Origin: Haloarcula rubra
GTDB taxonomy: Archaea; Halobacteriota; Halobacteria; Halobacteriales; Haloarculaceae
Direction of reading: 5' to 3'
Length of the DNA: 64,000 nucleotides
Assembly (NCBI RefSeq): GCF_019599465.1
Contig: NZ_RKLR01000008.1
Coordinates: 62,001-126,000 of the forward strand
Both the position numbers and the translations under genes were made by a program. Each line of letters starts with the position of its first letter. The first letter of the stretch is position 1. Positions 1-64,000 of the stretch are shown here, piece after piece. The notes beneath the pieces were generated by a model, which was given only the letters and a program-made list of their open reading frames with translations, ran no database searches and was not told the origin of the DNA.

Positions 1-434
1 GACTGCACGCGATTTCACTGCTGTATCGACTCCGTCCCCACCCAACACTATGATAAATCAATTCGGGAATGGCTAATGGAGACAGGAGAGCGCTCGATAG
101 ACCCTCTAGGTATGCTCTCGTCGACGGGCACCACCCTAACGCCCCCTCATTTACAATATTGGTATTAGAGTGGTTCAGACCCTGTATTTCTGCATCTGCC
201 CACTTTTCAACCACCCTTACGCCTTGCGCGGATTTTGTCGCAAACCGATTTCCAGACGCAATCGAGTTTGGAATCTGAGTGTCGAGAGACCCCCAATTAG
301 TCTCTAAGCCATTTTGCACACTTTGTGTGTCCGTCAACAGCAGCCGGGTGTTCTCAGAGGTGGATTCGCGGTTTAGGAGCTCTCTACCTGCCGTGCGCGG
401 AATGCGCACTTTCCGCGCGAATGGATTCACGCGG
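1..434. other. Intergenic, no gene supported
   Basis: No reading frame here has a recognisable domain. The short plus-strand frames are rich in Arg, Ser and Pro and look like chance frames. The stretch lies downstream of the minus-strand coupling-protein gene and runs into the window edge, so it may contain the end of something outside the window. Confidence 0.5.
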
Positions 435-3400
435 TTACTCGAGTTCACGGATCAATTCCCGTCCGCCGGCGAACTCCCAGTCACTGTTTTCGCCCCAGAT
501 TTCAGCGTTCAGATCATCGTAGGTCAGCCCCTCTCGCTTGGCAGGGAGGTCACCAATCCGCCCTGCATTCGATAGGGCTCGAACAATCTCCCAGGCGACC
601 GAGATATTCGGCACTATCCAGACTTTGCGCTCGGCCGCAACCGCGTTGTAATCGTCGAAGTGTTTGACGATGAGATAGGGGGGACTGTTCGATATGGCCT
701 CACCAATGAGAGCCAACCGTTCACCGTCATAAGCCGCGAGATCAGGCTTGGCAGCCCCATCGTCGATCAGCGAATATTTGCTGATGAAGTACTGATTGGT
801 TCGGTCGTTCGCGAGCGACCGTGCTAAGGCCTCCACCAGTACCTTGTGGACGGTCTTCTCATTCACATCTCCCTGATTCTCTCCAGTAGTTACGGATGCG
901 CCACAGGCCACCTGCCCGTCGCCGGTAACAGTGTAGTAAATCCGGCTCAGGTCTTCGTGCACCTCAAGATAGCCGAGGCCCTCCAGCTTCTCTAAATCTA
1001 TATCAGAGAACTGATTTTTGATAGCTGCCATCGAATCGAGGATGTCGAACGTGGGATGCCGACCGTTGACCGTGGTAACGACCTCGGTGAGGAACCTCCG
1101 TTCGTCAACTGACAGGGTTGTATCTATTTCTGAATCGGCATTGGGACCACCATCGGGAGATTCAGGTTTGCCCCCTGAATCGCCCTTCTGCTGATTCGGA
1201 ACGGGCTCTGAGTCTGGTTTGGTTCCGGAGGAATCAGCAGGTTTGGGGGTGGCCCTACTGCCGTTCGATTTGGTCGCGTCCAGGTCGTCGACGAGATCGT
1301 CCGTTGGTACCGGTCGAGGATGGGTGCCCCCATCGTCTTCGTCTCCGTCTGCCCGGGATTTGGAGGCCGGCCCCTTCTCGTCGCGTTTCGCAGTAGGTGA
1401 GCGCCCACCGCCAAGTGAGGTGCCGAGATTGTTCGTCGCGCCACTGTCGCCACCAGAATCTAATTTGCCGGTAGAGTGCGGAAGACCATCTGGCGTTACA
1501 GACGGACCGGATGGTTCTGCCTGCGCGTTCGAGACTTGCTGTGCCGATGGTTTCGTGTTGCTGCCCGGCAACAGACAGTAGTCATCACGAGTTCGCCGTG
1601 ACATTTCATCGGCTGCATCGCTGTACAGAATCCCATACGGCGAGACTGTCTCTTCCGTCACAGGGTCGCCCGAAGCGGTGTGGCCGGCTGGAATGTCTAC
1701 AGGGAGGAGCGTCACCAGCTCAGGAATATCGGTCATGAAGCCTGTATCGGGTAGTTGTGCGACCCACTCCCCACGCGGAAGCGACGTGATTCGGTCCACG
1801 AGCTCTTCAGACTCAATCCCTTCGTGGAAGAGGGTCATGACAAGTTCGTCGTCGACAGCCAGTTTGCCGATGAGTTTGGTGTTGATATTGCGAAGAATCT
1901 CTTTGTAGCTCGCAACGTCCAGCGCGTCGGCTTTCACCTGTTCAGCGAAGTGGACGATAACCTCCATCGCGAGTCCGAACTCTCGTCCATCTGGAATCAT
2001 ATCATCCCGGACCAGTTCGGACTGGAGGAGGGGTGCTGCCTCGTCGATGATTAGGTTGATTACGTAGTCGTCACGCACACTGGGCGTTTCACCGATTCGG
2101 TGGCGTAGCCGTGCCCCACTCCAGATATAATCCAGCAGCATGAATGTGAAGAGGTTGCTCGAAGCTGGCCGTAGGTCACCAGTGTCGATGAGGACCACGC
2201 TCCGTGAGTCCAGCAGGTCCTGGACGTCGAACATTGGCGACTGGTCAGCGTAAGCCCCAGCCTCGTCGTCCCACTCGGGCACGAAATTCAGGATTCGCCA
2301 GATGAAACTCCTCTCAGCGAGCTTCGTAATCCGGTTCATCACCGCGTCGATAGACGTCTGGAAGCGCTGTTCATCGGCATGGAGATGACGGGACAGAGTG
2401 AGACGCAGTGTATCGTCGCTAACTTCCGGTATCTCGCCCTCCTGCATTTCGAAAGCAGCCTTCAGAAGGTCCTCTATCGGCCAGGCATCGCGGCCGTATT
2501 CGGGGTCGAAGAGAGCTTTGATTAGGTTGTTGAGAATCTCTTGTGCCACGAACGCTTGCTGCGTCAACTCGCTCCCGAGAACGTACACCAGGAGCTCGTT
2601 GTAGCGATCGATTTTCTCTTGGACTGCGACGGTTCGACTCACACCTGCGGCCAGCTGGGGTCGAATATCGAAGTAGGGGAACGCGAGTACTTCTTCGTCA
2701 GGACCAGGCACTGGGAGATGAATGACGTTGTCAAGCGAGCCGAATTTGTGGAAATGGGCCCGTTTGTACTCCTCGCTCATTGAGCCCCCTTTCTTGTCGA
2801 AGATGAACGTCGGCCCATCGAATGCCTCGTAGGCGCTGAGGGCATCGTTGATCATCGCGGTCGTCTTCCCGCCACCCGTCGTCGCTGCTCGGAGAATATG
2901 GTGGGTGAGTTGCTCTGCGGACAGTCGAATCGGGATATCTGGCCGGTTTTCGACGGCCGTTTCTGCACTTCCGATGTGCATCCCAGTGTCGTATTTCGAC
3001 AGCATATCTTCATCAGTCGCTGTGAGCGGCGCTCGTGCATCCGGCGAGCCGCCAGATGACCCCCGACTCGCCCGAGGCAACGCATCCGTACTGGGAGCGA
3101 CCACGAAGTTCGCTAGCTCATCAGGAGACACAACGATGATAGGAGACCGATTGCTCAAGAGGCCGCTCAGCGCACTCTCTCTGTTCTGCCGTGCGTGGCA
3201 TAGTTGTGAGAAGGGCTTGTCACTCTGATCGAGTATCTTGCCCTCAATCCCGTAATATGGACCTGATAGGCTGGTGAACGCGTTCGAGATACTCTGGACG
3301 GTATCTGGGTCAGAGGCTGCCCGAAGCGTCAGGTCGAACGTCGTGGTCGGTTGCTTGTGGTCGATCTGGGCCATCCGAGAGCCCGTCGTTTTCTTGGAAT

Positions 3401-4655
3401 CGCCATCGTTGAGCGTCCCACCGACCTGCTCGGGGATTTCGCCTCGGTGGAGATTCTGCCGTTCCTGGTCACTGCTTCCGAAGAGCTGTCGAGACATCTC
3501 GTTGGTCGCTGCAGAGAGTGCCCCATAGTTGCCCATCTTGAGGTCGCGTTTGTGTTCCTCAGCCTCGTCTGTCCAATCCTTTCGGGGAGAGAAGACGGCC
3601 TGAAACACGAACGGGTCGTCAGTGTGAACTGCCTGCTCCAGCAAGACACTCAGAGGTGAGCGGTACTGGTCATTGACGTCTATGTCAATATCGCTGAACG
3701 GCTGAATGAGCGTCATCCAGTCGAGCCCCTTTCGCGGGACACCCTCCCACTGTACGATGGCGGGGCGCTTCTCTGGTGGCACCTCTCTCGGACGCAATGG
3801 AACGCCGTCCAAGTGCAGTGATTGCTCTGCCTCGTCAGGTGTTGGCTCGTTGCCCCCACCGATTTCGTGATGCTCGAAAACCGAAGGGTCAGCGAATCCA
3901 TCGAGTCGTTCGAGATCCTCGATGTCGTCTAGGGCAGCGATTCGTCGACCGCCGACCTGCGCATTACCGTCGTTCGAAGCGAACGCCGCGACTTGGTTGA
4001 ACGGGACGATCTCGAACTCGAAGCTTTCCGGGTATATTGCCCGCACGTTAGCGGCGAGGTTCTTGAACGAGGTCGCATCGTAGGGTGTCGCAGAAAGATA
4101 GAAGTCGAAACGCTTCGTCGCCCGGGGCTTGTGGATGATGAACTCGAACGTCTTATCGTAGTTCTTCAGTCCGAAAGTGGAGAGGAGATTGAAGCGCGAG
4201 GTGTTGGTGACACCAGCCCGGTACAATCCAAAGAGCCCACTCACTACGTTCCCGGGCGTCACTTGCTCACGGGCAGGGGAGATATGGATATACGGGCGAG
4301 CTTCGATTGGGTCTCCCAGAGCTTTTCCAGGGCCAATGTCATCCTTTGCTGGATCATACGGCTCGACTGTCTCTTCACTCCCCTTCTGCTCCTCAGAGAT
4401 GTCGACAGAGTCGGCGCCATCTTCCTTCACAGCTGGCGCTGGTAGATTCCGTTCCTCGCTTCTCTGCGCGTTCGTGAAACGCCGAGGAGACTCGGAATCA
4501 GCATCTGAGCTGTCCTGACCATCCGATACATGAGAGTCAAGCTTCTTCGCGCGTCGGACATCAATGCCCTTGCCGCTGAATATGCCGTTGTACCCAGTAT
4601 TCGGAGCGCCGCCAGCGCTCTCATCGTCGTCTGGCGAGGGCGTCACAGCGCCCAC
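435..4655 (-). CDS. VirD4/TraD-like conjugative coupling ATPase with C-terminal nuclease-like domain
   Basis: A 1406-residue protein, long for a coupling protein. After an acidic, disordered N-terminus and a mixed region of about 500 residues comes a HerA/VirD4-type ATPase. Walker A (AATTGGGKTTAM) is near residue 593 and Walker B (NLIIDEAAPLL) near 870. A second disordered linker (about 1030-1190) leads to a C-terminal domain with a restriction-endonuclease-like pattern (AKPDLAAYDGERLALIGEA, about 1302). There the usual Glu-x-Lys is Glu-Ala-Ile, so catalysis is uncertain. In T4SS systems this ATPase brings the DNA substrate to the channel at the membrane. It is convergent with nothing on its left and shares its strand with the pilin-like gene on its right. 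The start is GTG at 4655. The ATPase assignment is firm; the coupling role rests on the VirB4-like and other T4SS-like neighbours. Confidence 0.8.
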   Translation of the reverse strand: MGAVTPSPDDDESAGGAPNTGYNGIFSGKGIDVRRAKKLDSHVSDGQDSSDADSESPRRFTNAQRSEERNLPAPAVKEDGADSVDISEEQKGSEETVEPYDPAKDDIGPGKALGDPIEARPYIHISPAREQVTPGNVVSGLFGLYRAGVTNTSRFNLLSTFGLKNYDKTFEFIIHKPRATKRFDFYLSATPYDATSFKNLAANVRAIYPESFEFEIVPFNQVAAFASNDGNAQVGGRRIAALDDIEDLERLDGFADPSVFEHHEIGGGNEPTPDEAEQSLHLDGVPLRPREVPPEKRPAIVQWEGVPRKGLDWMTLIQPFSDIDIDVNDQYRSPLSVLLEQAVHTDDPFVFQAVFSPRKDWTDEAEEHKRDLKMGNYGALSAATNEMSRQLFGSSDQERQNLHRGEIPEQVGGTLNDGDSKKTTGSRMAQIDHKQPTTTFDLTLRAASDPDTVQSISNAFTSLSGPYYGIEGKILDQSDKPFSQLCHARQNRESALSGLLSNRSPIIVVSPDELANFVVAPSTDALPRASRGSSGGSPDARAPLTATDEDMLSKYDTGMHIGSAETAVENRPDIPIRLSAEQLTHHILRAATTGGGKTTAMINDALSAYEAFDGPTFIFDKKGGSMSEEYKRAHFHKFGSLDNVIHLPVPGPDEEVLAFPYFDIRPQLAAGVSRTVAVQEKIDRYNELLVYVLGSELTQQAFVAQEILNNLIKALFDPEYGRDAWPIEDLLKAAFEMQEGEIPEVSDDTLRLTLSRHLHADEQRFQTSIDAVMNRITKLAERSFIWRILNFVPEWDDEAGAYADQSPMFDVQDLLDSRSVVLIDTGDLRPASSNLFTFMLLDYIWSGARLRHRIGETPSVRDDYVINLIIDEAAPLLQSELVRDDMIPDGREFGLAMEVIVHFAEQVKADALDVASYKEILRNINTKLIGKLAVDDELVMTLFHEGIESEELVDRITSLPRGEWVAQLPDTGFMTDIPELVTLLPVDIPAGHTASGDPVTEETVSPYGILYSDAADEMSRRTRDDYCLLPGSNTKPSAQQVSNAQAEPSGPSVTPDGLPHSTGKLDSGGDSGATNNLGTSLGGGRSPTAKRDEKGPASKSRADGDEDDGGTHPRPVPTDDLVDDLDATKSNGSRATPKPADSSGTKPDSEPVPNQQKGDSGGKPESPDGGPNADSEIDTTLSVDERRFLTEVVTTVNGRHPTFDILDSMAAIKNQFSDIDLEKLEGLGYLEVHEDLSRIYYTVTGDGQVACGASVTTGENQGDVNEKTVHKVLVEALARSLANDRTNQYFISKYSLIDDGAAKPDLAAYDGERLALIGEAISNSPPYLIVKHFDDYNAVAAERKVWIVPNISVAWEIVRALSNAGRIGDLPAKREGLTYDDLNAEIWGENSDWEFAGGRELIRELE

Positions 4656-4915
4656 CCAATCCTGTTGGGTTTGAACCAGCTTTCACTGGGCTGTGTAACA
4701 CTCGAATTCTCGCACCGGATGTTGTTCTGTCGGTGGATTTCGGTTTCAATCATTACTGTAGTGCGTCAGTCACAGTGTGAGTGCTGAGACTGCTCGATAA
4801 TGCCCACAGAAGTGCAAGGCCTCGGTGTCCGGACCTCGTGAGTGGGCTTCGTTGTGATTATACTCGGTACTTCACTCTGGATGATGGCTGAATCCCAGCT
4901 CTCTGCTGGGTGCGA

Positions 4916-5296
4916 TTACGCCCCTCCAGCGATGTATTCGAGGAGGCCGATGACGGTGTTCATGCCGAAGTAGAACAGCGTGAGTGCAGCCCCACCGATA
5001 CCGATTTTCATGCCGTTCTCGGCTCTGTCACTGTTTTTGCGGGCAGTGAAGTAGAGGACACCACCGGCAGCGAGCGCGATGAGGCCCACATAGCGGAGGC
5101 CAGTCATCACGACATCGTACATGTTGTTCAGGATTCCTTCGAAGTTATCTGTGCCAGCGTCGCCAGTGACGTCATCCGGATCGCCACCAACCTCCTGTGC
5201 GGCCACCGGGGCCACCATCAGGGGGACGAGTACTAGCAGTGCGATAAGCGCCGTGGAGATGCTCTTGACTGGTCGGGATGTTCGGAGGATGTTCAT
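4916..5296 (-). CDS. VirB2/pilin-like small membrane protein
   Basis: With the ATG at 5296 this is a 126-residue protein (13 residues longer if it starts at 5335). It has a signal-like hydrophobic segment ending near VAPVAAQEV, then two membrane helices (GLRYVGLIALAAGGVLYF and GGAALTLFYFGMNTVIGLLEY) separated by a short charged loop. That is the layout of VirB2/TrbC conjugative pilins: a cleaved signal followed by a helical hairpin. It sits about 260 bp upstream of the coupling ATPase on the same strand. The 14-bp palindrome at 5352-5365 lies just upstream and recurs at 11615-11628 near another conjugation gene. Its C-terminal layout resembles those of the membrane proteins at 8138 and 11049. 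The pilin role is inferred from size, topology and context. Confidence 0.6.
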   Translation of the reverse strand: MNILRTSRPVKSISTALIALLVLVPLMVAPVAAQEVGGDPDDVTGDAGTDNFEGILNNMYDVVMTGLRYVGLIALAAGGVLYFTARKNSDRAENGMKIGIGGAALTLFYFGMNTVIGLLEYIAGGA

Positions 5297-5351
5297 TTTC
5301 CCGTTCTTCTTTAGGAGAGTCGATATGATAAACAAAAGTAAGTTGCAACTA

Positions 5352-5365
5352 TTGTAATATTACAA
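5352..5365. promoter_or_regulatory. 14-bp palindrome TTGTAATATTACAA
   Basis: A perfect 14-bp palindrome in the divergent gap between the pilin-like gene (minus) and the ribbon-helix-helix gene (plus), 56-69 nt upstream of the pilin start. A copy with one changed base (TTGTAATGTTACAA) is at 11615-11628, between the 173-residue membrane protein and the plus-strand T4SS genes. The size and symmetry suit a dimeric repressor or activator, but no regulator is assigned. Confidence 0.55.
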
Positions 5366-5488
5366 AACGCCGCTCTTACCCCGCTGATATTGTTGATTTA
5401 GTGTGGAAATGCTTAATACTTCATTGCGCTAAATGGGATGCCATACACACGCACCCTCCTAAGCGCGATGTGTTACCCGGAGCGATAG

Positions 5489-5740
5489 ATGTCAGCAAAC
5501 ACCCGAAAAGCAGACTCCAACGCTGAACAGAAGAAGACTCCACGCTATCAGAATATTCCACTGAAGCCGGACACGTACGCGAGAATGACGGCTTTCAAGC
5601 ACCGGAACCCGCTCGTCAATCGGTCATACGACGAGGCGCTTAACGAAATCCTCGACTCGATGAAGTTCCCGCAGAGTGAAGAACTGCAGAGCCCATACCT
5701 GCCGATTGGACTCTCGGAACTAGAGGAAGACAGCGAATAG
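5489..5740 (+). CDS. Small ribbon-helix-helix-like DNA-binding protein
   Basis: An 83-residue protein with a polar N-terminus followed by NIPLKPDTYARMTAFKHR and SYDEALNEILDSM. This is the strand-helix-helix pattern of ribbon-helix-helix or antitoxin-like proteins (I-x-L-x-P-x-T-Y, then a 'SYDE' helix). It is divergent from the pilin-like gene, and the 14-bp palindrome lies between them. It is therefore a reasonable candidate for the local regulator of the conjugation genes, though that is inference. No toxin-like gene is adjacent: the next gene on the right is convergent, 370 bp away and AT-rich. Confidence 0.55.
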   Translation: MSANTRKADSNAEQKKTPRYQNIPLKPDTYARMTAFKHRNPLVNRSYDEALNEILDSMKFPQSEELQSPYLPIGLSELEEDSE

Positions 5741-6113
5741 CGACAGTCGCTGTAGGACAGTAGTCCTTTTCGAATCCTCCGCCGGAGACCGTTCTCGAAA
5801 GTGTTGATGAATGTATAGATTGATTTCAGCGCGACGACTCTGCTTCTTTGTGTAGGTTCCTATCAAATCAGCTACTCAACGCACCTGCATACTGACCGGA
5901 AAAAGTCCTGCCAGTTCGATGGGATGTTAAGCGGGGCGTGCTGCACACAGGGCACGTATCGGCCATCAGTTCAGCACAGAATTTCCTCGAAATGAATCAT
6001 CAGTACAACCGGCGAAGACAGAAATCAGCTTAATTCGAGCCGACCGGTTTTATTTCTCTCACTGTTTTCAGCGATATTCTAAAGAACAGGGAGAGCAGTA
6101 TCGCTGTTGGGAT
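5741..6113. other. Intergenic between convergent genes, nothing supported
   Basis: A 373-bp gap between the 3' ends of the RHH-like gene and the rhomboid gene. Base composition turns AT-richer toward the rhomboid cassette. I see no reading frame with a recognisable domain, no tRNA and no repeat longer than a few bases. T-rich tracts near 5766 and 6048 could be part of transcription termination. Confidence 0.4.
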
Positions 6114-7340
6114 TTATCCAAACAGAGCAAGAGTCGAGAACTGTTCTCGAAGCTTTGGGCCGAGATACTTGCTTGTGAACCAAGCCGCCCCCATGACAAC
6201 TCCAATAAAGTGAGCTCCGGTAGCGACTCCAGGATTTGGTGTGATGTACCCAACAAACTCAAGAATAGATTTCAGGACAAGGATTAACGCTATAAAGAAA
6301 AGAACGATGTGCATCGCGGCCTTCCGGTACTGAGCCGGGTCGGCTTTCATAGCCTTGGAGTAGACTGCAAGCTGAAAAAGTACAAAATAGGTTTCTAAGG
6401 CGTTGGTGATTCCGCTAATACCGATACCAAATCCTCCAATACCCAGTATTCCAGTGGCAAGATTCGTGGTGTATCCGATAATGATAACTCCGATTACGAA
6501 TGTTTCCGTACCTGTCTTTCTCTCAGTCCAAGCGCCAAAGAGTGCGAATAACAGTGTGTTCTGGAAGATGTGGTTGTGTGTAGAGTGTAGCCAAGGGTTA
6601 AGCAAAAAGTAGCCTAAGTCAGGCAATTCCTCAATCGCAGTGAAAGCAGCGCTGGAGTCTATATTTCCGGCAATGATTAACTGCCCTACGTAGACAATAG
6701 CCATCAAAAGGAGTATTCCGATATTGCCGCGAATGCTGTAGAGAAATCCACTTATCGAGGGTCTGGTAAGCCTAAACCCTACATTTTCTTCTAAAAATTC
6801 CTGTCTTGTCGCGTAATCAGAATTCCTGAATTCGAGATTGTGAGCCTTAAGTTCGCCATATACGCTTGCAAACCGAAACAAGAAGACAATCACAAAGACG
6901 GCAAATGTGACATCTGCAGCAGCTGGAACGAGTTCTTGGACAAGCAGGAATAGACCGTATACGAGGAGTAGCAGTCCATATTCCAGCGAAAGTTCTTGAA
7001 ACGTCAGGTATACTCTGTAGGTCTGGCTAAGTTCATGGGCGAACGCAGCAATCAATAGTAGTCCGAATGCTCCAGCGAAAAGTTCGACCTGCTGTGCGAG
7101 TTCGCTACTTTGATCGCGAAGAATAATTGCTAATCCGGCTATCACTAAGCTAGCGACCAACAACGCCGAGTTGCGTTGTCGTTCTGAGATATCCTCATAC
7201 ACATCGTGACTTTCGACAATACTGAGTTGATGTACTGGATTGATGCCGATTTTTGTCACTAACTCTATGAGTAGAAGGAGTATCAGCCACCAAGAAATTA
7301 CAGGTTGCGGTACAATATTGAAAACCGAATCAAACAGCAT
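6114..7340 (-). CDS. Rhomboid-family intramembrane serine protease
   Basis: A 408-residue, very hydrophobic protein with roughly ten membrane helices. The C-terminal half carries the rhomboid signature: HSTHNHIFQNTLLFALFGAW (His/His...Asn, about residues 245-265), then GIGISGITN with the expected catalytic Ser in GxSG, and GAHFIGVVMG near the end with the catalytic His. Rhomboids cleave substrates within or next to a membrane helix. The N-terminal ~200 residues add extra helices, so it is longer than a minimal six-helix rhomboid. Its ATG overlaps the TAA of the zinc-ribbon gene at 7340-7453 (TAATG), so the two are translationally linked. The gene is AT-richer than the surrounding conjugation genes, which suggests separate acquisition. 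The substrate is unknown. Confidence 0.75.
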   Translation of the reverse strand: MLFDSVFNIVPQPVISWWLILLLLIELVTKIGINPVHQLSIVESHDVYEDISERQRNSALLVASLVIAGLAIILRDQSSELAQQVELFAGAFGLLLIAAFAHELSQTYRVYLTFQELSLEYGLLLLVYGLFLLVQELVPAAADVTFAVFVIVFLFRFASVYGELKAHNLEFRNSDYATRQEFLEENVGFRLTRPSISGFLYSIRGNIGILLLMAIVYVGQLIIAGNIDSSAAFTAIEELPDLGYFLLNPWLHSTHNHIFQNTLLFALFGAWTERKTGTETFVIGVIIIGYTTNLATGILGIGGFGIGISGITNALETYFVLFQLAVYSKAMKADPAQYRKAAMHIVLFFIALILVLKSILEFVGYITPNPGVATGAHFIGVVMGAAWFTSKYLGPKLREQFSTLALFG

Positions 7341-7453
7341 TATAGTTCATAGTCACAGTTCTTACACTTCTTGTTGGAAGTGAGGTTTGAACAGCGGCAT
7401 TCAGGACATGTCCACTGTCGAAGAGCCTTACCCTCATCGTCCTCATTGGTCAT
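7340..7453 (-). CDS. Tiny zinc-ribbon protein D (37 aa)
   Basis: This short frame reads ATG ... TAA for 37 residues and ends QWTCPECRCSNLTSNKKC then KNCDYEL. It has two CxxC pairs 14 residues apart, a rubredoxin-type zinc ribbon. It is the last of four consecutive tiny zinc-ribbon genes, and its stop overlaps the rhomboid start by one base. The same CPxC...NL..N..C..C core occurs in all four, so the frame is supported by paralogy as well as by the overlap. The function is unknown; such ribbons bind zinc and often mediate protein or nucleic-acid contacts. Confidence 0.75.
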   Translation of the reverse strand: MTNEDDEGKALRQWTCPECRCSNLTSNKKCKNCDYEL

Positions 7454-7464
7454 TATTCCACCTG

Positions 7465-7584
7465 TCAGAATTCATAACCACAGTTGGTGCACTCCTTGTT
7501 GCCGCGAAGATTACTTAACTGGCAGTCTGGGCACAGTTTCCGGCTATCATTGGTGAACTGTGGGTCGGAATCGTCATTACTCAT
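7465..7584 (-). CDS. Tiny zinc-ribbon protein C (39 aa)
   Basis: The chosen ATG at 7584 gives 39 residues beginning MSNDDSDPQF and ending KLCPDCQLSNLRGNKECTNC then GYEF. The upstream extension in this frame overlaps the preceding gene and has no paralogous counterpart, so it is rejected. The gene has two CxxC pairs and a short acidic N-terminus. It lies 11 nt upstream of ribbon D and 2 nt downstream of ribbon B on the same strand, consistent with one transcript. Confidence 0.75.
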   Translation of the reverse strand: MSNDDSDPQFTNDSRKLCPDCQLSNLRGNKECTNCGYEF

Positions 7585-7586
7585 AG

Positions 7587-7718
7587 TTAGAATCGGTGGC
7601 TGCAATCGGAGTTTGAGCACGTCTTGTTCTGCCGCAAGTTGTTTGTTCCACAGGCAGGACATTTCTTGTACGATTTCTGCACCAAACCATCAAAGATGTC
7701 GTCTGAGTGGTTAGTCAC
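7587..7718 (-). CDS. Tiny zinc-ribbon protein B (43 aa)
   Basis: A GTG start at 7718 gives 43 residues beginning MTNHSDDIFDGL, with KKCPACGTNNLRQNKTC followed by SNSDCSHRF. The second Cys pair is C-x4-C rather than C-x2-C, an insertion of two residues relative to its three relatives, but all four cysteines remain. One base separates its start from the stop of ribbon A, and two bases separate its stop from the start of ribbon C. The start 'MTN' resembles that of ribbon D (MTNEDDEG), which supports the GTG choice. Confidence 0.7.
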   Translation of the reverse strand: MTNHSDDIFDGLVQKSYKKCPACGTNNLRQNKTCSNSDCSHRF

Positions 7719-7719
7719 T

Positions 7720-7851
7720 TTAAAAGTTGGAGCCGCAACCGGAGCACTGATTATTTTGCTGAAGATTCGACTCTTTGCAGTCTGGACATTTTTTATAAGA
7801 GTTAGCCCTGATTTTTCTTTGAGGGTTACTATGTGATTTTTCCATAGGCAT
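7720..7851 (-). CDS. Tiny zinc-ribbon protein A (43 aa)
   Basis: ATG at 7851 gives 43 residues beginning MPMEKSHSNP, with KKCPDCKESNLQQNNQC and SGCGSNF at the end. It is the first gene of the four-ribbon/rhomboid operon. The N-terminus is basic (QRKIRANSYKK), unlike the acidic starts of the others. It is followed at once by ribbon B (stop TAA at 7720, next start GTG at 7718). The function is unknown. Confidence 0.7.
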   Translation of the reverse strand: MPMEKSHSNPQRKIRANSYKKCPDCKESNLQQNNQCSGCGSNF

Positions 7852-8137
7852 TACTATTTTGCTACTATTCTAAGCGGCAAAAACTTACTGTTAAATACAG
7901 CTTTTAGACTGGAGCTTTCCAATGAAAGACTGGAAAGTCAACTGGAGAGGATACAGCTGCCAGCTAGCTGTGTTCTAAATTCGCAAACGTACCTTTTCAG
8001 CCTCGGGTGAGTTCGCCTCGCTCGCCCACCGCTCGGCGCAAAAATCTACGTCAATAAGGCTGAACGCTCACTCCATTCGTGCGAATGCATGCTGGTCACT
8101 GCTTCGCCTGCTTTGAGTAGAAAATCGCTGACTAATT
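7852..8137. other. Gap upstream of the zinc-ribbon operon
   Basis: 286 bp that probably contain the promoter of the minus-strand zinc-ribbon/rhomboid operon. The base composition changes abruptly from AT-rich (7852-7950) to GC-rich (7990-8110), which looks like the boundary of an inserted cassette. A short inverted repeat (ACAGCT...AGCTGT, 7953-7971) is present. No gene is supported. Confidence 0.4.
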
Positions 8138-8644
8138 CTACAAGAGGATATAGGTGAATACACTGAACAGATTCCCGCCTATCGAGGTAGCAATCATCAC
8201 CAGCCCGAGAGTTACCCCAGTATTGCTCCTGAGCGAGCCTTCACGCCCGATATGGCCGAAGGCCCACGCAATGATGCCGATGATGAATATCGCCAGACCC
8301 AGATGATACAGCAACCCACTGAGCGCTTCTGAAAGGAGTATCAGATCACTCTCCCCTGACCCGGAGAGGGATGCCCCATACGGCCAGCCATCGGGCAGGA
8401 ACTCAGTCCCCATGACGAATCGGATGGTAGCATAGAGGCCTTCGACGGCGATGATAACCAAGTGGCCCAGAGCACCAGCAATGGCCATCCCACGGAAGCG
8501 AACTTGTCTCCCGGGATCTCGGGTTGCACTCACCCAACCGACGAGACCGACGATGAGTGCGATAAGCGTCCCGTAGTACCCAAGCGCGTTAGCAATCGTC
8601 GCAAGCGCTTCAGCAGGTGCCACAAGGTCGTCAACGCTAGACAT
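8138..8644 (-). CDS. Small four-helix membrane protein of the conjugation module
   Basis: Starting at the ATG at 8644 (MSSVDDL) this is a 168-residue protein with four membrane helices, including LGLAIFIIGIIAWAFGHI and a final one ending FSVFTYILL. The last third resembles the C-terminus of the 173-residue protein at 11049: an 'LGL...G..AWA' helix, a charged loop with Arg/Glu, then a helix ending in an aromatic-rich tail. The two therefore look paralogous and flank the 790-residue surface protein. It is the distal gene of the minus-strand run 11570 to 8138. A VirB2- or VirB6-like channel part is possible but not shown. Confidence 0.6.
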   Translation of the reverse strand: MSSVDDLVAPAEALATIANALGYYGTLIALIVGLVGWVSATRDPGRQVRFRGMAIAGALGHLVIIAVEGLYATIRFVMGTEFLPDGWPYGASLSGSGESDLILLSEALSGLLYHLGLAIFIIGIIAWAFGHIGREGSLRSNTGVTLGLVMIATSIGGNLFSVFTYILL

Positions 8645-8692
8645 GGAGCTGCCTCGCGACACTGGCCAAATCACAGCAACCGGATTCGCTCG

Positions 8693-11065
8693 TCATTGGG
8701 GTGCCTCCCTCATGCTGATATATTTTCGCCACCAGAAGGCTAGGAGTCCGAGGGCGATCCATTCGACGAACATGAGCACGCTGCCGATAGCCGCCTCAAG
8801 ATACCGTTCAACCGTCCCCGTTGCTCCCCAGCCGTCGTACGAATAGGGCGCCATGTAGGTCGTGAAATCACCCTCGAAATATCGGCCATCACTACCAGCC
8901 AGATCATCGCCAGAATACGAAGCGCGAAGATATGGCCCATCGAGCGTCGTCCACGCTTCACCGTCTCCATTCGTCGTAACGGACTCGTCGACGGCGCCGC
9001 TAAGTGCAATCTCGCGGTTCGGTATTGGATTTCCATCGGGATCGGTTAACCGGAGGAGGACACGCCTGTCGCTCGGGTCGTCTCCCGGTACGGTGTCGGC
9101 AACGACCAGTTCTGAAAGTTCAGATGTCACGATATGGGCGTCAATATTCGCATCCGGAACCTGGGTATCGAAGACCGTCGAGGCCCGAACATTCAGCGCT
9201 TCGTCGACTCTTGCATCTCGTGGCCTGAATTCCCCTTCGAGCCTCTCGAACAGATACGTCGGTGAACCGTTGGCTTCGTCGACGACACCTGCGGGTAGCT
9301 CTGTTCCCGGAATTTCCTCGTCAATCACGGTAGATTCCTCAATCCATAGGCCACCGTACTCACCATCTGGCCCGTAGGCAGCGGACACGGACACGTTACC
9401 GACGCTCGTCACCGAATGGACGAGCGCAGGCCAAGCGTCACCCTGAGTGTGAGTAACGGGATATGTCTCGCTATCACTACCGCTCCGTTCCTCGACGTGT
9501 GTGGTCTGTGATACCCCGTAGAATCGCCACGGTGAATCAACACTGAAACTGGCATCGCCAATTTCGAGTTCGATCGAGCTCCACGGAGCGCCAGTGAGGT
9601 CCTGGTCCCCATCCCATTGCACGATTGTCCGGTCCGATTCGACACCGTCGAGGACGGTGACATCTATCTCAAGACCCGACGCGTCTGCGTCGATGATAGT
9701 TACCGGGACGGAGTGACTTCGAGTCAGCGTCCGGGTATAGCTCTGAGAGCGTTCATATTCACTGCATCGGCTACTCCGTACACCCCACCGAGCTTCGACC
9801 TCGGACTCAACTTCTAGAGTCGCGGTGAGCTCGTATTCACCGGGGGAGAACTCAGGGGAACGGTCTCTTCCTCCATCGGTCGCCATCCAGATGCCTTCCT
9901 CATTTTCAACGAGTGCGGAGTCACCATCGTAGCCGGGCCTGTCCAAGGAGACGGAAGTGACGGTCGCACTCGAATCGACGAGGTCGAACTCAGCCCATCG
10001 AGTCCGGGGATACCTGTGCGTATGCGTATCCGTGACAGTCTTTGTCTCGTTCCCAACGGTGACTGTTCGGGTGACGGTGTGAGTACGGGTACAGCTGGAC
10101 CTGCTGGTGAAGTCATCGGGGGCACTGGCCCGATAGTCGTACAAAATGTATGCACCAAGGTCGGCGTTATCGGTGACGTAGGAGTCGCGATACCACGCGC
10201 TCTCTCGGACATCGGAAATCCCAATCCAGGCATCCGATATTGTTTCAGAGCTACCGGGCCCGTGCGGGAGCGGAACAGACCCACCGCTTGCTGTGGGATA
10301 GACTTCTTCCCCATCAAACATCGGGACGGCTGCTCTGGAGGAATCATCGCTGTATTGCAAATACTGGTCCCGAATGTGCAGATACCGCTCCTGAATGGTC
10401 GCACTGCGAGCGGTATAGACCAGTGCATCATCGGAGTTCAGTATCTCAAGCTCTTCGGTGAGAGGATTCCTGTAGACTTGCGCGTTGTAGACCGTCCGAG
10501 GCTCTAAATTCTGGTTGCGAGTGACGACTTGCCACTGCCCAGAGGCGTCTGTTGGGACCGTCGAATCAGAGCTAACTGGATAAAATCTGGCTGGTGTTCC
10601 ACCCGAGCGTTGCCATTCGGTATACGTGACCCACTCGTCCTGATATGGGATAGGCACAGAATCAGAGAGATGTGTCCGGTAAACATCGCCTGTCGTCGTC
10701 GCGTAGAGTGCATCTGCGGATGGCATTACCTCATCACCAAGCGCACTGGGGTACCCAAGATATGTCTCATCAGTACCTGGATTTGAGTCAAAATACGATG
10801 GTGAGACGTCTTCGTCGTTATTCGCCAGAATTCGGAAAGTCCCGTCGTGGAACGTTTCTACACCGGGAGTCGGTGTCGGGACTTCGTAGATAGGGTCAAG
10901 CGAAGTCGCGCTGACGGGCATCGTGACTGAACTGAAAACGATAGCTGGGAGAAGTACAGCGAGGATGATCCTCTGTCGAAAGGGGGCCACCGAGTGCGAC
11001 CAAGCCTTCGTGCGGGACAAGATACGAGCGAAGGATGAGTTCCCCTCGTCACGCGGTGAAGACAT
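8693..11065 (-). CDS. Large secreted, C-terminally membrane-anchored surface protein
   Basis: A 790-residue protein. The N-terminus has an Arg-containing segment and a hydrophobic stretch ending VTMPVSATS, a signal peptide. The body is Thr/Ser/Asp/Tyr-rich and beta-like, with an Ig/carboxypeptidase-regulatory-type repeat near the end (DPDGNPIPNREIALSGAV ... GEAWTTLDG). A single membrane helix (AIGSVLMFVEWIALGLLAFW) anchors the C-terminus. A Thr/His/Arg-rich patch and two cysteines (about 330 and 430) lie mid-protein. The start overlaps the end of the upstream 173-residue gene by 17 nt. Its position among pilin-like genes suggests an adhesin or mating-contact protein, but no family was recognised beyond the beta-sandwich near the C-terminus. 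Confidence 0.6.
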   Translation of the reverse strand: MSSPRDEGNSSFARILSRTKAWSHSVAPFRQRIILAVLLPAIVFSSVTMPVSATSLDPIYEVPTPTPGVETFHDGTFRILANNDEDVSPSYFDSNPGTDETYLGYPSALGDEVMPSADALYATTTGDVYRTHLSDSVPIPYQDEWVTYTEWQRSGGTPARFYPVSSDSTVPTDASGQWQVVTRNQNLEPRTVYNAQVYRNPLTEELEILNSDDALVYTARSATIQERYLHIRDQYLQYSDDSSRAAVPMFDGEEVYPTASGGSVPLPHGPGSSETISDAWIGISDVRESAWYRDSYVTDNADLGAYILYDYRASAPDDFTSRSSCTRTHTVTRTVTVGNETKTVTDTHTHRYPRTRWAEFDLVDSSATVTSVSLDRPGYDGDSALVENEEGIWMATDGGRDRSPEFSPGEYELTATLEVESEVEARWGVRSSRCSEYERSQSYTRTLTRSHSVPVTIIDADASGLEIDVTVLDGVESDRTIVQWDGDQDLTGAPWSSIELEIGDASFSVDSPWRFYGVSQTTHVEERSGSDSETYPVTHTQGDAWPALVHSVTSVGNVSVSAAYGPDGEYGGLWIEESTVIDEEIPGTELPAGVVDEANGSPTYLFERLEGEFRPRDARVDEALNVRASTVFDTQVPDANIDAHIVTSELSELVVADTVPGDDPSDRRVLLRLTDPDGNPIPNREIALSGAVDESVTTNGDGEAWTTLDGPYLRASYSGDDLAGSDGRYFEGDFTTYMAPYSYDGWGATGTVERYLEAAIGSVLMFVEWIALGLLAFWWRKYISMREAPQ

Positions 11066-11570
11066 ATTGAATCAACTCCTGAAATGTTTCGAATCCGTAA
11101 CCGACAATCGCGAGGACGAATCCGGAGGATACGAGATAGAAGCCCCGTTCTCGCGTTCGAGCACTTGGACTGACGGCCCACGCCATCGCTCCGACAACGA
11201 GCAGAATCAGTCCGAGAGTCTGCATTGATGTTCCGAACCAAGCGGGCATCTCAGCGGCGCCGGCAATCTCGTCAACAATTCCGCTGTGGCCACTGAGGAA
11301 AGTCACAACCGTATCGAAACTGCCACCGAGTGGGTATGTGAGCAACATTCCCAGCAGCTGCTGGCTCACAGCTACCCACTCAGGGCTGAGATGGAGGAGC
11401 TGAGAAAGAATAGCAGATGTCGATACGTCGGCAGTTGCTCCAAACGCGGGGAACCACCCGATACTGGAAACTACGGGAATGAGATGCCCGAGCAGGTCTG
11501 TTGATTCGAATGTCATTGGAGGGATGGAGGAGCTGCCAGCGGCGGAACCCGCTGTCAACTGAGTACGCAC
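11049..11570 (-). CDS. Small membrane protein of the conjugation module
   Basis: 173 residues from GTG 11570, or 155 from ATG 11516; neither start has a convincing ribosome-binding site. It has three to four membrane helices, the last two being LGLILLVVGAMAWAV and YLVSSGFVLAIVGYGFETF, separated by an Arg/Glu loop. This tail matches the layout of the 8138 protein and the pilin-like 4916 protein. It is the first gene of the minus-strand group with the surface protein. The palindrome TTGTAATGTTACAA lies 45-58 nt upstream of the GTG start. A pilin-like or channel component is inferred. Confidence 0.55.
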   Translation of the reverse strand: MRTQLTAGSAAGSSSIPPMTFESTDLLGHLIPVVSSIGWFPAFGATADVSTSAILSQLLHLSPEWVAVSQQLLGMLLTYPLGGSFDTVVTFLSGHSGIVDEIAGAAEMPAWFGTSMQTLGLILLVVGAMAWAVSPSARTRERGFYLVSSGFVLAIVGYGFETFQELIQYVFTA

Positions 11571-11614
11571 AGAGAGGGCGACCTACAGCAAGTAGACTCA
11601 CAGATACCAACGGT

Positions 11615-11628
11615 TGTAATGTTACAAT
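11615..11628. promoter_or_regulatory. 14-bp inverted repeat TTGTAATGTTACAA
   Basis: A second copy of the palindrome at 5352-5365, differing at one central base. It lies between the divergent 173-residue membrane protein gene (minus) and the first plus-strand T4SS gene at 11791. Both copies sit upstream of small membrane, pilin-like genes, which suggests one regulator for both transcription units. Confidence 0.55.
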
Positions 11629-11790
11629 CCTTGCAATCCTGTTACCACTATATCATTTACCGACAGAGACCATCCAACGGAAAAGCCCGCTAAAATCCCC
11701 CTAATCACACGACAATGCGATGCCCGCCCTCCAGGCGGTTCGTGAGCGTGTAAGCGAGGCTAGTCCGCTCAATAGTAAGGACACCCGACA

Positions 11791-12366
11791 ATGCCCGAAG
11801 TACAAATTGACTGGCACTCTGCCGAAGAATACGAACGAATCCGTGACCTCCGTGAACGCCACGGGCTGTTGTGGCGCGGCGTACTCCTCGCAGGCGCGAA
11901 AGACGCAGCAAGCACCGACCTCGTCCAAGCGATCCTACGGGCCCATACCAACCCATCGTCCTCCACCAGCCCGGTGAGCACCCTCGACCGGACAGCAAAA
12001 TGCTCCAGTAGTGGGCAGGGATTCTCTGCTAACGACGTGGCGGATGTCGACAAGGAAGGTGGTCCACACGATACAACCAGGTCGTCCAGTGATGTTTCAT
12101 CGGTCGACGAAGATCGCGATGCTGGTCCAAGGTCCTTCCAGCCACACGAATCCCTAAGCAACAGTGACGAGCAGAGCAATGAACCCCGGGACAGCGAACA
12201 TGAAGCCTTCGAGTCTATAGAGACCCACGGCCAGGCGTTTGAGGACGAACCAATTTCTGAGCCATGGGTAGAGGGTGAGGAAACCCACGAGGGTCAGTTC
12301 GACTCAGTCGACCCATACTACGGATATGACGAGTATCCTCTCGAGTTCGATGAGGGGCAGTTCTAA
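11791..12366 (+). CDS. Acidic protein with N-terminal WRG helix motif
   Basis: 191 residues. The first ~45 residues (WHSAEEYERIRDLRERHGLL followed by WRGVLLAGAKDA) form a helical unit that matches the next gene (EYEWLVTVREDLGLTWRGLM). The rest is Ser/Glu/Asp-rich and disordered. Its stop overlaps the next start (TAATG at 12364-12368), so the pair is cotranslated. It is the first gene of the plus-strand T4SS run. The function is unknown; because it pairs with its short paralogue it may be a small DNA- or protein-binding adaptor for the secretion genes. Confidence 0.65.
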   Translation: MPEVQIDWHSAEEYERIRDLRERHGLLWRGVLLAGAKDAASTDLVQAILRAHTNPSSSTSPVSTLDRTAKCSSSGQGFSANDVADVDKEGGPHDTTRSSSDVSSVDEDRDAGPRSFQPHESLSNSDEQSNEPRDSEHEAFESIETHGQAFEDEPISEPWVEGEETHEGQFDSVDPYYGYDEYPLEFDEGQF

Positions 12367-12575
12367 TGCCATCCGAGACACCTGCCGGCCACAGGACCCG
12401 AATCGAGATTTCCGATGCAGATGAGTATGAGTGGCTCGTCACCGTTCGAGAAGATCTGGGCCTGACGTGGCGTGGCCTAATGTTGAAAGCCGAACAGCAG
12501 CTCGTCGCGACCGAGCAACAGCTCGGCCTCCCGTCGGGCAGAGACCAAACGGATTGTGCGGAGGATTCGCCGTGA
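12366..12575 (+). CDS. 69-aa paralogue of the preceding WRG-motif protein
   Basis: Nearly the entire protein is the helical unit shared with 11791: Asp-x-x-Glu-Tyr-Glu, a helix, then GLTWRGLMLKAEQQL. It lacks the long acidic tail. The TAATG overlap with the gene before and the GTGA overlap with the gene after (12572-12575) mark a tightly coupled operon. No known family was recognised. Confidence 0.65.
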   Translation: MPSETPAGHRTRIEISDADEYEWLVTVREDLGLTWRGLMLKAEQQLVATEQQLGLPSGRDQTDCAEDSP

Positions 12576-13012
12576 GCCAAGATATCCCGATGGCCTCGAA
12601 TCTGCTGAAATCAAAGATCGGTGGCTACGAAGTCCGAAAGTTGGCGGAATCAGTCGGCCCACCGATGCTGCCGTGTGTGATACTTTACACACTCGGGTTG
12701 CCGCTACAGGTCACCCTTCCCCTCCTCTTGGTCGGAGTCTGTACTGGTGTCTTCGTCTACAGGCGGACGCCAGCCGGGCAACGCCCATTGAATTTCATGA
12801 AGGCAATTCTCCGTGACTTGCGGGACCCTGAAGAGTTTATTTGGCAAGCACCGACCCCCGAGCAGGGAAGCCTCGGCCATGGTGACACCTCAAACCAATG
12901 GCTCACCCACGACGCATACCCCGCCCAAGAAGCCAGGCGGGCGTTCCACGAGGAGAGTAGTGTTACTGACTCCGAGAGCCCGTCAGCTGTTGAATCCGAG
13001 GGGACTCGATGA
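12572..13012 (+). CDS. VirB3/PrgI-like membrane protein
   Basis: The frame is open further upstream, but the GTG at 12572, overlapping the previous stop (GTGA), is the natural start and gives 146 residues. A hydrophobic hairpin (MLPCVILYTLGLPLQVTLPL then LLVGVCTGVFVYRR) is followed by a basic/aromatic segment (RPLNFMKAILRDLRDPEEF) and a disordered tail. Size, hairpin and position immediately before a VirB4-N-like protein and VirB4 match the VirB3/TrbD/PrgI inner-membrane component. Its stop overlaps the next ATG (ATGA at 13009). Confidence 0.6.
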   Translation: MSQDIPMASNLLKSKIGGYEVRKLAESVGPPMLPCVILYTLGLPLQVTLPLLLVGVCTGVFVYRRTPAGQRPLNFMKAILRDLRDPEEFIWQAPTPEQGSLGHGDTSNQWLTHDAYPAQEARRAFHEESSVTDSESPSAVESEGTR

Positions 13013-14667
13013 GCTCCGTCGACGGGTCGGGTTCGACACTCGATTTGATGGACTTCACCACGATTCGAGATGGTGGCATCATCGAGACGCCAACGAGCTA
13101 TGCGATGATAGTACGGGTCGAGCCAACCGACTGGTTGGTCCTTTCGACTGACCGTCGAGAGAGTATCTACCGCTCGTTCCTCAGCTATCTCCGGAGCTTG
13201 TCGTTCCCGACGCAAATCCTGACGATGTCTACGGCATACAACCCTGAGCCGTATCTCGAAGGAGTTGCTGTCGATGACGAATTAGTCATCGGATCGAACT
13301 ACGAAGATGATTCAGACGTCGTCCCTGACGAGTCCCCGCTGTTAGATTACGGTCGGAAGTATCACGCAGAGTGGGTCAGAGAAGTCATCGACGTCGCAGA
13401 TATTCGAGATAGAGAGTTCTTTGTCGCAGTGGCTGTTCCCAAGGGCGAAGATCGATCCGAAGAGAGTCCCCTAAACTCGCTTCTGTCTAAAGTGCAGGGC
13501 GAGAGCGAACCTGAAGAGAAAGATGAGGACGCGTATATTGAGGAAGTGAAAGCACGCGCCTCACACGTGGCCTCGAAACTGCCCCAGGTACAGGTCGAAA
13601 CAACGCTCATCGATACCCGGCCCGCTGTGCTGGAGATACTCTACGAGGTCTACAACAATGAGAAGCCAGCGTTCGGGTTCACACAGAGCAATTTCACCCG
13701 GCCCTCGGGAGTGGCCGAAGCCGCTGCAATTAGCTCCGCGGACACCGTTAGTGACACACCGGATCCTGAGCAAAGCAGCAAGAATGAGTCTGAGTACAGC
13801 CGGGTTTCCGATACAGACCCAGAGCCTGAACCGGAATCTGATGCGACTCATTTAGCTCCTATTCCTGACGGAGGCTTTGCCCACCCAGATTTGGCGGACC
13901 GAGTCTCGAAAGACCGTATACTGCGCTGGTATGCCAGAAACATAGGACCCATCGGTCACGGTGAGCGGCCGATTATTCCCGCCTCAGTGTACGCTGGGCT
14001 CTCTCTGGCCATCCTGAGCGTGGGGTTAGCGCTCGGTGGTCTCGGCGGATTCGTCTGGAGTCTGGAAGCGGCACCGCGAGGCGCTGATATCTACTGGACC
14101 GCACGAACAGCATCCTTCGCTGGACTAGCGGTGAGTCTGCCGGCCTTCCTTCTGAGTCTCGTCATACTGCTACCGACCGGGAGGAGAGCCAAGCTGGTTG
14201 GAACAGCAGGCCTCTCTGTCACAGCCTGGGCTACGGTGTTGTTCGTCAGGGCGTATCCCTTCCAATGGGACCTGTCCGCACCGGCACAGACTACGTTCAC
14301 GATTCAGGTGTATGCAGCTGGTGTCTTTGCACTGGTCTTCGCTGTGGCCGTAGCGATTCGTTCACAGCGTCGACTCAATCTGCCGATTCATACTGATGGT
14401 AACCATGGTCGAGACGGAGGCATCGATGTAGAATCCGACGCCGATGACGACGGTCCAGTCGTGTCTGATGTTGCAGCTGATGGCGGCCAGCTTACCACTG
14501 CTGGCATCTCAGCAGCAGTGCCAGACACCACAGACCCGGACAGCGAGGAGCAGCGTTCAGGAACAGCCGACAGTGAAGAAGCGTCTGAGAAGGCTCTGAG
14601 CGAATCTAGCGAAGAGGTGTCGCCAGCAGAACAGCCAGGTGAAAAGCAAGCAGGAGAGGATGAATGA
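13009..14667 (+). CDS. VirB4-N-like domain fused to a membrane segment
   Basis: 552 residues. The N-terminal ~220 resemble the N-terminal domain of VirB4/TraC proteins: a short strand start (IIETPTSYAMIVRVEPTDW), 'YRSFLSYLRSLSFPTQIL', and a downstream helix-rich part ending in 'RPAVLEILYEVYNNEKP'. There is no Walker A. A disordered Glu/Ser linker leads to four or five membrane helices (about 320-460) and a strongly acidic tail. In the canonical system this domain belongs to the same chain as the VirB4 ATPase; here it is a separate membrane-bound protein placed directly before VirB4, with ATGA overlaps on both sides. It probably docks VirB4 at the membrane, by inference. Confidence 0.55.
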   Translation: MSSVDGSGSTLDLMDFTTIRDGGIIETPTSYAMIVRVEPTDWLVLSTDRRESIYRSFLSYLRSLSFPTQILTMSTAYNPEPYLEGVAVDDELVIGSNYEDDSDVVPDESPLLDYGRKYHAEWVREVIDVADIRDREFFVAVAVPKGEDRSEESPLNSLLSKVQGESEPEEKDEDAYIEEVKARASHVASKLPQVQVETTLIDTRPAVLEILYEVYNNEKPAFGFTQSNFTRPSGVAEAAAISSADTVSDTPDPEQSSKNESEYSRVSDTDPEPEPESDATHLAPIPDGGFAHPDLADRVSKDRILRWYARNIGPIGHGERPIIPASVYAGLSLAILSVGLALGGLGGFVWSLEAAPRGADIYWTARTASFAGLAVSLPAFLLSLVILLPTGRRAKLVGTAGLSVTAWATVLFVRAYPFQWDLSAPAQTTFTIQVYAAGVFALVFAVAVAIRSQRRLNLPIHTDGNHGRDGGIDVESDADDDGPVVSDVAADGGQLTTAGISAAVPDTTDPDSEEQRSGTADSEEASEKALSESSEEVSPAEQPGEKQAGEDE

Positions 14668-16952
14668 ACCCATTACATATCCTATTCGGAAACGAATCCG
14701 ACGACGACGACGAAGAACGCATCCCTATCGACGATATGACTGGGAACGAGACCGAGGTCGCGATAGAGTATCTACAACTGATAAACCGGGAGCCAAACCG
14801 AGAGAACATCGAGTGGGCGGCCTATCAACTCCAAGCTGATGAAGTCCCGCTCGTCTCTCCCGTTGAATCGCTCGCGGAGCGCGAAAATCTGGATAAGAAA
14901 CTGATCGCGCCCAAAACGATGGAGCGAACGCCGGAATATCAGGTTCGAAACGGCACCATCTCGACGACGTTAACTGTCACAGCCTTCCCATCGAAAGTCG
15001 GCCTCGGCTGGCTCGTGCCCCTCACGGTGGCTGACGCCAACCTCAGGCTATCGCTACACATCGAGCCCACGGACCAAAAGAAGGCTCGCAACAAGCTTCA
15101 GGCTCGATATACCCATACGCAGACATCGTTGATGCGGAAGGCGAAGAAGGGGCGTACCGACTTGCAGGAAGACGAAGCCGAACGGGACGACCTGCTTCGC
15201 ATCCTCCAAGACGTCGTCCGCGGCAAGACGAAAATGTTCCAGATTGCAGTCTATATCGAACTGCTCGGGGAGTCCCAAGAGGAGCTGGCAGAAACCCGCT
15301 CGCAGGTCGAGACCATTCTCGCCGAACAAGATGTCGAAACGGTCGTCCTGCGACGGCAGCAGTTCGAAGCCAACGGCTCAGTCGCGCCCTTTGCGACCGA
15401 TACTATCGACAACACCCACACGGTCCAATTGGAAGCACTCGGGACGTTATTCAATCTCGTCGAACCGCCAATCTACGACGAAGATGGGATACTGCTGGGA
15501 TTCGACGATACATCCCGTCCGGTCGTAATCGACCGCTACGCTCATTCCGGCTTTGCAGCCGCAATCACCGGGAAAACGGGGTCGGGGAAGTCCTACTGCA
15601 GAAAGAGCGAGGTGTATCGCCGGATGCTCCGTGAGCCAGATGTTCAATTCGTCCTCTTCGACCCCGCTGGAGACGACTACCCGTATTTCGCCGAAAAGCT
15701 CGGTGGAGAGGTGATTCGCTTCGGTGGGAATCAGAAAGTCAACCCGATGGATCTTGAACCACCGAACAGAGACATTGGCGAGACTGAAGATACCTATGCA
15801 CTGACCGTCCGGGCCATCGTCGAGATGCTACACACCCTCTTCGAAGCCAGTGGCGGACTTCCACCGGCCGAAGAAGGGATGCTGACCCAGGCAGCGCACT
15901 ACGCGTACCTCTCGAAAGGGATCGTGATGGGACAGTACGACACCTATGAGAATGAGTCACCGACTATCGGTGACCTCATCCGTGGGGTGAAAATCATCTC
16001 GGTGGGCGGCTTCGCGAAAGCGTTCGAGCAAGAGATTGTCCCAATGGAGGACCTCCTCCAGTTACAGGAACTCCATATCCTAGATTCCGATGGACAGCTG
16101 GCAGAGACACAGCCATTCGCTGTTCCTGACGCGATATTCGAGCCATCGGAAGCACACCGTAGCTTTGCCGAGGCACTTGAGCCGAAATTCGAGTCGTTCA
16201 AGCCCGGAGGCATCAACCAGAATTTGAACGGGCAGACGAACCTGGACCTCAACTCACGCCTCGTCGTGATGGATATGAGCTCCTTCGCTGACACCGGGGA
16301 GATGCCCCTCATTCTTCACGCGATGTTGAATTGGGCCTACCTCGAGGCAAAACGCTCGCCCAGCCGGTTCGACGTCACCTTCGACGAGGCCCACTATCTG
16401 CTGGGCCGGGAGTCGACGCGTGATCTCATCAACCTCTTCATCAGACACGCCCGGCACTATGACGCCGGTCTGACGCTCATGAGCCAGACGGCTCACGAAT
16501 TCCTCCGGACACCAGAGGCCCACGAGGTCTACGATAACTGCGACATCAAGATGCTGTTCTACACGCAGTCAGTGGCCGAGGAGACGCGGGAGTACTTCGA
16601 CCTCTCTCCGGAAGAGGTGAACTACCTACAGTCAGATGCGCCTCGAGGCCAAGCCTCAGGATTTTCTGGCTGTCTTCTCTCCTCCACAGAACACGGCCGT
16701 CGCCGTATCGAGGTTCACACCGGGGAATTCGAACACCACGTCCTCGATAACGACCTCGATCCATGGGCGTACATCGCCCAGGAAGAGGGTGGCGTAGCAC
16801 CTAGCGAGCCAGCGGTCGGTGCTGGAGAAGGCGAGAACATCGCTCCGTCTCAGCCAGTCCAAGAAGATATGCCGGGCGTTGATGACACATTGGACGCATC
16901 TGCGGCGCTCAATCAGCCCACTCAGAAGACATCTACCGTGGGAGATCAGTAA
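14664..16952 (+). CDS. virB4: VirB4-type conjugation/T4SS ATPase
   Basis: 762 residues. An N-terminal substrate/structure domain (about 60-260) is followed by the ATPase domain with Walker A ITGKTGSGKSYC near residue 302 and Walker B FDVTFDEAHYLL near 571, plus TLMSQTAHEF as a sensor-like motif. VirB4 proteins power pilus assembly and substrate transfer at the cytoplasmic face of the membrane. The start overlaps the previous stop (ATGA), and the next ATG follows 2 nt after its stop, so the genes from 11791 to 18814 form one operon. The tail (about 700-762) is disordered and Glu/Pro/Ala-rich. The assignment is firm. Confidence 0.88.
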   Translation: MNPLHILFGNESDDDDEERIPIDDMTGNETEVAIEYLQLINREPNRENIEWAAYQLQADEVPLVSPVESLAERENLDKKLIAPKTMERTPEYQVRNGTISTTLTVTAFPSKVGLGWLVPLTVADANLRLSLHIEPTDQKKARNKLQARYTHTQTSLMRKAKKGRTDLQEDEAERDDLLRILQDVVRGKTKMFQIAVYIELLGESQEELAETRSQVETILAEQDVETVVLRRQQFEANGSVAPFATDTIDNTHTVQLEALGTLFNLVEPPIYDEDGILLGFDDTSRPVVIDRYAHSGFAAAITGKTGSGKSYCRKSEVYRRMLREPDVQFVLFDPAGDDYPYFAEKLGGEVIRFGGNQKVNPMDLEPPNRDIGETEDTYALTVRAIVEMLHTLFEASGGLPPAEEGMLTQAAHYAYLSKGIVMGQYDTYENESPTIGDLIRGVKIISVGGFAKAFEQEIVPMEDLLQLQELHILDSDGQLAETQPFAVPDAIFEPSEAHRSFAEALEPKFESFKPGGINQNLNGQTNLDLNSRLVVMDMSSFADTGEMPLILHAMLNWAYLEAKRSPSRFDVTFDEAHYLLGRESTRDLINLFIRHARHYDAGLTLMSQTAHEFLRTPEAHEVYDNCDIKMLFYTQSVAEETREYFDLSPEEVNYLQSDAPRGQASGFSGCLLSSTEHGRRRIEVHTGEFEHHVLDNDLDPWAYIAQEEGGVAPSEPAVGAGEGENIAPSQPVQEDMPGVDDTLDASAALNQPTQKTSTVGDQ

Positions 16953-16954
16953 CC

Positions 16955-18814
16955 ATGGGTATTCGAGAGGACCTGAGGAACGTCATGACCGGCATTGTCG
17001 AATTCTTCTTCGATGAGGTGGAGGAGATATTCGAGGATGCCGCCACTGAGTTTTCATCCGCAATTACTGAGCGGATGATTCGACAGCTGATCGTGGTTCC
17101 GAATCCGTATGAATCAGCCACTGCTGGCAACGTGTTCAACGGGGTATTCGATATCTCGCTGATACTGCTGCCGATTTTCTTCGCGGTTGCCCTCGTCGCA
17201 TGGCCGTTCGGGGAGAATAGGGAATTCAGCATCGTTGAGATGATAATCCGGCTGGTGATGGCGATTTTCTTCATCGGGATTTCCCAGCCGGCGTGGGGGT
17301 TCGCTATCGATGTGACCAATGCCGTGACGATTGGGATGCTGGACTACGACCCGACTGTCGGTGGGGCCTTCGGTTCCTACGAGTCGGCTGGGGATTTGGC
17401 ATCCACGCTAAGTATGGTCATCTCTCTGTTCACGGCGTTCCTGACGATGCTAGCTGTGATATTCACGATATTCTTCCTGCTACTCCGGTGGTTCATAGTG
17501 TATCTCGTGTTCATCGGAACCCCGTTCTTCGTGGCTCTCTGGTTCGTTGGACGAGGCCCGCTGGAAGCCGTTGGTAACGTCGGGGCGACCTATCTCAAGA
17601 TGGGCGTCTACGCGCTACTGTCGGGCCCTATTATCTCGCTGGTCATCCTCACGATGGCACTCATCGAAAACGGTGGATTCGTCGAGAGTGCCGACGGAAT
17701 AGCTGGAACTGCAGCAACTCTCGCTGCGGAGATAGCCCTGATTATGATCTTCCCGATAATACTGGTCGTAGTCGTCTGGAAACAGATATCCTGGGCGGGC
17801 AAACCACTCGGCGTCGGGGAAGCCGCGACAACTGCAACTTTGGCTGCCGCTGCAGCAGTCGGGACCGTCGCCACGGGTGGTGTCGGCGGCATTGTGGCGG
17901 GTGGTGGTGCAGCAGCCGGTGGCGCCGGCGCTGCTGGTGCTGGTGGTGCAGGAGGTGCCGCTGGGGCGTCCGGGGCTGGTGCTTCAGGCGCCAGCGCTGC
18001 CAGTACAGGTGCGTCTAGCTTAGGAAGTGGTGGTTCTGGACTGGCCAGTCGTATGGGGAGTGTAGCGCAGCGAGGAAGGAAATTCGCTACTGATCAGAGC
18101 CAGACGCTATCGAAAGTCGACGACAGCGTCAGCTCCGGGGTGAACAAAGTGAGCGAGACGGCATCTGGTGTTGCCGATAAAGCGAATCCAGTGAGTCAGT
18201 TCAACAAGTCGGTCGACAATAAGAGAAAGGATGCTAAGCAGGCATCACAAGCTAGTGAATTCGTTTCTGAAGCAATCACTTCCCGCGAACTTGATCTTGA
18301 GAGAGCATCTGAACTTGGAGTTATCTCTCAAAGCCCAGCAGAAGGAGCTAGTGCAACTGTGCACACAGATGCGGATTCGGGGGCTACAATGGCCTCCTAT
18401 CAAGATTCCAGCGGCAGGATGCAGACAGTGAATCTTTCGGAAGAACAAACTGCTGCAGCAGATCGGACACACAAAGAGCAGAAATCAATCAACCGGAGAG
18501 AGATGGCGCAAAAGGCAGGTGAGAAAACGTCCGCCGCTGGAAAAGTTGCAGCCGGTCGGAGTAAAAAAGGAGCAAAGATGGCAGGATTCACTATCCCAAA
18601 AAATGTCTCAAAAATAGGTGCTTCAGCCCTCGTTGGTGCAGCTGGTGGCAATCCTTATCTGGCCTATTCTGGGACCAAACGGTCTTCGGCAAATATGATG
18701 ATTCGGCCAAATACGACAGGGAACTCTCCAGGGCGGCCTACTGAAGAAACGACATTGGATGAATTCGGAAAGGCAGCGGCAGGCCAAGCCGGTGACTCTG
18801 GGGATATCAAATGA
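16955..18814 (+). CDS. VirB6/TrbL-like polytopic membrane protein
   Basis: 619 residues. Residues about 1-290 carry six or so membrane helices, among them ISLILLPIFFAVALVAWPFG and the pair around residues 150-200. A long Gly/Ala-rich segment (about 290-350) follows, then a disordered, Ser/Lys-rich tail. This is the pattern of VirB6/TrbL proteins, which form the inner-membrane part of the T4SS channel. It starts 2 nt after virB4. The last ~600 bp of the gene are AT-richer than the first part, with more Lys and Ile codons, so the tail may have a different origin or be under weaker constraint. Confidence 0.7.
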   Translation: MGIREDLRNVMTGIVEFFFDEVEEIFEDAATEFSSAITERMIRQLIVVPNPYESATAGNVFNGVFDISLILLPIFFAVALVAWPFGENREFSIVEMIIRLVMAIFFIGISQPAWGFAIDVTNAVTIGMLDYDPTVGGAFGSYESAGDLASTLSMVISLFTAFLTMLAVIFTIFFLLLRWFIVYLVFIGTPFFVALWFVGRGPLEAVGNVGATYLKMGVYALLSGPIISLVILTMALIENGGFVESADGIAGTAATLAAEIALIMIFPIILVVVVWKQISWAGKPLGVGEAATTATLAAAAAVGTVATGGVGGIVAGGGAAAGGAGAAGAGGAGGAAGASGAGASGASAASTGASSLGSGGSGLASRMGSVAQRGRKFATDQSQTLSKVDDSVSSGVNKVSETASGVADKANPVSQFNKSVDNKRKDAKQASQASEFVSEAITSRELDLERASELGVISQSPAEGASATVHTDADSGATMASYQDSSGRMQTVNLSEEQTAAADRTHKEQKSINRREMAQKAGEKTSAAGKVAAGRSKKGAKMAGFTIPKNVSKIGASALVGAAGGNPYLAYSGTKRSSANMMIRPNTTGNSPGRPTEETTLDEFGKAAAGQAGDSGDIK

Positions 18815-18929
18815 ATCAAAATGTCTCAAATAATCGGAGCCCCCACCGTTCTATTCAAATATTATTGAAGTGATAGAACAAACGAAGGAAGTATCGATGA
18901 TGACTCAGACGAAGACGAAATCAGTATAA

Positions 18930-20486
18930 ATGTCATACATACAGTGGTTGGGAGTCGCGCTGCTGCTCTTTGTAGTTGATCTTCTTTTGACTATCCCAAT
19001 GCACCTCTCCTATCGTTTGATCGACCGGTTCTGGCTAAAAGCAACTCTAAGCACAATCGTAGTGCTGATTGTAGCTGCTTATATTGGACTTCCTTTTGGT
19101 CAGGAATGGGAAACCATAGACAATAGCGTCGCGTTAAATGGAATTCTGATGTATGGACTGGTATATACGCTAATGTTCATACCTGCGTCTCTATGGAATG
19201 GAAGAGTCCACGGAGCCATTGGTACAGGCAGTGCCCTGTTGTTTCTGTTTAGCTTCGGGCTGACATTCGTCGAGGACTACGTAGGAGAGCAAGCTCTCAA
19301 TCAGGGATTCGTCGGTGAGTACGTTCAGCCAACTCTCTGGCTAACTATATTCTTTGTTGGAGTGCTCGTAGCCTGGTATCGCAACGATACGAAGCCTTTG
19401 AGCGCAAATTCTGACATACAAAGCGCCAAAACGATCCTATCAACTTCGGGCACTGAACCGAATGTCGACTCAACTGGTATGGAACCACCAGAAAAACCCT
19501 CCACTGATGCCCGAAAGAGCCCGCCCCAGCAAGTATCAATGACTCCGGCGCCAGTAGATTTAGATCAATTATCCTACGATTGGCGATACTCTCAAACCAC
19601 GTTTGTGGATATCGGCGGGTACTACGAGGTGAAAGAAGCGCTAAATCAGCGTGTTCTAAAGCCACTGAGGACCACACTCGAAGGCGATGATCGGTACGAG
19701 CGGTTCGGAATCCAGCCGTCTCGAGGGATCATGTTCTACGGGCCGCCAGGAACAGGGAAAACGATGTTCGCTCGGGCACTCGCCGGCGAACTCGGGATTC
19801 CCTTCGTAGAGCTGTCACCGGGAGATGTCACTAGCAGATGGGTCAATGCCAGTACTGAACAGATCCAGATCCTGTTTCAAGAAGCGCAAGCGCTGGGCCC
19901 CTGCGTGATATTTATCGATGAAGCGGAGCATCTCTTCGGTGCACGTACTCTCGGTGACGGGACGATTCATGCAGAGGATCGCAAAGTGACCTCGGAGTTC
20001 CTCGTCCAACTTACGAAGGAGAATCGTGAGGCTATCGTCGTCTCAGCCACGAATCGCCCTGCTGATATCGACTCAGCAATACTCCGTCCGGGTCGACTAT
20101 CGGCCCACTTTGAGGTCGGCCTCCCCGACGAAGAGGCACGTCATGCCATACTGAACGTGCATCTCGCTGCTGTCCCATCGGAACTCTCCGGTGAAGACCT
20201 GGCCGAACTCGCAAGCCACACTGCAGGACTCACCGGAGCGGAATTGAAAGACATCGTCGAAGATGCGCGGAGAAATGCAGCTGAACGCGATGCAGAGTCG
20301 GTTGAGCGAGAGGACTTTCCACCGAATGAGGAATTAGAGGGGCTCTCCGAGATGAGGAATCACGACATCGAGGAGCTACCCCGTGTTGACGGAAACGATC
20401 CGATTGGGACTAGTACGCCAGACACCACTGATATCGATGCGGCTGACTTCGAGGACCCCGGACAAGGCACGCGCGGGTATCATTGA
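18930..20486 (+). CDS. Membrane-anchored AAA+ ATPase
   Basis: 518 residues. The N-terminus has four to five membrane helices (about 1-150), then a linker, then a classic AAA+ module: Walker A MFYGPPGTGKTMFARAL near residue 270, Walker B CVIFIDEAEHLFGA near 328, and the second region of homology SATNRPADIDSAILRPGRL. A lid domain and an acidic tail follow. The ATPase resembles FtsH/Cdc48-type AAA modules, but no HExxH protease motif is present, so it is not FtsH. It lies on the same strand as the T4SS operon, 115 bp downstream. It could remodel or extract membrane proteins of the apparatus. The family is clear; the role is inferred from context. Confidence 0.75.
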   Translation: MSYIQWLGVALLLFVVDLLLTIPMHLSYRLIDRFWLKATLSTIVVLIVAAYIGLPFGQEWETIDNSVALNGILMYGLVYTLMFIPASLWNGRVHGAIGTGSALLFLFSFGLTFVEDYVGEQALNQGFVGEYVQPTLWLTIFFVGVLVAWYRNDTKPLSANSDIQSAKTILSTSGTEPNVDSTGMEPPEKPSTDARKSPPQQVSMTPAPVDLDQLSYDWRYSQTTFVDIGGYYEVKEALNQRVLKPLRTTLEGDDRYERFGIQPSRGIMFYGPPGTGKTMFARALAGELGIPFVELSPGDVTSRWVNASTEQIQILFQEAQALGPCVIFIDEAEHLFGARTLGDGTIHAEDRKVTSEFLVQLTKENREAIVVSATNRPADIDSAILRPGRLSAHFEVGLPDEEARHAILNVHLAAVPSELSGEDLAELASHTAGLTGAELKDIVEDARRNAAERDAESVEREDFPPNEELEGLSEMRNHDIEELPRVDGNDPIGTSTPDTTDIDAADFEDPGQGTRGYH

Positions 20487-20829
20487 TATGGCGATTCGTA
20501 CGGTGATACTGAGAGATTGGATATCGCACCCCAGTGTGTTTCTCAGCCTATCCTTCTGAATCGGCTGTTAGAACAAGACTGCAAATCGGCCCCTGCCACC
20601 CAACTCTTATTGCATGAAATAGTAAAGTAATTTATTTTACTAACATGAATTTCTGGGTAAAGGATTGTTAAATGGTTTGAGATGACATGTTGAAATGGGC
20701 ACACTCCCACATCATTTAATCACCCCGCGGCCCGGTATGTCCACTCAATTGTCAGAGGCAACCCTGTGATCCCTTCTTGTCCCAAGGGGGCCATCCTTCG
20801 TCTATACTGTTCAGCTCAGAGTAGCCGGG
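20487..20829. other. AT-rich gap at a module boundary
   Basis: 343 bp between the AAA+ gene and an AT-rich three-gene cassette. 20618-20680 is notably A/T-rich (TTTATTTTACTAAC). I see no gene or longer repeat here. The composition change suggests an insertion boundary near 20.6 kb. Confidence 0.4.
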
Positions 20830-22209
20830 ATGATAGATCCATACAGAAAGAATAAAATAAATCAATCTAATTGTAGTGACGGAATGGATATTGAAGCAAC
20901 TTTGTTAGTGCATTCGAATTTTTTCCGCTCAACAGAATCTAACAGAATAAAACAGACTCTCTCTAAGCACTCTGATAATCATCTCAAACTCAATGAGCAG
21001 ATCTTCTCTGTCAACGAATGGAAATTACAGTGCAATGCGGATATGTATGGTCCAATGGAGCAAGAAGCAGACTCAGAGTATTTCGATGAGATCTACGCTT
21101 TTTTCGTAGAAACTTCTGATATTGAATCAATCGCCCAGGTACTGACAGTTGGAACAGTTAATAAGGAAATAATTGAGAAGCTTAGCAGACAGACAGCTAT
21201 TGAAGCTCGGTCAACCCGAACAAAAATACGTGAGACACTAGAACAGATTACAGATACATATCCAAACGGGCTCGTTACTGAGAGCGGACCATATCCAGGA
21301 ATCTTTATGTTACATACTGATAGTAACTTAATTTCTTCTGTAGACTCAGTAGAGTCATTTCGCTCGTCAATTGCTAATCTTGATGTGTATGGAATTGATC
21401 CATATGAGTCTCTAACAGTCGTGGATGATCGTCTAATCATTTCGAACGATTGGGAAAGTAACCGCGAGTCACCACTTCCCACACTTTCTGAGATGAAAAA
21501 CTCACTCTATCCCCTTACAGATTCAGATGATTGGGTTTCATGGTTTCAACTAACCTTTCGTCAGCTGAAGATTCTCACACAACCCTTACTGATTGACCAT
21601 TGGCTACACTCTCGCTCTGCGGCTATTCGTGCCATTGATGACGAATCACATGGGTTCACTGTGCCGGAGACTGATGAAACTGAAGAACCAGCTGATGTTC
21701 GGGAAACCGAAGCAGACCTTGAGTCACTCCGTGATGATTGGGTCCAAGAGTACACGACAACTACAGATGATATTGCCCAAATGAAACAACTTCTTCAGGA
21801 CTATGTCCAGGGTGAGAGCACCCCTCCAATTGAGAAGTCTATTCCATCAGATACTGATGGGTACCTAACCAACTGGACTACCCACCTGGAAGACCAAATA
21901 ACGAATCTTGAAGGCTCACTCGAGCGAATACAGACAAAACTTGATATGATTGCTGGTGTAATCCGCGATCGGTTGCAATCAACTGCAACACGATCTAATC
22001 TTTCACTCCAGACTTCTGTCGAACGATTAACGTGGTTCCTCCTCGGATTAGGTTTACTCCAATTTATCGTTTCGATTAGAGATACTGGTTTAATCAGCTT
22101 TCTAATTGACTATTTAATGTCTACACTTGATTATATTCCTATGACCGAACTTATTGTACTGCTGGGTGCTTTTTTGTTTGTGGGTTATTTTTTCGGACAC
22201 ACAAAATAG
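20830..22209 (+). CDS. Unrecognised protein with two C-terminal membrane helices
   Basis: 459 residues, AT-rich codons. The soluble N-terminal part (about 1-280) has no motif that I recognise. A Glu/Thr-rich helical, possibly coiled-coil stretch follows (ADLESLRDDWVQEY, and LTNWTTHLEDQITNLEGSLE near 340-360). Two membrane helices end the protein (LTWFLLGLGLLQFIVSI and MTELIVLLGAFLFVGYFFGH). The layout of cytoplasmic sensor, coil and C-terminal membrane anchor occurs in some anti-phage effectors, but also elsewhere. The next two genes follow on the same strand. No function is assigned. Confidence 0.55.
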   Translation: MIDPYRKNKINQSNCSDGMDIEATLLVHSNFFRSTESNRIKQTLSKHSDNHLKLNEQIFSVNEWKLQCNADMYGPMEQEADSEYFDEIYAFFVETSDIESIAQVLTVGTVNKEIIEKLSRQTAIEARSTRTKIRETLEQITDTYPNGLVTESGPYPGIFMLHTDSNLISSVDSVESFRSSIANLDVYGIDPYESLTVVDDRLIISNDWESNRESPLPTLSEMKNSLYPLTDSDDWVSWFQLTFRQLKILTQPLLIDHWLHSRSAAIRAIDDESHGFTVPETDETEEPADVRETEADLESLRDDWVQEYTTTTDDIAQMKQLLQDYVQGESTPPIEKSIPSDTDGYLTNWTTHLEDQITNLEGSLERIQTKLDMIAGVIRDRLQSTATRSNLSLQTSVERLTWFLLGLGLLQFIVSIRDTGLISFLIDYLMSTLDYIPMTELIVLLGAFLFVGYFFGHTK

Positions 22210-22281
22210 TGCTCTCATGGTATTTTCCGTAACACTCTTCGGCTAGGGAAATAGTTGAATAGTAACTTGCAGTACTAAACA

Positions 22282-23388
22282 ATGCATGGATTCCAAGATG
22301 GGGCGGCAATTGAGTACGGAGACGTTTCGTGGAGTGGATTTAAGGGATTAATCGATTCTGAAATAAACAATAATACCTACTCCAAGGCCCGGTGTAAAAC
22401 GGTCTTTTGTCACAAGCCTCCTCATGAAGTACTACCGCGCATCACCGATCGTCAAGAGTCTGCTATTGTGGAAGTAACCGAAGAGGAGGACTTCTATAGC
22501 GTTTCGGTCAGTCGGACGATTGAGAGAAGCGATATAGATGGTGGTGAGCGCCAAGTTGAAGGAACATTTGCACTTTATCAGCATGGTGGGTCCCAAATCT
22601 GGACCGCATTAACTGGCTACGACCCAGACTTCTTCAAGCGAGGTTTCAAATGGGTTTTCAAACGTTCTGAGCCACATATCTCGAATTTATACGCGGATTC
22701 GGAGGAACTTCGAGATATCTTAAAACGCGTGGAAAGAGAACTCTCTGTAGACATCACTGTTGACAAGACTGTTGTTTATTCGCGCGATGAGGGACAAATC
22801 AGTTTCCAGACGCGGCCCTATAAGCAAGTATTCACGGATAATAAATTGACTAATGGATACGTTGATAAGCTCAATTTTACAGCTACACGTAACGGTGAAT
22901 TGTTCTTTGATGGTTTCATTAGCCGAGAAGGAGTAACCAAATTGAATGCTGGAGAGCCTGACCTTTTTTATAAGTATCTTGTTGGTTCGCTAGTTAATGT
23001 AGTCTCAGATAAGCTAGAGGTGCTAGTAGATACAAGCCGTGAGGAGGGCGGTCAAATTACTGAAATTGAAGTTGAATTTGACGAAGATGTACTTCGATCA
23101 CCGGCAGACAATAGAGAATTAATTGATGCTCTTGATGATTTAACAAAAACGACGATGGCTGTCTTCCACGATAACCCCTATGCCCACTTGTCACTGGTGG
23201 ATTTTGTAGACGGATCGAACCATGATATCTATGTTACAGGTAGTAACACAGTATCGATTGTCCCTGGATACAAAGGGTCAGTCAACTCGCTTATTCGAGT
23301 TGCCGACCAGCTTTCAAAAGAATTCCAAGAGGGGGTAATGCATGTCCGTGAAGAACCAAACTACGATTTAACTGACTTTGTTGCATAA
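22282..23388 (+). CDS. Unrecognised 368-aa protein
   Basis: A soluble mixed alpha/beta protein without membrane helices. It begins 72 bp after the 20830 gene and ends 2 bp before the 23391 gene (stop TAA, spacer TT, next ATG), which points to co-expression with the latter. Aromatic-rich motifs (GYDPDFFKRGFKWVFKRSEP, DLFYKYLVGSLVNVVSDKLE) stand out, but I know no family with them. AT-rich codon use matches its two neighbours and differs from the genes on either side of the cassette. Confidence 0.55.
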   Translation: MHGFQDGAAIEYGDVSWSGFKGLIDSEINNNTYSKARCKTVFCHKPPHEVLPRITDRQESAIVEVTEEEDFYSVSVSRTIERSDIDGGERQVEGTFALYQHGGSQIWTALTGYDPDFFKRGFKWVFKRSEPHISNLYADSEELRDILKRVERELSVDITVDKTVVYSRDEGQISFQTRPYKQVFTDNKLTNGYVDKLNFTATRNGELFFDGFISREGVTKLNAGEPDLFYKYLVGSLVNVVSDKLEVLVDTSREEGGQITEIEVEFDEDVLRSPADNRELIDALDDLTKTTMAVFHDNPYAHLSLVDFVDGSNHDIYVTGSNTVSIVPGYKGSVNSLIRVADQLSKEFQEGVMHVREEPNYDLTDFVA

Positions 23389-23390
23389 TT

Positions 23391-24473
23391 ATGAGTGATT
23401 CTGATATGCCGTGTGTCCCAGGACGGCATCACCAATTCAAGACCTACAATGATACGGTTGACGTGATTAGTGGCTGGGAGACTGTTTTCGGAGTATATGA
23501 CGAGTATTTTCCCCAGTATCACTTTGACCGGTTTCCGGATAATGTCGGATCAGGCATTGAGTATGTCCCCGATTTTTCGGTCTATTTTAACTCGAAGTAC
23601 GGTGTTATCGCAAAGATTCTCCCACAACCTAAATCATATAGCCCTGAAAAAATTGCTACAAAACTGCTAGAGATGTGTAGTGGAGTTGAGGATAGTTATG
23701 CAATTGAAGGATCTGATGGTACAGTTCAGGAACCAGAAATGACTGATATCGTCGCTTTTGTTCCAAATGATTACTCCTCGCAGTTCGGCGATTTATTAGC
23801 TAAAAGATTTGATGATGGATATTCGTTGGAACCAAATCTGATCTTAATCCGGTATGGCATGGATGATCAGCGAGCCAACTATGTGTTTCAGAGAGAAACC
23901 AGACTGGACCAAGAGTTCCGTGAGGATCACCTCCCTGACGAACAATCGCTCAGCAATACAATTGGCCCGGATGGAGGATATCAGGCTTATCAATTGGGGA
24001 CCAAAGAATTCCTCAGAGCGAAAACTCACAAACCAATTTATAATGTCGAGCCGCCTGAGTCGTATCTGGCATCGTACCTCTGGATGAAAGTCTTCCCCAC
24101 TGAACTTTCAGATAGGGATTTTCAGGCTTGGCGAGAAGGAAATATTGTAAGTAATGAGGAAATCACTGTCCGCCCACCATCTCTTCAACAGACACTAAAT
24201 ACTCAGCGAATAGAGGATGGAGACGTTGCTATTGAGTGGATTGAAAACTGCCTCCAATTTTTGAGTACGGCTAGGCACGCGGATGAAGCCAATGGGCGAT
24301 ATGATATTAAATATACTGGACTTGTCAAAGATATAGATATTTCTGGGGAAGATAGTTCGTCGGCAAAACACGAGCGTCGACGGGAACTCGCAATTACCCT
24401 AATCAGGCGGTACTGTAAGTATGGAGGAATGATTGAAAATGATAACCAGACATCTCTTGTGCAGTTTGAGTAA
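23391..24473 (+). CDS. Unrecognised 360-aa protein, possibly nuclease-like
   Basis: The third gene of the AT-rich cassette, closely following 22282. The N-terminal third contains YVPDFSVYFNSKYGVIAKIL. This has the Pro-Asp ... hydrophobic strand shape of PD-(D/E)xK nucleases, but the Glu-x-Lys core is not clear, so the link is weak. 'YLASYLWMKVFP' and a C-terminal region with HERRRELAITLIRRY suggest a helical end. Its tight spacing to the upstream gene suggests the two products act together. No function is assigned. Confidence 0.5.
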   Translation: MSDSDMPCVPGRHHQFKTYNDTVDVISGWETVFGVYDEYFPQYHFDRFPDNVGSGIEYVPDFSVYFNSKYGVIAKILPQPKSYSPEKIATKLLEMCSGVEDSYAIEGSDGTVQEPEMTDIVAFVPNDYSSQFGDLLAKRFDDGYSLEPNLILIRYGMDDQRANYVFQRETRLDQEFREDHLPDEQSLSNTIGPDGGYQAYQLGTKEFLRAKTHKPIYNVEPPESYLASYLWMKVFPTELSDRDFQAWREGNIVSNEEITVRPPSLQQTLNTQRIEDGDVAIEWIENCLQFLSTARHADEANGRYDIKYTGLVKDIDISGEDSSSAKHERRRELAITLIRRYCKYGGMIENDNQTSLVQFE

Positions 24474-24716
24474 GTTGTCTATTGAGTGACTGTATTGACC
24501 GATACACAGTCCCAATCTAATTGGAAGATTGCTGACCGAAATGCGCTCTGGATTCAGCACGGTCTCAAAAAGCTATCTGCTGCTAAGGATTTCAACAGGG
24601 CCAAGATTATCACGAAATCGTGTCTATTTCGATATACGGTTGGGTACCGGCCGGACGGGCCGGCATGAACGTCGCAGTCCGGAACGTCTAGTTCGTAATC
24701 CCAACGGTGATCCTAC

Positions 24717-25250
24717 ATGAAACTGGAAGACACACGAATCGCGATGTTGGTCGGACCCGGATTCGAAGACCTGGAGTTCTGGGCCGTCTACATGCGTATG
24801 GAAGAGGAAGGGGCACAGATTGACGTCGTCGGTACGGAAGCCGGCGTAGAGTACACAGGCAAGAGCGGCGGACTCACCGCCGAGACCGAGGTCGCGGCTG
24901 AGGAGGTCGACCCGGCGGCGTTTGACGCGGTCCTCGTGCCCGGTGGCTGGACGCCCGACAAGATTCGCCGCGACCAGTCGGTGCTCGACCTCGTCCGGGA
25001 CGTCTACGAGGACGGCAACATCGTCGGGATGATCTGTCACGCCGGACTGGTCGGCATTTCCGCCGGCATCGTCGAGGGCTCGGACGCGACGGGGTCACTG
25101 GGCATCAAGGACGACCTCGTAAACGCCGGCGCGACCTGGGTCGACGAACCGGCATTCCGCGATGGCAACATCGTCTGGGGGCGCGTCGTCGCGGACATTC
25201 CCGATTACTGCCGCGTTTTGGTGGACACACTGGCCGAGCACCCCGCGTAA
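24717..25250 (+). CDS. pfpI: DJ-1/PfpI-family protein
   Basis: 177 residues, the normal size for this family. VLVPGGWTPDKIR precedes the nucleophile-elbow Cys in VGMICHAG (about residue 104), with the following His as in PfpI/YhbO proteins. An early Glu (GPGFEDLEFW, about residue 17-20) supplies the usual acid. The family includes deglycases, proteases and stress proteins; which activity applies here cannot be read from the sequence. It is GC-rich, unlike the cassette just upstream, and stands alone. A 6-bp stem (CCGGCC...GGCCGG) with a 5-nt loop lies about 50 bp upstream. Confidence 0.85.
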   Translation: MKLEDTRIAMLVGPGFEDLEFWAVYMRMEEEGAQIDVVGTEAGVEYTGKSGGLTAETEVAAEEVDPAAFDAVLVPGGWTPDKIRRDQSVLDLVRDVYEDGNIVGMICHAGLVGISAGIVEGSDATGSLGIKDDLVNAGATWVDEPAFRDGNIVWGRVVADIPDYCRVLVDTLAEHPA

Positions 25251-25813
25251 GAAATCGTCTCAGTTTCCGGTGGCAGGGGATGCGCCCGTAAGCGCGTCTG
25301 TGTAACAGCGCAGGTGCCCCTTTGCTTCCGATGGCTCAATACGACGAGCCGGGTTGGCTAATTTTTATTACACCGCCTTAGGTACGGTCTCAGTGGGACA
25401 CGGATCTGAGGTCAAAACCCCTGATAGCTCCCGACCTCAAATCCGAATCCCGTGTGTCTTTGGCTGGACGTTGGTTACGTTCAGCCAGTCGTCGACGTCG
25501 CCAGCAATTGGAATAGAAGAAACTCACCACAAAACGTATATCTGGGGTAGAGAATCTTTCCCGTGTGGGCGACGGTCTCCGCGAGTTTCACACCTCCAGT
25601 TTCCAGTTGCCGGGACCTCGCCCAACTGCATCTCGCCGGGTGTTGCCCACGCCCGGTTTTCTGCAACTCGTTTCGGGAGGTGACACTGGTGTTACGGGAG
25701 AATTTATGTCGTCCGCATATAATGTACAGAGGCCGATTGGATAACGGCTGTCAGAGGCACCGGTAGATGGTCTACACACCAGCTACCGTTTCGAAACTCA
25801 GACTGAAAGCTGC
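25251..25813. other. Gap with a 13-bp inverted repeat
   Basis: A 563-bp stretch between pfpI and a minus-strand gene. Reading frames on both strands lack any recognisable domain and have unbalanced composition. The clearest structure is an imperfect inverted repeat at 25401-25413 and 25433-25445 (CGGATCTGAGGTC / GACCTCAAATCCG, 12 of 13 positions) with a 19-nt loop. It could be a decayed terminal repeat or an RNA hairpin. Confidence 0.4.
25401..25445. repeat. Imperfect 13-bp inverted repeat
   Basis: The arms are 25401-25413 and 25433-25445, with one mismatch and a 19-nt loop. It lies in a gene-free stretch and has no T-run after it, so a terminator is unlikely. Either a remnant of a mobile-element end or a regulatory hairpin is possible. 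Confidence 0.35.
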
Positions 25814-26260
25814 TCAATTCTCCCAGAGTGTTTGGATACGCCCCTCGATAGCATCAAGAACCGTAGAGTAGACATCCAGCGGATGGCGTGATGACAGTGA
25901 CAAGTCGATGGCTTCCACTGCGGTTGGTGGTTGGTGGAAGTGCACTCGTGCGTTGTGTGGATTTGGATGGCGGTCCCAGCGACACTCCCATCGATTATCA
26001 TCCTCGTGTGTTTCGACGTAGTGAAACGAGAAATCTCCCGTCGTAAACCAGCGAATATCGAGTCGAGCCGCTATGACGCCTTCAGGATACTGTCCCGCGT
26101 CGACTAAGGCGTGAAGCAGGCGAGGCTCGTAGCTGTCTGGATCGAATTTCGTCTCGGCAATGAGTGCCTCAGTTCGAAGGTGCCGGGCCAGGAGTTGCAG
26201 CGTCTGTCGGTCGGGTGGACCGGGAGAACCTGAATTCGGTGTGGTTGGGTCTGGCCCCAT
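25814..26260 (-). CDS. Partner protein of the adjacent winged-helix regulator
   Basis: 148 residues, no membrane helix. The N-terminus is Pro-rich, followed by helices (LLARHLRTEALIAETKFDPD) and a beta-rich Trp/His segment (DNRWECRWDRHPNPHNARV). The ATG at 26258-26260 abuts the stop of the upstream winged-helix gene, so they are cotranslated. As I recall, similar two-gene sets are common on haloarchaeal replicons, with the second gene always after the regulator. It could be a regulator partner or the effector of a toxin-antitoxin-like pair; nothing visible decides this. Confidence 0.6.
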   Translation of the reverse strand: MGPDPTTPNSGSPGPPDRQTLQLLARHLRTEALIAETKFDPDSYEPRLLHALVDAGQYPEGVIAARLDIRWFTTGDFSFHYVETHEDDNRWECRWDRHPNPHNARVHFHQPPTAVEAIDLSLSSRHPLDVYSTVLDAIEGRIQTLWEN

Positions 26261-26788
26261 CTATGCCGGGATGAGATGCCCATCGTTCTCTGCGAGCTGG
26301 CGGGCGAGTTCGTACAGTCGAATATCCCGAATAACACCGCGCCACTCACTGACTGCAGTCATCCGGTCATGAATAGCCTCGTGGCTGTCCTGGTCGTAAA
26401 CGCTCACAGCAGTTGGATCGGTAGCGTCAAATTCATCTTCATAGTCGGCCCGTTCTTCTTCCAGTTCACCTACCCGGTCGATAATCTCCTCGACGGTCAG
26501 TTCGTCGGCAATCCGGCTAGCGTCTTGCCATTCTAAATACCCCTCGTTGCGTTCGTACTGCACAGGCCGGCCGTCACGGTTCACACTGACAATGCCCATC
26601 TTCGCTAGTCGATCAAGATGCTTTTTCGCAGCGTTCGGAGAACAATCTGCGACGTCTGCAATCTCGGCAGCGGGGGTGGGTGATGTAATCCCCATTGCGA
26701 CATCGTAGACACGACTGAACGTATCCTCCCCTTGCTGCCACCGTCGTTCGGTGGCTGGCGACTCTGGCGCTGGATCAAACTCCGTCAT
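26261..26788 (-). CDS. Winged-helix transcriptional regulator
   Basis: About 175 residues from ATG 26788; a start two codons upstream (26794) is equally possible. A winged helix-turn-helix lies at about 30-90 (AAEIADVADCSPNAAKKHLD, RLAKMGIVSVNRDGRPVQYE). A helical Glu-rich segment (ELTVEEIIDRVGELEEERAD) and a C-terminal helix suited to dimerisation follow. An 8-bp inverted repeat (ATATATCT...AGATATAT, 26814-26840) sits 26-52 nt upstream of the start and overlaps the likely TATA region, so autoregulation is plausible. Its stop abuts the start of the partner gene at 25814. Confidence 0.75.
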   Translation of the reverse strand: MTEFDPAPESPATERRWQQGEDTFSRVYDVAMGITSPTPAAEIADVADCSPNAAKKHLDRLAKMGIVSVNRDGRPVQYERNEGYLEWQDASRIADELTVEEIIDRVGELEEERADYEDEFDATDPTAVSVYDQDSHEAIHDRMTAVSEWRGVIRDIRLYELARQLAENDGHLIPA

Positions 26789-26813
26789 AAGCATAGGCAG
26801 GGTACGAAGCGCA

Positions 26814-26840
26814 ATATATCTTTGTGAGAGTCAGATATAT
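26814..26840. promoter_or_regulatory. Inverted repeat in the promoter of the winged-helix gene
   Basis: ATATATCT (26814-26821) and AGATATAT (26833-26840) are perfect complements with an 11-bp spacer. The region lies 26-52 nt before the start of the winged-helix gene, where an archaeal TATA box for a short-leader transcript would be. One or both arms may simply be TATA elements, but the symmetry also suits a dimeric regulator. Confidence 0.45.
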
Positions 26841-26879
26841 GCGTTTCATTGAGCATTTCAGCTTCGACGGAGATGAGAC

Positions 26880-27599
26880 TTAGTCGCTAGCGATAGGAGC
26901 GCGGTACGGGCCGGGCTCGTTCATCACAAGATCGTCGAAGTGAGCAGTCCGGGCGACTAATCGGGGTACGTCGGGTTCCAAGTCAGTCGTCAGCGAACCA
27001 GCGAAACCAGGCTCTGTGAGATAGATGTAAAAAGCCAATTCGACGATCGCGTGGACAGCGTACAGCATCTCAAGAGAGTTGACGCCGGGAATGAGTCTAT
27101 CTTCAGCGAACGCGTCCGTACTGGGAGAGTCTGCTGAAAGGCCACCAGGCATACCACTCCCCAACTCGGAGCTCCGAGTTGCGAACGGTTCCTCAGCGAG
27201 CGAGTGCTGCCATGCGGGGTCGACGACGCAGAGAAATTCATCGAGTATCGTCCGGACGAGACTGCCGCTCGCGAGCATGATTTCATCGAATCCAGGCGAG
27301 TGGTCCGTGAGAGCTTGGGTCGGCCCTTTCTTGGGTTCGGAATGAGTGTCGATGTGAAGATATTTCGAGGATTTCGCTTTGTTCGCGAGTTCTACAGAGA
27401 GGAAGGTGCCACCCTGTGCGGTCGACAGCGCAAGCTGGAGTTCATCGAGGGCTTGAGAGACCACAGGAATGTACTTTTTCGAGTAACCCAGTTCGCCAAT
27501 AGCAGCGTGGATCGAACTGAGTGTGACTGGGCTGTACTTAGGCGTATTGCTGGGGTTATCGACATTTGATGACCCGTCGTTTTGGGAGGGTGCAGTCAT
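26880..27599 (-). CDS. Hypothetical 239-aa protein
   Basis: A soluble, mostly helical protein with a disordered Ser/Asn-rich N-terminus. A conserved-looking stretch (TLSSIHAAIGELGYSKKYIP, VVSQALDELQLAL) and a hydrophobic C-terminal helix (LYAVHAIVELAFYIYLTEPG) are visible, but I do not recognise a family. It lies on the same strand as the winged-helix pair but 85 bp upstream, with its own likely promoter to the right. A divergent gene at 27819 begins 220 bp away. Confidence 0.5.
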   Translation of the reverse strand: MTAPSQNDGSSNVDNPSNTPKYSPVTLSSIHAAIGELGYSKKYIPVVSQALDELQLALSTAQGGTFLSVELANKAKSSKYLHIDTHSEPKKGPTQALTDHSPGFDEIMLASGSLVRTILDEFLCVVDPAWQHSLAEEPFATRSSELGSGMPGGLSADSPSTDAFAEDRLIPGVNSLEMLYAVHAIVELAFYIYLTEPGFAGSLTTDLEPDVPRLVARTAHFDDLVMNEPGPYRAPIASD

Positions 27600-27772
27600 T
27601 TACGGAGGTTAGTTACGCCGGCATGGAATATGAACTCGCGCAGTGTTCGAGTGCCACACTTGGAACCGTAGTGTGAGGTTTCTGTTTGAGCGGCTGAAAT
27701 ATCCAATCGAGGACCCTCCATGTGCGATATGTATTATCGGATAGAACAGCAATCGGTTCTAGCTCGCTCTCG

Positions 27773-27820
27773 ATAGTTACCCCACAAATTCAAAGTGTTT
27801 TCGCCTTGTGGGGTAACTAT
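27773..27820. promoter_or_regulatory. 15-bp perfect inverted repeat covering a start codon
   Basis: ATAGTTACCCCACAA at 27773-27787 and TTGTGGGGTAACTAT at 27806-27820 are exact reverse complements with an 18-bp spacer. The right arm contains the first two bases of the ATG of the next gene (27819-27821). Haloarchaeal mRNAs are often leaderless, so this would overlap the transcription start and act as an operator in DNA. If instead there is a leader, the hairpin would sequester the start codon. Confidence 0.6.
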
Positions 27821-28190
27821 GGCAGAGAGGCCCCCGACTCCGGATCTTCCGAAGTATCTTCGTGAGCCACTCCAGAAACAGTCCCCGGAACGGCTGGAAA
27901 CGGTAGCGGCCTACGCAAGTGACCTTGCCGAGTGGAAACGAGAACAACGAGAGGCAGAACTGGAACAACGTCGAGCTGAGGAAGAAGTAGATGAAGAGGT
28001 GCTTGAAGAGCTTAGTGAACGAGATATTTCGACCGATTCCGAGGACTACAGCGATGTTCCGAGTGGAGCCTACATCACGGTGAAGACTACAAAAGAGACT
28101 GGCGATAAGTCGTACCGATATTTTTACTGGCAGTGGCGAGAGGGCGATTCGTGGAAGAATGAGTACATTGCCCCGGTTAACCCCAAGTGA
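27819..28190 (+). CDS. Hypothetical DUF6788-like protein
   Basis: 123 residues from ATG 27819; the frame extends eight codons upstream, but that start would lie inside the inverted repeat spacer. The N-terminal half is a Glu/Arg-rich helix (PERLETVAAYASDLAEWKRE, REAELEQRRAEEEV). The C-terminal half is a small beta unit with aromatic residues (AYITVKTTKETGDKSYRYFY, WQWREGDSWKNEYIAPV) like those found in a broad archaeal DUF6788-like group. The 15-bp inverted repeat spans its start. It lies next to the replication origin repeats. Confidence 0.6.
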   Translation: MAERPPTPDLPKYLREPLQKQSPERLETVAAYASDLAEWKREQREAELEQRRAEEEVDEEVLEELSERDISTDSEDYSDVPSGAYITVKTTKETGDKSYRYFYWQWREGDSWKNEYIAPVNPK

Positions 28191-28224
28191 AGATTGTCGA
28201 TGAGTTTGGAAGCGATGACCCCCT

Positions 28225-28245
28225 CCCCCCGTCATCGATGTGTAA
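28225..28245 (-). repeat. ORB repeat 1
   Basis: Reads as TTACACATCGATGACGGGGGG on the minus strand and is an exact match to ORB 2. The G-run faces left, away from the AT-rich segment. The short core plus G-string is the form of haloarchaeal Orc1/Cdc6 origin recognition boxes. Confidence 0.75.
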
Positions 28246-28582
28246 AACCGTGAGAAGGGGGCGGGGGGAGAAGACGAAATCGAGGAAAACGGAGGGAACA
28301 GTCGCAAACACGGGCGAGAGGTCCTCACACTCTATAAATAACTTCTCTAGAACTTATGACTCTAGTCTGACGAAGTTTTATGTAACCCCCGAGTTAACCT
28401 AATCCGCAGTGGACCTAGAGTAAGTGTCAACTGGAGTATCTCTCAAGTTGATCGAACGAGGTCAATTCCTCTGGATGAATGTCTTTCTACACCCTTCTTC
28501 GCGTACTATCGCTAGCTTTAGATGCTCTCTACCTGATTGAGACTACTTGTTCTGTCGCCTCTACCCATCCCTCACTGGTGAT

Positions 28583-28603
28583 TTACACATCGATGACGGG
28601 GGG
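28583..28603 (+). repeat. ORB repeat 2
   Basis: TTACACATCGATGACGGGGGG, identical to ORB 1 but in opposite orientation, so the pair is inverted around the AT-rich segment. The G-run continues after one A. Confidence 0.75.
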
Positions 28604-28791
28604 AGGGGGTTGCAGTATGAACTTGAGGTAATTCTTCAGAGACCTCCCCCTCTCTTTTGAATGAATGCATCCTCCAGAATCAGTAGAATATAGCGAGAGT
28701 GCTTGCCACTATAGACGACCTGGACTCTGTATTCAATAATCGCGATCGCCCTTGTTCGGTTTCGTGGAATCAGTCACTGCATCGAAATCAG

Positions 28792-28812
28792 TTACACTTC
28801 GATGACGGGGGG
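28792..28812 (+). repeat. ORB repeat 3
   Basis: TTACACTTCGATGACGGGGGG, one base different from the consensus (A to T at position 7). Confidence 0.7.
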
Positions 28813-28825
28813 TGGGGTCAGGAAC

Positions 28826-28846
28826 TTACACATCGACGGCGGGGGG
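28826..28846 (+). repeat. ORB repeat 4
   Basis: TTACACATCGACGGCGGGGGG, two bases off the consensus. It lies 36 bp from the 3' end of the Orc1/Cdc6 gene and 13 bp after ORB 3. Confidence 0.65.
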
Positions 28847-28881
28847 TGTGTCCTACTCGAACTTGATGAAAATACCGTCCC

Positions 28882-30345
28882 TCAGTCTTGGTGGAACTCT
28901 TTGAGTTGCGCGTTAACCACCGTTCGGAGTAGTTCTCCTTGGCCAACGATGCCCTCTAAACGAGTATCGTCGGTGACTCGATCCATAATCCCCGTAGGGT
29001 CACCCGTGAAGGTGAACTCCATGTACATCCCCCCGCCGCGGCCTCGACTCTTCCTCGACGTCGAGATGAGCCCGTACGTAGAAAGTTCTTTGACGTACTT
29101 GACATACGTCTCTCGAGTCATTTGATCCGCGTCGAGCTCATCAGTAACCCACTGATACACTTTGAATCCAACTGGGCTCGGAACGGAACTGCCTGAGCGC
29201 TTCGAATAATGTGCGACGGCGGCAGTGGCGTACAGCGAGATCTTCTTCTGCGTCGTGAGCCCCTCCACGAGTTTCAACGAGCGGTCCTTATCGATTTCTT
29301 CCTGGGATTCTCGGACGTGGTGTTCGTCGACGCTGTCCTCACCACGCTCGTCGGCGAGGTCGCCGGCGCCACGGAACAGGTCAATTGCCTTCCGAGCGTC
29401 CCCGTGACTCTGCGCTGCAAAAGCAGCGACGAGTGGAATCACGTCATCAGAGAGGGCGTCTGGTCGGAAGGCATCGCGACGATTCTGGAGTATCTCGCGC
29501 AGTTGATTAGCGTCGTAATCTGGGAAGTAGACGTCCCGTGGGTTGAACGAACTCTCGGCTCGGCCGTCGATGTCCTCCATGAATTTCGGGTCGTTCGTCA
29601 GCGCTGCGACGGATACTCTGCCCTCTATTTCGTTCGTATTGCTGGCTCGTGAGAGCTGGTAGAGCAACTTCGAGTAGGCGGGTTCGTCGTTAGCGCGGCG
29701 TCCGACCAGGAGGTCGATCTCGTCGAGGATGAAGATGACCGAATCGTAGTGTTCGTTGATGAGTTCGTAGAGACGTCGGTACTTGCGTTTCGTCGACACG
29801 CCAGTTTCGGGGACGCCCACTTCTGCGCCGACGTCTTTGGCGACTGTCTGGACAAGTTCATAGACCGCTTGATCGAGCGTATTGATCGGCTGGCAGTTGA
29901 TGTCGACAACACCGAAGCTCTCGCCCTTCGATTTGCAGAGCTCGACGATTTGCTGGGTCACAGCACCGATAATAAGTGACTTTCCAGTACCGGCGGGGCC
30001 GTAGAGGAGCATATTTGGCGGTCGGTTTGCTTGCAGTGTCGGCTTCAGGAATGACACGACCGATTCGAGCTGATCGTCGCGACCGACGATTCGCTCTTCG
30101 TCGATGATGGTGTCGGGCTCGACGAGATCACGATTGACGAATACTGACCCGTTACCCTCCTCGTTGAGCATATCCCGAATCGACTGCTGTGTACTCTCGC
30201 TAGCATTCTCTTCAGAAAGACTGAGGGATGCGTCGTCGGCAGCGGGATTATCTTCAGTGGCGTTGGGCTTCTCCTCTACCTCTGATTGCGTTGATTCCTC
30301 TTCCAACGTAGATTGGTCACTCCCACCCTGATTGCTGCCGGCCAT
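28882..30345 (-). CDS. cdc6: Orc1/Cdc6 replication initiator (origin-linked)
   Basis: 487 residues from ATG 30345 (MAGSNQGG). The upstream extension is basic, lacks family similarity and is less likely. A disordered acidic N-terminus is followed by an AAA+ module with Walker A LLYGPAGTGKSLI near residue 115 and Walker B VIFILDEIDLLVG near 205, then an arginine-finger/sensor region (FNPRDVYFPDY) and a C-terminal winged helix (about 390-480). Orc1/Cdc6 binds ORB repeats and loads the MCM helicase. Seven ORB-like repeats flank this gene, three on its promoter side, so it is very probably the cognate initiator. The gene and repeats form a self-contained replicon module. Confidence 0.88.
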   Translation of the reverse strand: MAGSNQGGSDQSTLEEESTQSEVEEKPNATEDNPAADDASLSLSEENASESTQQSIRDMLNEEGNGSVFVNRDLVEPDTIIDEERIVGRDDQLESVVSFLKPTLQANRPPNMLLYGPAGTGKSLIIGAVTQQIVELCKSKGESFGVVDINCQPINTLDQAVYELVQTVAKDVGAEVGVPETGVSTKRKYRRLYELINEHYDSVIFILDEIDLLVGRRANDEPAYSKLLYQLSRASNTNEIEGRVSVAALTNDPKFMEDIDGRAESSFNPRDVYFPDYDANQLREILQNRRDAFRPDALSDDVIPLVAAFAAQSHGDARKAIDLFRGAGDLADERGEDSVDEHHVRESQEEIDKDRSLKLVEGLTTQKKISLYATAAVAHYSKRSGSSVPSPVGFKVYQWVTDELDADQMTRETYVKYVKELSTYGLISTSRKSRGRGGGMYMEFTFTGDPTGIMDRVTDDTRLEGIVGQGELLRTVVNAQLKEFHQD

Positions 30346-30487
30346 ACTCCTGCTGTGTGACGCAGGTACTAAAAAGATTAACCTCCGTCGATGTATATCT
30401 CTCCGCCTCATTTGGGCTATCCCTCATATTTGCCAATCTGGAATATCTGGACTTTGTACCGGTAACGAAGTACATTGCTGTGGTTCA

Positions 30488-30508
30488 CCCCCCGTGCTCG
30501 AAGTGTAA
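30488..30508 (-). repeat. ORB repeat 5
   Basis: Minus-strand TTACACTTCGAGCACGGGGGG, the most divergent copy (three bases off). It is the nearest repeat to the initiator start. Confidence 0.6.
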
Positions 30509-30576
30509 CAGCGAGCGGATTGGCTGGATTTGGATAACGCTCTGGTATTGTCGTTCAAATCATCTGTCAGCCACAC

Positions 30577-30597
30577 CCCCCGTCATCGATGTGTAAC
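30577..30597 (-). repeat. ORB repeat 6
   Basis: Minus-strand exact match to the consensus TTACACATCGATGACGGGGGG. Confidence 0.75.
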
Positions 30598-30647
30598 TTC
30601 CACATCTCCGGCAGTCCTCGACTGGAATCTCTCCCAGACATATTGCA

Positions 30648-30668
30648 CCCCCCGTCATCGATGTGTAA
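30648..30668 (-). repeat. ORB repeat 7
   Basis: Minus-strand exact match to the consensus, 50 bp from ORB 6 in the same orientation. Confidence 0.75.
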
Positions 30669-30804
30669 ATGTTGACTCCTGCGTTTAGCTGAACGTAGGC
30701 GCTAAGGCCCCTTCCTCAACGAGCGAGTAGGGTCGGGTAGTTCACCAGCTGTGCTTCTCTATTGGAGTATTTCCCCGGAAATCCGGTGTCCACCCTATCA
30801 CGTT

Positions 30805-32955
30805 TCAACAATAGTCTCTCAGTCTCCTCGTAGTTGTTTCAGCGAGCTCCCGTCGAATATCTGTCCGATCCCACCCTTTTGGAGAGAGGATACTCTCGCC
30901 CGCTCGAACGAGCTGTGTCTCGTAGTACTCGGGATCGTATTCCTCAATCTCTTCATGCGCTAGGGCGACACGGTCCCGAGATGATTTCTGATCATCGACG
31001 ACCACGTACTTGATGTCCTGTCCCGGATGGACGCCCAATTCTTGATCTCGTGCTCGTTTGAGCGCGGCCACATTCTGCGTGTTCTGGGTATACCCCTCCA
31101 GTGGTTTTGAGACTCGATTCCGTTCGACGAGTTGGTCGGCAGCAACCTCTCCGGAATGCAGGCTTGCAATCGCCGCTTTGAGCCGGCGGATGACTACGTC
31201 TGCTGACCGTGTCTCATCAAGCACCTCTATACACTCCCGTTGTACCGCTTCGATGAACGGTGGTGTCGACCGCTGACGAGCTTCGATGCCACGGAGCTTG
31301 AACTCCTCCTCGCCGCTGACTTTTCCAAAGTACTTCGTCAACGCGCCGGCGTTGCTCTCTCGCTGCGGGACGAACGCCACCCAATCGTAGTGAGCTTCGT
31401 ACTCGAGGCGAATCTCGACTTCGTCGGTAATGTCCATCGCGAGCGTTTCGAGATCCTCACGAGCATCGTCGTCGACGTCGGGGTCTGGGGTCACCCAGAT
31501 GGAGTCAACGATGCCATGGACGACGCGCCAGCCGCCCGCCTCCAAGCGCTGTTTCGCCACGAGCAATATCTCACGAGCGTAGGCGTTGATCGCTTCGTGG
31601 CACTCGATACGACCGAATTTCGCGCTACTGAACCCTTGGTAGCCGAAGCACGCGACGAGGATCCACTTCAGCGCTCCCGAGCGCCCCTCGAGTTCGTCGA
31701 GGCGCTTTTCGTTGGGCTCGTCACGTTCGTGTTCTCGACGGATGGCCGCCTTGATCTCGTCTCGGGCGTCGATGATCGGCTGGAGGACGCCGACGAGGTA
31801 GCCACGCTCGTCACAAATCGAGTACCCCAATCCGGGTACATCGCCACGGTCGCTATGGCAGTCACACCTGATGACGTCGGGTGAGACGTTTCGCGTACAG
31901 ATGATGTTCGGATACAAACTCGAAAAGTCGAGTTCGTGAACGTTCTCGTGGAAACCGACCTCCGGTGCGAAGATGAACCCGCCACGGTCGGCGTCGTGCA
32001 GCGTGCCCATTGGCTTGAAGAATTCGTGACGCCAGGAGTTCCACGGGACGAGCACGCCGCGGCCGTGGGCTTCACAGATCTGAATCGCTGTGAGAACGTT
32101 CCCGATAGATGCCCAAGCGAGTTCTTGGACGGGCTTTTTCGAGCGCGATACAAGATCGAGGACGCCGTCTAGATTCGTCTCACCGTAGAAGAACGTGTTC
32201 GATTCGTCGACGATTGCCCGGCCCGGAACGTTATACCGTGCTGGTGAGTGGCCTACTTGGCCGTAGCTGGCGTAGGTCGATGCACCCGCGAGCTGCTGAT
32301 AGTCGACGTCCGACCACCGACTCAGCGAGAAGTCGTCGACACCGGCGTCTGTCGCCATCTCGTACAGCGTCGGGACAATCTCGCTGGTTGAGCAGACCAG
32401 GATGTCCGGATCATGTGCTTCGAGCGCCCCCTGGACGGCGATCAGGATATCCGTCGGCGAGCCGGTGACGGTGTCGCCGGCAACGGACAGCTCTCCATAG
32501 ATATCGTTGCTCGTTTCGGTCACCGGGACGCTGAGCCGGAGCGTCGACAGCTCGCTCGCCGGCGTTGGATCGACGCTGTTCTCCAAGCAGTACCGGAACT
32601 CTCGCGAGAAATCGACGTTGAAGCATGCGATACCACCGATCGGATAGTCGGACAACTGGCGTGCCTGCCGAGCGAGCGGAGTGACGCGGTCGATGTGGGC
32701 GGCGTCGACGGCGAGGACTGTCTCCTCACCTCGCCGAAAGCCCGGCCGTCGCGCAACCATCTCGGTCGCGACGACGTCCGGGTGCTGGTCGTACACCGAC
32801 TGGGGTGTCGTGAGGTCGAGGTCAGTCTCTGGGTCGCGAGGGGCGACGTAGAAGCGCGGCGAGTAGTCTTCGTGCTCGGTCGCGACGGCGCCGTCAGCTG
32901 TCGTCTCCCATTCGAGGACCCGGCCGTCATCGAGGAAATCAAATGTGAACGGCAT
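30805..32955 (-). CDS. polB: Family B DNA polymerase with altered catalytic motifs (PolB2-like)
   Basis: 716 residues, shorter than a typical archaeal PolB. Motif A (ELDFSSLYPNII) is near residue 345 and motif B (KWILVACFGYQGFSSAKFGR) near 435. Motif C reads VHGIVDSIWVT near 482, where the usual Asp-Thr-Asp is Ile-Val-Asp, keeping only one Asp. In the N-terminal exonuclease domain the DIE motif (normally after an 'LRTL' strand) appears as STLRLSVPVTE, so proofreading residues are absent. Archaeal PolB2 proteins are known for such losses. It probably lacks exonuclease activity and may have weak or no polymerase activity. It lies next to the origin, on the same strand as both Orc1/Cdc6 genes. 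Confidence 0.82.
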   Translation of the reverse strand: MPFTFDFLDDGRVLEWETTADGAVATEHEDYSPRFYVAPRDPETDLDLTTPQSVYDQHPDVVATEMVARRPGFRRGEETVLAVDAAHIDRVTPLARQARQLSDYPIGGIACFNVDFSREFRYCLENSVDPTPASELSTLRLSVPVTETSNDIYGELSVAGDTVTGSPTDILIAVQGALEAHDPDILVCSTSEIVPTLYEMATDAGVDDFSLSRWSDVDYQQLAGASTYASYGQVGHSPARYNVPGRAIVDESNTFFYGETNLDGVLDLVSRSKKPVQELAWASIGNVLTAIQICEAHGRGVLVPWNSWRHEFFKPMGTLHDADRGGFIFAPEVGFHENVHELDFSSLYPNIICTRNVSPDVIRCDCHSDRGDVPGLGYSICDERGYLVGVLQPIIDARDEIKAAIRREHERDEPNEKRLDELEGRSGALKWILVACFGYQGFSSAKFGRIECHEAINAYAREILLVAKQRLEAGGWRVVHGIVDSIWVTPDPDVDDDAREDLETLAMDITDEVEIRLEYEAHYDWVAFVPQRESNAGALTKYFGKVSGEEEFKLRGIEARQRSTPPFIEAVQRECIEVLDETRSADVVIRRLKAAIASLHSGEVAADQLVERNRVSKPLEGYTQNTQNVAALKRARDQELGVHPGQDIKYVVVDDQKSSRDRVALAHEEIEEYDPEYYETQLVRAGESILSPKGWDRTDIRRELAETTTRRLRDYC

Positions 32956-33139
32956 TTTCTATTTGTCTCCCTCCAGTATAGGCACGCCAACGTGCGCTCA
33001 CCCGATAATTGACAGTGTGTCACTTCCGGAGTTCAAGGGATCTGTGCGACACGGCTGTGAAGGGCTTGGAATTCGAATTTGGCCCTGTCCAACCATCTTC
33101 CACAAACACTTCCGGGGAGCTGGTTCCTCTTCCCGCCAC

Positions 33140-33182
33140 CTTAACCAACAAAATCAGCGCAGCCCACGATATGTTGGTTAAG
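33140..33182. repeat. Inverted repeat IR-A, copy 1
   Basis: CTTAACCAACA (33140-33150) and TGTTGGTTAAG (33172-33182) are perfect 11-bp complements with a 21-bp spacer. The same 10-bp core arms, 31-32 bp apart start to start, recur at 35050-35091 and 38287-38328. It lies between the polB start and the 3' end of the 125-aa gene. Arms three helical turns apart suit binding by a dimer or two initiator molecules. Confidence 0.7.
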
Positions 33183-33223
33183 ACTACTGATTACGGAACT
33201 GAGGCGCTATATTCGATACGGAT

Positions 33224-33601
33224 TCACTCGAGAACATCGAGATCCTCGAATCCCAAAGCAAGGAGTGTATAGTGACCAGGACTATCTTCGATCAGCTGTT
33301 TGAATGTCAGCTGAAGCGTGTTCTCCTGGTCCATCCGATGTGCAGTTTTGAACACGACGCGATCAGGCGGCACGATCTCGTCAGGTGGATTGAGACGCAC
33401 TGTCCGGTGAAATTCGATATGTCGGACCTCATCTCCCTTCCGTGGATCCTTTCTCTCTTCGTGTACACTTCCGACGGAGGTCTCCCACGGATTCGGAAAC
33501 GTAACATCGCCAGCCTCAACCGGACCGTCCCCGGTAAGGTGGATCCGAATTCGATCACCTGATTCCAAGCCGTTGATTCTCTGGAAGCGATCCGTTGCCA
33601 T
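33224..33601 (-). CDS. Small hypothetical protein, last gene of the RecA-like operon
   Basis: 125 residues with a beta-rich pattern (GDRIRIHLTGDGPVEAGDVT, FHRTVRLNPPDEIVPPDRVV) and no membrane helix, compatible with a small barrel but without a recognised family. It starts 32 bp after the stop of the 117-residue gene on the same strand and belongs to the run 34895 to 33224. Inverted repeat copy 1 lies just downstream. Confidence 0.5.
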   Translation of the reverse strand: MATDRFQRINGLESGDRIRIHLTGDGPVEAGDVTFPNPWETSVGSVHEERKDPRKGDEVRHIEFHRTVRLNPPDEIVPPDRVVFKTAHRMDQENTLQLTFKQLIEDSPGHYTLLALGFEDLDVLE

Positions 33602-33633
33602 ACGAAGGGGCTAGTACCCCGTCATAAAAATCA

Positions 33634-33954
33634 TCAGTGCAACCCGTCCTCTGTGGTACCCGTCTTGGGGAGTTGCTGTCGTTTGTTCTCCTCATTGAGT
33701 TCGTTTTCGAGCTCCTCGAGGCGTTCCTCGTGGTCGTCGAGTCGGGCCTCCTGTTCCAGGTCAATGCTGAGCAGCGCCGGCAGCAGCGGGTTCTGGTGGT
33801 TCAACAGCCCGCTCGCGTCAGCATGCTCGCGGGCGTACTCGAACAGTCGGTCGAACCGGGGCTGGTCGCGACGCCGCAGTGCCCGGCGGAACTCCGCCCA
33901 ACGTTCTTCGATGGCCCGGATAGCGTCTCGGTACGTCGGGTTTGTGCGCCCCAT
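33634..33954 (-). CDS. Small helical protein of the RecA-like operon
   Basis: From ATG 33954 (MGRTNPTYRDAIRAIEERW) the protein has 106 residues; the longer frame start overlaps the upstream gene. It is Arg/Glu-rich and fully helical, with a distinctive LNHQNPLLPALLSIDLEQEA and a coiled-coil tail (LDDHEERLEELENELNEEN). Its start is 2 nt after the stop of the RecA-like gene. As I recall, the same small protein next to a RecA-like gene and a polymerase is a recurrent haloarchaeal arrangement. The role is unknown; an accessory of the RecA-like protein is a fair guess. Confidence 0.6.
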   Translation of the reverse strand: MGRTNPTYRDAIRAIEERWAEFRRALRRRDQPRFDRLFEYAREHADASGLLNHQNPLLPALLSIDLEQEARLDDHEERLEELENELNEENKRQQLPKTGTTEDGLH

Positions 33955-33956
33955 CG

Positions 33957-34895
33957 CTATCGGCCTCCTGTCCCGGTCGCGGTCCACGCATCGAGTAAGG
34001 GGTCCGCGGTGGCCGCAACCGTCTCACCGTCGGCTGTGACGCCTGTCCCGACGCCCTCCTGGGTCGGCGTTGACGGCGTCGCCGGTTCCACGCCGACCTG
34101 CGTGGCGCGTGCCGCGAGCAACTGTCGCCAGTAGGCAAACGTCGTCTGGTAGTAAGCGCCGCCGTCGACGGGGTAGAGGAGTGTCTCGAAGTCGTCGCCA
34201 CTAATTTTCGGTCCCATCCGGGTCTGCTCGCACTCAAGCCGGTGGTCGGCGGCCGTCTCGACCGGTGCCGCGAACTCGTCACGCTTGCTTCGGGTGACAA
34301 GAACGGGGATGTCATACCCCTCAGCATAGGTCGCTAACTTTGCGAGCGCTCGGGCTTGGAGCGTCTCGGCCTGTGCCTCTCCAAGGGTATCGTCGGCACG
34401 GTACTGTGCATCGATGGCTGGGGCGACGATGAGCGACGGCGTATACGGGGATGTGTCCTCGTCATGACCCGTGGACTGTTGCCCTCGCAGGCTGTCCTCT
34501 GTCGTCGATTCCTGAATACAGTGGTTCACTGCCATCGGGAGATCACAGACAGCGCCGTAATGTTGGGAGGCGGTGAATCCGCGTGCAACGTGGATCCGGT
34601 CGAGCAACCGTTGGCTGGGAGCGATTCGTGAGAGCGTGGTGGTCGTGGCGTGCCCGTTGGCGTCAACCCAGAAAGCGGGCCCGTCGCGCATGAGGAGATG
34701 GTCAAGTACTATCGACTGCAGGATAGGCACGCCCCGACTGCCGTCGACGTCCAACACCGTGATGCCGTCCTCAAGTGAGGGAAGTAGGATGTCGTCGCTC
34801 GCTGTATCAGGTTGGCTGGAAATGGACCGATTCCGGTCAGCTCCTCGCGTTGGTTGCTCAATTTCCAATCGATTCGAGGGTGGGTGGTCTGACAT
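33957..34895 (-). CDS. RecA/RadA-like protein without a P-loop
   Basis: 312 residues. The central order of segments matches RecA/RadA: an ATP-site strand region (GITVLDVDGSRGVPILQSIV), a 'FWVDANGHA' Walker-B-like strand, 'LSRIAPSQRLLDRIHVARGF' and 'TASQHYGAV', then 'SLIVAPAIDAQYRADD' and 'IPVLVTRSKRDEF'. However, where a GxxxxGK(T/S) loop should sit the sequence reads DVDGSRGVPILQS, so ATP binding is doubtful. Disordered N- and C-termini flank the core. It heads an operon with two small genes. Its role may be non-catalytic, for example as a RadA paralogue that modulates recombination or replication. Confidence 0.65.
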   Translation of the reverse strand: MSDHPPSNRLEIEQPTRGADRNRSISSQPDTASDDILLPSLEDGITVLDVDGSRGVPILQSIVLDHLLMRDGPAFWVDANGHATTTTLSRIAPSQRLLDRIHVARGFTASQHYGAVCDLPMAVNHCIQESTTEDSLRGQQSTGHDEDTSPYTPSLIVAPAIDAQYRADDTLGEAQAETLQARALAKLATYAEGYDIPVLVTRSKRDEFAAPVETAADHRLECEQTRMGPKISGDDFETLLYPVDGGAYYQTTFAYWRQLLAARATQVGVEPATPSTPTQEGVGTGVTADGETVAATADPLLDAWTATGTGGR

Positions 34896-35049
34896 ACGTT
34901 AGTAGAGGTCCACGGATCCGATAACCTGCGGCGTGTAGCTTCCGTGTTTCAGGAAACCGACCGGAGCAATCTGGAATAGACCGTTGTACCCGGGATTTTG
35001 AGTGTCTCGACCGCTTCCGCGAAACTCTCCGGAATCGGCTGTGAGTGTA

Positions 35050-35091
35050 TTAACCAACAAAACGGGTCAAACCAGTCCGACTGTTGGTTAA
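35050..35091. repeat. Inverted repeat IR-A, copy 2
   Basis: TTAACCAACA (35050-35059) and TGTTGGTTAA (35082-35091), perfect 10-bp complements with a 22-bp spacer. It is placed between the 3' end of the second Orc1/Cdc6 gene and the start of the RecA-like gene, where it may act as an operator of the RecA-like operon or as a replicator box. Confidence 0.7.
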
Positions 35092-35126
35092 CGAAGCAAC
35101 TGTAGCGTCGAATCGCTGCGTGGGAC

Positions 35127-36155
35127 TCAGTTCGCCGGCGAACTGACTGGTTCGGTGACGACGGAATACTGCCGGTCTCGGCTCGTCCCGTTGGCTTCTA
35201 GAAGGTTGTACTGGACCATCTTCGAGAGGTACGTCCGAATCGTCCGTTTCGTTCGCGGGTCTTCGACGGCGTCGCGATAGCGCTCGTGGATGGCTCCTGG
35301 TCCGAGGGGACCATCCTCATGAACGATTTCGTAGACGGTTTGTTGGTGTGGTGTGAGTGAATCGAGGCTCGTCTGCCTGATTTGTGCCCGGGCGTCATCC
35401 GCAGCGTCCAACAGCATTTCGTCTGTGATCGTCTCTTGTTCCTCTCTGTCAGCCTCGCTAGCGGCAGTACGGAGAATCCCTATCGCGAGACGGGCGTCGC
35501 CGGCGGCCGCGTCGGCGATGCGATAGAGTTGGTTGTCGGTGATAACATCCTCGTCGAGACCCCATTTCGCACGGGCACTCAGGATGTCGTAGAGTTGCTC
35601 GTCGTGGTACTTGTCCATCCGGACGTGTTCGCTGGAGCGGAGTCGGCTTACGAGCCGGTCGTCGACACGGCTGAACAGCTCCTCTTCTTTGTTAGCGATA
35701 CAGACCAGCGCGAACTGCTCCAAGCTGTGCAGGTCGTAGAGGATACCCGGATCTTCCAGCTGGTCGACCTCGTCGAGGATGATCACCGTTCGCGGTCCAT
35801 CGTACTGCTGAATCCGGTCGACAAGTTCGTCGTGCGGTGTCGACTGCCGGTGGATATCGATAGTCTGGCCGAGGTCGTCGAGAATCTGATACAGCGTGCG
35901 GAAGCGGGTGTAGTTGCGCCAGCAGTTGACGTAGGTTGTCTCGATGTCCAGTACCTCCTCTCGCAGGCGTTCGGTGACAAACTTTGAGATGCACGTCTTC
36001 CCGGCGCCGCTGGGGCCTGTGACGATAGCGGTGTCGGCGGGTTCCCCGTTCGTAATCGGCTCCAGAACGCTGGAGAGGTGGTTCAACTCGGCGTCGCGAT
36101 GCTCAATTTCCTTCGGTATGAACCCCGCCCGAAGCACACGAGCATCGCGAATCAT
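35127..36155 (-). CDS. cdc6: Second Orc1/Cdc6-type initiator
   Basis: 342 residues from ATG 36155 (MIRDARVLRAGFIPKEIEHR), the normal N-terminus of this family; the 36-residue upstream extension in this frame is probably not translated. Walker A (VTGPSGAGKTCI) is near residue 48 and Walker B (VIILDEVDQLED) near 125, followed by sensor and lid parts and a C-terminal winged helix (about 265-330). It differs strongly from the 28882 protein. No TTACACATCG-type ORB occurs beside it; instead inverted repeat IR-A copy 2 lies right after its stop and copies 1 and 3 lie 2-3 kb away. This could be its own recognition site. The gene may belong to a second replicon fused into this DNA. Confidence 0.85.
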   Translation of the reverse strand: MIRDARVLRAGFIPKEIEHRDAELNHLSSVLEPITNGEPADTAIVTGPSGAGKTCISKFVTERLREEVLDIETTYVNCWRNYTRFRTLYQILDDLGQTIDIHRQSTPHDELVDRIQQYDGPRTVIILDEVDQLEDPGILYDLHSLEQFALVCIANKEEELFSRVDDRLVSRLRSSEHVRMDKYHDEQLYDILSARAKWGLDEDVITDNQLYRIADAAAGDARLAIGILRTAASEADREEQETITDEMLLDAADDARAQIRQTSLDSLTPHQQTVYEIVHEDGPLGPGAIHERYRDAVEDPRTKRTIRTYLSKMVQYNLLEANGTSRDRQYSVVTEPVSSPAN

Positions 36156-36263
36156 GGATTGATTAGTAGATTGGTTTTCTAGCGCGGTATATAATGGTGA
36201 CTGGGTAGTTTCCGGAAATTGGGGTCTATAGTTTGTTCTTATCGCCAACTCCGCCGTTGTCAT

Positions 36264-36646
36264 GCGGTTCTGTTTCCGGTAAACCGTCGCTTCCAGGATT
36301 TCCGGAAAGGATGCGAAACTCCCTGAGTGAAGTCCCGATTACGGCGATAATCACGACCAGAATTCTTCAGACAGTCCCTATAGCCACCACGGCTAATTAG
36401 CGAAGGCGCACGAGCGGAAATCGAATCAGCTCCTCGTTATGCATGCGTATTGACCATCGGAGCTTCTATCAATTCCGATAGATATTCTGATGGGCGTGCA
36501 AGATACAACGCACATATCTTGCACGTTCTGGCAGCCTCTACATCAATTCCTGCCTGTAAGGACGTAACTCAGTAGAGTAGATAGTACCTCTCCCAAGAGA
36601 TTAGCCGCAGGTTCAAATCCCACCGTTCCCATTCTAGAAACAAGCT
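36264..36646. other. Gap holding a tRNA-like remnant
   Basis: About 380 bp upstream of the second Orc1/Cdc6 gene and of the plus-strand Abi-like gene. It contains the tRNA-like sequence described at 36558-36631. 36480-36530 has two copies of a GCAAGATA/TCTTGCAC-type short inverted repeat (GTGCAAGAT ... ATCTTGCAC). No protein gene is supported. Confidence 0.4.
36558..36631 (+). pseudogene. Degenerate tRNA-like sequence, possible attachment-site scar
   Basis: This 74-nt block has tRNA proportions. Five of seven acceptor positions pair (AAGGACG with CGTTCCC), it has an ACTC/GAGT D-stem, a T-loop GGTTCAAATCC and a discriminator A. The D-loop is too short, the anticodon stem forms only a 4-nt-loop hairpin and the T-stem has two mismatches, so it is not a working tRNA. 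tRNA 3' ends are common integration sites for archaeal elements; the intact 3' half (GGTTCAAATCCCACCGTTCC) and eroded 5' part fit an old attachment site. It ends 15 nt before the next gene. Confidence 0.4.
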
Positions 36647-37273
36647 ATGACAGATAGTCGAATCCATTTTGAGAAAATCAATTCCAGTGGAACCTTCAGG
36701 AGTGGAGATATCCGATTGGATGTCAAATTTCAAGACGAGCACGGAAACCAGTACATCTGGTTCCCGAAGTGGGAGGATCTACAGAAATTGTACGCAGAGG
36801 CAGAACGGGTTGAGGAGCTGAATCCAACAGGCGATAAGGATCTGAAGGAGCTGAAAAAACTGAAGCAGTTCGACTTGTCTGTATTGAATGTTATTGCTGA
36901 GGTGATAGCCGACACATGGCAAGGGGATGATTTGAATCGTTTCATCCGAGACCTGGGGTATGAAACCGAGTATGATCAACAGACAGAACATCAGGCTGAA
37001 TTTAATGCCAGTCTCTTTTCACCGGTTGATGGAGCAGAAGGCGTCAGGAAGGATTACGTGATGGACGTATTAGAAAATCTAAACAATCAGGATTATCAAC
37101 TGATTATTGAGGTCATCGAGCAAGCGGCGTCACCGAAACAGCACATTGGGAAAGAAGACCGCCAAGAAAAGGTTCGGTACAGGTTAAATGAGGTGATCAA
37201 GCACGAAGGACTCCATGTGACAACGTCTGGTGCTGTGGAACCGATTGAGTACAATGGTCACGACGAGCGGTAG
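36647..37273 (+). CDS. Possible abortive-infection-like protein
   Basis: A soluble 208-residue helical protein. The C-terminal third (YVMDVLENLNNQDYQLIIEV, RYRLNEVIKHEGLHVTTSGA then VEPI) has the shape of the N-terminal AbiJ-type helical domain seen in some abortive-infection proteins, but it is a resemblance, not a confident match. It is convergent with the trypsin-like protease and close to the decayed tRNA, in a region rich in defence genes. Other functions are possible. Confidence 0.4.
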   Translation: MTDSRIHFEKINSSGTFRSGDIRLDVKFQDEHGNQYIWFPKWEDLQKLYAEAERVEELNPTGDKDLKELKKLKQFDLSVLNVIAEVIADTWQGDDLNRFIRDLGYETEYDQQTEHQAEFNASLFSPVDGAEGVRKDYVMDVLENLNNQDYQLIIEVIEQAASPKQHIGKEDRQEKVRYRLNEVIKHEGLHVTTSGAVEPIEYNGHDER

Positions 37274-37359
37274 CGACTCATTCTGTTTTTTAGTCAGTCT
37301 AACATGTATCCAACTCCCAAGAAAAAACTGGATCCGAACCTAGCGGCAGTGAGCAATGG

Positions 37360-38130
37360 TCACTTTCCATTGTTTTCAATAATCTCGATTATCTGCTGAG
37401 GGTAGAAGGCGAAGTTCACGTTCAATGGGCCTTCCTCAATCGGATGCTTATTCGAATGGAGAGTAGATGAATGTATACCGAGGAAATACCGCTGCGGTTG
37501 TTGGTATACAACCGGCCCACCGTCTATCTGGTCTATAATTGACGGTGTTGTGAAAACAGGGCTGCCGCTCATCCCAGAGTGCGTATTCGCGTCTGTAGCG
37601 AATGCAAGATTCCCCATGAAACCGCTACCGTAATGGCTTGAGATGAGCGCACTCCTAATTACTGGCATGTAATCGTTCGGTTCAATCACTGGATAACCGA
37701 CAATCATCGCTTCCTCGCCTGCCGTTATCTGGCGTCCATCCGGGAGGAAGTTCGGAGGGCCTATCGGTTGATTAATATAATCATCTAGGTCGTCATACAG
37801 CTCAACCACTGCTAGGTCGGGTTGTGGTTCTGCGGAGTGTTCCATCCATTTTCGCTCCCCGTTCTCGACTAGTTCGAGCGGCCTGGCAATCCGGAGCATC
37901 GGCGCATCAGCGCTGTCTCGCAAATAAATCCGGGCTTCCTCCGCTACTAACTCTTCCTCGCTGTCTTCATTCTCCTCAACGAATACGTGCCTGTTCGTGA
38001 CCAGGAAGTCTTTCTCCTCGCCTTCCTGTTCGTACCTGAACAGTGTGCCTGTAGCGTGACCCCCGTCCGGAAATTTGATCGGTGTGACGGACAGAAATAA
38101 TGGATCTAGAGGATTATTCGGCGTGCTCAT
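37360..38130 (-). CDS. Trypsin-like (chymotrypsin-fold) serine protease
   Basis: 256 residues, no signal peptide, so probably cytoplasmic. The triad is visible: His in VTNRHVFV (about 47), Asp in PQPDLAVVEL (about 107) and the nucleophile Ser in SGMSGSPVF (about 195). Protein of this size and no further domain is typical of small intracellular trypsin-like proteases, which in defence islands often act as effectors. The substrate is unknown. It is convergent with the Abi-like gene and followed upstream by inverted repeat IR-A copy 3. Confidence 0.75.
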   Translation of the reverse strand: MSTPNNPLDPLFLSVTPIKFPDGGHATGTLFRYEQEGEEKDFLVTNRHVFVEENEDSEEELVAEEARIYLRDSADAPMLRIARPLELVENGERKWMEHSAEPQPDLAVVELYDDLDDYINQPIGPPNFLPDGRQITAGEEAMIVGYPVIEPNDYMPVIRSALISSHYGSGFMGNLAFATDANTHSGMSGSPVFTTPSIIDQIDGGPVVYQQPQRYFLGIHSSTLHSNKHPIEEGPLNVNFAFYPQQIIEIIENNGK

Positions 38131-38560
38131 GTAGTATGCTGGTTGGGTAGACTAACTTATTGCTGTTCGTGATGAGCAGATGCTCTAAGTTTTGCACGGC
38201 ATTTGTAATAAAATTCTGATAAGTAGTCGCTGGTCACGGTAAGTGTGTTACCTGCACTGACCGATTCAACGACCGTAGGTATGTTGTTAACCAACAGGGC
38301 GGTACTTAGTCTCACCTATGTTGGTTAATAGTCAGGCTCGATTCCGCAGTCCTCTACGAGGAAAGAGACTTTCTGTGCCATGAATCAGCGAGGCGCTTCG
38401 AATAGATCCACGCAATACACCAGGGTACCGACTGCATCGCGCCCTCACCGATCTCAAATTTCGATCTATCTGGCCGCGATAATCAACTCCTTTCGTCAAT
38501 TAAGTATCGGGGATGGCTGTAGGGCCTATTGACGTGCCCCGGCCAACCATACAAGAGATG
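38131..38560. other. Gap with inverted repeat IR-A copy 3
   Basis: 430 bp between the protease start and the end of the 38561 gene. Copy 3 of the IR-A repeat (38287-38328) lies in the middle. No reading frame is supported. Confidence 0.45.
38287..38328. repeat. Inverted repeat IR-A, copy 3
   Basis: TTAACCAACA (38287-38296) and TGTTGGTTAA (38319-38328), perfect 10-bp complements with a 22-bp spacer, preceded by G. The arms are identical to those of copies 1 and 2, while the spacers are not conserved, which points to a protein that recognises only the arms. Confidence 0.7.
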
Positions 38561-40120
38561 TTAGAAGCCCAGCCAGTCGTCCGCCGCGTCTGGTTCTGGG
38601 AAGAGGCATTCCGATTCGAGGAACAAGGGGTTTGATCCGTTTTCGACGTCGGAGCCGGGCAGACCGACCGCGCCTTCTGATGACTCCGCAAACTCGTCCA
38701 AGCCCAACATCTCCGCACCGACTTCTGGATCCACCATGGGTTCGTCGATCAGCATTCCGGGCTCCCAGTCGGACATTCCAAACCCGAGTGCTGGTTGTTC
38801 AATCGGGTCCATCACTGACTCTGCTGGCTCGGAGAATCCCGGGGCGACGTCGTTCAGTCCAAAAGTATCGGCATCCGACTGCGGCGGCTCCCTTCGCGGT
38901 AGTGAATGATTCATATCCATATCGACCGCCGGATTACCGGCTACACCCACCTCTTGCGGTCCGATCGGTTCCTCGCGTATGACCGGCTCGAAGCCAAGTG
39001 AACGGCGGTCACTAGAGCGTCTGCTGTCAAATGTGCCCAGCTCTTCGTGGCTACCGTAACCGGTTGTGTCAGCAGTTGTTGGGCGTTGATAACCCGGTTC
39101 CGGACTAGACCTGGGCCATGTCTCCGCCGGATGCTGCCGTCTATCAGCCGCTGTCATTGGTTCACGGCGGCTGTCCAGACGCCTGTCTTGGTCACTATAC
39201 CGAGTCTCATAGGTATCGCGGGGTACCGATTTCTGGCTGGTGGCAGTGTCGTCTGTCCGCCGACGAACGTGGTTGTACGCTGCTACCGACGGCTGCGTAC
39301 CAACGTCCGGGGTCGCGGTACCGGAGCTTCGTGGAGTGAGTGCGAGGAGGGTCTTGAGGAATGAGGAGATCTTGATCTCGACCGGGCTGCGCACCAACTC
39401 GTGGCTCACAACACTTGGCCCGACATCCACCTCAACGAGGTCAGGGATCGGGTCGAAACCGATGAATTCCGGCCCCCAGTCGATATCGAGGTAGCTGAAT
39501 CTAGTGTCGATCTGGGCGAACTTGATTTCGTGGCTCGAGTCGACCGGCTTGAAATACTGGTTGTCGGTCTCGGTGGATGGGCTCCGCCTCGGTGAAACTG
39601 AGGAGGTGACGTGTCTATTCTGGCGAAACGACGTTCCCGCCGTTTTCTTCGTCCGGGAGGAATTGGTGTACGAGGCTGTTCGCTCCGTCGTCTGGGTCTT
39701 TTTCAGGAGGCGCTGTGGATCTTTCACCGTGGTCAACGACGGCTCCGGTTTCTCCTCCGATGTTGGCGACTCCGGAGGATCCGTGTTGTCGTTGCTCTCT
39801 AACACCCGCTCCTGATCGGTTGATTTGGGGGACTCGGCTGTTTGCGGTGGTTCAACTGCCTGTGAGTCGGTCTGCTGCGTCGTTGAAGCTGTCGTTGACT
39901 TGTTGGATGTGCTCGAATACGTTGGTTCGGGAGCAGGCTGCGGACGTCGGCGAAAGGTCGAAGATATCACCGTATACGCCATCATCGTTGTCCCAGCGAC
40001 GATACCGATAGCCGCGTACCAGAGGCCTGGGGGAGAACGTAGAGCATCCACGAGCAGGAGGGCTGCCCCGTTGAGGACCACGAACAGGGCACCAAGACGG
40101 CCGAATACCGTCATTTCCAT
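38561..40120 (-). CDS. Hypothetical protein with two N-terminal membrane helices and a long acidic tail
   Basis: About 519 residues; start ATG at 40120 or 40114 (the frame could begin at TTG 40132). Two membrane helices (LGALFVVLNGAALLLVDAL and GLWYAAIGIVAGTTMMAY) are followed by some 450 residues rich in Ser, Thr, Pro, Glu and Asp with no globular motif that I recognise. A membrane tether with a disordered cytoplasmic or outside segment is all that can be said. The divergent small membrane genes at 40241 begin 120 bp away. Confidence 0.5.
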   Translation of the reverse strand: MEMTVFGRLGALFVVLNGAALLLVDALRSPPGLWYAAIGIVAGTTMMAYTVISSTFRRRPQPAPEPTYSSTSNKSTTASTTQQTDSQAVEPPQTAESPKSTDQERVLESNDNTDPPESPTSEEKPEPSLTTVKDPQRLLKKTQTTERTASYTNSSRTKKTAGTSFRQNRHVTSSVSPRRSPSTETDNQYFKPVDSSHEIKFAQIDTRFSYLDIDWGPEFIGFDPIPDLVEVDVGPSVVSHELVRSPVEIKISSFLKTLLALTPRSSGTATPDVGTQPSVAAYNHVRRRTDDTATSQKSVPRDTYETRYSDQDRRLDSRREPMTAADRRQHPAETWPRSSPEPGYQRPTTADTTGYGSHEELGTFDSRRSSDRRSLGFEPVIREEPIGPQEVGVAGNPAVDMDMNHSLPRREPPQSDADTFGLNDVAPGFSEPAESVMDPIEQPALGFGMSDWEPGMLIDEPMVDPEVGAEMLGLDEFAESSEGAVGLPGSDVENGSNPLFLESECLFPEPDAADDWLGF

Positions 40121-40240
40121 ACAGTACGTCAAGTTTGCTTAAATATCTGCTCCCAATACTGACCGTCTACACAAGGCTCGTGACCAGATTACGTACCGGA
40201 ATAAAGCTTATATGTTTCAACGGTTTGTTAACACGTCAGA

Positions 40241-40393
40241 ATGGCGTCCGGACTACTCAAAGCCCTCTTGCAGTCAGCGAACTACTTTCGGAACTGGCGG
40301 AAGGGCGACCCCGAGAGCGCCACGCAGCGAGGACGAAAGTATCTGTTCTGGGTACTGATCGGCGGTGTTGCCACCCTTTGGTTCCTCTACTAA
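40241..40393 (+). CDS. Small membrane protein (50 aa), possibly 5' half of a broken gene
   Basis: ATG 40241 to TAA 40393. A basic N-terminal half (ANYFRNWRKGDPESATQRGR) precedes one membrane helix (YLFWVLIGGVATLWFLY). The same reading frame continues open after the TAA as HGIAVPVDFAMFTGG into the next small gene, so the two may once have been one 122-codon gene now cut by a stop, or two adjacent genes. It lies divergent to the 38561 membrane protein. Confidence 0.45.
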   Translation: MASGLLKALLQSANYFRNWRKGDPESATQRGRKYLFWVLIGGVATLWFLY

Positions 40394-40423
40394 CATGGAA
40401 TCGCCGTCCCAGTCGACTTCGCC

Positions 40424-40609
40424 ATGTTCACCGGCGGCCTGCTACTCGTCGAACTGTTTGAGTTTGGGACGTTGCTCCGGATTGGAATGGCGGTGGACCC
40501 GCTATTTGGCGGCATCCTCGGGACGATCGGACTTGGCACCCTGGCGAAGTTCTTCCGTGTTATCGGCGGTATCTCCGCGGCGATCAACTACTTCCTATCC
40601 ATCCGATAA
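40424..40609 (+). CDS. Small hydrophobic protein (61 aa)
   Basis: ATG 40424 gives 61 residues, mostly hydrophobic with two membrane-like stretches (GLLLVELFEFGTLLRIGMAV and GGILGTIGLGTLAKFFRVIG). It is in the same frame as the 50-residue gene upstream, with only a TAA and 10 codons between them. No Shine-Dalgarno site precedes the ATG, which favours the broken-gene reading or translation coupling. Confidence 0.4.
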   Translation: MFTGGLLLVELFEFGTLLRIGMAVDPLFGGILGTIGLGTLAKFFRVIGGISAAINYFLSIR

Positions 40610-41063
40610 CATCTTTCTTTACTGCGGTTATGTAGTATGGGGCTGAGGCTGAATAGATCAATAATCACGACCAGTCAAGCGGATACGGTTATTGTGCCGG
40701 ACTACCATGGGGTGCGTCTATTCTTACAATACTCTTGGGAGGCACATTATTCAGGCAGAGACCTGTTGCGATTCTATGCTGAACCAATTGAGTAGAGAAT
40801 TGGGCATGGAGGCGTTAGATCGGTAGTTTCTGTTCCGACACACTGTGGCGAACTTTATCCACAATCTCTAACAGAAGAGCGTACCAGAACAATGACACCT
40901 ATTAGGACAATTCAAAGTAGTCCTCGTTTGTATATAATGCGCCTTTTTTGGAAAGATATGCTACAAGTGATAGTTGTTGTTTTACAGATATGACAATATT
41001 ACATATTATCAGAAGCCAACGAGTGGGTAAAGGTTATGTAAATGAAGTCTCTGGATATATACT
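40610..41063. other. AT-rich gap, nothing supported
   Basis: 454 bp with increasing AT content toward 41 kb, where an AT-rich two-gene set begins. No gene, tRNA or long repeat was seen. The GTG start of the next gene lies right after GGATATATACT, a TATA-like sequence too close to the start to be its own TATA box for a leaderless transcript. Confidence 0.4.
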
Positions 41064-42104
41064 GTGACGGTTGAAATTAATGCTCTTACTTTCTCACCGG
41101 TCAATAGTGATGTAGAGAGAGGTTCTGATGAGTTCTGGCAATCAAGTACCCGGGATGTTGATGTCGATGATGACACTATAGATATATTTCGTAAATACAT
41201 AGCAAAAATCATCAGCAAACCCGATACTAACCAAGTGAGTGTCGGCCAGTTCAGAGATGACGACCGCAGTCAGGAATATCTGGATGAGATGCTTGGACTT
41301 GAGTTAGATATGGAAGAAGCGTCGGCTGAGTATGATGATTTCGAAAATGTTGCAGAGAGCTTTTCTTTCCGTTTGATAGAGGAGATGAGCGGGAACACCA
41401 ATGAGGGGATATTTTTCGTTATTCAAGCGACTTGGAATGGCGAGCCATTAATTAGTATGCTCAAACTGGAACCCCAGGATGAGGAACGCTCCGTAATTGA
41501 TGAAGATACCCGGGAACTTCGGTATGAGGAGCTTGATAGCGCGTTACCAGATCCTGATGATTTTCAGAAAGGGTGTGTGTATCCGCTATTTGAGTCCGAT
41601 AATTTCAGCAAATCGGGAGATATCAAATTCCTTGAAGATGACGGTACTACAAAGTATTTCCCTCGGTTTTTGGGCTGTGACGTTGGTCAAGGAAGTCGGA
41701 AGCAGTTTCAACACACCCTCGCGGCCGTTGAGGAGACCAAAGAAACCCTAGCTAATGAGTCACTGACATCAGAGGATGTTCAGGATTTTTACGACGCCGT
41801 AGAAGAACATGGGGAACTTACAGACGATGTTGCGAAAGAAACGGCGAGGGACATTGTTGGCCCACAGTTTGATGATGATGACTTTGAGCGACGATTGTAT
41901 GAAAAAGGCGAGGAACATATCAGTTCAGATCCAGACTTTGCTCCCTCTAAGGTAGAATGGACGATTGATGGTGAAATCGTAATCCAGGTTCCAGTGGAAC
42001 TGCTTGAGAGCGACCAGATCCAGATTTCGGAGCAGGAACATATGCAGGATGAATGGGAAGCAGTTATCAGAGGGTATGACGTCTCCAAAGATTACAAGCA
42101 GTAG
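41064..42104 (+). CDS. NdpA/YejK-like nucleoid-associated protein (tentative)
   Basis: 346 residues from a GTG start; an in-frame stop lies 21 nt upstream. The order and character of segments resemble the 37-kDa nucleoid-associated family: GIFFVIQATWNGEPLISMLK as the central strand pair, a helical middle (TLAAVEETKETLANESLTSE), and a C-terminal domain ending DDFERRLYEKGEEH and VEWTIDGEIVIQVPVELLE. The N-terminus is divergent. It is followed 7 nt later by a membrane protein gene, and both are AT-richer than their surroundings. In bacteria NdpA-like proteins occur in defence operons, but that role here is inferred. Confidence 0.45.
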   Translation: MTVEINALTFSPVNSDVERGSDEFWQSSTRDVDVDDDTIDIFRKYIAKIISKPDTNQVSVGQFRDDDRSQEYLDEMLGLELDMEEASAEYDDFENVAESFSFRLIEEMSGNTNEGIFFVIQATWNGEPLISMLKLEPQDEERSVIDEDTRELRYEELDSALPDPDDFQKGCVYPLFESDNFSKSGDIKFLEDDGTTKYFPRFLGCDVGQGSRKQFQHTLAAVEETKETLANESLTSEDVQDFYDAVEEHGELTDDVAKETARDIVGPQFDDDDFERRLYEKGEEHISSDPDFAPSKVEWTIDGEIVIQVPVELLESDQIQISEQEHMQDEWEAVIRGYDVSKDYKQ

Positions 42105-42111
42105 CTAGTAG

Positions 42112-43872
42112 ATGTTTCAGGAACTGAAGGGGTCCCTATCTTCGTTTGTCGAATCTTGGGACGATTCCTTAACGGAACGGTACGCGGCTCTGACACTCAA
42201 TGCAGACGATGTCTCGCCTGAGGCATCCCAAGACTTGATCGCTGATACAGAAGAGCTGTCTGAGTTCGCCAGGCTCCGTCCGCTGAAATTTGAGATAATT
42301 GGTGCTGATGAACAATACAGCATCAATTACAATCCATCGACTGGTTCAATTACGGGTTCACGGGATCGGAATGGACCCTCGGCGATTGATGACCTCTATC
42401 GGGGTCAAGACGCTCTCATAGATGTCTTGGCTGGGTTACGGGATAATACGATTAGTACTACGGATGATATTATAGAAGCTCTAGAGCTTTTCCACACTGT
42501 CGATCAATTCCAGGTCGATATTCAATATACACTTCCCCTCGACGAGATAGAGAGAGCCCTCGCCAACGAACTGACTGTAGACAGTATTTCGGTCCATTTC
42601 TATATCGAATTGGATACATTCAAACGCGAAATTTCCGACACCAGTATCGCCGAAATACGAGGTAAGCTGCTTGATGATAGACACACTCATTCCCTGGTGG
42701 TTATTCTGTCACTTGACAATTTCGTCACAGGCGATGGACTCTCCATCTACGCCTTGTCACGTCTTCACGAATACGACGTAAACGAGGGTCAGTCAAGTAA
42801 GTGGCATGACCAGATGGAGAAAATTCGGCGCCAAACACTAATCCAAGAGCCAGAGGTTCGTTTCCTACCACCCTCCTTTTTTCAGTTCAATATTTCTAGC
42901 GACCAAGAGTTAGAGACTGAGGCAAAAAAATTGTTTAACCCGTATGTTGTAATCTTCTCGATTTTAGCTATTGCTAACACAGCCGAATTCGTCGATGACT
43001 CAACCTGGCGAGTGCGAATTCAGGGCCGCCAGTACATCGAGGGGGAGGTAGTGCAGTCGGCGAGTGAGCAGATCACAGTGTCTTCCAATGGGAATTCAGC
43101 GACGATTGAAATCACTGCTGAACTGGTCAAGGATATCTACGCGCTGTATTCGTGGATCTATGATGCACGAGCGGATGACAGAATAACAGTGGTACGCAAT
43201 GTCGCGACATTATACGCCAACACCCTTGCTGAGTTAATCACTGATGCCGAGCCGATATTGAGTTCAGCCCAATCAAATAGGCAATTCTATGTAAAAGAGA
43301 GCGTGGATGAGTTCTTTGAATTCCGGCAAGATCTGACCGAGAGCGCCTTCAACATCCAGAGCGAATATGTTAGACTTAGATCCGAGCTAATGAACGATCT
43401 GTCTCGCGACCTATTCAGGACATTTGCGTTCATTGTGATTATTGGAGCCACAGTCGTATTCCGTTTGGATGATCTTCTTCCACCCACACCCACATATATT
43501 GGCGTCGCTACGCTGTTGGGTGTCTATTGTTTGATTACTCTCCGACGGATTTTTGGCATCAGAAATCAGTTTATAGATCTTGTTGGTTCTCAGACAGAAC
43601 AGGTTGATTTTTACAAGAACTTTTTCAGTGATAAGGAGCTCACCCAGCGTGGTATCGGTCTTGAAACCACTTCTCCTTGGTGGGGACGGCCGTTCCGGTG
43701 GTGGTGGAATATTAGGAATAAAGATCCCAATCAGGCTAAGGTGAAATACGGGTTCGCCCTTGACCTGCTGATATACTACATATTGATACTTGTAGTGTTA
43801 TGCATAGCGGCCCTGCTTACGCTTGAGGCGTTAAGCATCACAGATTTCATCACTCAAATTCCGTCTGCGTAG
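42112..43872 (+). CDS. Large membrane protein, partner of the NdpA-like gene
   Basis: 586 residues. The soluble N-terminal ~440 residues (alpha/beta, no motif recognised) are followed by about four membrane helices: TFAFIVIIGATVVF, YIGVATLLGVYCLITL and LLIYYILILVVLCIAALLTL are clear. A Trp-rich patch (ETTSPWWGRPFRWWWNI) lies between them, possibly an interfacial anchor. The start is 7 nt after the NdpA-like gene, so the two form an operon. DNA-binding partner plus membrane effector would fit a defence pair, but no homologue is recognised. Confidence 0.5.
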   Translation: MFQELKGSLSSFVESWDDSLTERYAALTLNADDVSPEASQDLIADTEELSEFARLRPLKFEIIGADEQYSINYNPSTGSITGSRDRNGPSAIDDLYRGQDALIDVLAGLRDNTISTTDDIIEALELFHTVDQFQVDIQYTLPLDEIERALANELTVDSISVHFYIELDTFKREISDTSIAEIRGKLLDDRHTHSLVVILSLDNFVTGDGLSIYALSRLHEYDVNEGQSSKWHDQMEKIRRQTLIQEPEVRFLPPSFFQFNISSDQELETEAKKLFNPYVVIFSILAIANTAEFVDDSTWRVRIQGRQYIEGEVVQSASEQITVSSNGNSATIEITAELVKDIYALYSWIYDARADDRITVVRNVATLYANTLAELITDAEPILSSAQSNRQFYVKESVDEFFEFRQDLTESAFNIQSEYVRLRSELMNDLSRDLFRTFAFIVIIGATVVFRLDDLLPPTPTYIGVATLLGVYCLITLRRIFGIRNQFIDLVGSQTEQVDFYKNFFSDKELTQRGIGLETTSPWWGRPFRWWWNIRNKDPNQAKVKYGFALDLLIYYILILVVLCIAALLTLEALSITDFITQIPSA

Positions 43873-44030
43873 TAACCTAACACAATTATTTATATTTTCA
43901 ACCAGCACTAACGTTCCGGGATTGCGAGATCAATTTGAGACTCATATCCATTTTTCCAACCTAATCAAACGCTGTACAACAATCGGTCGCCCAGCCATCA
44001 ATGATACAGATCGACCTACTCCAAATCAGA

Positions 44031-47000
44031 TTATCTGAAATGCCTCTTGACGTACTCTTCCGAATCGCTTGAACTGAGTTGTTTCGTGTCGCTATCCTTT
44101 CTGACGAATAACTCATCTCCGCTGAATTCGATGGGCTCGTCACTGGGTTCTACCTTCACTACACATACCGACTTCTCGCTCAAAGTCTCGAATTGAACGC
44201 CGGTCTTCTGTGTAGCAAACGTTTCACCCAAGTGCTCCGCCAGAGCGTTCTCAAGCTGCTTTTTGAACCCTTCTTGTCCTTTCGTGATTGATTTGAAATC
44301 CTTTTCGAGACCCTGAACGTTCCCGTCTTTGTCGACGCCAATGATCAGGTGGCCCCCTGCAGCATTAGCAAATGCAGCAACATGTTGAGCGACTCTTTCT
44401 TTTGCGAGGGCGTCAGACTCCGTATCAGGCAGGAGATGCTCTTCGAATTCGACTGTCTTGCTTCGCCCCTTCTCAATCAGCCCCCGAGTATCTTGCTTGG
44501 AAGAGCTGACGAACTGATTGAATAGCCAGCTCTGGAATACCTCTGCAAACTCGTCATCATTTGTGGCCTTGTTGAAGAACTTCGTATTCTGGTCAATCAT
44601 ATCCAGCATCTCCTGTCGAGTGACGTTCTCGAACTTCATTTGGGCCTTCTCAGTGCTATTCTTCTTCACAGTCTCTTTCAACGCGTCATTCTCTTCCAGG
44701 CGTTTCTTCAGATGCTTGATGAAGGCCTTATCCTGCTCATCAACTTCGTACCCAAACTGCTGGTTCAGCATCTCAACGATGTTCTCCAACGGAGACTTCT
44801 TCTCCTCAGTCCTGGCCGTCCCGTCTTTCGACTTGTGAGTCGGTCCCAGATCACCGTTTGACTTCTCAAGCGACCGATTCTCCTCAGAAGCAACTTCTTT
44901 GATGCGGTACTGCTCCAGGTCAACGAATTGCTTGACCTCGTTCGGCATCTCCCCCCGCTCCACATCCAGTTTCCGGAACAGAACCCTCGAAAACTGATAG
45001 AGCTTGTGCAGTTCTTCGTCCCGGAAGTTCACGACTTTGATGAGGAACGAGTAGAGCTGTATGAAGTCCCGCAGCTTCTTGCGGAACTCTTCTTGAGTCT
45101 CCTCTTCCTTACTCCTGTACCGTTCTTTGACGGGGTCGAGTACAGCACTCAACTGATCTTGGGTAGTGTCGTCACCGTACCAGAGTTCGGTGAACTCCTC
45201 AACCTCGCTGTCTTCGAACAGTCTGAATTCGCGTATGTCATCCTCAAGATCGTACACAAGCTGGGGGTTAGTCCCCTGCTTGACCCTCGTTTTGGTATAA
45301 AAGTCCTCGAAGGCGGCTTGGATGTCTTCCGGGTCGTTCTTGAAGTCAACGACCATCGTATCTTCCTTATCCGGATGGGTTCTGTTAAGCCGAGAGAGGG
45401 TCTGGACAGCCCTCACCCCTCCGAGCTTCTTATCGACGTACATCGTGTGCAGAAGAGGCTGATCGAACCCAGTCTGGAACTTGTTGGCGACAATAATAAT
45501 CCGAGCGTCATCGTCCTCGAATCGGTCCTCAATCTTGGTATCGAGGTCCTTGTTTACCTTCTTCTCCGTGAGTTTCTCGCCCTCGTATTTGAAATCAGAG
45601 AAGGCAGCCAAGGCCTCGAAGTCGTAGCCGTTCTCGGAAAGGTACTCGTCGAATGCCCTCTTGTACTTGACAACCTGTTCTCTCGACCCCGTGACGACCA
45701 TCGCTTTCGCTTTCCCGTCGATCCGATGCATCACCTCTTCCACGAAGTGCTCGACGATGATCTCGGTCTTCTTGGATATAACGAGGTCGTGACTGTCGAC
45801 AAATGACTTAAGTAGTCTCTTCGCTTTGGATTCCTCAAACTCCGGGTTATCCTCGATTGTTTTTAGCAGGTTGAAGTAGTCTTGATACGTCGTGTAGTTC
45901 TGCAAAACGTCGAGAATGAATCCTTCCTCGATAGCCTGCCGCATACTGTACAGGCTGAACGGCTCGTACCCGCCGTCTTCGGTCTCTTCACCGAACATCT
46001 CAAGAGTCTTCTCTTTGGGCGTGGCGGTGAAGGCGAACGAGCTGACGTTCGAGAGGACCCCCCTCCCCTCCATGTCCTGAGTTAACCGATCCTGAACGGA
46101 GACCTCATCTTCATCTTCTTCGCTTTCAATAGAGGATTCCTCGGAGAGGGCTCTCGTTTGACTGTCTTTGAGTTCGCCCGTTTGGGAGGAGTGAGCCTCG
46201 TCTATCAGGACAGCGAAGTTTCTTTTGGAGAGATCCTGCATCTCCTCAACGATGTAGTCGAACTTGTGGATCGTGGTAACGATGATTTTCTCCCCGCTTT
46301 CGAGCGCCTGCTTCAACTGCTGGGAGTTGTCCTCGACGTTGGCTACGACCCCTTCGACCTGAGAGAACTGCTTCAGATGGTGCTGTAGCTGGTCATCGAG
46401 TACTCTCCGGTCGGAGATGACGATTACTGAGTCGAATATTGGCTCATTCTGATCGTTGTGGAGTTCGGCAAGCTGGTGTCCGAGCCAGGAGATGGTGAAG
46501 GTCTTCCCGCTGCCTGCGCTGTGCTGGATGAGGTATCGCTGCCCCGCACCGTTCTGCTTCGCATCGACGACGCTCCGCCGTACAGCCTGAAGTTGGTGGT
46601 ACCGTGGGAAAACAAGGAACTCGGAGTCTTTCAGATTCCCTTGATCATCTCGCTCACGAAATTCGGTTATGAAATTCTGGACGACGTCGAGAACGCTGTC
46701 CGGACTCAGCAGGTACTTCCAGAAGTAGCTCGTCCGGTAGCCAGAGGGATTCGGCGGGTTGCCGGCACCATCCTCGTATCCCTTGTTGAACGGGAGGAAG
46801 TAGGTATCCTGGCCATCCAGCTCGGTAGCCATGTACACTTCCTCGGGATCAACGGCGAAGTGAGCGAGACAACGACCAGGGCTCAAGAGCTTGTCTCTCG
46901 GATCTCTGTCCGTACGGTACTGATCCTTAGCATCGATAACATCCTGACCAGTGTACTCCCCTTTCAACTCAGCCGTGAAAATCGGAATCCCGTTCAGGAA

Positions 47001-47486
47001 GATCACGAGATCGACTTCTAGATTTGATCCCGATTTGTAGGTGAGTCTTGGTATGACCGAGAAAATGTTCTTCTCGTAGTTTTCGACTGCTCTCTTGTTG
47101 CGGTCCGTGGCTGGTTCGAAGTAAGCGAGTTGCTGGAATCTCGCTCCGCTAAGCCTCAAACCGTTTCGGAGTACGTGGATTGCACCTTTCCGTTTGATCT
47201 GTCTATCGAGCGTATTCAGGAACTTATTCTCGGCACCCTCACCGTGGAAATCCGCCAGCTTTTCCCACTCGTCGGGCTGGGTCGCCTTGACGAACTCCAA
47301 GACATCCTCCGGGATCAGGGCGAGTTCTTTGTCGTAATGGCGGTTTTCGCGTTCACGGTAACCACCAGGATCAAATCGCTCATACAGTGGTTCTAACTCG
47401 CCTTCCTCCCAAGTCGTATCCTCCGAAGTCAAATCCTCGACAATAACGTCCTCAAACTCCCGCTCACCCAGCTTTTTAGACATCAA
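44031..47486 (-). CDS. hsdR: Type I restriction enzyme HsdR with an added AlbA_2 (Schlafen-like) domain
   Basis: 1151 residues. An N-terminal PD-(D/E)xK nuclease (LEVDLVIFLNGIPIFTAELK, about 155-175) is followed by an SF2 translocase with Walker A SAGSGKTFTISW near 327 and DEAH in VLIDEAHSSQ near 429, then the helical coupling domain. Residues about 1005-1151 add an AlbA_2/Schlafen-type domain (EFEEHLLPDTESDALAKERV; FANAAGGHLIIGVDKDGNVQ; ELFVRKDSDTK). That domain is not a standard part of HsdR. HsdR cuts DNA lacking the host modification. The start overlaps hsdS by 4 nt (ATGA at 47483-47486), so order is hsdM-hsdS-hsdR in one operon. Confidence 0.88.
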   Translation of the reverse strand: MMSKKLGEREFEDVIVEDLTSEDTTWEEGELEPLYERFDPGGYRERENRHYDKELALIPEDVLEFVKATQPDEWEKLADFHGEGAENKFLNTLDRQIKRKGAIHVLRNGLRLSGARFQQLAYFEPATDRNKRAVENYEKNIFSVIPRLTYKSGSNLEVDLVIFLNGIPIFTAELKGEYTGQDVIDAKDQYRTDRDPRDKLLSPGRCLAHFAVDPEEVYMATELDGQDTYFLPFNKGYEDGAGNPPNPSGYRTSYFWKYLLSPDSVLDVVQNFITEFRERDDQGNLKDSEFLVFPRYHQLQAVRRSVVDAKQNGAGQRYLIQHSAGSGKTFTISWLGHQLAELHNDQNEPIFDSVIVISDRRVLDDQLQHHLKQFSQVEGVVANVEDNSQQLKQALESGEKIIVTTIHKFDYIVEEMQDLSKRNFAVLIDEAHSSQTGELKDSQTRALSEESSIESEEDEDEVSVQDRLTQDMEGRGVLSNVSSFAFTATPKEKTLEMFGEETEDGGYEPFSLYSMRQAIEEGFILDVLQNYTTYQDYFNLLKTIEDNPEFEESKAKRLLKSFVDSHDLVISKKTEIIVEHFVEEVMHRIDGKAKAMVVTGSREQVVKYKRAFDEYLSENGYDFEALAAFSDFKYEGEKLTEKKVNKDLDTKIEDRFEDDDARIIIVANKFQTGFDQPLLHTMYVDKKLGGVRAVQTLSRLNRTHPDKEDTMVVDFKNDPEDIQAAFEDFYTKTRVKQGTNPQLVYDLEDDIREFRLFEDSEVEEFTELWYGDDTTQDQLSAVLDPVKERYRSKEEETQEEFRKKLRDFIQLYSFLIKVVNFRDEELHKLYQFSRVLFRKLDVERGEMPNEVKQFVDLEQYRIKEVASEENRSLEKSNGDLGPTHKSKDGTARTEEKKSPLENIVEMLNQQFGYEVDEQDKAFIKHLKKRLEENDALKETVKKNSTEKAQMKFENVTRQEMLDMIDQNTKFFNKATNDDEFAEVFQSWLFNQFVSSSKQDTRGLIEKGRSKTVEFEEHLLPDTESDALAKERVAQHVAAFANAAGGHLIIGVDKDGNVQGLEKDFKSITKGQEGFKKQLENALAEHLGETFATQKTGVQFETLSEKSVCVVKVEPSDEPIEFSGDELFVRKDSDTKQLSSSDSEEYVKRHFR

Positions 47487-48808
47487 ACCTCACCCCGGAC
47501 ATCAATTTGCCCAGTAACAGTATTCGTAATAAGAGCAGTTCTATACTCCTTTAGCCGGTCTATGCCCTCTCGGACCTTATTAACCAAGTCATCTGTCTCT
47601 TTACTTTGTTTGTCTAAGAGGTTAACAATATCATGCTGCTCCTCTAGACTTCCGAACGCAACTGGAAAGCTCTTGAACATAGGCATTCGAAGCGAGTCTA
47701 CAGTAGATTTTGCATTGTTTTTGAATATCTCCATTTTGAGATTTGCCCTAAGATAGTAATAGAGATACTTCCCATCAATCTCATCTGGAAAATCGCTTAT
47801 TTTGTAAACCCTTTGATGATAGTCAAACTTCCCGTTGACATAATGGAATACCTCTCCAACACCTACACCATCCCCTGCGGTGAGAACTGCCTCTCCATCG
47901 TAAGTGTATGAATTAATTCGCTCTTCTGTCTGTGAGCGTACAAAGAATGGATAGTCGCCATCATCAATGGCGTCTTTAGTGTCCTTGTCGCCAGTGTCAA
48001 TATCAGCGATGTAACGGAGATCTCGCACTTCCCAATCTTCTGGAATATCCCCTAGCCATTCAACCCCACTTTGTTTAACGTTTCTGTTAGATTTAATCCC
48101 ATTACTGACTAGGTTTTTGATTAGAGAGACTTCCTTCTCTCTCAGTAAATCAATCAGCCTCTTTTTCTCCCTAATCAATTTATTTATTCTATTTTCTTCT
48201 TTGTTTAAGAAATTCACAATGGCTAATTGTTCTTCTTTGGGAGGAAGGGGTTGAGGAAAGTTCTGAAAGAATTCATCTGGGACGCGTTTCTGGCCTGCTG
48301 CACCCTTCATTTGACCTTCTCCGACCTTTCTGAAGAGATTTGAGGCTGTTACGTAGTAGAGAAACTCGTTATTCAACTCATCGTCCGGCCGTAAGACAAC
48401 AAACTCCGTCGTTCCAAAACCTATGTTATTTTTTATATTTTTGGCTAATGCACCCTTCCCGTTCTCGAAGCAGGGTGTTATTTTTGCAACTAAGACATCC
48501 CCCTCCCTGAAATATGTATACCCGTCAATAACATCTTCTAACAGTTCGGTCTCCCCGTGATTGATTTCGCCTTGTTCAGATACATCCTCCATAGGCAGAA
48601 AAGTAACCTCTGTTTCCGGATCTAAATCCTCTACTTCGTTCTTTGAAGGGTTGATCTTAGCACAGAACTTCAGTCGCCTCACTTCCCAGTGGTCAGGGAC
48701 AGATAGCAAAGAACCATCTATTTCTTTATAATTAGGGTATTTGCCATAGCGACCGTTGCCCTCTGATTCAAACTCCTGGATAGTCGTCTTTTGAGTTTCC
48801 TGCATCAC
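47483..48808 (-). CDS. hsdS: Type I restriction-modification specificity subunit HsdS
   Basis: 441 residues with the classic two-half design. The first target-recognition domain begins near VPDHWEVRRLKFCAKINPSK (about 36). The central conserved helix (KEEQLAIVNFLNKEENRINK) lies near 200, and the second domain begins at SGVEWLGDIPEDWEVRDLRY (about 250). A C-terminal conserved helix (EQHDIVNLLDKQSKETDDLV) closes the protein. It determines the sequence recognised by the methylase and nuclease. It overlaps hsdM and hsdR by 4 nt each. The gene is AT-richer than hsdM, as is common for exchangeable specificity subunits. Confidence 0.9.
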   Translation of the reverse strand: MMQETQKTTIQEFESEGNGRYGKYPNYKEIDGSLLSVPDHWEVRRLKFCAKINPSKNEVEDLDPETEVTFLPMEDVSEQGEINHGETELLEDVIDGYTYFREGDVLVAKITPCFENGKGALAKNIKNNIGFGTTEFVVLRPDDELNNEFLYYVTASNLFRKVGEGQMKGAAGQKRVPDEFFQNFPQPLPPKEEQLAIVNFLNKEENRINKLIREKKRLIDLLREKEVSLIKNLVSNGIKSNRNVKQSGVEWLGDIPEDWEVRDLRYIADIDTGDKDTKDAIDDGDYPFFVRSQTEERINSYTYDGEAVLTAGDGVGVGEVFHYVNGKFDYHQRVYKISDFPDEIDGKYLYYYLRANLKMEIFKNNAKSTVDSLRMPMFKSFPVAFGSLEEQHDIVNLLDKQSKETDDLVNKVREGIDRLKEYRTALITNTVTGQIDVRGEV

Positions 48809-50829
48809 TCGGTCACCTCCTGGATCATGTCGACGACCTGCTGTTCTACTTCCTCAATGTCTTCCTCAATTTCTTCGAGTGGCCGGGGTGGTTCGTATTC
48901 GTAGAAGTAGCGGTTGAAGTTGATCTCGTAACCGATCTTGCCTAGTCCACCCTCCTGTGGATCTGTCATGTCTTCGTTGATCCAGGCGTGTGGCTGGTAG
49001 GGCTTTACTTCTTCCTCGAAGTAGTCTCGAACGTCTTTGTCCAGGGGGACGTATTCGTATTCGGTTAGGTCTGTGTCGCGTTCTGGTCGGCCTTTGCTGT
49101 CGCGGACGATCTCTGCGTCAGGGTCTTTCTCCCCAAGCGCGTTGAAGATATTTCCGCGGACGGATTTTTTGAGGTCGAGACCTGCTTCTTCGATTGCTTC
49201 GTCGAGTTTCTCCTCGAACTCTCCCCTGTCCTTGTATAGCTCATCATCAATCCCTTGCAGCATTTCAATGATGGCTTCCTGCTTTTGTTCGCCTTCTTCG
49301 CTGCCGGAGAGGTTGCTGAATGCTCTTTCGTCTTTGATCTGCTCGATCCGGTCTTCGGAGGCCTTGAAGTTCTTGCGTAGCGGACGTTCGATACGGACTT
49401 TCCTGTAGCCGAACTCGCTTACAGGATGGATCTGGGAGTTCTCCGAGTCCTCGTTTTCTCTGTAGAGTTCGAGTACCTCCTGAATCTGATTTTCAGTGAG
49501 TTCTTTCCGCTTGTCTCCCTTGTTGTCATCCATCAAAGTCCAGAACTCTTCACCGGACGCGTCTATTAGCTGGATCTCCCCATCTCGCTCTTCGGGCTTG
49601 TCGTTAGAGAGCACCCAGACATAGGTAGTAATCTTGGTGTTGTAGAAGAGCTCGTCCGGCATCCGGATCAGTGCTTCGAGCCAGTCGTTTTCGAGTATCC
49701 ATCTTCGGATACTGCACTCGTTCTTACTGTCCGAGACGTTGGGGTCTGCCGTAAAGAGCGGTGACGCGTTAGAGATGAAGGCGATTCTGCTGCTCCCGTC
49801 GTCAGGATCCTGCATCTTGGACAACATTGTTTGCAGGAAAAGGAACTGACCATCGGTCTTGGAGGGTAACCCCGCTCCGAATCTGCCTCCGTATCCCTGC
49901 TCGTATTCCTTTTCTACGGCTTCTTTGTCGCTTTTCCAGTCTTTCCCGTATGGGGGATTGGCGAGCATGTAGTCGAACTGCTTGTCCGGGAACGCATCTT
50001 CAGCGAGGGTAGAGCCGTCTGAGATATTGTTTGCTGCTGTGGCGTCCTCCCCTTTGATGAACATGTCTGACTTGGCGATGGCGTGTGTCTGGGGATTGAC
50101 CTCTTGACCGAACGACCAGACCTCAACCTCGTCGTTGATCTGTTTTATTCGGTCTTCGGTCTCGGTCAGCATCCCACCGGTACCACAGCAGGGGTCATAC
50201 ACGTGGAGGATCTGGTTTTCCTCGTACTCGTCTCTGTCTGGCTCGATTGCCAGCTCTGCCATCAGATGGACGACTTCTCTCGGAGTGAAGTGCTCGCCTG
50301 GATTCTCGTCGAGAGATTCGTTGAATCTGCGAATGAGTTCCTCGAAGATGTCTCCCATGGTGGAGTTCCCGACTCGGTCGGGATGCAGATCAACTTCTGG
50401 CTGCGTGAACCGCTTCACGACCTTGTAGAGGAGATCGTGCTTAGCGAGCTCCTCAATCGTCGATTCGAATCCGAAGTTGTCGAGAATCTCCTGCATCTCC
50501 GGAGAGAAGGAGTGGACGTACTCCTTGAGATTCCGCTCGATGTCGCTCGGCTCGTCGAGCAGGGTTTCGAGGGTGTACTCAGAGTAGTTGTAGAAGGGTG
50601 CGTCCGCAGCATCTTTCAAAACTTCCTGGAGGGCCTGTTCGTTCAGCTGGTCACCATATTGTTCGTAGGCTTCCCGCACGTCATCGTTATTTGGTTCAAG
50701 AACGCAGTCAAGCCGCCTCAGTACAACAAACGGAAGAATGACTTCTTCGTAATCGCCTCGCTTGAATTTGTCACGAATTAGATCAGCAGTGCCCCAAACG
50801 AAGTTCGAGATCTCATTGAAGTCAGACAT
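48805..50829 (-). CDS. hsdM: Type I restriction-modification methylase HsdM
   Basis: 674 residues from ATG 50829 (MSDFNEISNFVWGTADLIRD), a typical N-terminus; the 38-residue upstream extension has no family similarity. An N-terminal helical domain precedes the methyltransferase, with FTPREVVHLMAELAI, motif I VYDPCCGTGGML near 215 and catalytic NPPYG (YMLANPPYGKDW) near 290. NPPY/F marks adenine-N6 methylation. It is the first gene of the operon. The divergent DUF262/HNH gene starts 150 bp away, so both share a promoter region. Confidence 0.92.
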   Translation of the reverse strand: MSDFNEISNFVWGTADLIRDKFKRGDYEEVILPFVVLRRLDCVLEPNNDDVREAYEQYGDQLNEQALQEVLKDAADAPFYNYSEYTLETLLDEPSDIERNLKEYVHSFSPEMQEILDNFGFESTIEELAKHDLLYKVVKRFTQPEVDLHPDRVGNSTMGDIFEELIRRFNESLDENPGEHFTPREVVHLMAELAIEPDRDEYEENQILHVYDPCCGTGGMLTETEDRIKQINDEVEVWSFGQEVNPQTHAIAKSDMFIKGEDATAANNISDGSTLAEDAFPDKQFDYMLANPPYGKDWKSDKEAVEKEYEQGYGGRFGAGLPSKTDGQFLFLQTMLSKMQDPDDGSSRIAFISNASPLFTADPNVSDSKNECSIRRWILENDWLEALIRMPDELFYNTKITTYVWVLSNDKPEERDGEIQLIDASGEEFWTLMDDNKGDKRKELTENQIQEVLELYRENEDSENSQIHPVSEFGYRKVRIERPLRKNFKASEDRIEQIKDERAFSNLSGSEEGEQKQEAIIEMLQGIDDELYKDRGEFEEKLDEAIEEAGLDLKKSVRGNIFNALGEKDPDAEIVRDSKGRPERDTDLTEYEYVPLDKDVRDYFEEEVKPYQPHAWINEDMTDPQEGGLGKIGYEINFNRYFYEYEPPRPLEEIEEDIEEVEQQVVDMIQEVTE

Positions 50830-50976
50830 AGTAGTTGCATTACCACTCCACAATATAAATCCCCCCACTGCTGTACGATTGAATTCCGCCTTCGAAAACG
50901 GAACGCGGCCCTCGAAAAGAGGTCCAGAATAGATACCCCCCAATTGTTATCTGATAGCATACCACTGGTACTGGCA

Positions 50977-52767
50977 ATGTACGATCAGCGAGTGACGATT
51001 CGGGACGCAGTGCGGCGAATCGAGAACGGTAATTACCTGCTCCCCGCGATTCAGAGAGAGATTGTCTGGGAACGTGAGCAGATAACCGACCTCTTTGACT
51101 CCGTTCTGCAGGGCTATCCGATTGGGACATTCCTCTACTGGGATCTGCAGGAAGAGAACTGGGACGAGTATACGATGTATGGCTTCATCAAGGACTATAT
51201 TACCTCGACGAAGTGGATTGAGACCAATGCCCAGTCCCGTAATTCCAAAGCGAAACCGGACGGGGCTGGTGATCTGAAGCTCATTCTCGACGGACAGCAA
51301 CGACTCTCTTCATTTTATATCGGTCTCAAGGGAACATACACGTACAAGCAGCCGTACAAATGGTACCGGAACCCGAGTTCTTGGACGAAGTCACGCCTCT
51401 ATCTTAATCTCAGCTCTAATCCACGGACAGAAGCCGAGGAAGGCGGCGATCGTAACACCAGATACCAGTTCAAGTTCCTCTCGGTGGATAATTACGACGA
51501 AACCCTCGTTCAGCGCAGTGAAGACTGGTGGTTCCGGGCGGGTGCAATTCTCAATTATCCAGACTCCATCGACATCCAGGATTATATCACGGAGCAGATA
51601 TCCGAACGGGAAATAGCAGATGAGCAAGCGTTCAGACAGAACCTCCAAGATCTCAGACGGGCGATTCACGATCAGAAGTACATCACCTACTTCGAAGAGC
51701 AACGCCAAGATATCGACCGTGTCCTTGAGATATTCATTCGCACGAATGATGGAGGCACACAGCTCAGTAAATCCGACCTGTTGCTCTCGATTGCGCAGGC
51801 CAACTGGCAAGAGTACGATGCCCGGGAGGAACTCACGTCTTTCGTCGACCACCTCAACACCCAGCTTCCGATGCCGAACAGTTACGGGAAGGACTTCCTC
51901 CTGAAATCCTCGCTCGTCTTAGCTGACCTTCCCGTCCGGTACAGGGTTAGCCAGTTCAAGCGTGAGAACGTCGCGAAAATGGAAGCAGAATGGACGGAGA
52001 TTCGGCGAGCCATCGAGGAGGCAGCAACCCTCGTCAACTATTTTGGAATCGGTGGCAAGACACTGCTGAGCCGAAACGCGGTCATTCCGCTCGCGTATTA
52101 TTTCAAGCAGACAGGGCTGACGGCCGAAAAACTACGCCGGGATGAGAGCAAGCGGGCAGAAACAAAACGCGAAATCAAACGATGGTTCGTCTCGTCACTC
52201 CTCCATGGGACCTTCTCGGGCAGTGCTGACTCCGTCCTGACCCGACTTCGAGATGTACTCAGGAATCAGGCTGGAGATGGGTTCCCGGTTGAGGCAATTG
52301 AAGCGGAGCTCGCTGACCTCGGAAAGATGACGGGGTTCAACGAGGAGATGATCGAGAATGTCCTCGAGTACACGAAAGGTGGAAGTCGGACGTTCCTAGC
52401 GTTGACACTCCTCTATGATCAGATAGACTTCGGGAGTATCCAGTATCACCAGGACCATATCTTCCCGAGTAATCTCCTTAGCGAAGATCACTTGGTCGAA
52501 CAGGGAATTGACCGTGACCGCGCTCGGACTTTCGAGGAAAAAAGCGACCGTCTAGCGAACCTCCAGCTGCTGACCGGCCGCGAAAACGAGGCAAAACAGG
52601 ACGAACCTTTCGAGAAGTGGATCAAAAGCAGGGATGAGTCATTCTACGACACCCATCTGATCCCGACCGACCCTCAGACCCACCAGCTAGAGAACTTCGA
52701 TATGTTCATAGAACAGCGTGCGGAGCTCATCAGAGACGAACTGCAGTCCGTGTTGGGACCTATGTAA
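50977..52767 (+). CDS. DUF262/HNH (GmrSD-like) restriction protein
   Basis: 596 residues from ATG 50977 (MYDQRVTIRDAVRRIENG); the frame continues to a TTG at 50944 without family support. The DUF262 part shows LPAIQREIVWEREQITDLFD and SVLQGYPIGTFLYWD early and the DGQQR motif (ILDGQQRLSSFYIGL) near residue 104, used for nucleotide binding/hydrolysis. The C-terminal HNH-like (DUF1524) part has YHQDHIFPSNLL near 491 and NLQLLTGRENEAKQ. This combination in one chain is that of GmrSD/BrxU-type enzymes that cut modified DNA. It is divergent from hsdM, making a compact defence locus with type I and type IV-like activities. Confidence 0.8.
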   Translation: MYDQRVTIRDAVRRIENGNYLLPAIQREIVWEREQITDLFDSVLQGYPIGTFLYWDLQEENWDEYTMYGFIKDYITSTKWIETNAQSRNSKAKPDGAGDLKLILDGQQRLSSFYIGLKGTYTYKQPYKWYRNPSSWTKSRLYLNLSSNPRTEAEEGGDRNTRYQFKFLSVDNYDETLVQRSEDWWFRAGAILNYPDSIDIQDYITEQISEREIADEQAFRQNLQDLRRAIHDQKYITYFEEQRQDIDRVLEIFIRTNDGGTQLSKSDLLLSIAQANWQEYDAREELTSFVDHLNTQLPMPNSYGKDFLLKSSLVLADLPVRYRVSQFKRENVAKMEAEWTEIRRAIEEAATLVNYFGIGGKTLLSRNAVIPLAYYFKQTGLTAEKLRRDESKRAETKREIKRWFVSSLLHGTFSGSADSVLTRLRDVLRNQAGDGFPVEAIEAELADLGKMTGFNEEMIENVLEYTKGGSRTFLALTLLYDQIDFGSIQYHQDHIFPSNLLSEDHLVEQGIDRDRARTFEEKSDRLANLQLLTGRENEAKQDEPFEKWIKSRDESFYDTHLIPTDPQTHQLENFDMFIEQRAELIRDELQSVLGPM

Positions 52768-52843
52768 TAGCTTAAACCTAGTGCTTCCTACGGACCCCTC
52801 AAAAGGTGGATAACTTATACACTCGGTCGAGGCCGCAGAAAGT

Positions 52844-53650
52844 ATGCCCGAAATCGGCATCTACGCCCGTGTCTCGACGACAGACCAAGACCCACAACGA
52901 CAACTCGACGAACTTCGGGAGTTTGCCAGAGACACGTACGATGAGCCAGAGATTAACGCCTATGCAGACATCATCGGTGGTACTGAAACTGCCCGTGGTG
53001 AAGAGTACCAGCGGCTCCGTTCAGATATCGAAGACGGTTCTTTGGATGTAGTCGTCGTTCACGAGCTGTCCCGACTCTCCCGACTCGGTGCTGGCGAAAT
53101 CCACGGGTTCCTCGAGTTCTGTCTGAGTCACGAAACTGGCGTTCAAGATCTGGAAGTCGGACTGGAAATTAGCCTTGAGGATGGCCTCGTTGACAGAGCG
53201 GTGAGTCAGCTTATCGCCGGTGTGATGGGTGACCTCGCCCGGGTTGAGCACAAACAGAAGCTCCGTCGGATTCAATCCGGTATCGACGCTGCAAAAGAGG
53301 CTGGCCGATGGACTGGACGGCCCCCAGCTGGGTTCGATGTCAAAGACGGCTATCTCCAGGTCAACGCCGATGAGTTCCTGACTATTCGACGCGCGCTCGA
53401 ACGCATTGAGCAAGGCTATACCTATGCTGACGCAGCTGATGGAACACGTGTCGCGGAATCAACGTTGCGGGTCCTCTATGACGACCGCCGTGACCTCTAC
53501 TTCTACGCTGAAGCTGAAGACGAGCGCCTCCAAGCCGCCGCAGAAGAACTCGAGGCACTAGAGAAGCCGGATATTCCCGATGATACGAGTCTCCCCAGGC
53601 AAGAAATTCGAACTATCGTTCGCGATGAAATCTACCGCTATCAGCAGTAG
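52844..53650 (+). CDS. Serine recombinase/resolvase
   Basis: 268 residues. The N-terminus is the serine recombinase catalytic domain: IGIYARVSTTDQDPQRQLDE with nucleophile Ser at residue 11, and VVVVHELSRLSRLGAGEIHG as the Arg-rich motif. A long helix and a C-terminal helix-turn-helix (TYADAADGTRVAESTLRVLY) complete it. It may invert or resolve DNA, or move the element. It stands alone at the border between the defence region and the metal region, with AT-rich DNA on its right. Confidence 0.85.
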   Translation: MPEIGIYARVSTTDQDPQRQLDELREFARDTYDEPEINAYADIIGGTETARGEEYQRLRSDIEDGSLDVVVVHELSRLSRLGAGEIHGFLEFCLSHETGVQDLEVGLEISLEDGLVDRAVSQLIAGVMGDLARVEHKQKLRRIQSGIDAAKEAGRWTGRPPAGFDVKDGYLQVNADEFLTIRRALERIEQGYTYADAADGTRVAESTLRVLYDDRRDLYFYAEAEDERLQAAAEELEALEKPDIPDDTSLPRQEIRTIVRDEIYRYQQ

Positions 53651-53818
53651 TTAGGCAAACCTGCAAACTGTGCGATAACCCTCCGCATCGCATATTCATA
53701 GGAATAATGTTATTAACTAAATCAAAATATATTATTAGAATTGATGCTGCTTTGGGCATATATTAACAGCCAGTTTAATAATTCTGGGCTGTCCAGGATG
53801 AGAGACGAGACGATTGCA

Positions 53819-54733
53819 ATGGAACATGATCATGCTACTGAGAATGGTCACGAGCACAGTGTTAGCGGCGGCGATAGCATCAGTAAACTCGGTGCCGTAG
53901 CAGGTATCAATCTGGTCGGATTCGTCGCTGAATTAGCTGGTGGGCTCTTGTTTGGTTCCGTCGCATTACTGAGTGACGCGCTGCATATGCTGTTTGACGC
54001 GCTGGCGTACGTGATGGCCTTTGCAGCTGCGGCCGTCGCTGACCGGTACGATAGGTCGCCGGAGTGGTCCTATGGGCTGCACCGACTCGAACCGCTCGCC
54101 GCGTTTCTGAACGGTGCGCTGTTGATTCCAATGGTAATCTACATCGTCTACGAGTCGTATCAGCGGTTTCTGAACCCGATTGATATTGGAACAGGCCCAA
54201 CACTCGCAATCGCAGTGGCTGGCCTCGTAATCAATCTCGTGTCGGTCTATGTCGTCCAGGGTGGTGAGATGAATCTCAACGAACGCGGCGCGTTTTATCA
54301 TCTGCTCGGTGATGCCGGCGGATCGGTCGCTGTTATTGTTTCAGTGGTGGCGATTGACCTCACCGGCCTTCGAGTCATCGACCCCGTTGTCGCTATTCTC
54401 ATCGCCGGTATCGTTCTCTGGTCGGCTGGGAAACTCTTGCGAGGCAGCGGTATCATCTTCCTTCATAAAGGCCCCATCTCCGGTGAGGAAGTGGAGACAG
54501 CTGTCCTCCGTATCGACGGCGTCGAAGCTATCGAAGACCTCCACACGTGGCAGATCTGTAGCGAACTGACAATCGCGACGTTACACCTACGGACGGCAGT
54601 CGAGACGCTCGCCGCAGCGGACCGAATTCGCCGAGAGGTCCACGAGGCATTAGCCGATATTGGCGTGAATCACGCCACAATCGAATTCCTGCACAGTGAG
54701 CACGACGACCGCCTCGACGCCCACACTCACTGA
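53819..54733 (+). CDS. Cation diffusion facilitator, CzcD/ZitB-type metal efflux
   Basis: 304 residues from ATG 53819. An N-terminal His-rich stretch (MEHDHATENGHEHSV) is followed by six membrane helices. The metal-site motif SDALHMLFDALAYVMA lies in the second helix, and a matching pair appears later. A cytoplasmic domain (VEAIEDLHTWQICSELTIAT) ends with a His/Asp tail (HSEHDDRLDAHTH). The family exports Zn, Cd or Co in exchange for protons. The upstream 80 bp are very AT-rich, as expected for a promoter. It is followed after 2 nt by the SpoIIAA-like gene, an operon partner. Confidence 0.85.
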   Translation: MEHDHATENGHEHSVSGGDSISKLGAVAGINLVGFVAELAGGLLFGSVALLSDALHMLFDALAYVMAFAAAAVADRYDRSPEWSYGLHRLEPLAAFLNGALLIPMVIYIVYESYQRFLNPIDIGTGPTLAIAVAGLVINLVSVYVVQGGEMNLNERGAFYHLLGDAGGSVAVIVSVVAIDLTGLRVIDPVVAILIAGIVLWSAGKLLRGSGIIFLHKGPISGEEVETAVLRIDGVEAIEDLHTWQICSELTIATLHLRTAVETLAAADRIRREVHEALADIGVNHATIEFLHSEHDDRLDAHTH

Positions 54734-54735
54734 CG

Positions 54736-55179
54736 ATGACTCCAACTACGACTCACGACGACACGCACCAGGACCACACTGGCACTCCGATGTATGAACT
54801 CTTGGGGGCAACCGAAGATAATGTCATCGCGCTCCGGATGCACAAGGGAACACGATCAGGGTACCAGGAGTTCTACGAGTTGTTAAGTGAGAAAACCATC
54901 CAATACGGGGCGATCCATGTCTACGAGGAGACCACTGACTGGACTGTGTGGACGTTCCTGACACACCTCGCCGGCCTGATTCCTGACCTACGATATGGAT
55001 CGGAGTTCGCCATCGAGCGATACGCTGCAGTCGGTGACAACGTGTGGGCGAGGCTACTCTATGAATTGTGGAAGGTGATTCGTCCTCTCTGGCCCGTTGC
55101 ACCGACGGAAATGCGGTATTTCGATGTCGATGACCGCGACGAAGCACTTCGCTGGGTCAAATACGGTGAGATAGTATGA
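54736..55179 (+). CDS. SpoIIAA-like (STAS-fold) protein
   Basis: 147 residues. The sequence IHVYEETTDWTVWTFLTHLA, RYGSEFAIERYAAVGDNVWA and EMRYFDVDDRDEALRWV are characteristic of the SpoIIAA-like/STAS fold, usually about 120 residues. The His/Thr-rich N-terminus is extra. It follows the CDF gene with 2 nt between, so it is probably made with the transporter. A lipid- or membrane-linked regulatory role is likely for the family, but nothing here fixes it. Confidence 0.75.
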   Translation: MTPTTTHDDTHQDHTGTPMYELLGATEDNVIALRMHKGTRSGYQEFYELLSEKTIQYGAIHVYEETTDWTVWTFLTHLAGLIPDLRYGSEFAIERYAAVGDNVWARLLYELWKVIRPLWPVAPTEMRYFDVDDRDEALRWVKYGEIV

Positions 55180-55229
55180 GAATCTCTCAGGTTACGCGTA
55201 ATCCCCAGAGTGTGGGGTTCATTCGTTTC

Positions 55230-55429
55230 TCGTCGGCGCTATAATCGCGACGGATTCCCAGAAAGTAGCGATACACGGAACGTTGACGATTGTCGTCTCT
55301 GCCCTCTTCCCATTTGCTGAAGAGCCATGGCTGCGGGAACACTATGGCGAAGAGTATGAAGCATTCCGTGAGCGGACCCCTCGGTTTGTCGGGTGGGATT
55401 TGCTGACCAAACTTTTGGGCGTGTCGTAG
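55230..55429 (+). pseudogene. C-terminal remnant of an isoprenylcysteine methyltransferase (ICMT) family gene
   Basis: The frame reads ...LTIVVSALFPFAEEPWLREH, then YGEEYEAFRERTPRFVGWDL and a stop at 55427-55429. EEPWLREHYGEEYEAYRERTPRF is the conserved ICMT-family C-terminus, but the membrane helices that should precede it are missing: upstream of about 55260 the frame loses similarity. A truncated gene in the metal-resistance region is the most likely reading. Confidence 0.6.
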
Positions 55430-55453
55430 GACTCTCTCGGTTTCACTACATTC

Positions 55454-56656
55454 TCAGTCTGCTGGGCTGAAATCGGCAATTTCGCTGGAGCGTGTTGCTG
55501 ATTCTATCGAGTAGACTAGACTCCCAGTGAACAAAGCAATACTCCCGGCGATAAAGAGTACACCTAGCGGTGATGCTGGGTCAACGAAGACCCAGTACAG
55601 TGGCGCCGCAATCGATGGCCCCGCTGCGAGAATCGCGATTTTCGCTACCAGCGGGCCACAGCACCCACAGGTACACGAGCCAACAACTGTCGCTGTGCCT
55701 GCAGTCCCCTCTGTAAGTCCAGCACTCTCCTCGATTCGCCAGTACCGAGCGATAATCCCTGCATTGAATCCGATGAGCGAACTCAGGAGACCAACAACTA
55801 TCACCAGCCCTGGAGAGATTGCGAGGAAGAACGGAATGTGCGGCCGGACAACTTCGAGTGTCGGCCAAGAAACCAGTTGATAAATGACCGGTAAGACGAC
55901 CAGTTTCGGCTCGTGTGGTAGCCCTTCTTCGGGAAATACGGAGAGATATCCTGTAATGAAGAGGAAAAACAGCCCAACGACGACCGCCACACCAATGCCG
56001 AAACGCCGGGCCACTGGGTCACGGAAGACGTCTCGAATAACGTGGGCTGCATCTTTTTTGAGGATATACCCAACAGCGATGGGGAGACTCAATGCCAGCA
56101 AGTATCCGAGGGGATGGGAGTTACTCGCTGGTCCTGGGATGAGATATGGGTAGGTCACCCACAGCCCCAAAATGAACCCAAGTCCGGTGTATCGAGGGCG
56201 CGTCCGCCATCTAAACCAACCGATTGAGAGACTCCCAATCATGATAGTAAGCCCGACAGCGAACGCTATCAAGGGGTACAACGACCGCGAAAACGGCATA
56301 GTCGCAGCCGAGTACTGGACATCAATCGAGAGTGCATCGAACAGAACAGCTCCCGTCGCTGCTGTTACGATACCGATAAAGACACCGGTGAGGGCCTGTT
56401 CGGGAGTGAGTCGACTATGTCGTTTGAATCCGACAGCTCCACCGACAATAGCAATCCCAACGAGGGTGAGCATGGCCCCATGTATCTCTGTGAGACCAGC
56501 GGCTCCGGTCACGCTATGTGCTGACGCGGTTGGGACCTGTGTCAATGCAATAATACAGGAGACAAGCACCGTGCCTGTCCGAACCCCGACGCCAGTCGAG
56601 CGAGTATTTGCTGACCCAGGTTGTATCTGCCACTGAGACCGGGTTCCCGTACTCAT
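55454..56656 (-). CDS. Polytopic membrane protein with a CTCGCC cysteine cluster
   Basis: 400 residues from ATG 56656; the frame has 15 more residues upstream. About eleven membrane helices. A signal-like start (SCIIALTQVPTASAHSVTGA) suggests the first segment may be cleaved. Near residue 330, SCTCGCCGPLVAKIAILAAG places four cysteines in a row of seven, a likely metal or redox site at the membrane. The rest is unassigned. Its neighbours handle copper or zinc (cupredoxin, CDF, P1B ATPase), so a metal or thiol transport role is a reasonable guess. It is convergent with the ICMT remnant. Confidence 0.6.
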   Translation of the reverse strand: MSTGTRSQWQIQPGSANTRSTGVGVRTGTVLVSCIIALTQVPTASAHSVTGAAGLTEIHGAMLTLVGIAIVGGAVGFKRHSRLTPEQALTGVFIGIVTAATGAVLFDALSIDVQYSAATMPFSRSLYPLIAFAVGLTIMIGSLSIGWFRWRTRPRYTGLGFILGLWVTYPYLIPGPASNSHPLGYLLALSLPIAVGYILKKDAAHVIRDVFRDPVARRFGIGVAVVVGLFFLFITGYLSVFPEEGLPHEPKLVVLPVIYQLVSWPTLEVVRPHIPFFLAISPGLVIVVGLLSSLIGFNAGIIARYWRIEESAGLTEGTAGTATVVGSCTCGCCGPLVAKIAILAAGPSIAAPLYWVFVDPASPLGVLFIAGSIALFTGSLVYSIESATRSSEIADFSPAD

Positions 56657-56806
56657 AGTACTATAGAATTTGGGTCCATCGTTTTGCATCCACTGGTACA
56701 CCCTTCGAATTCCGTTGTCGTCGTCGGGATTTCTGAAACCACTCTGTCGATTCGCTCTTTTGCTTGCGATGCTTGTATGCTAGACGCTTGTATTTGCGTT
56801 TCATGT

Positions 56807-57241
56807 TCATCCGGAATCCATGAAGGCGATGAACTGAATGTGTTTGAGGAACCAAAACGGGAGGAATACACCGACCAGTGCAGCGAGTAGCACCGTCGTT
56901 GAAACTTGCCATACAATCTCTGCGATGACTGTTCCAAGAACTAGTACACCGTTGTACGCGATGGCGTTTATGACGATATCCGCTCCTGACTCAGGACGAG
57001 GCCAGTCGAGTACAGTGACTGAAATTGTGGGTGCCCGGCCCGTCCATATCACCAGTATGAGTCCTCCAACCCCACAAGAGAACCATGCCAGTACGGTTGG
57101 TGGCCACGAGAAGAGAATCGTACTGACGATAATCAGCAAAAGGACCGGAAGTACCGTTCCGACGATTTCGATGGCAGTGAACTCTCTAAACACAGAATAG
57201 TCTGTGCCACTCTGCTCAATCATAATAGGCGTTGCATCCAT
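56807..57241 (-). CDS. Small four-helix membrane protein
   Basis: 144 residues with four membrane helices, for example EIVGTVLPVLLLIIVSTILF and VSTTVLLAALVGVFLPFWFL. The C-terminus ends in a cytoplasmic-looking IQFIAFMDSG. No family recognised. It lies between the Cys-cluster membrane protein and the cupredoxin, and its start may share a promoter with the divergent cupredoxin gene 120-190 bp away. Confidence 0.5.
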   Translation of the reverse strand: MDATPIMIEQSGTDYSVFREFTAIEIVGTVLPVLLLIIVSTILFSWPPTVLAWFSCGVGGLILVIWTGRAPTISVTVLDWPRPESGADIVINAIAYNGVLVLGTVIAEIVWQVSTTVLLAALVGVFLPFWFLKHIQFIAFMDSG

Positions 57242-57426
57242 TGGAAGTTGGGTAAGTCCTATTCACTTCGTATCTCGACACTGGGGCTAGCAGCGCTGAA
57301 ACTGCCAACATTTGTGCGCTATTCTCTATTTCGGCTATCGCGGTTCGGGTATATCAACGCATGGCGATGTCCTATGATGTGGGAAGCCGCACCTGTCTCA
57401 TAATCAGGTACTGTATATTGACCAGT

Positions 57427-57957
57427 ATGGAGCGCAGACAACTTCTCAAAACTACCGGCTTGTTAACGACCGGTGGAGTCATTGGCCTCGCTGGATGCAG
57501 CTCTGCGGAAGAAAACGGTAGCAACCGGACCAATACTAGAGAGCCGAACACTGTCCTGATGATTACTGAGGGCGGTGAGTACTATTTTGACCCAATCGGA
57601 TTATTCGTCGAGCCTGGTGAGACTGTCACGTTTGAAATCCGGGGTGGCCGTCATTCAGCGACAGCGTACACTGAGGAGGCTACTTCGGCATCGGTAACGC
57701 GCATTCCTGCGGGTGCTGACTCTTTCGATAGTGGCACTCTCAATGCGCAAGGGGCCACATTTAATCATACGTTTGAAACAACAGGGACATACGATTATTT
57801 CTGTATCCCACACAAAACCATTGGAATGGTTGGCCGCATTGTGGTCGGTGAACCTGGTGGACCGGCTCAGGGGAGTATGCCACCGGACGGTTCTGTCCCA
57901 GAGAGTCAAACAATCGTTAATCAGGGCTCGCTATCTTATGAAGACTTCACCGGATGA
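57427..57957 (+). CDS. Cupredoxin (halocyanin-like) lipoprotein
   Basis: 177 residues from ATG 57427; the longer frame from 57361 is less likely. Twin-arginine MERRQLLKTTGLLTTGG and a lipobox ending GLAGC (Cys24) mark a Tat-exported, lipid-anchored protein. The cupredoxin domain holds likely copper ligands: His in GGRHSATAY, then Cys and His in YFCIPHKTIGM with a Met axial ligand after. Such proteins carry electrons at the haloarchaeal cell surface. The C-terminus adds about 30 residues of Gly/Pro/Ser tail. Confidence 0.85.
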   Translation: MERRQLLKTTGLLTTGGVIGLAGCSSAEENGSNRTNTREPNTVLMITEGGEYYFDPIGLFVEPGETVTFEIRGGRHSATAYTEEATSASVTRIPAGADSFDSGTLNAQGATFNHTFETTGTYDYFCIPHKTIGMVGRIVVGEPGGPAQGSMPPDGSVPESQTIVNQGSLSYEDFTG

Positions 57958-58021
57958 TGTACGGTATGACCGATAGCTTGTGTCGATTCACCGTGTAGAA
58001 GAAGGAGGCACATACGAGCTA

Positions 58022-58759
58022 TCAGAATCCACCTGTCGAAGAAATATATGCACCTGCGAACTGTAATGCGTTGTACGCGCCGTGCATCAGGGCTGGGACG
58101 GTGAGATTGCCGGTGTACTCGTATGCGCCACCCAAGACCAGTGCCAAAATAAAGGCAATGGCTATGTAGACAAGTTTCCCCTCGCCCGACAACGAGAAGA
58201 GGTGGATTGATGCGAACAGTGCGCTTGCCAATATCACTGCTCTTGTGGGGTGGAGTGACTCTGCGAGTGTCCCCTGAACGAGTCCTCTGAACAGCAGTTC
58301 CTCACCTGGGCCCACTAACAGAAACGAGAGCGGGATGAGAATGAGAAACACGACTGGGTTCTGTTGACCGATGGTAACAACGGTGTTCTGCGCTGATTCG
58401 ATATCCAGTATTGAGATTATTCCTGAGACTGACAACAGAAGAAGGATAAGAGCGATTGTCCCAACGACTGTGACTGCGATATCACGCTTATTGGGTACCG
58501 AAACGGGGACGAATCCGAATCCGAGCCCTCGAATTTTGAGATATACGAGTGCAAGGCCGCCAAAGGTGAGTCCCTGCAGTAGAACTGTACTCAGGAGTAG
58601 CCGTAGCGATGGCCGTGATGAGACATCGATTCCGACCACAAGCAGCACTGACGAGGCTCCAAGGACTACCATCGACCCGATAACGATTGGGACAAAAGTC
58701 AGTCCGATTGCAGTTGCGACAGAACGGATTCCTGTATCGAACCCGGATGTGTTATTCAA
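58022..58759 (-). CDS. CPBP (CAAX-like) intramembrane metalloprotease
   Basis: 245 residues with about eight membrane helices. The signature motifs are present: GPGEELLFRGLVQGTL (EExxxR), then LASALFASIHLFSL and a terminal MHGAYNALQFAG with the His. These form the catalytic site of the CPBP/type II CAAX-prenyl protease family. The most upstream start is TTG at 58759, the next in-frame ATG being about 29 codons later, past the first helix. It lies on the opposite strand to its neighbours and has no obvious operon partner. Confidence 0.78.
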   Translation of the reverse strand: MNNTSGFDTGIRSVATAIGLTFVPIVIGSMVVLGASSVLLVVGIDVSSRPSLRLLLSTVLLQGLTFGGLALVYLKIRGLGFGFVPVSVPNKRDIAVTVVGTIALILLLLSVSGIISILDIESAQNTVVTIGQQNPVVFLILIPLSFLLVGPGEELLFRGLVQGTLAESLHPTRAVILASALFASIHLFSLSGEGKLVYIAIAFILALVLGGAYEYTGNLTVPALMHGAYNALQFAGAYISSTGGF

Positions 58760-59029
58760 AATGCAACCCCACCATCTAGCAACTGCTTATTTTTGCCATG
58801 GTTATACATCTGGCGAGAATCATCAGTGACTCTGCTGTCAGCCTGTTTCTGAGACATTGTAATGCGCCGATAGCACGATTTTTGGGCCAACAAATTCAGT
58901 CAGTAATTCACAGTTCAATACTATAGTGGCACCTCGGATTCCTACCAACTGGGACACCGCCGCATGTTCATACGATACGGGCACCTTCTGTGTGATAAGG
59001 ACCACCATGACTTCCGGAGGGACGTAACG

Positions 59030-60007
59030 ATGTCTGATGATATCACTACACGGACCAGCGGTGACCGTGAACATGAGTCCCAGAAGCAGGAACCAGAGCG
59101 CGATGGCTCTGCCATCGAAGCCTGCCCAGAGTGTGGTGGTGGTATAATTGAAGACGAGGCTCACGGTGAACAGACCTGTGAGAGCTGTGGGTTAGTTTTC
59201 GAGGAAGCTCTCGTCGATCGAGGACCAGAGTGGCGAACCTTCGAAGCTGGCGACAACAGCAAAAAGAGTCGTGTAGGCGCTCCGACAACTAAGCTGATGC
59301 ACGATAAGGGACTGAGTACAAAAATCAGCTGGCAGGACAAAGATGCCAATGGGGCAGCCATAGCTGCTCGGAAGCGGGCACGCTTACAGCGTCTTCGAAC
59401 GTGGGACGAACGATTTCGGGCCAAGGACGCCACTGAACGGAACCTCAAACAGGCGTTCGGGGAAATCGACCGGATGGCATCCGCATTAGGTATCCCGGAA
59501 TCTGTTCGTGAAACTGCTGGTGTACTATACCGGCGGGCAGCCGAAGAGGATCTACTCCCGGGGCGGTCAATAGAGGGCATGTCAACAGCAGCGTTGTATG
59601 CAGCCGCGCGGCAACAGGGAATGCCCCGTCCCCTTTCAGCGTTTGCTGATGTCAGTCGAGTCGAAGAGATTCGGATCCAACGGGCCTATCGATATCTCTC
59701 CCGTGAGCTCGGACTGACACTCGAACCCGAGGATCCTACGGAATACTTGCCTCAGTTCGCTTCTGCACTCGATGTGAGTGAGGAAGCACAGCGAGTGGCT
59801 CGCGACATTCTAGAAGTAGCGACTCAAAACGCGATTCAAAGTGGGAAGAGTCCAGCCGGATTAGCGGCCGCAGCATTGTATGCTTCTACCCACCTTACGA
59901 ACGAGCAGTTAACACAAGAGACTGTGAGTAACGTCTGTCACATCTGCCAGACGACTATCCGGAGTCGCTATCAAGAACTCCTCGAAGTATACGCGGAACA
60001 TCAATAA
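59030..60007 (+). CDS. tfb: Transcription initiation factor TFB
   Basis: 325 residues from ATG 59030, with a GGAGG site at 59016-59020, one of few clear Shine-Dalgarno sites in this window; the upstream frame is unsupported. The N-terminal zinc ribbon has CPECGGGIIEDEAHGEQTC and CESCG (about 33-55), and two cyclin-like repeats follow (about 125-220 and 225-320). TFB recruits RNA polymerase to the TATA/BRE. Haloarchaea have several TFBs, and a copy in a metal/copper cluster may direct a special promoter set, but that is inference. The adjacent winged-helix and membrane genes are on the same strand. Confidence 0.9.
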   Translation: MSDDITTRTSGDREHESQKQEPERDGSAIEACPECGGGIIEDEAHGEQTCESCGLVFEEALVDRGPEWRTFEAGDNSKKSRVGAPTTKLMHDKGLSTKISWQDKDANGAAIAARKRARLQRLRTWDERFRAKDATERNLKQAFGEIDRMASALGIPESVRETAGVLYRRAAEEDLLPGRSIEGMSTAALYAAARQQGMPRPLSAFADVSRVEEIRIQRAYRYLSRELGLTLEPEDPTEYLPQFASALDVSEEAQRVARDILEVATQNAIQSGKSPAGLAAAALYASTHLTNEQLTQETVSNVCHICQTTIRSRYQELLEVYAEHQ

Positions 60008-60144
60008 CAGTGCCTGCATGTTCGAGACCCTTTCAGCGACTGAACACACCGAGTTGTATCGAATACACCGATGGTCGATTAGCATTCAATACCGCCATAA
60101 CAAAACTCACATCTTCTCTCGCAAAAAAACGAGGCAGACAGCAA

Positions 60145-60522
60145 ATGGGTGACAATCCGGGTTCTACCGTCGACACACCCCCTTTTCAGGCTGTTGTTGA
60201 CGCGTTAGATGACCCAGATTGTCAAGCAATCCTCCGTGAAACAGTTGACCCTATGACTGCAACAGAACTTACCGAAGCGTGTGACATCCCTAAATCAACG
60301 TTGTACCGAAAACTGGACCTATTGAGCACGGCATCTCTCGTTCGAGAACGGGATCAAATAAATCCTGGTGGTGGGCGTGTCACGCAGTATGAACGGGACT
60401 TCGAGGATATCACCATTTCCATGACCAAGTCTGGTGAGTTCTCCGTCGCTGTTGACAGAGACCAGCGGACGACGGACGAACGGCTTGCAGATATCTGGTC
60501 CAAGATGGGTGACGAGCTGTGA
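60145..60522 (+). CDS. Winged-helix transcriptional regulator
   Basis: 125 residues from ATG 60145; the frame extends to 60010 without similarity. A winged helix-turn-helix occupies about 15-80 (FQAVVDALDDPDCQAILRET, ATELTEACDIPKSTLYRKLD), then a beta-wing (GGGRVTQYERDFEDITISM) and a C-terminal helix. It overlaps the following membrane protein by 4 nt (GTGA), so they act together, probably as a sensor/repressor pair known from haloarchaea. No metal-binding motif is obvious in this protein. Confidence 0.8.
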   Translation: MGDNPGSTVDTPPFQAVVDALDDPDCQAILRETVDPMTATELTEACDIPKSTLYRKLDLLSTASLVRERDQINPGGGRVTQYERDFEDITISMTKSGEFSVAVDRDQRTTDERLADIWSKMGDEL

Positions 60523-60797
60523 ACGCTGTTTTGACCGCAATTGCGGCCGTGAAGTTGGTGATTTTGCTCCTTGGTGGCGCAATTACCTATATTGCGTTTA
60601 GGGCTTATCGGCATACTAATTCCCCCTCGTTACGAGTGCTCGGTGTCGGATTCGGAATTATTACCTTCGGAGCGTTTCTCTCGGGTATCGCCAATCAGTT
60701 CTTTGCCGTCTCACTTGCAGTCGGCGTGCTCGCAAATAGTGTCTTCGTCGCTGCTGGTCTTGCTGTAATCATGTATTCACTCTACATCCAGCAGTGA
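60519..60797 (+). CDS. Small membrane protein paired with the winged-helix regulator
   Basis: 92 residues with three membrane helices (VKLVILLLGGAITYIAFRAY; VLGVGFGIITFGAFLSGIAN; LANSVFVAAGLAVIMYSLYI). The start is GTG 60519, overlapping the stop of the regulator gene (GTGA). The pair resembles the common haloarchaeal HTH plus small membrane protein sets. A membrane anchor or sensor for the regulator is likely. Confidence 0.7.
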   Translation: MNAVLTAIAAVKLVILLLGGAITYIAFRAYRHTNSPSLRVLGVGFGIITFGAFLSGIANQFFAVSLAVGVLANSVFVAAGLAVIMYSLYIQQ

Positions 60798-60966
60798 ATT
60801 TTCTCGGCGACTGGATTGAGCTTAATAGGTTTCATCCCCGATGATGTTATAGAACGATTCCCAAGGTGTTGTTTGCATCCGCAATTAGGTGAACTAGCTA
60901 TTAGAACGAGCATGCGAACCTGATGCTGGCACAAAGTGTTTATCGACGAATCCAGACATTATCTCT

Positions 60967-61065
60967 ATGAGCAGATTCAGCCCGGTCGTCTGGGGAAGCG
61001 TTCTCCTCATGCTCGTTATTCTCGCGTTCACGCTCTATCGGTTCAGTAGAAGTAGAGTCGCGTAG
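60967..61065 (+). CDS. Small single-helix membrane protein (32 aa)
   Basis: ATG 60967 to TAG 61065 encodes 32 residues: a short polar start, one hydrophobic helix (VVWGSVLLMLVILAFTLYRF) and a basic end (SRSRVA). It lies alone in the 420-bp gap between two genes. Such small membrane proteins are often missed. Because it is so short, it could be a chance frame. Confidence 0.35.
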   Translation: MSRFSPVVWGSVLLMLVILAFTLYRFSRSRVA

Positions 61066-61217
61066 AGCCGACGCGTGTGGACAATAGGTCAACTGTATCG
61101 AACGATTCGCAATGCGAACACTACAGTGTGTGGAACTGTTCTATAACACTCTTTACATCTCTTACTTAGCGAGGTCTACTTGATGAGAACACACAATCAA
61201 GGAGTGGTAGTTCAGGA

Positions 61218-61649
61218 TTATTCGATGTCCTTTGAAGATGAAGTATCTACACTTTCCGGGGTGTTATTTTGAGTGTCTCCTCCTTTTTCGCTCGGTACTT
61301 TTGCTAACTCGCCCCATCCTGATATTTCCCATTCTGGGCCGTCTTTAGCTGATGAGTCGGCAGTTGTATCTTCGTTTTTAGAACTATCGCCCGTCTCTCG
61401 ACCTGCCGGCCCAACGAGTTCTACCGGTCGGAGCCAGACAACCCATATAATGCAAACTGCGACACCATAGCCGAGTATCCACACAAAATCGGCCACTAAA
61501 GGGAGATTCGCCTGCTCCATGGTGTAGACTAGCAGTCCCGAACCAGCGACGACTGTGGCACTAAGCAGGACAAGAAATGGTCCGTAGGGGAGTCCAGATT
61601 GTTCATCGGCAGTGGGACTCTGTTCGGTGTCTTCGGATGTGCTACTCAT
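61218..61649 (-). CDS. Small membrane protein cotranscribed with the P1B ATPase
   Basis: 143 residues: a Ser/Glu-rich N-terminus, two membrane helices (FLVLLSATVVAGSGLLVYTM and FVWILGYGVAVCIIWVVWL), and a disordered acidic tail. Its ATG overlaps the stop of the P1B ATPase gene (ATGA at 61646-61649), so translation is coupled. No family recognised; a small accessory subunit or regulator of the pump is the simplest reading. Confidence 0.55.
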   Translation of the reverse strand: MSSTSEDTEQSPTADEQSGLPYGPFLVLLSATVVAGSGLLVYTMEQANLPLVADFVWILGYGVAVCIIWVVWLRPVELVGPAGRETGDSSKNEDTTADSSAKDGPEWEISGWGELAKVPSEKGGDTQNNTPESVDTSSSKDIE

Positions 61650-64000
61650 CGGTGTGAACCTCCGCTGGAAATCGTTTCAGCCCCGCTGTCTTCTGGTGGA
61701 CGAATTCTGGAGAGGCGCATTGCATTCCCGGTGACGGCAGTCGTCATTCCTGCATCGCCGGCGAGCACTGCCAACCAAATTGGGACGTAACCAAACGGTA
61801 CTGCCAATGCCAGTGCGGCCTTGACTCCGAGACTGGCCCAGATGTTCTGCTGGATAACGCCGTTAGCGTCATTGGCCAGTTCGTAGAGATACGGCAGCTT
61901 GCCCAGATCATCACCCATTAGTGCGATATCGGCCGTCTCCAGTGCCGTGTCCGTCCCAGCGGCGCCCATAGCGACGCCTACGGTAGCGGTGGCTAGGGCA
62001 GGGGCATCGTTTACACCATCTCCAACCATCGCGACACCGTCGTGCTCATCGGTGAGTTTCTCGATCGCAGTGACCTTATCTTCCGGAAGGAGTTCTGCGT
62101 AAAACTCGTCGATACCCACCTGCTCGGCGATAGCCTGTGCAGTCCGCTCATTATCTCCCGTTAGCATCACTGTTCGTTTGACGCCGAGGTCTTGGAGTCG
62201 GGCTATCGTCTGTTTCGCTGCTGGCCTGACTTCGTCGGCGACGGCGATGAGCCCTTCTAGTTCTTCGTCTGTCCCGACAAGCACCACAGTCTTCCCTTCA
62301 CTCTGGAGTTCTGGGACCGTCTCTTCCAGCAAATCGAAGCAATTATGCCGGTCACATAGTGACTGGGCTGTGTCGGTAACCACGCCCCCATCGGTGGTCG
62401 CGTGAACGTGTGACAGATCGAACTCAAGTTCTTCAAACAGGCCGGGCTTCCCGGCAAAGTGATCGGTCCCGTCAAGCTCTGCCCGAACCCCCTTACCGGT
62501 GATACTCTCGAAATCCGAGATTTCGCGCTCTGCGACGCTTGCACCGTCTGCTTCCGCGACTATTGCTTCTCCGATAGGGTGCTCGCTACGTTGTTCAAGG
62601 CCACGGGCACACCGAAGGACGTCGTCCTCGGAATTTCCATTGAGGGGGATGACATCAGTTACCGTGAGTTCTCCCTTCGTAAGTGTCCCCGTCTTATCGA
62701 ATGCGACGGCGTCGACTTCGCCCATTGCCTCGAGATGGTTTCCGCCTTTAATCAGCACGCCGTTCTTCGCCGCGCTCGTAATGCCCGAGACGACCGAGAC
62801 TGGCGTCGAGATGACGAACGCACAGGGGCAGGCGAGTACGAGCAATGTAAGCCCGTAGACGATAGCTGTTGGCCACGTCGTGCCGAGAACGTAGGGGCTC
62901 CCAATCGTGACGAGGATAGCAAAAGCGACGACAGCAGGTGTGTAGTACGCGGAGAATCGCTCGACGAACTGTTCGCGCTCGGTTTTGTTCGACTGGGCGT
63001 CCTCAACCATCTCGACGATACGCGAGAGGGTATTATCGCTCGCCGTAGCGGTGACTTCCACTTCGAGATACCCCTCTTCGTTGATTGTCCCGGCGTACAC
63101 CTCTTCACCCTCGCTCTTATCCACTGGAACACTCTCGCCAGTGATTGGTGCCTGATTCACCGCACTCTCCCCGTCTACGACCGTGCCATCCATGGGAATC
63201 TTCTCTCCTGGCCGAACGACGACGATGTCACCGACCGTTATTTCCGCAACAGGGACAGTCTCTTCGCCCCCGTTGCGTTTGACGACCGCTTCATCCGGAG
63301 ACAGATCCATCAGCTCTTGCAGCGAGTTGCGGGCACGGTCCATCGAGTAGCGCTCGAGAAGTTCGGCCACGCTGAAGAGGAACGCAAGCGTCGCTGCTTC
63401 AAAATAGAGACCCTCCCCGAATGCAACACTTGCCACCAGGGCACCCAAGATCGCAATGGACATCAACAGATCAATGTCGAGGTTCCTATTTCGCAACGAG
63501 TAATACCCGTTGCGGAGAATTTCGTGGCCACCGAGCGCAATCGCGACAAGAAAGAGGGCGTCAGCTAACACCAGGTCGCTTCCGAGGAGGCTCGCGACCT
63601 GTATATTCTCCCCGGGTAGGAAGAATTCCAGCAGGAGTCCACCGGCGAGGAACACACCACTAATCCACGTCTTGATAGCCCGGCGGCTTCGCCAGATACT
63701 GTCACCAGATTCGCTATTATCTTTGTTACCCTGCTGTGCGGTCGTATCTGTAACTTCGTATCCTGCGCCCTCGATGGCGGCACTGATGTCTGAACCCGTC
63801 ACGGTTGCAGAATCGTATGTGACTGTGATTTTCCCAGTCGTCGGGTGGGGTTCCGCCGTTGCAATGCCGTCGAGACTGTCCAGTGCCTTCGTGACCTTCT
63901 CCGCACAGGACGGACAATCCATTTCTGGGACAGAAAACTTCTCCGTGACCTCGTCGCTGTTTTCGACAGTGTAGCCAGCTTTCTCGACGCGCTCGGTGAT
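61646..64000 (-). CDS. P1B-type heavy-metal ATPase (Zn/Cd type), 5' end beyond the window
   Basis: At least 784 residues are visible; the frame runs off the right edge (the window's first visible part reads ITERVEKAGYTVENSDEVTE). Its N-terminus has a metal-binding domain with MDCPSCAEKV. The core shows eight helices, TGES-type ITGESVPVDKSEGE, the transport motif CPCAFVISTPVSV, phosphorylation site DKTGTLTKGE and MVGDGVNDAPAL. The last helices have Lys in GVKAALAL and Asp in AGDAGMTT, a feature of the Zn/Cd/Pb-transporting P1B-2 group rather than copper pumps. With the CDF gene it forms a metal-efflux locus. Confidence 0.88.
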   Translation of the reverse strand: MTERVEKAGYTVENSDEVTEKFSVPEMDCPSCAEKVTKALDSLDGIATAEPHPTTGKITVTYDSATVTGSDISAAIEGAGYEVTDTTAQQGNKDNSESGDSIWRSRRAIKTWISGVFLAGGLLLEFFLPGENIQVASLLGSDLVLADALFLVAIALGGHEILRNGYYSLRNRNLDIDLLMSIAILGALVASVAFGEGLYFEAATLAFLFSVAELLERYSMDRARNSLQELMDLSPDEAVVKRNGGEETVPVAEITVGDIVVVRPGEKIPMDGTVVDGESAVNQAPITGESVPVDKSEGEEVYAGTINEEGYLEVEVTATASDNTLSRIVEMVEDAQSNKTEREQFVERFSAYYTPAVVAFAILVTIGSPYVLGTTWPTAIVYGLTLLVLACPCAFVISTPVSVVSGITSAAKNGVLIKGGNHLEAMGEVDAVAFDKTGTLTKGELTVTDVIPLNGNSEDDVLRCARGLEQRSEHPIGEAIVAEADGASVAEREISDFESITGKGVRAELDGTDHFAGKPGLFEELEFDLSHVHATTDGGVVTDTAQSLCDRHNCFDLLEETVPELQSEGKTVVLVGTDEELEGLIAVADEVRPAAKQTIARLQDLGVKRTVMLTGDNERTAQAIAEQVGIDEFYAELLPEDKVTAIEKLTDEHDGVAMVGDGVNDAPALATATVGVAMGAAGTDTALETADIALMGDDLGKLPYLYELANDANGVIQQNIWASLGVKAALALAVPFGYVPIWLAVLAGDAGMTTAVTGNAMRLSRIRPPEDSGAETISSGGSHR

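Follow-up and report, generated by a model that had tools for sequence, protein, structure and literature searches.

Why should four genes for zinc ribbons of 37-43 residues stand in a row ahead of a gene with a rhomboid domain, inside the conjugation cluster of a haloarchaeon? Tiny zinc-finger proteins number in the dozens in haloarchaea, with 49 in Haloferax volcanii (PMC11241148), and the partners of nearly all such proteins are unknown. The locus considered here lies in a stretch of 64,000 nucleotides from Haloarcula rubra (hereafter the window), and its ribbons had been read, from the sequence of the window alone, as a diversified set of paralogues functionally linked to the rhomboid protease. 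We sought to determine which protein the ribbons actually accompany, how they are related to each other, and what kind of biochemical system they might form with that partner.

The ribbon genes, ZR1 to ZR4, are present as the original prediction described them: four minus-strand reading frames of 43, 43, 39 and 37 codons, separated by 1, 2 and 11 nt, the last of which overlaps through TAATG the minus-strand rhomboid gene (7340-6114) encoding a protein of 408 aa (Table 1). Their AT-richness relative to the surrounding conjugation cluster is likewise borne out: the ribbon genes have a GC content of 39-48% and the rhomboid gene one of 45%, compared with about 51-57% for the kilobases on either side. 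The borders of the deviating segment could be mapped. A six-frame scan of the 64-kb window for the core C-x2-C-x3-N-x6-C-x(2,4)-C returned exactly four places, corresponding to ZR1-ZR4, and a background of 400 kb of DNA from haloarchaea contained none. None of the four ribbons has a signal peptide or a transmembrane helix. ZR1 and ZR2 share a 26-nt direct repeat (77%).

Table 1. Features of the ribbon-rhomboid locus, in window coordinates
Feature	Position	Strand	Description	Basis
Cargo segment	5842..8126		Stands where a Haloarcula pelagica plasmid has 1452 bp of unrelated genes	blastn against NZ_CP126164.1
Candidate archaeal TATA box TATTTAA	7891..7897	-	About 40 nt before ZR1	Sequence alone
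ZR1	7720..7851	-	ATG start, 43 aa, single zinc ribbon, distal type	Distal profile 28.7 bits, proximal 16.7
ZR2	7587..7718	-	GTG start, 43 aa, single zinc ribbon, last knuckle C-x4-C, distal type	Distal profile 33.6 bits, proximal 16.5
ZR3	7465..7584	-	ATG start, 39 aa, single zinc ribbon, distal type	Distal profile 30.3 bits, proximal 19.6
ZR4	7340..7453	-	ATG start, 37 aa, single zinc ribbon, proximal type	Proximal profile 39.7 bits, distal 18.7
N-terminal five-helix membrane module	6831..7340	-	Residues 1-170 (about 15-170) of the 408-aa protein	Stand-alone homologues at nine intact loci
C-terminal rhomboid domain	6114..6605	-	Residues 246-408 (~235-391; about 160 residues)	Pfam PF01694

The 408-aa protein proved to be composite. 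Its match to PF01694 spans residues 246-387 (E 1.4e-9; 38.8 bits against a cut-off of 22.6) and contains the motifs HIFQN (257-261), GISG (307-310) and AHFIG (376-380), of which we take the latter two to be catalytic from known rhomboid motifs; the serine of GxSG and the histidine occur in the right order, and judged by these motifs the protease is apparently complete. When the whole protein was compared with 391 haloarchaeal genomes, two separate groups of matches emerged. Stand-alone rhomboids aligned to residues ~204-405, and a second set of stand-alone proteins, 166-210 aa long, aligned to residues ~7-191, the best of them at 46-60% identity. As these matches are separate, and no other genome among the 391 has module and rhomboid in one protein, the N-terminal part constitutes an independent family. 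Nothing in Pfam, NCBIfam, PHROGs or PADLOC corresponds to the five-helix module, which thus represents a membrane family absent from all the libraries searched. The earlier description of a rhomboid-family gene accordingly holds for the C-terminal ~160 residues, and fails for the N-terminal module. A scan of genome contigs with the whole 408-aa protein gave no match, and an alignment of the module, used instead, uncovered four loci. The protein shares its domain and catalytic-type motifs with rhomboid proteases such as RhoI and RhoII of Haloferax volcanii (PMC9263693), but differs from them in the fusion to the five-helix module, which is seen only here.

It is this module that the ribbons accompany. 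Stand-alone versions were found at eight other haloarchaeal loci and in two genomes of another class of the same phylum (G578 and G699), and all of these loci have one or two zinc-ribbon genes directly upstream on the same strand. There are two such genes in Natrialba chahannaoensis, Natrinema limicola, Halonotius aquaticus, Natrinema gari, G345 and a plasmid of Natrinema thermotolerans, and one each in G069 and G322; in the other class, a ribbon gene directly precedes both the intact module gene of G699 and that of G578 (L098), which has one in-frame TGA. The background frequency of a comparable small double-CxxC ORF upstream is 1 in 305 genes, and with the ribbons as query against 243 genomes, matches at E < 1e-8 were obtained only at module loci. 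The pairing of ribbons with the five-helix module across two archaeal classes is well supported, and the view that ribbon genes and a membrane-protein gene make up a conserved unit read in one direction is thereby sustained. Strong module matches occur in 8 of 392 genomes at the order level; since the family is so rare and patchy, the case for linkage comes from about ten loci of shared ancestry, and the linkage could be due to co-expression only. The open-licence literature on archaeal small zinc-finger proteins, rhomboids, RanBP2-type fingers and a dark-matter survey does not describe the ribbon-module pair, which within the literature searched is therefore previously undescribed. A set of tiny zinc-finger proteins thus gains a conserved partner.

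None of four weaker relatives of the module (L031, L032, L033 and L035; 185-219 aa, E about 5e-7 to 6e-10) is directly preceded by a ribbon gene, and these membrane proteins act as an outgroup. On a Halomontanus rarus plasmid, a truncated module relic (L037:6001-6162, residues 118-171) lies downstream of an S8 peptidase gene, showing that the ribbon-module unit is able to decay. The in-frame TGA of L098 may represent a decayed gene, a sequencing error or recoding.

The proposed linkage to the protease, on the other hand, found no support. Stand-alone rhomboids align to the C-terminal part of the 408-aa protein only, none of 10 intact stand-alone haloarchaeal rhomboid genes has a small double-CxxC gene upstream, an outcome that the original prediction had itself named as refuting, and all other ribbon loci are without a rhomboid. 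The protease is therefore not what keeps the ribbons; as their conserved partner it is ruled out, and a link between the two is possible solely via the fusion found in this one copy. That fusion does join a protease, with motifs of the kind expected in active rhomboids, to the ribbons' partner, so that ribbons acting as adaptors or substrates of the rhomboid itself could regulate it or bring substrates to it. In view of the distribution just described, and because a rhomboid would find no transmembrane helix to cut in the ribbons of the window, we consider such a role quite improbable.

The claim that the ribbons are diversified paralogues was confirmed in a more specific form. Scored with profiles of the ribbons proximal and distal to the module, ZR4 falls into the proximal type and ZR1-ZR3 fall into the distal one, with a gap of 11-21 bits, so that the window copy comprises one proximal ribbon and three distal-type ribbons. 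Among ZR1-ZR3 synonymous changes have reached saturation, so these are not recent copies of one another; comparisons of other copies with that of the window are likewise saturated. Purifying selection on the ribbons is evident among three Natrialbaceae copies, where the module has a dN/dS of 0.06-0.07, the proximal ribbon one of 0.06-0.21 and the single unsaturated pair of distal ribbons one of 0.10, the ribbon values being rough on account of the few sites. In close relatives the distal and proximal ribbons are separate genes, and in distant ones they form one double-ribbon protein: the module-adjacent gene of G345, Natrinema gari, G578 and G699 encodes two ribbons in one chain. The ribbon proteins of G699 and G578 and the longer one of G345, all from this same genomic place, score above the cut-off of the double zinc ribbon family (PF12773), whereas the window and Natrialbaceae ribbons are each a gene of their own. 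The occurrence of split and fused forms points to a joint function of the two ribbons, and the splitting of a double ribbon into separate genes and the rise to four ribbons provide a natural variant series.

How ribbons and module might be arranged was approached through topology and fold. A single-sequence AlphaFold prediction of the full 408-aa protein was too poor for use (pLDDT 45.8), and a model of the module from eight sequences was of good quality and gave five long helices (pLDDT 82.8, pTM 0.79). Lysines and arginines of the module are present in loops 1 and 3 and at the C-terminus and absent from loops 2 and 4, a distribution that indicates an N-out/C-in orientation; the inside loops are also better conserved than the others. 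With this orientation the rhomboid domain starts in the cytosol, where the ribbons, having no signal peptide, are also located. The distal ribbon of Natrinema limicola has an N-terminal hydrophobic helix followed by RRIKKRQKK, in line with its being held at the inner face of the membrane. The best fold match of the module in the PDB, detected with Foldseek, is the Orai calcium channel (probability 0.99, TM-score about 0.5, E 0.12); a sequence search for homology between module and Orai gave no match, and with this E-value and no sequence support the resemblance, which is one of structure only, is a lead from which no relationship is claimed.

On balance, we hold the chances to be roughly even that the locus is a plasmid-borne, enlarged form of a conserved two-part system, in which the ribbons are cytosolic subunits of the five-helix protein and this membrane partner has been fused to a rhomboid. 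We infer a physical complex in which the cytosolic ribbons, as small subunits, would most likely attach to those loops of the five-helix protein that face the cytosol, and would act as a sensor or adaptor controlling it. In the window copy the distal ribbon is present three times, and the five-helix partner is fused at its cytosolic C-terminus to the protease, which may make proteolysis the output of the module in this version and the fusion a possible read-out of its activity. More tentatively, and in our estimation with the odds against it, the unit may be an undescribed archaeal signalling system of the membrane. Its tiny single-domain ribbons would be obligate cytosolic subunits of the five-helix protein, possibly a channel with an Orai-like fold, and on this plasmid the system would have been redirected to an intramembrane protease.

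Known small zinc-finger proteins offer a different precedent. The C(P)XCG micro-proteins (Brz, HVO_2753, HVO_0758 and HVO_0416) are shorter than 70 aa, have two CPxC(G)-like knuckles and, like the window ribbons, often adjoin a functionally linked gene (PMC2253796, PMC11241148). The window ribbons fall within this descriptive class by length and by their two motifs, with the variants C-x4-C in ZR2 and CKNCD in ZR4, but do not match its named families (15 bits with the HVO_0416 model, whose cut-off is 80), and they have a fixed five-helix membrane partner that is absent from the descriptions in these two papers. They are predicted to bind zinc; several C(P)XCG proteins of Haloferax volcanii bind none (PMC11241148). 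The gene for Brz of Halobacterium, a small CPxCG protein, immediately precedes bop and is read in the same direction; Brz is required for bop mRNA, and its authors proposed that proteins of this kind may regulate the genes next to them (PMC2253796). By analogy, the ribbons could be local regulators of transcription or translation of the downstream membrane gene that form no complex with its product, an idea with which the weak similarity to solved ribbons such as rRNA-binding eL37 and the RNA-binding fingers of RBM5 and RBM10 would agree. We nevertheless regard it as unlikely: the ribbons share an apparent transcription unit with the supposed target, overlapping or almost touching its gene, no DNA-binding domain is seen in them, and the Natrinema limicola ribbon with its own hydrophobic helix is a poor fit to a DNA-binding regulator. 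ZR4 and the G578 ribbon also have the spacing W-x-C-x2-C-x3-N-x6-C-x2-C typical of RanBP2-type fingers (PF00641), which include that of ArnA in Sulfolobus; ZR4 scores 13.1, below the gathering cut-off of 27, and the ribbons are stand-alone proteins of 37-43 aa without the FHA domain of ArnA. A separate family of ~70-78 aa, combining one RanBP2-like ribbon with a C-terminal hydrophobic helix, was encountered at L072, L073, L075, L078 and L082, in genomes of family f6.

The flanks of the cargo segment are 89-92% identical to the same conjugation cluster of a Haloarcula pelagica plasmid, and across different haloarchaeal plasmids (L101-L106) the slot is variously filled by a DUF192 gene, an MFS transporter together with an ATPase, a TIR-domain gene (Salinigranum rubrum) or amphi-Trp/HalOD1. 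From the alignment borders and the other genes in the slot, the ribbon-rhomboid unit is a discrete cargo in a variable slot of an otherwise conserved haloarchaeal conjugation cluster. Elsewhere, module homologues lie in varied genomic places, some near restriction-type genes, and a role in defence comes to mind, with the five-helix protein, here together with the rhomboid, as a membrane-acting effector and the ribbons sensing infection or holding the effector inactive. The neighbours of the module include an HKD+Snf2 helicase and a type IIG enzyme in G345, GmrSD in G322 and a PLD nuclease in Natrinema gari, and the TIR-domain gene shares the plasmid slot. However, by PADLOC at 1e-15 about 5-6 of 58 neighbouring proteins against about 3 of 58 background proteins were defence hits, a small difference, between counts estimated from family lists, that shows no clear enrichment; the Halonotius copy stands between housekeeping genes, and PADLOC has no family matching the 408-aa protein or the stand-alone modules from G069 and G345. 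We would accordingly give the defence reading a low probability, and retain the ribbons as candidate subunits of the five-helix protein.

A viral origin received no support, in that module sequences had no match among viral contigs and the single PHROGs match, a weak one, was to ZR1 only. Imperfect 14-nt inverted repeats (6068-6081 and 8118-8131, 93%) were considered as mobile-element ends and set aside as too weak to claim; one of the two arms falls on the right-hand edge of the cargo segment, and no transposase is seen. In the Haloarcula pelagica conjugation cluster itself, an IS5-family transposase (L101:5829-6656) interrupts an Ig-like gene.
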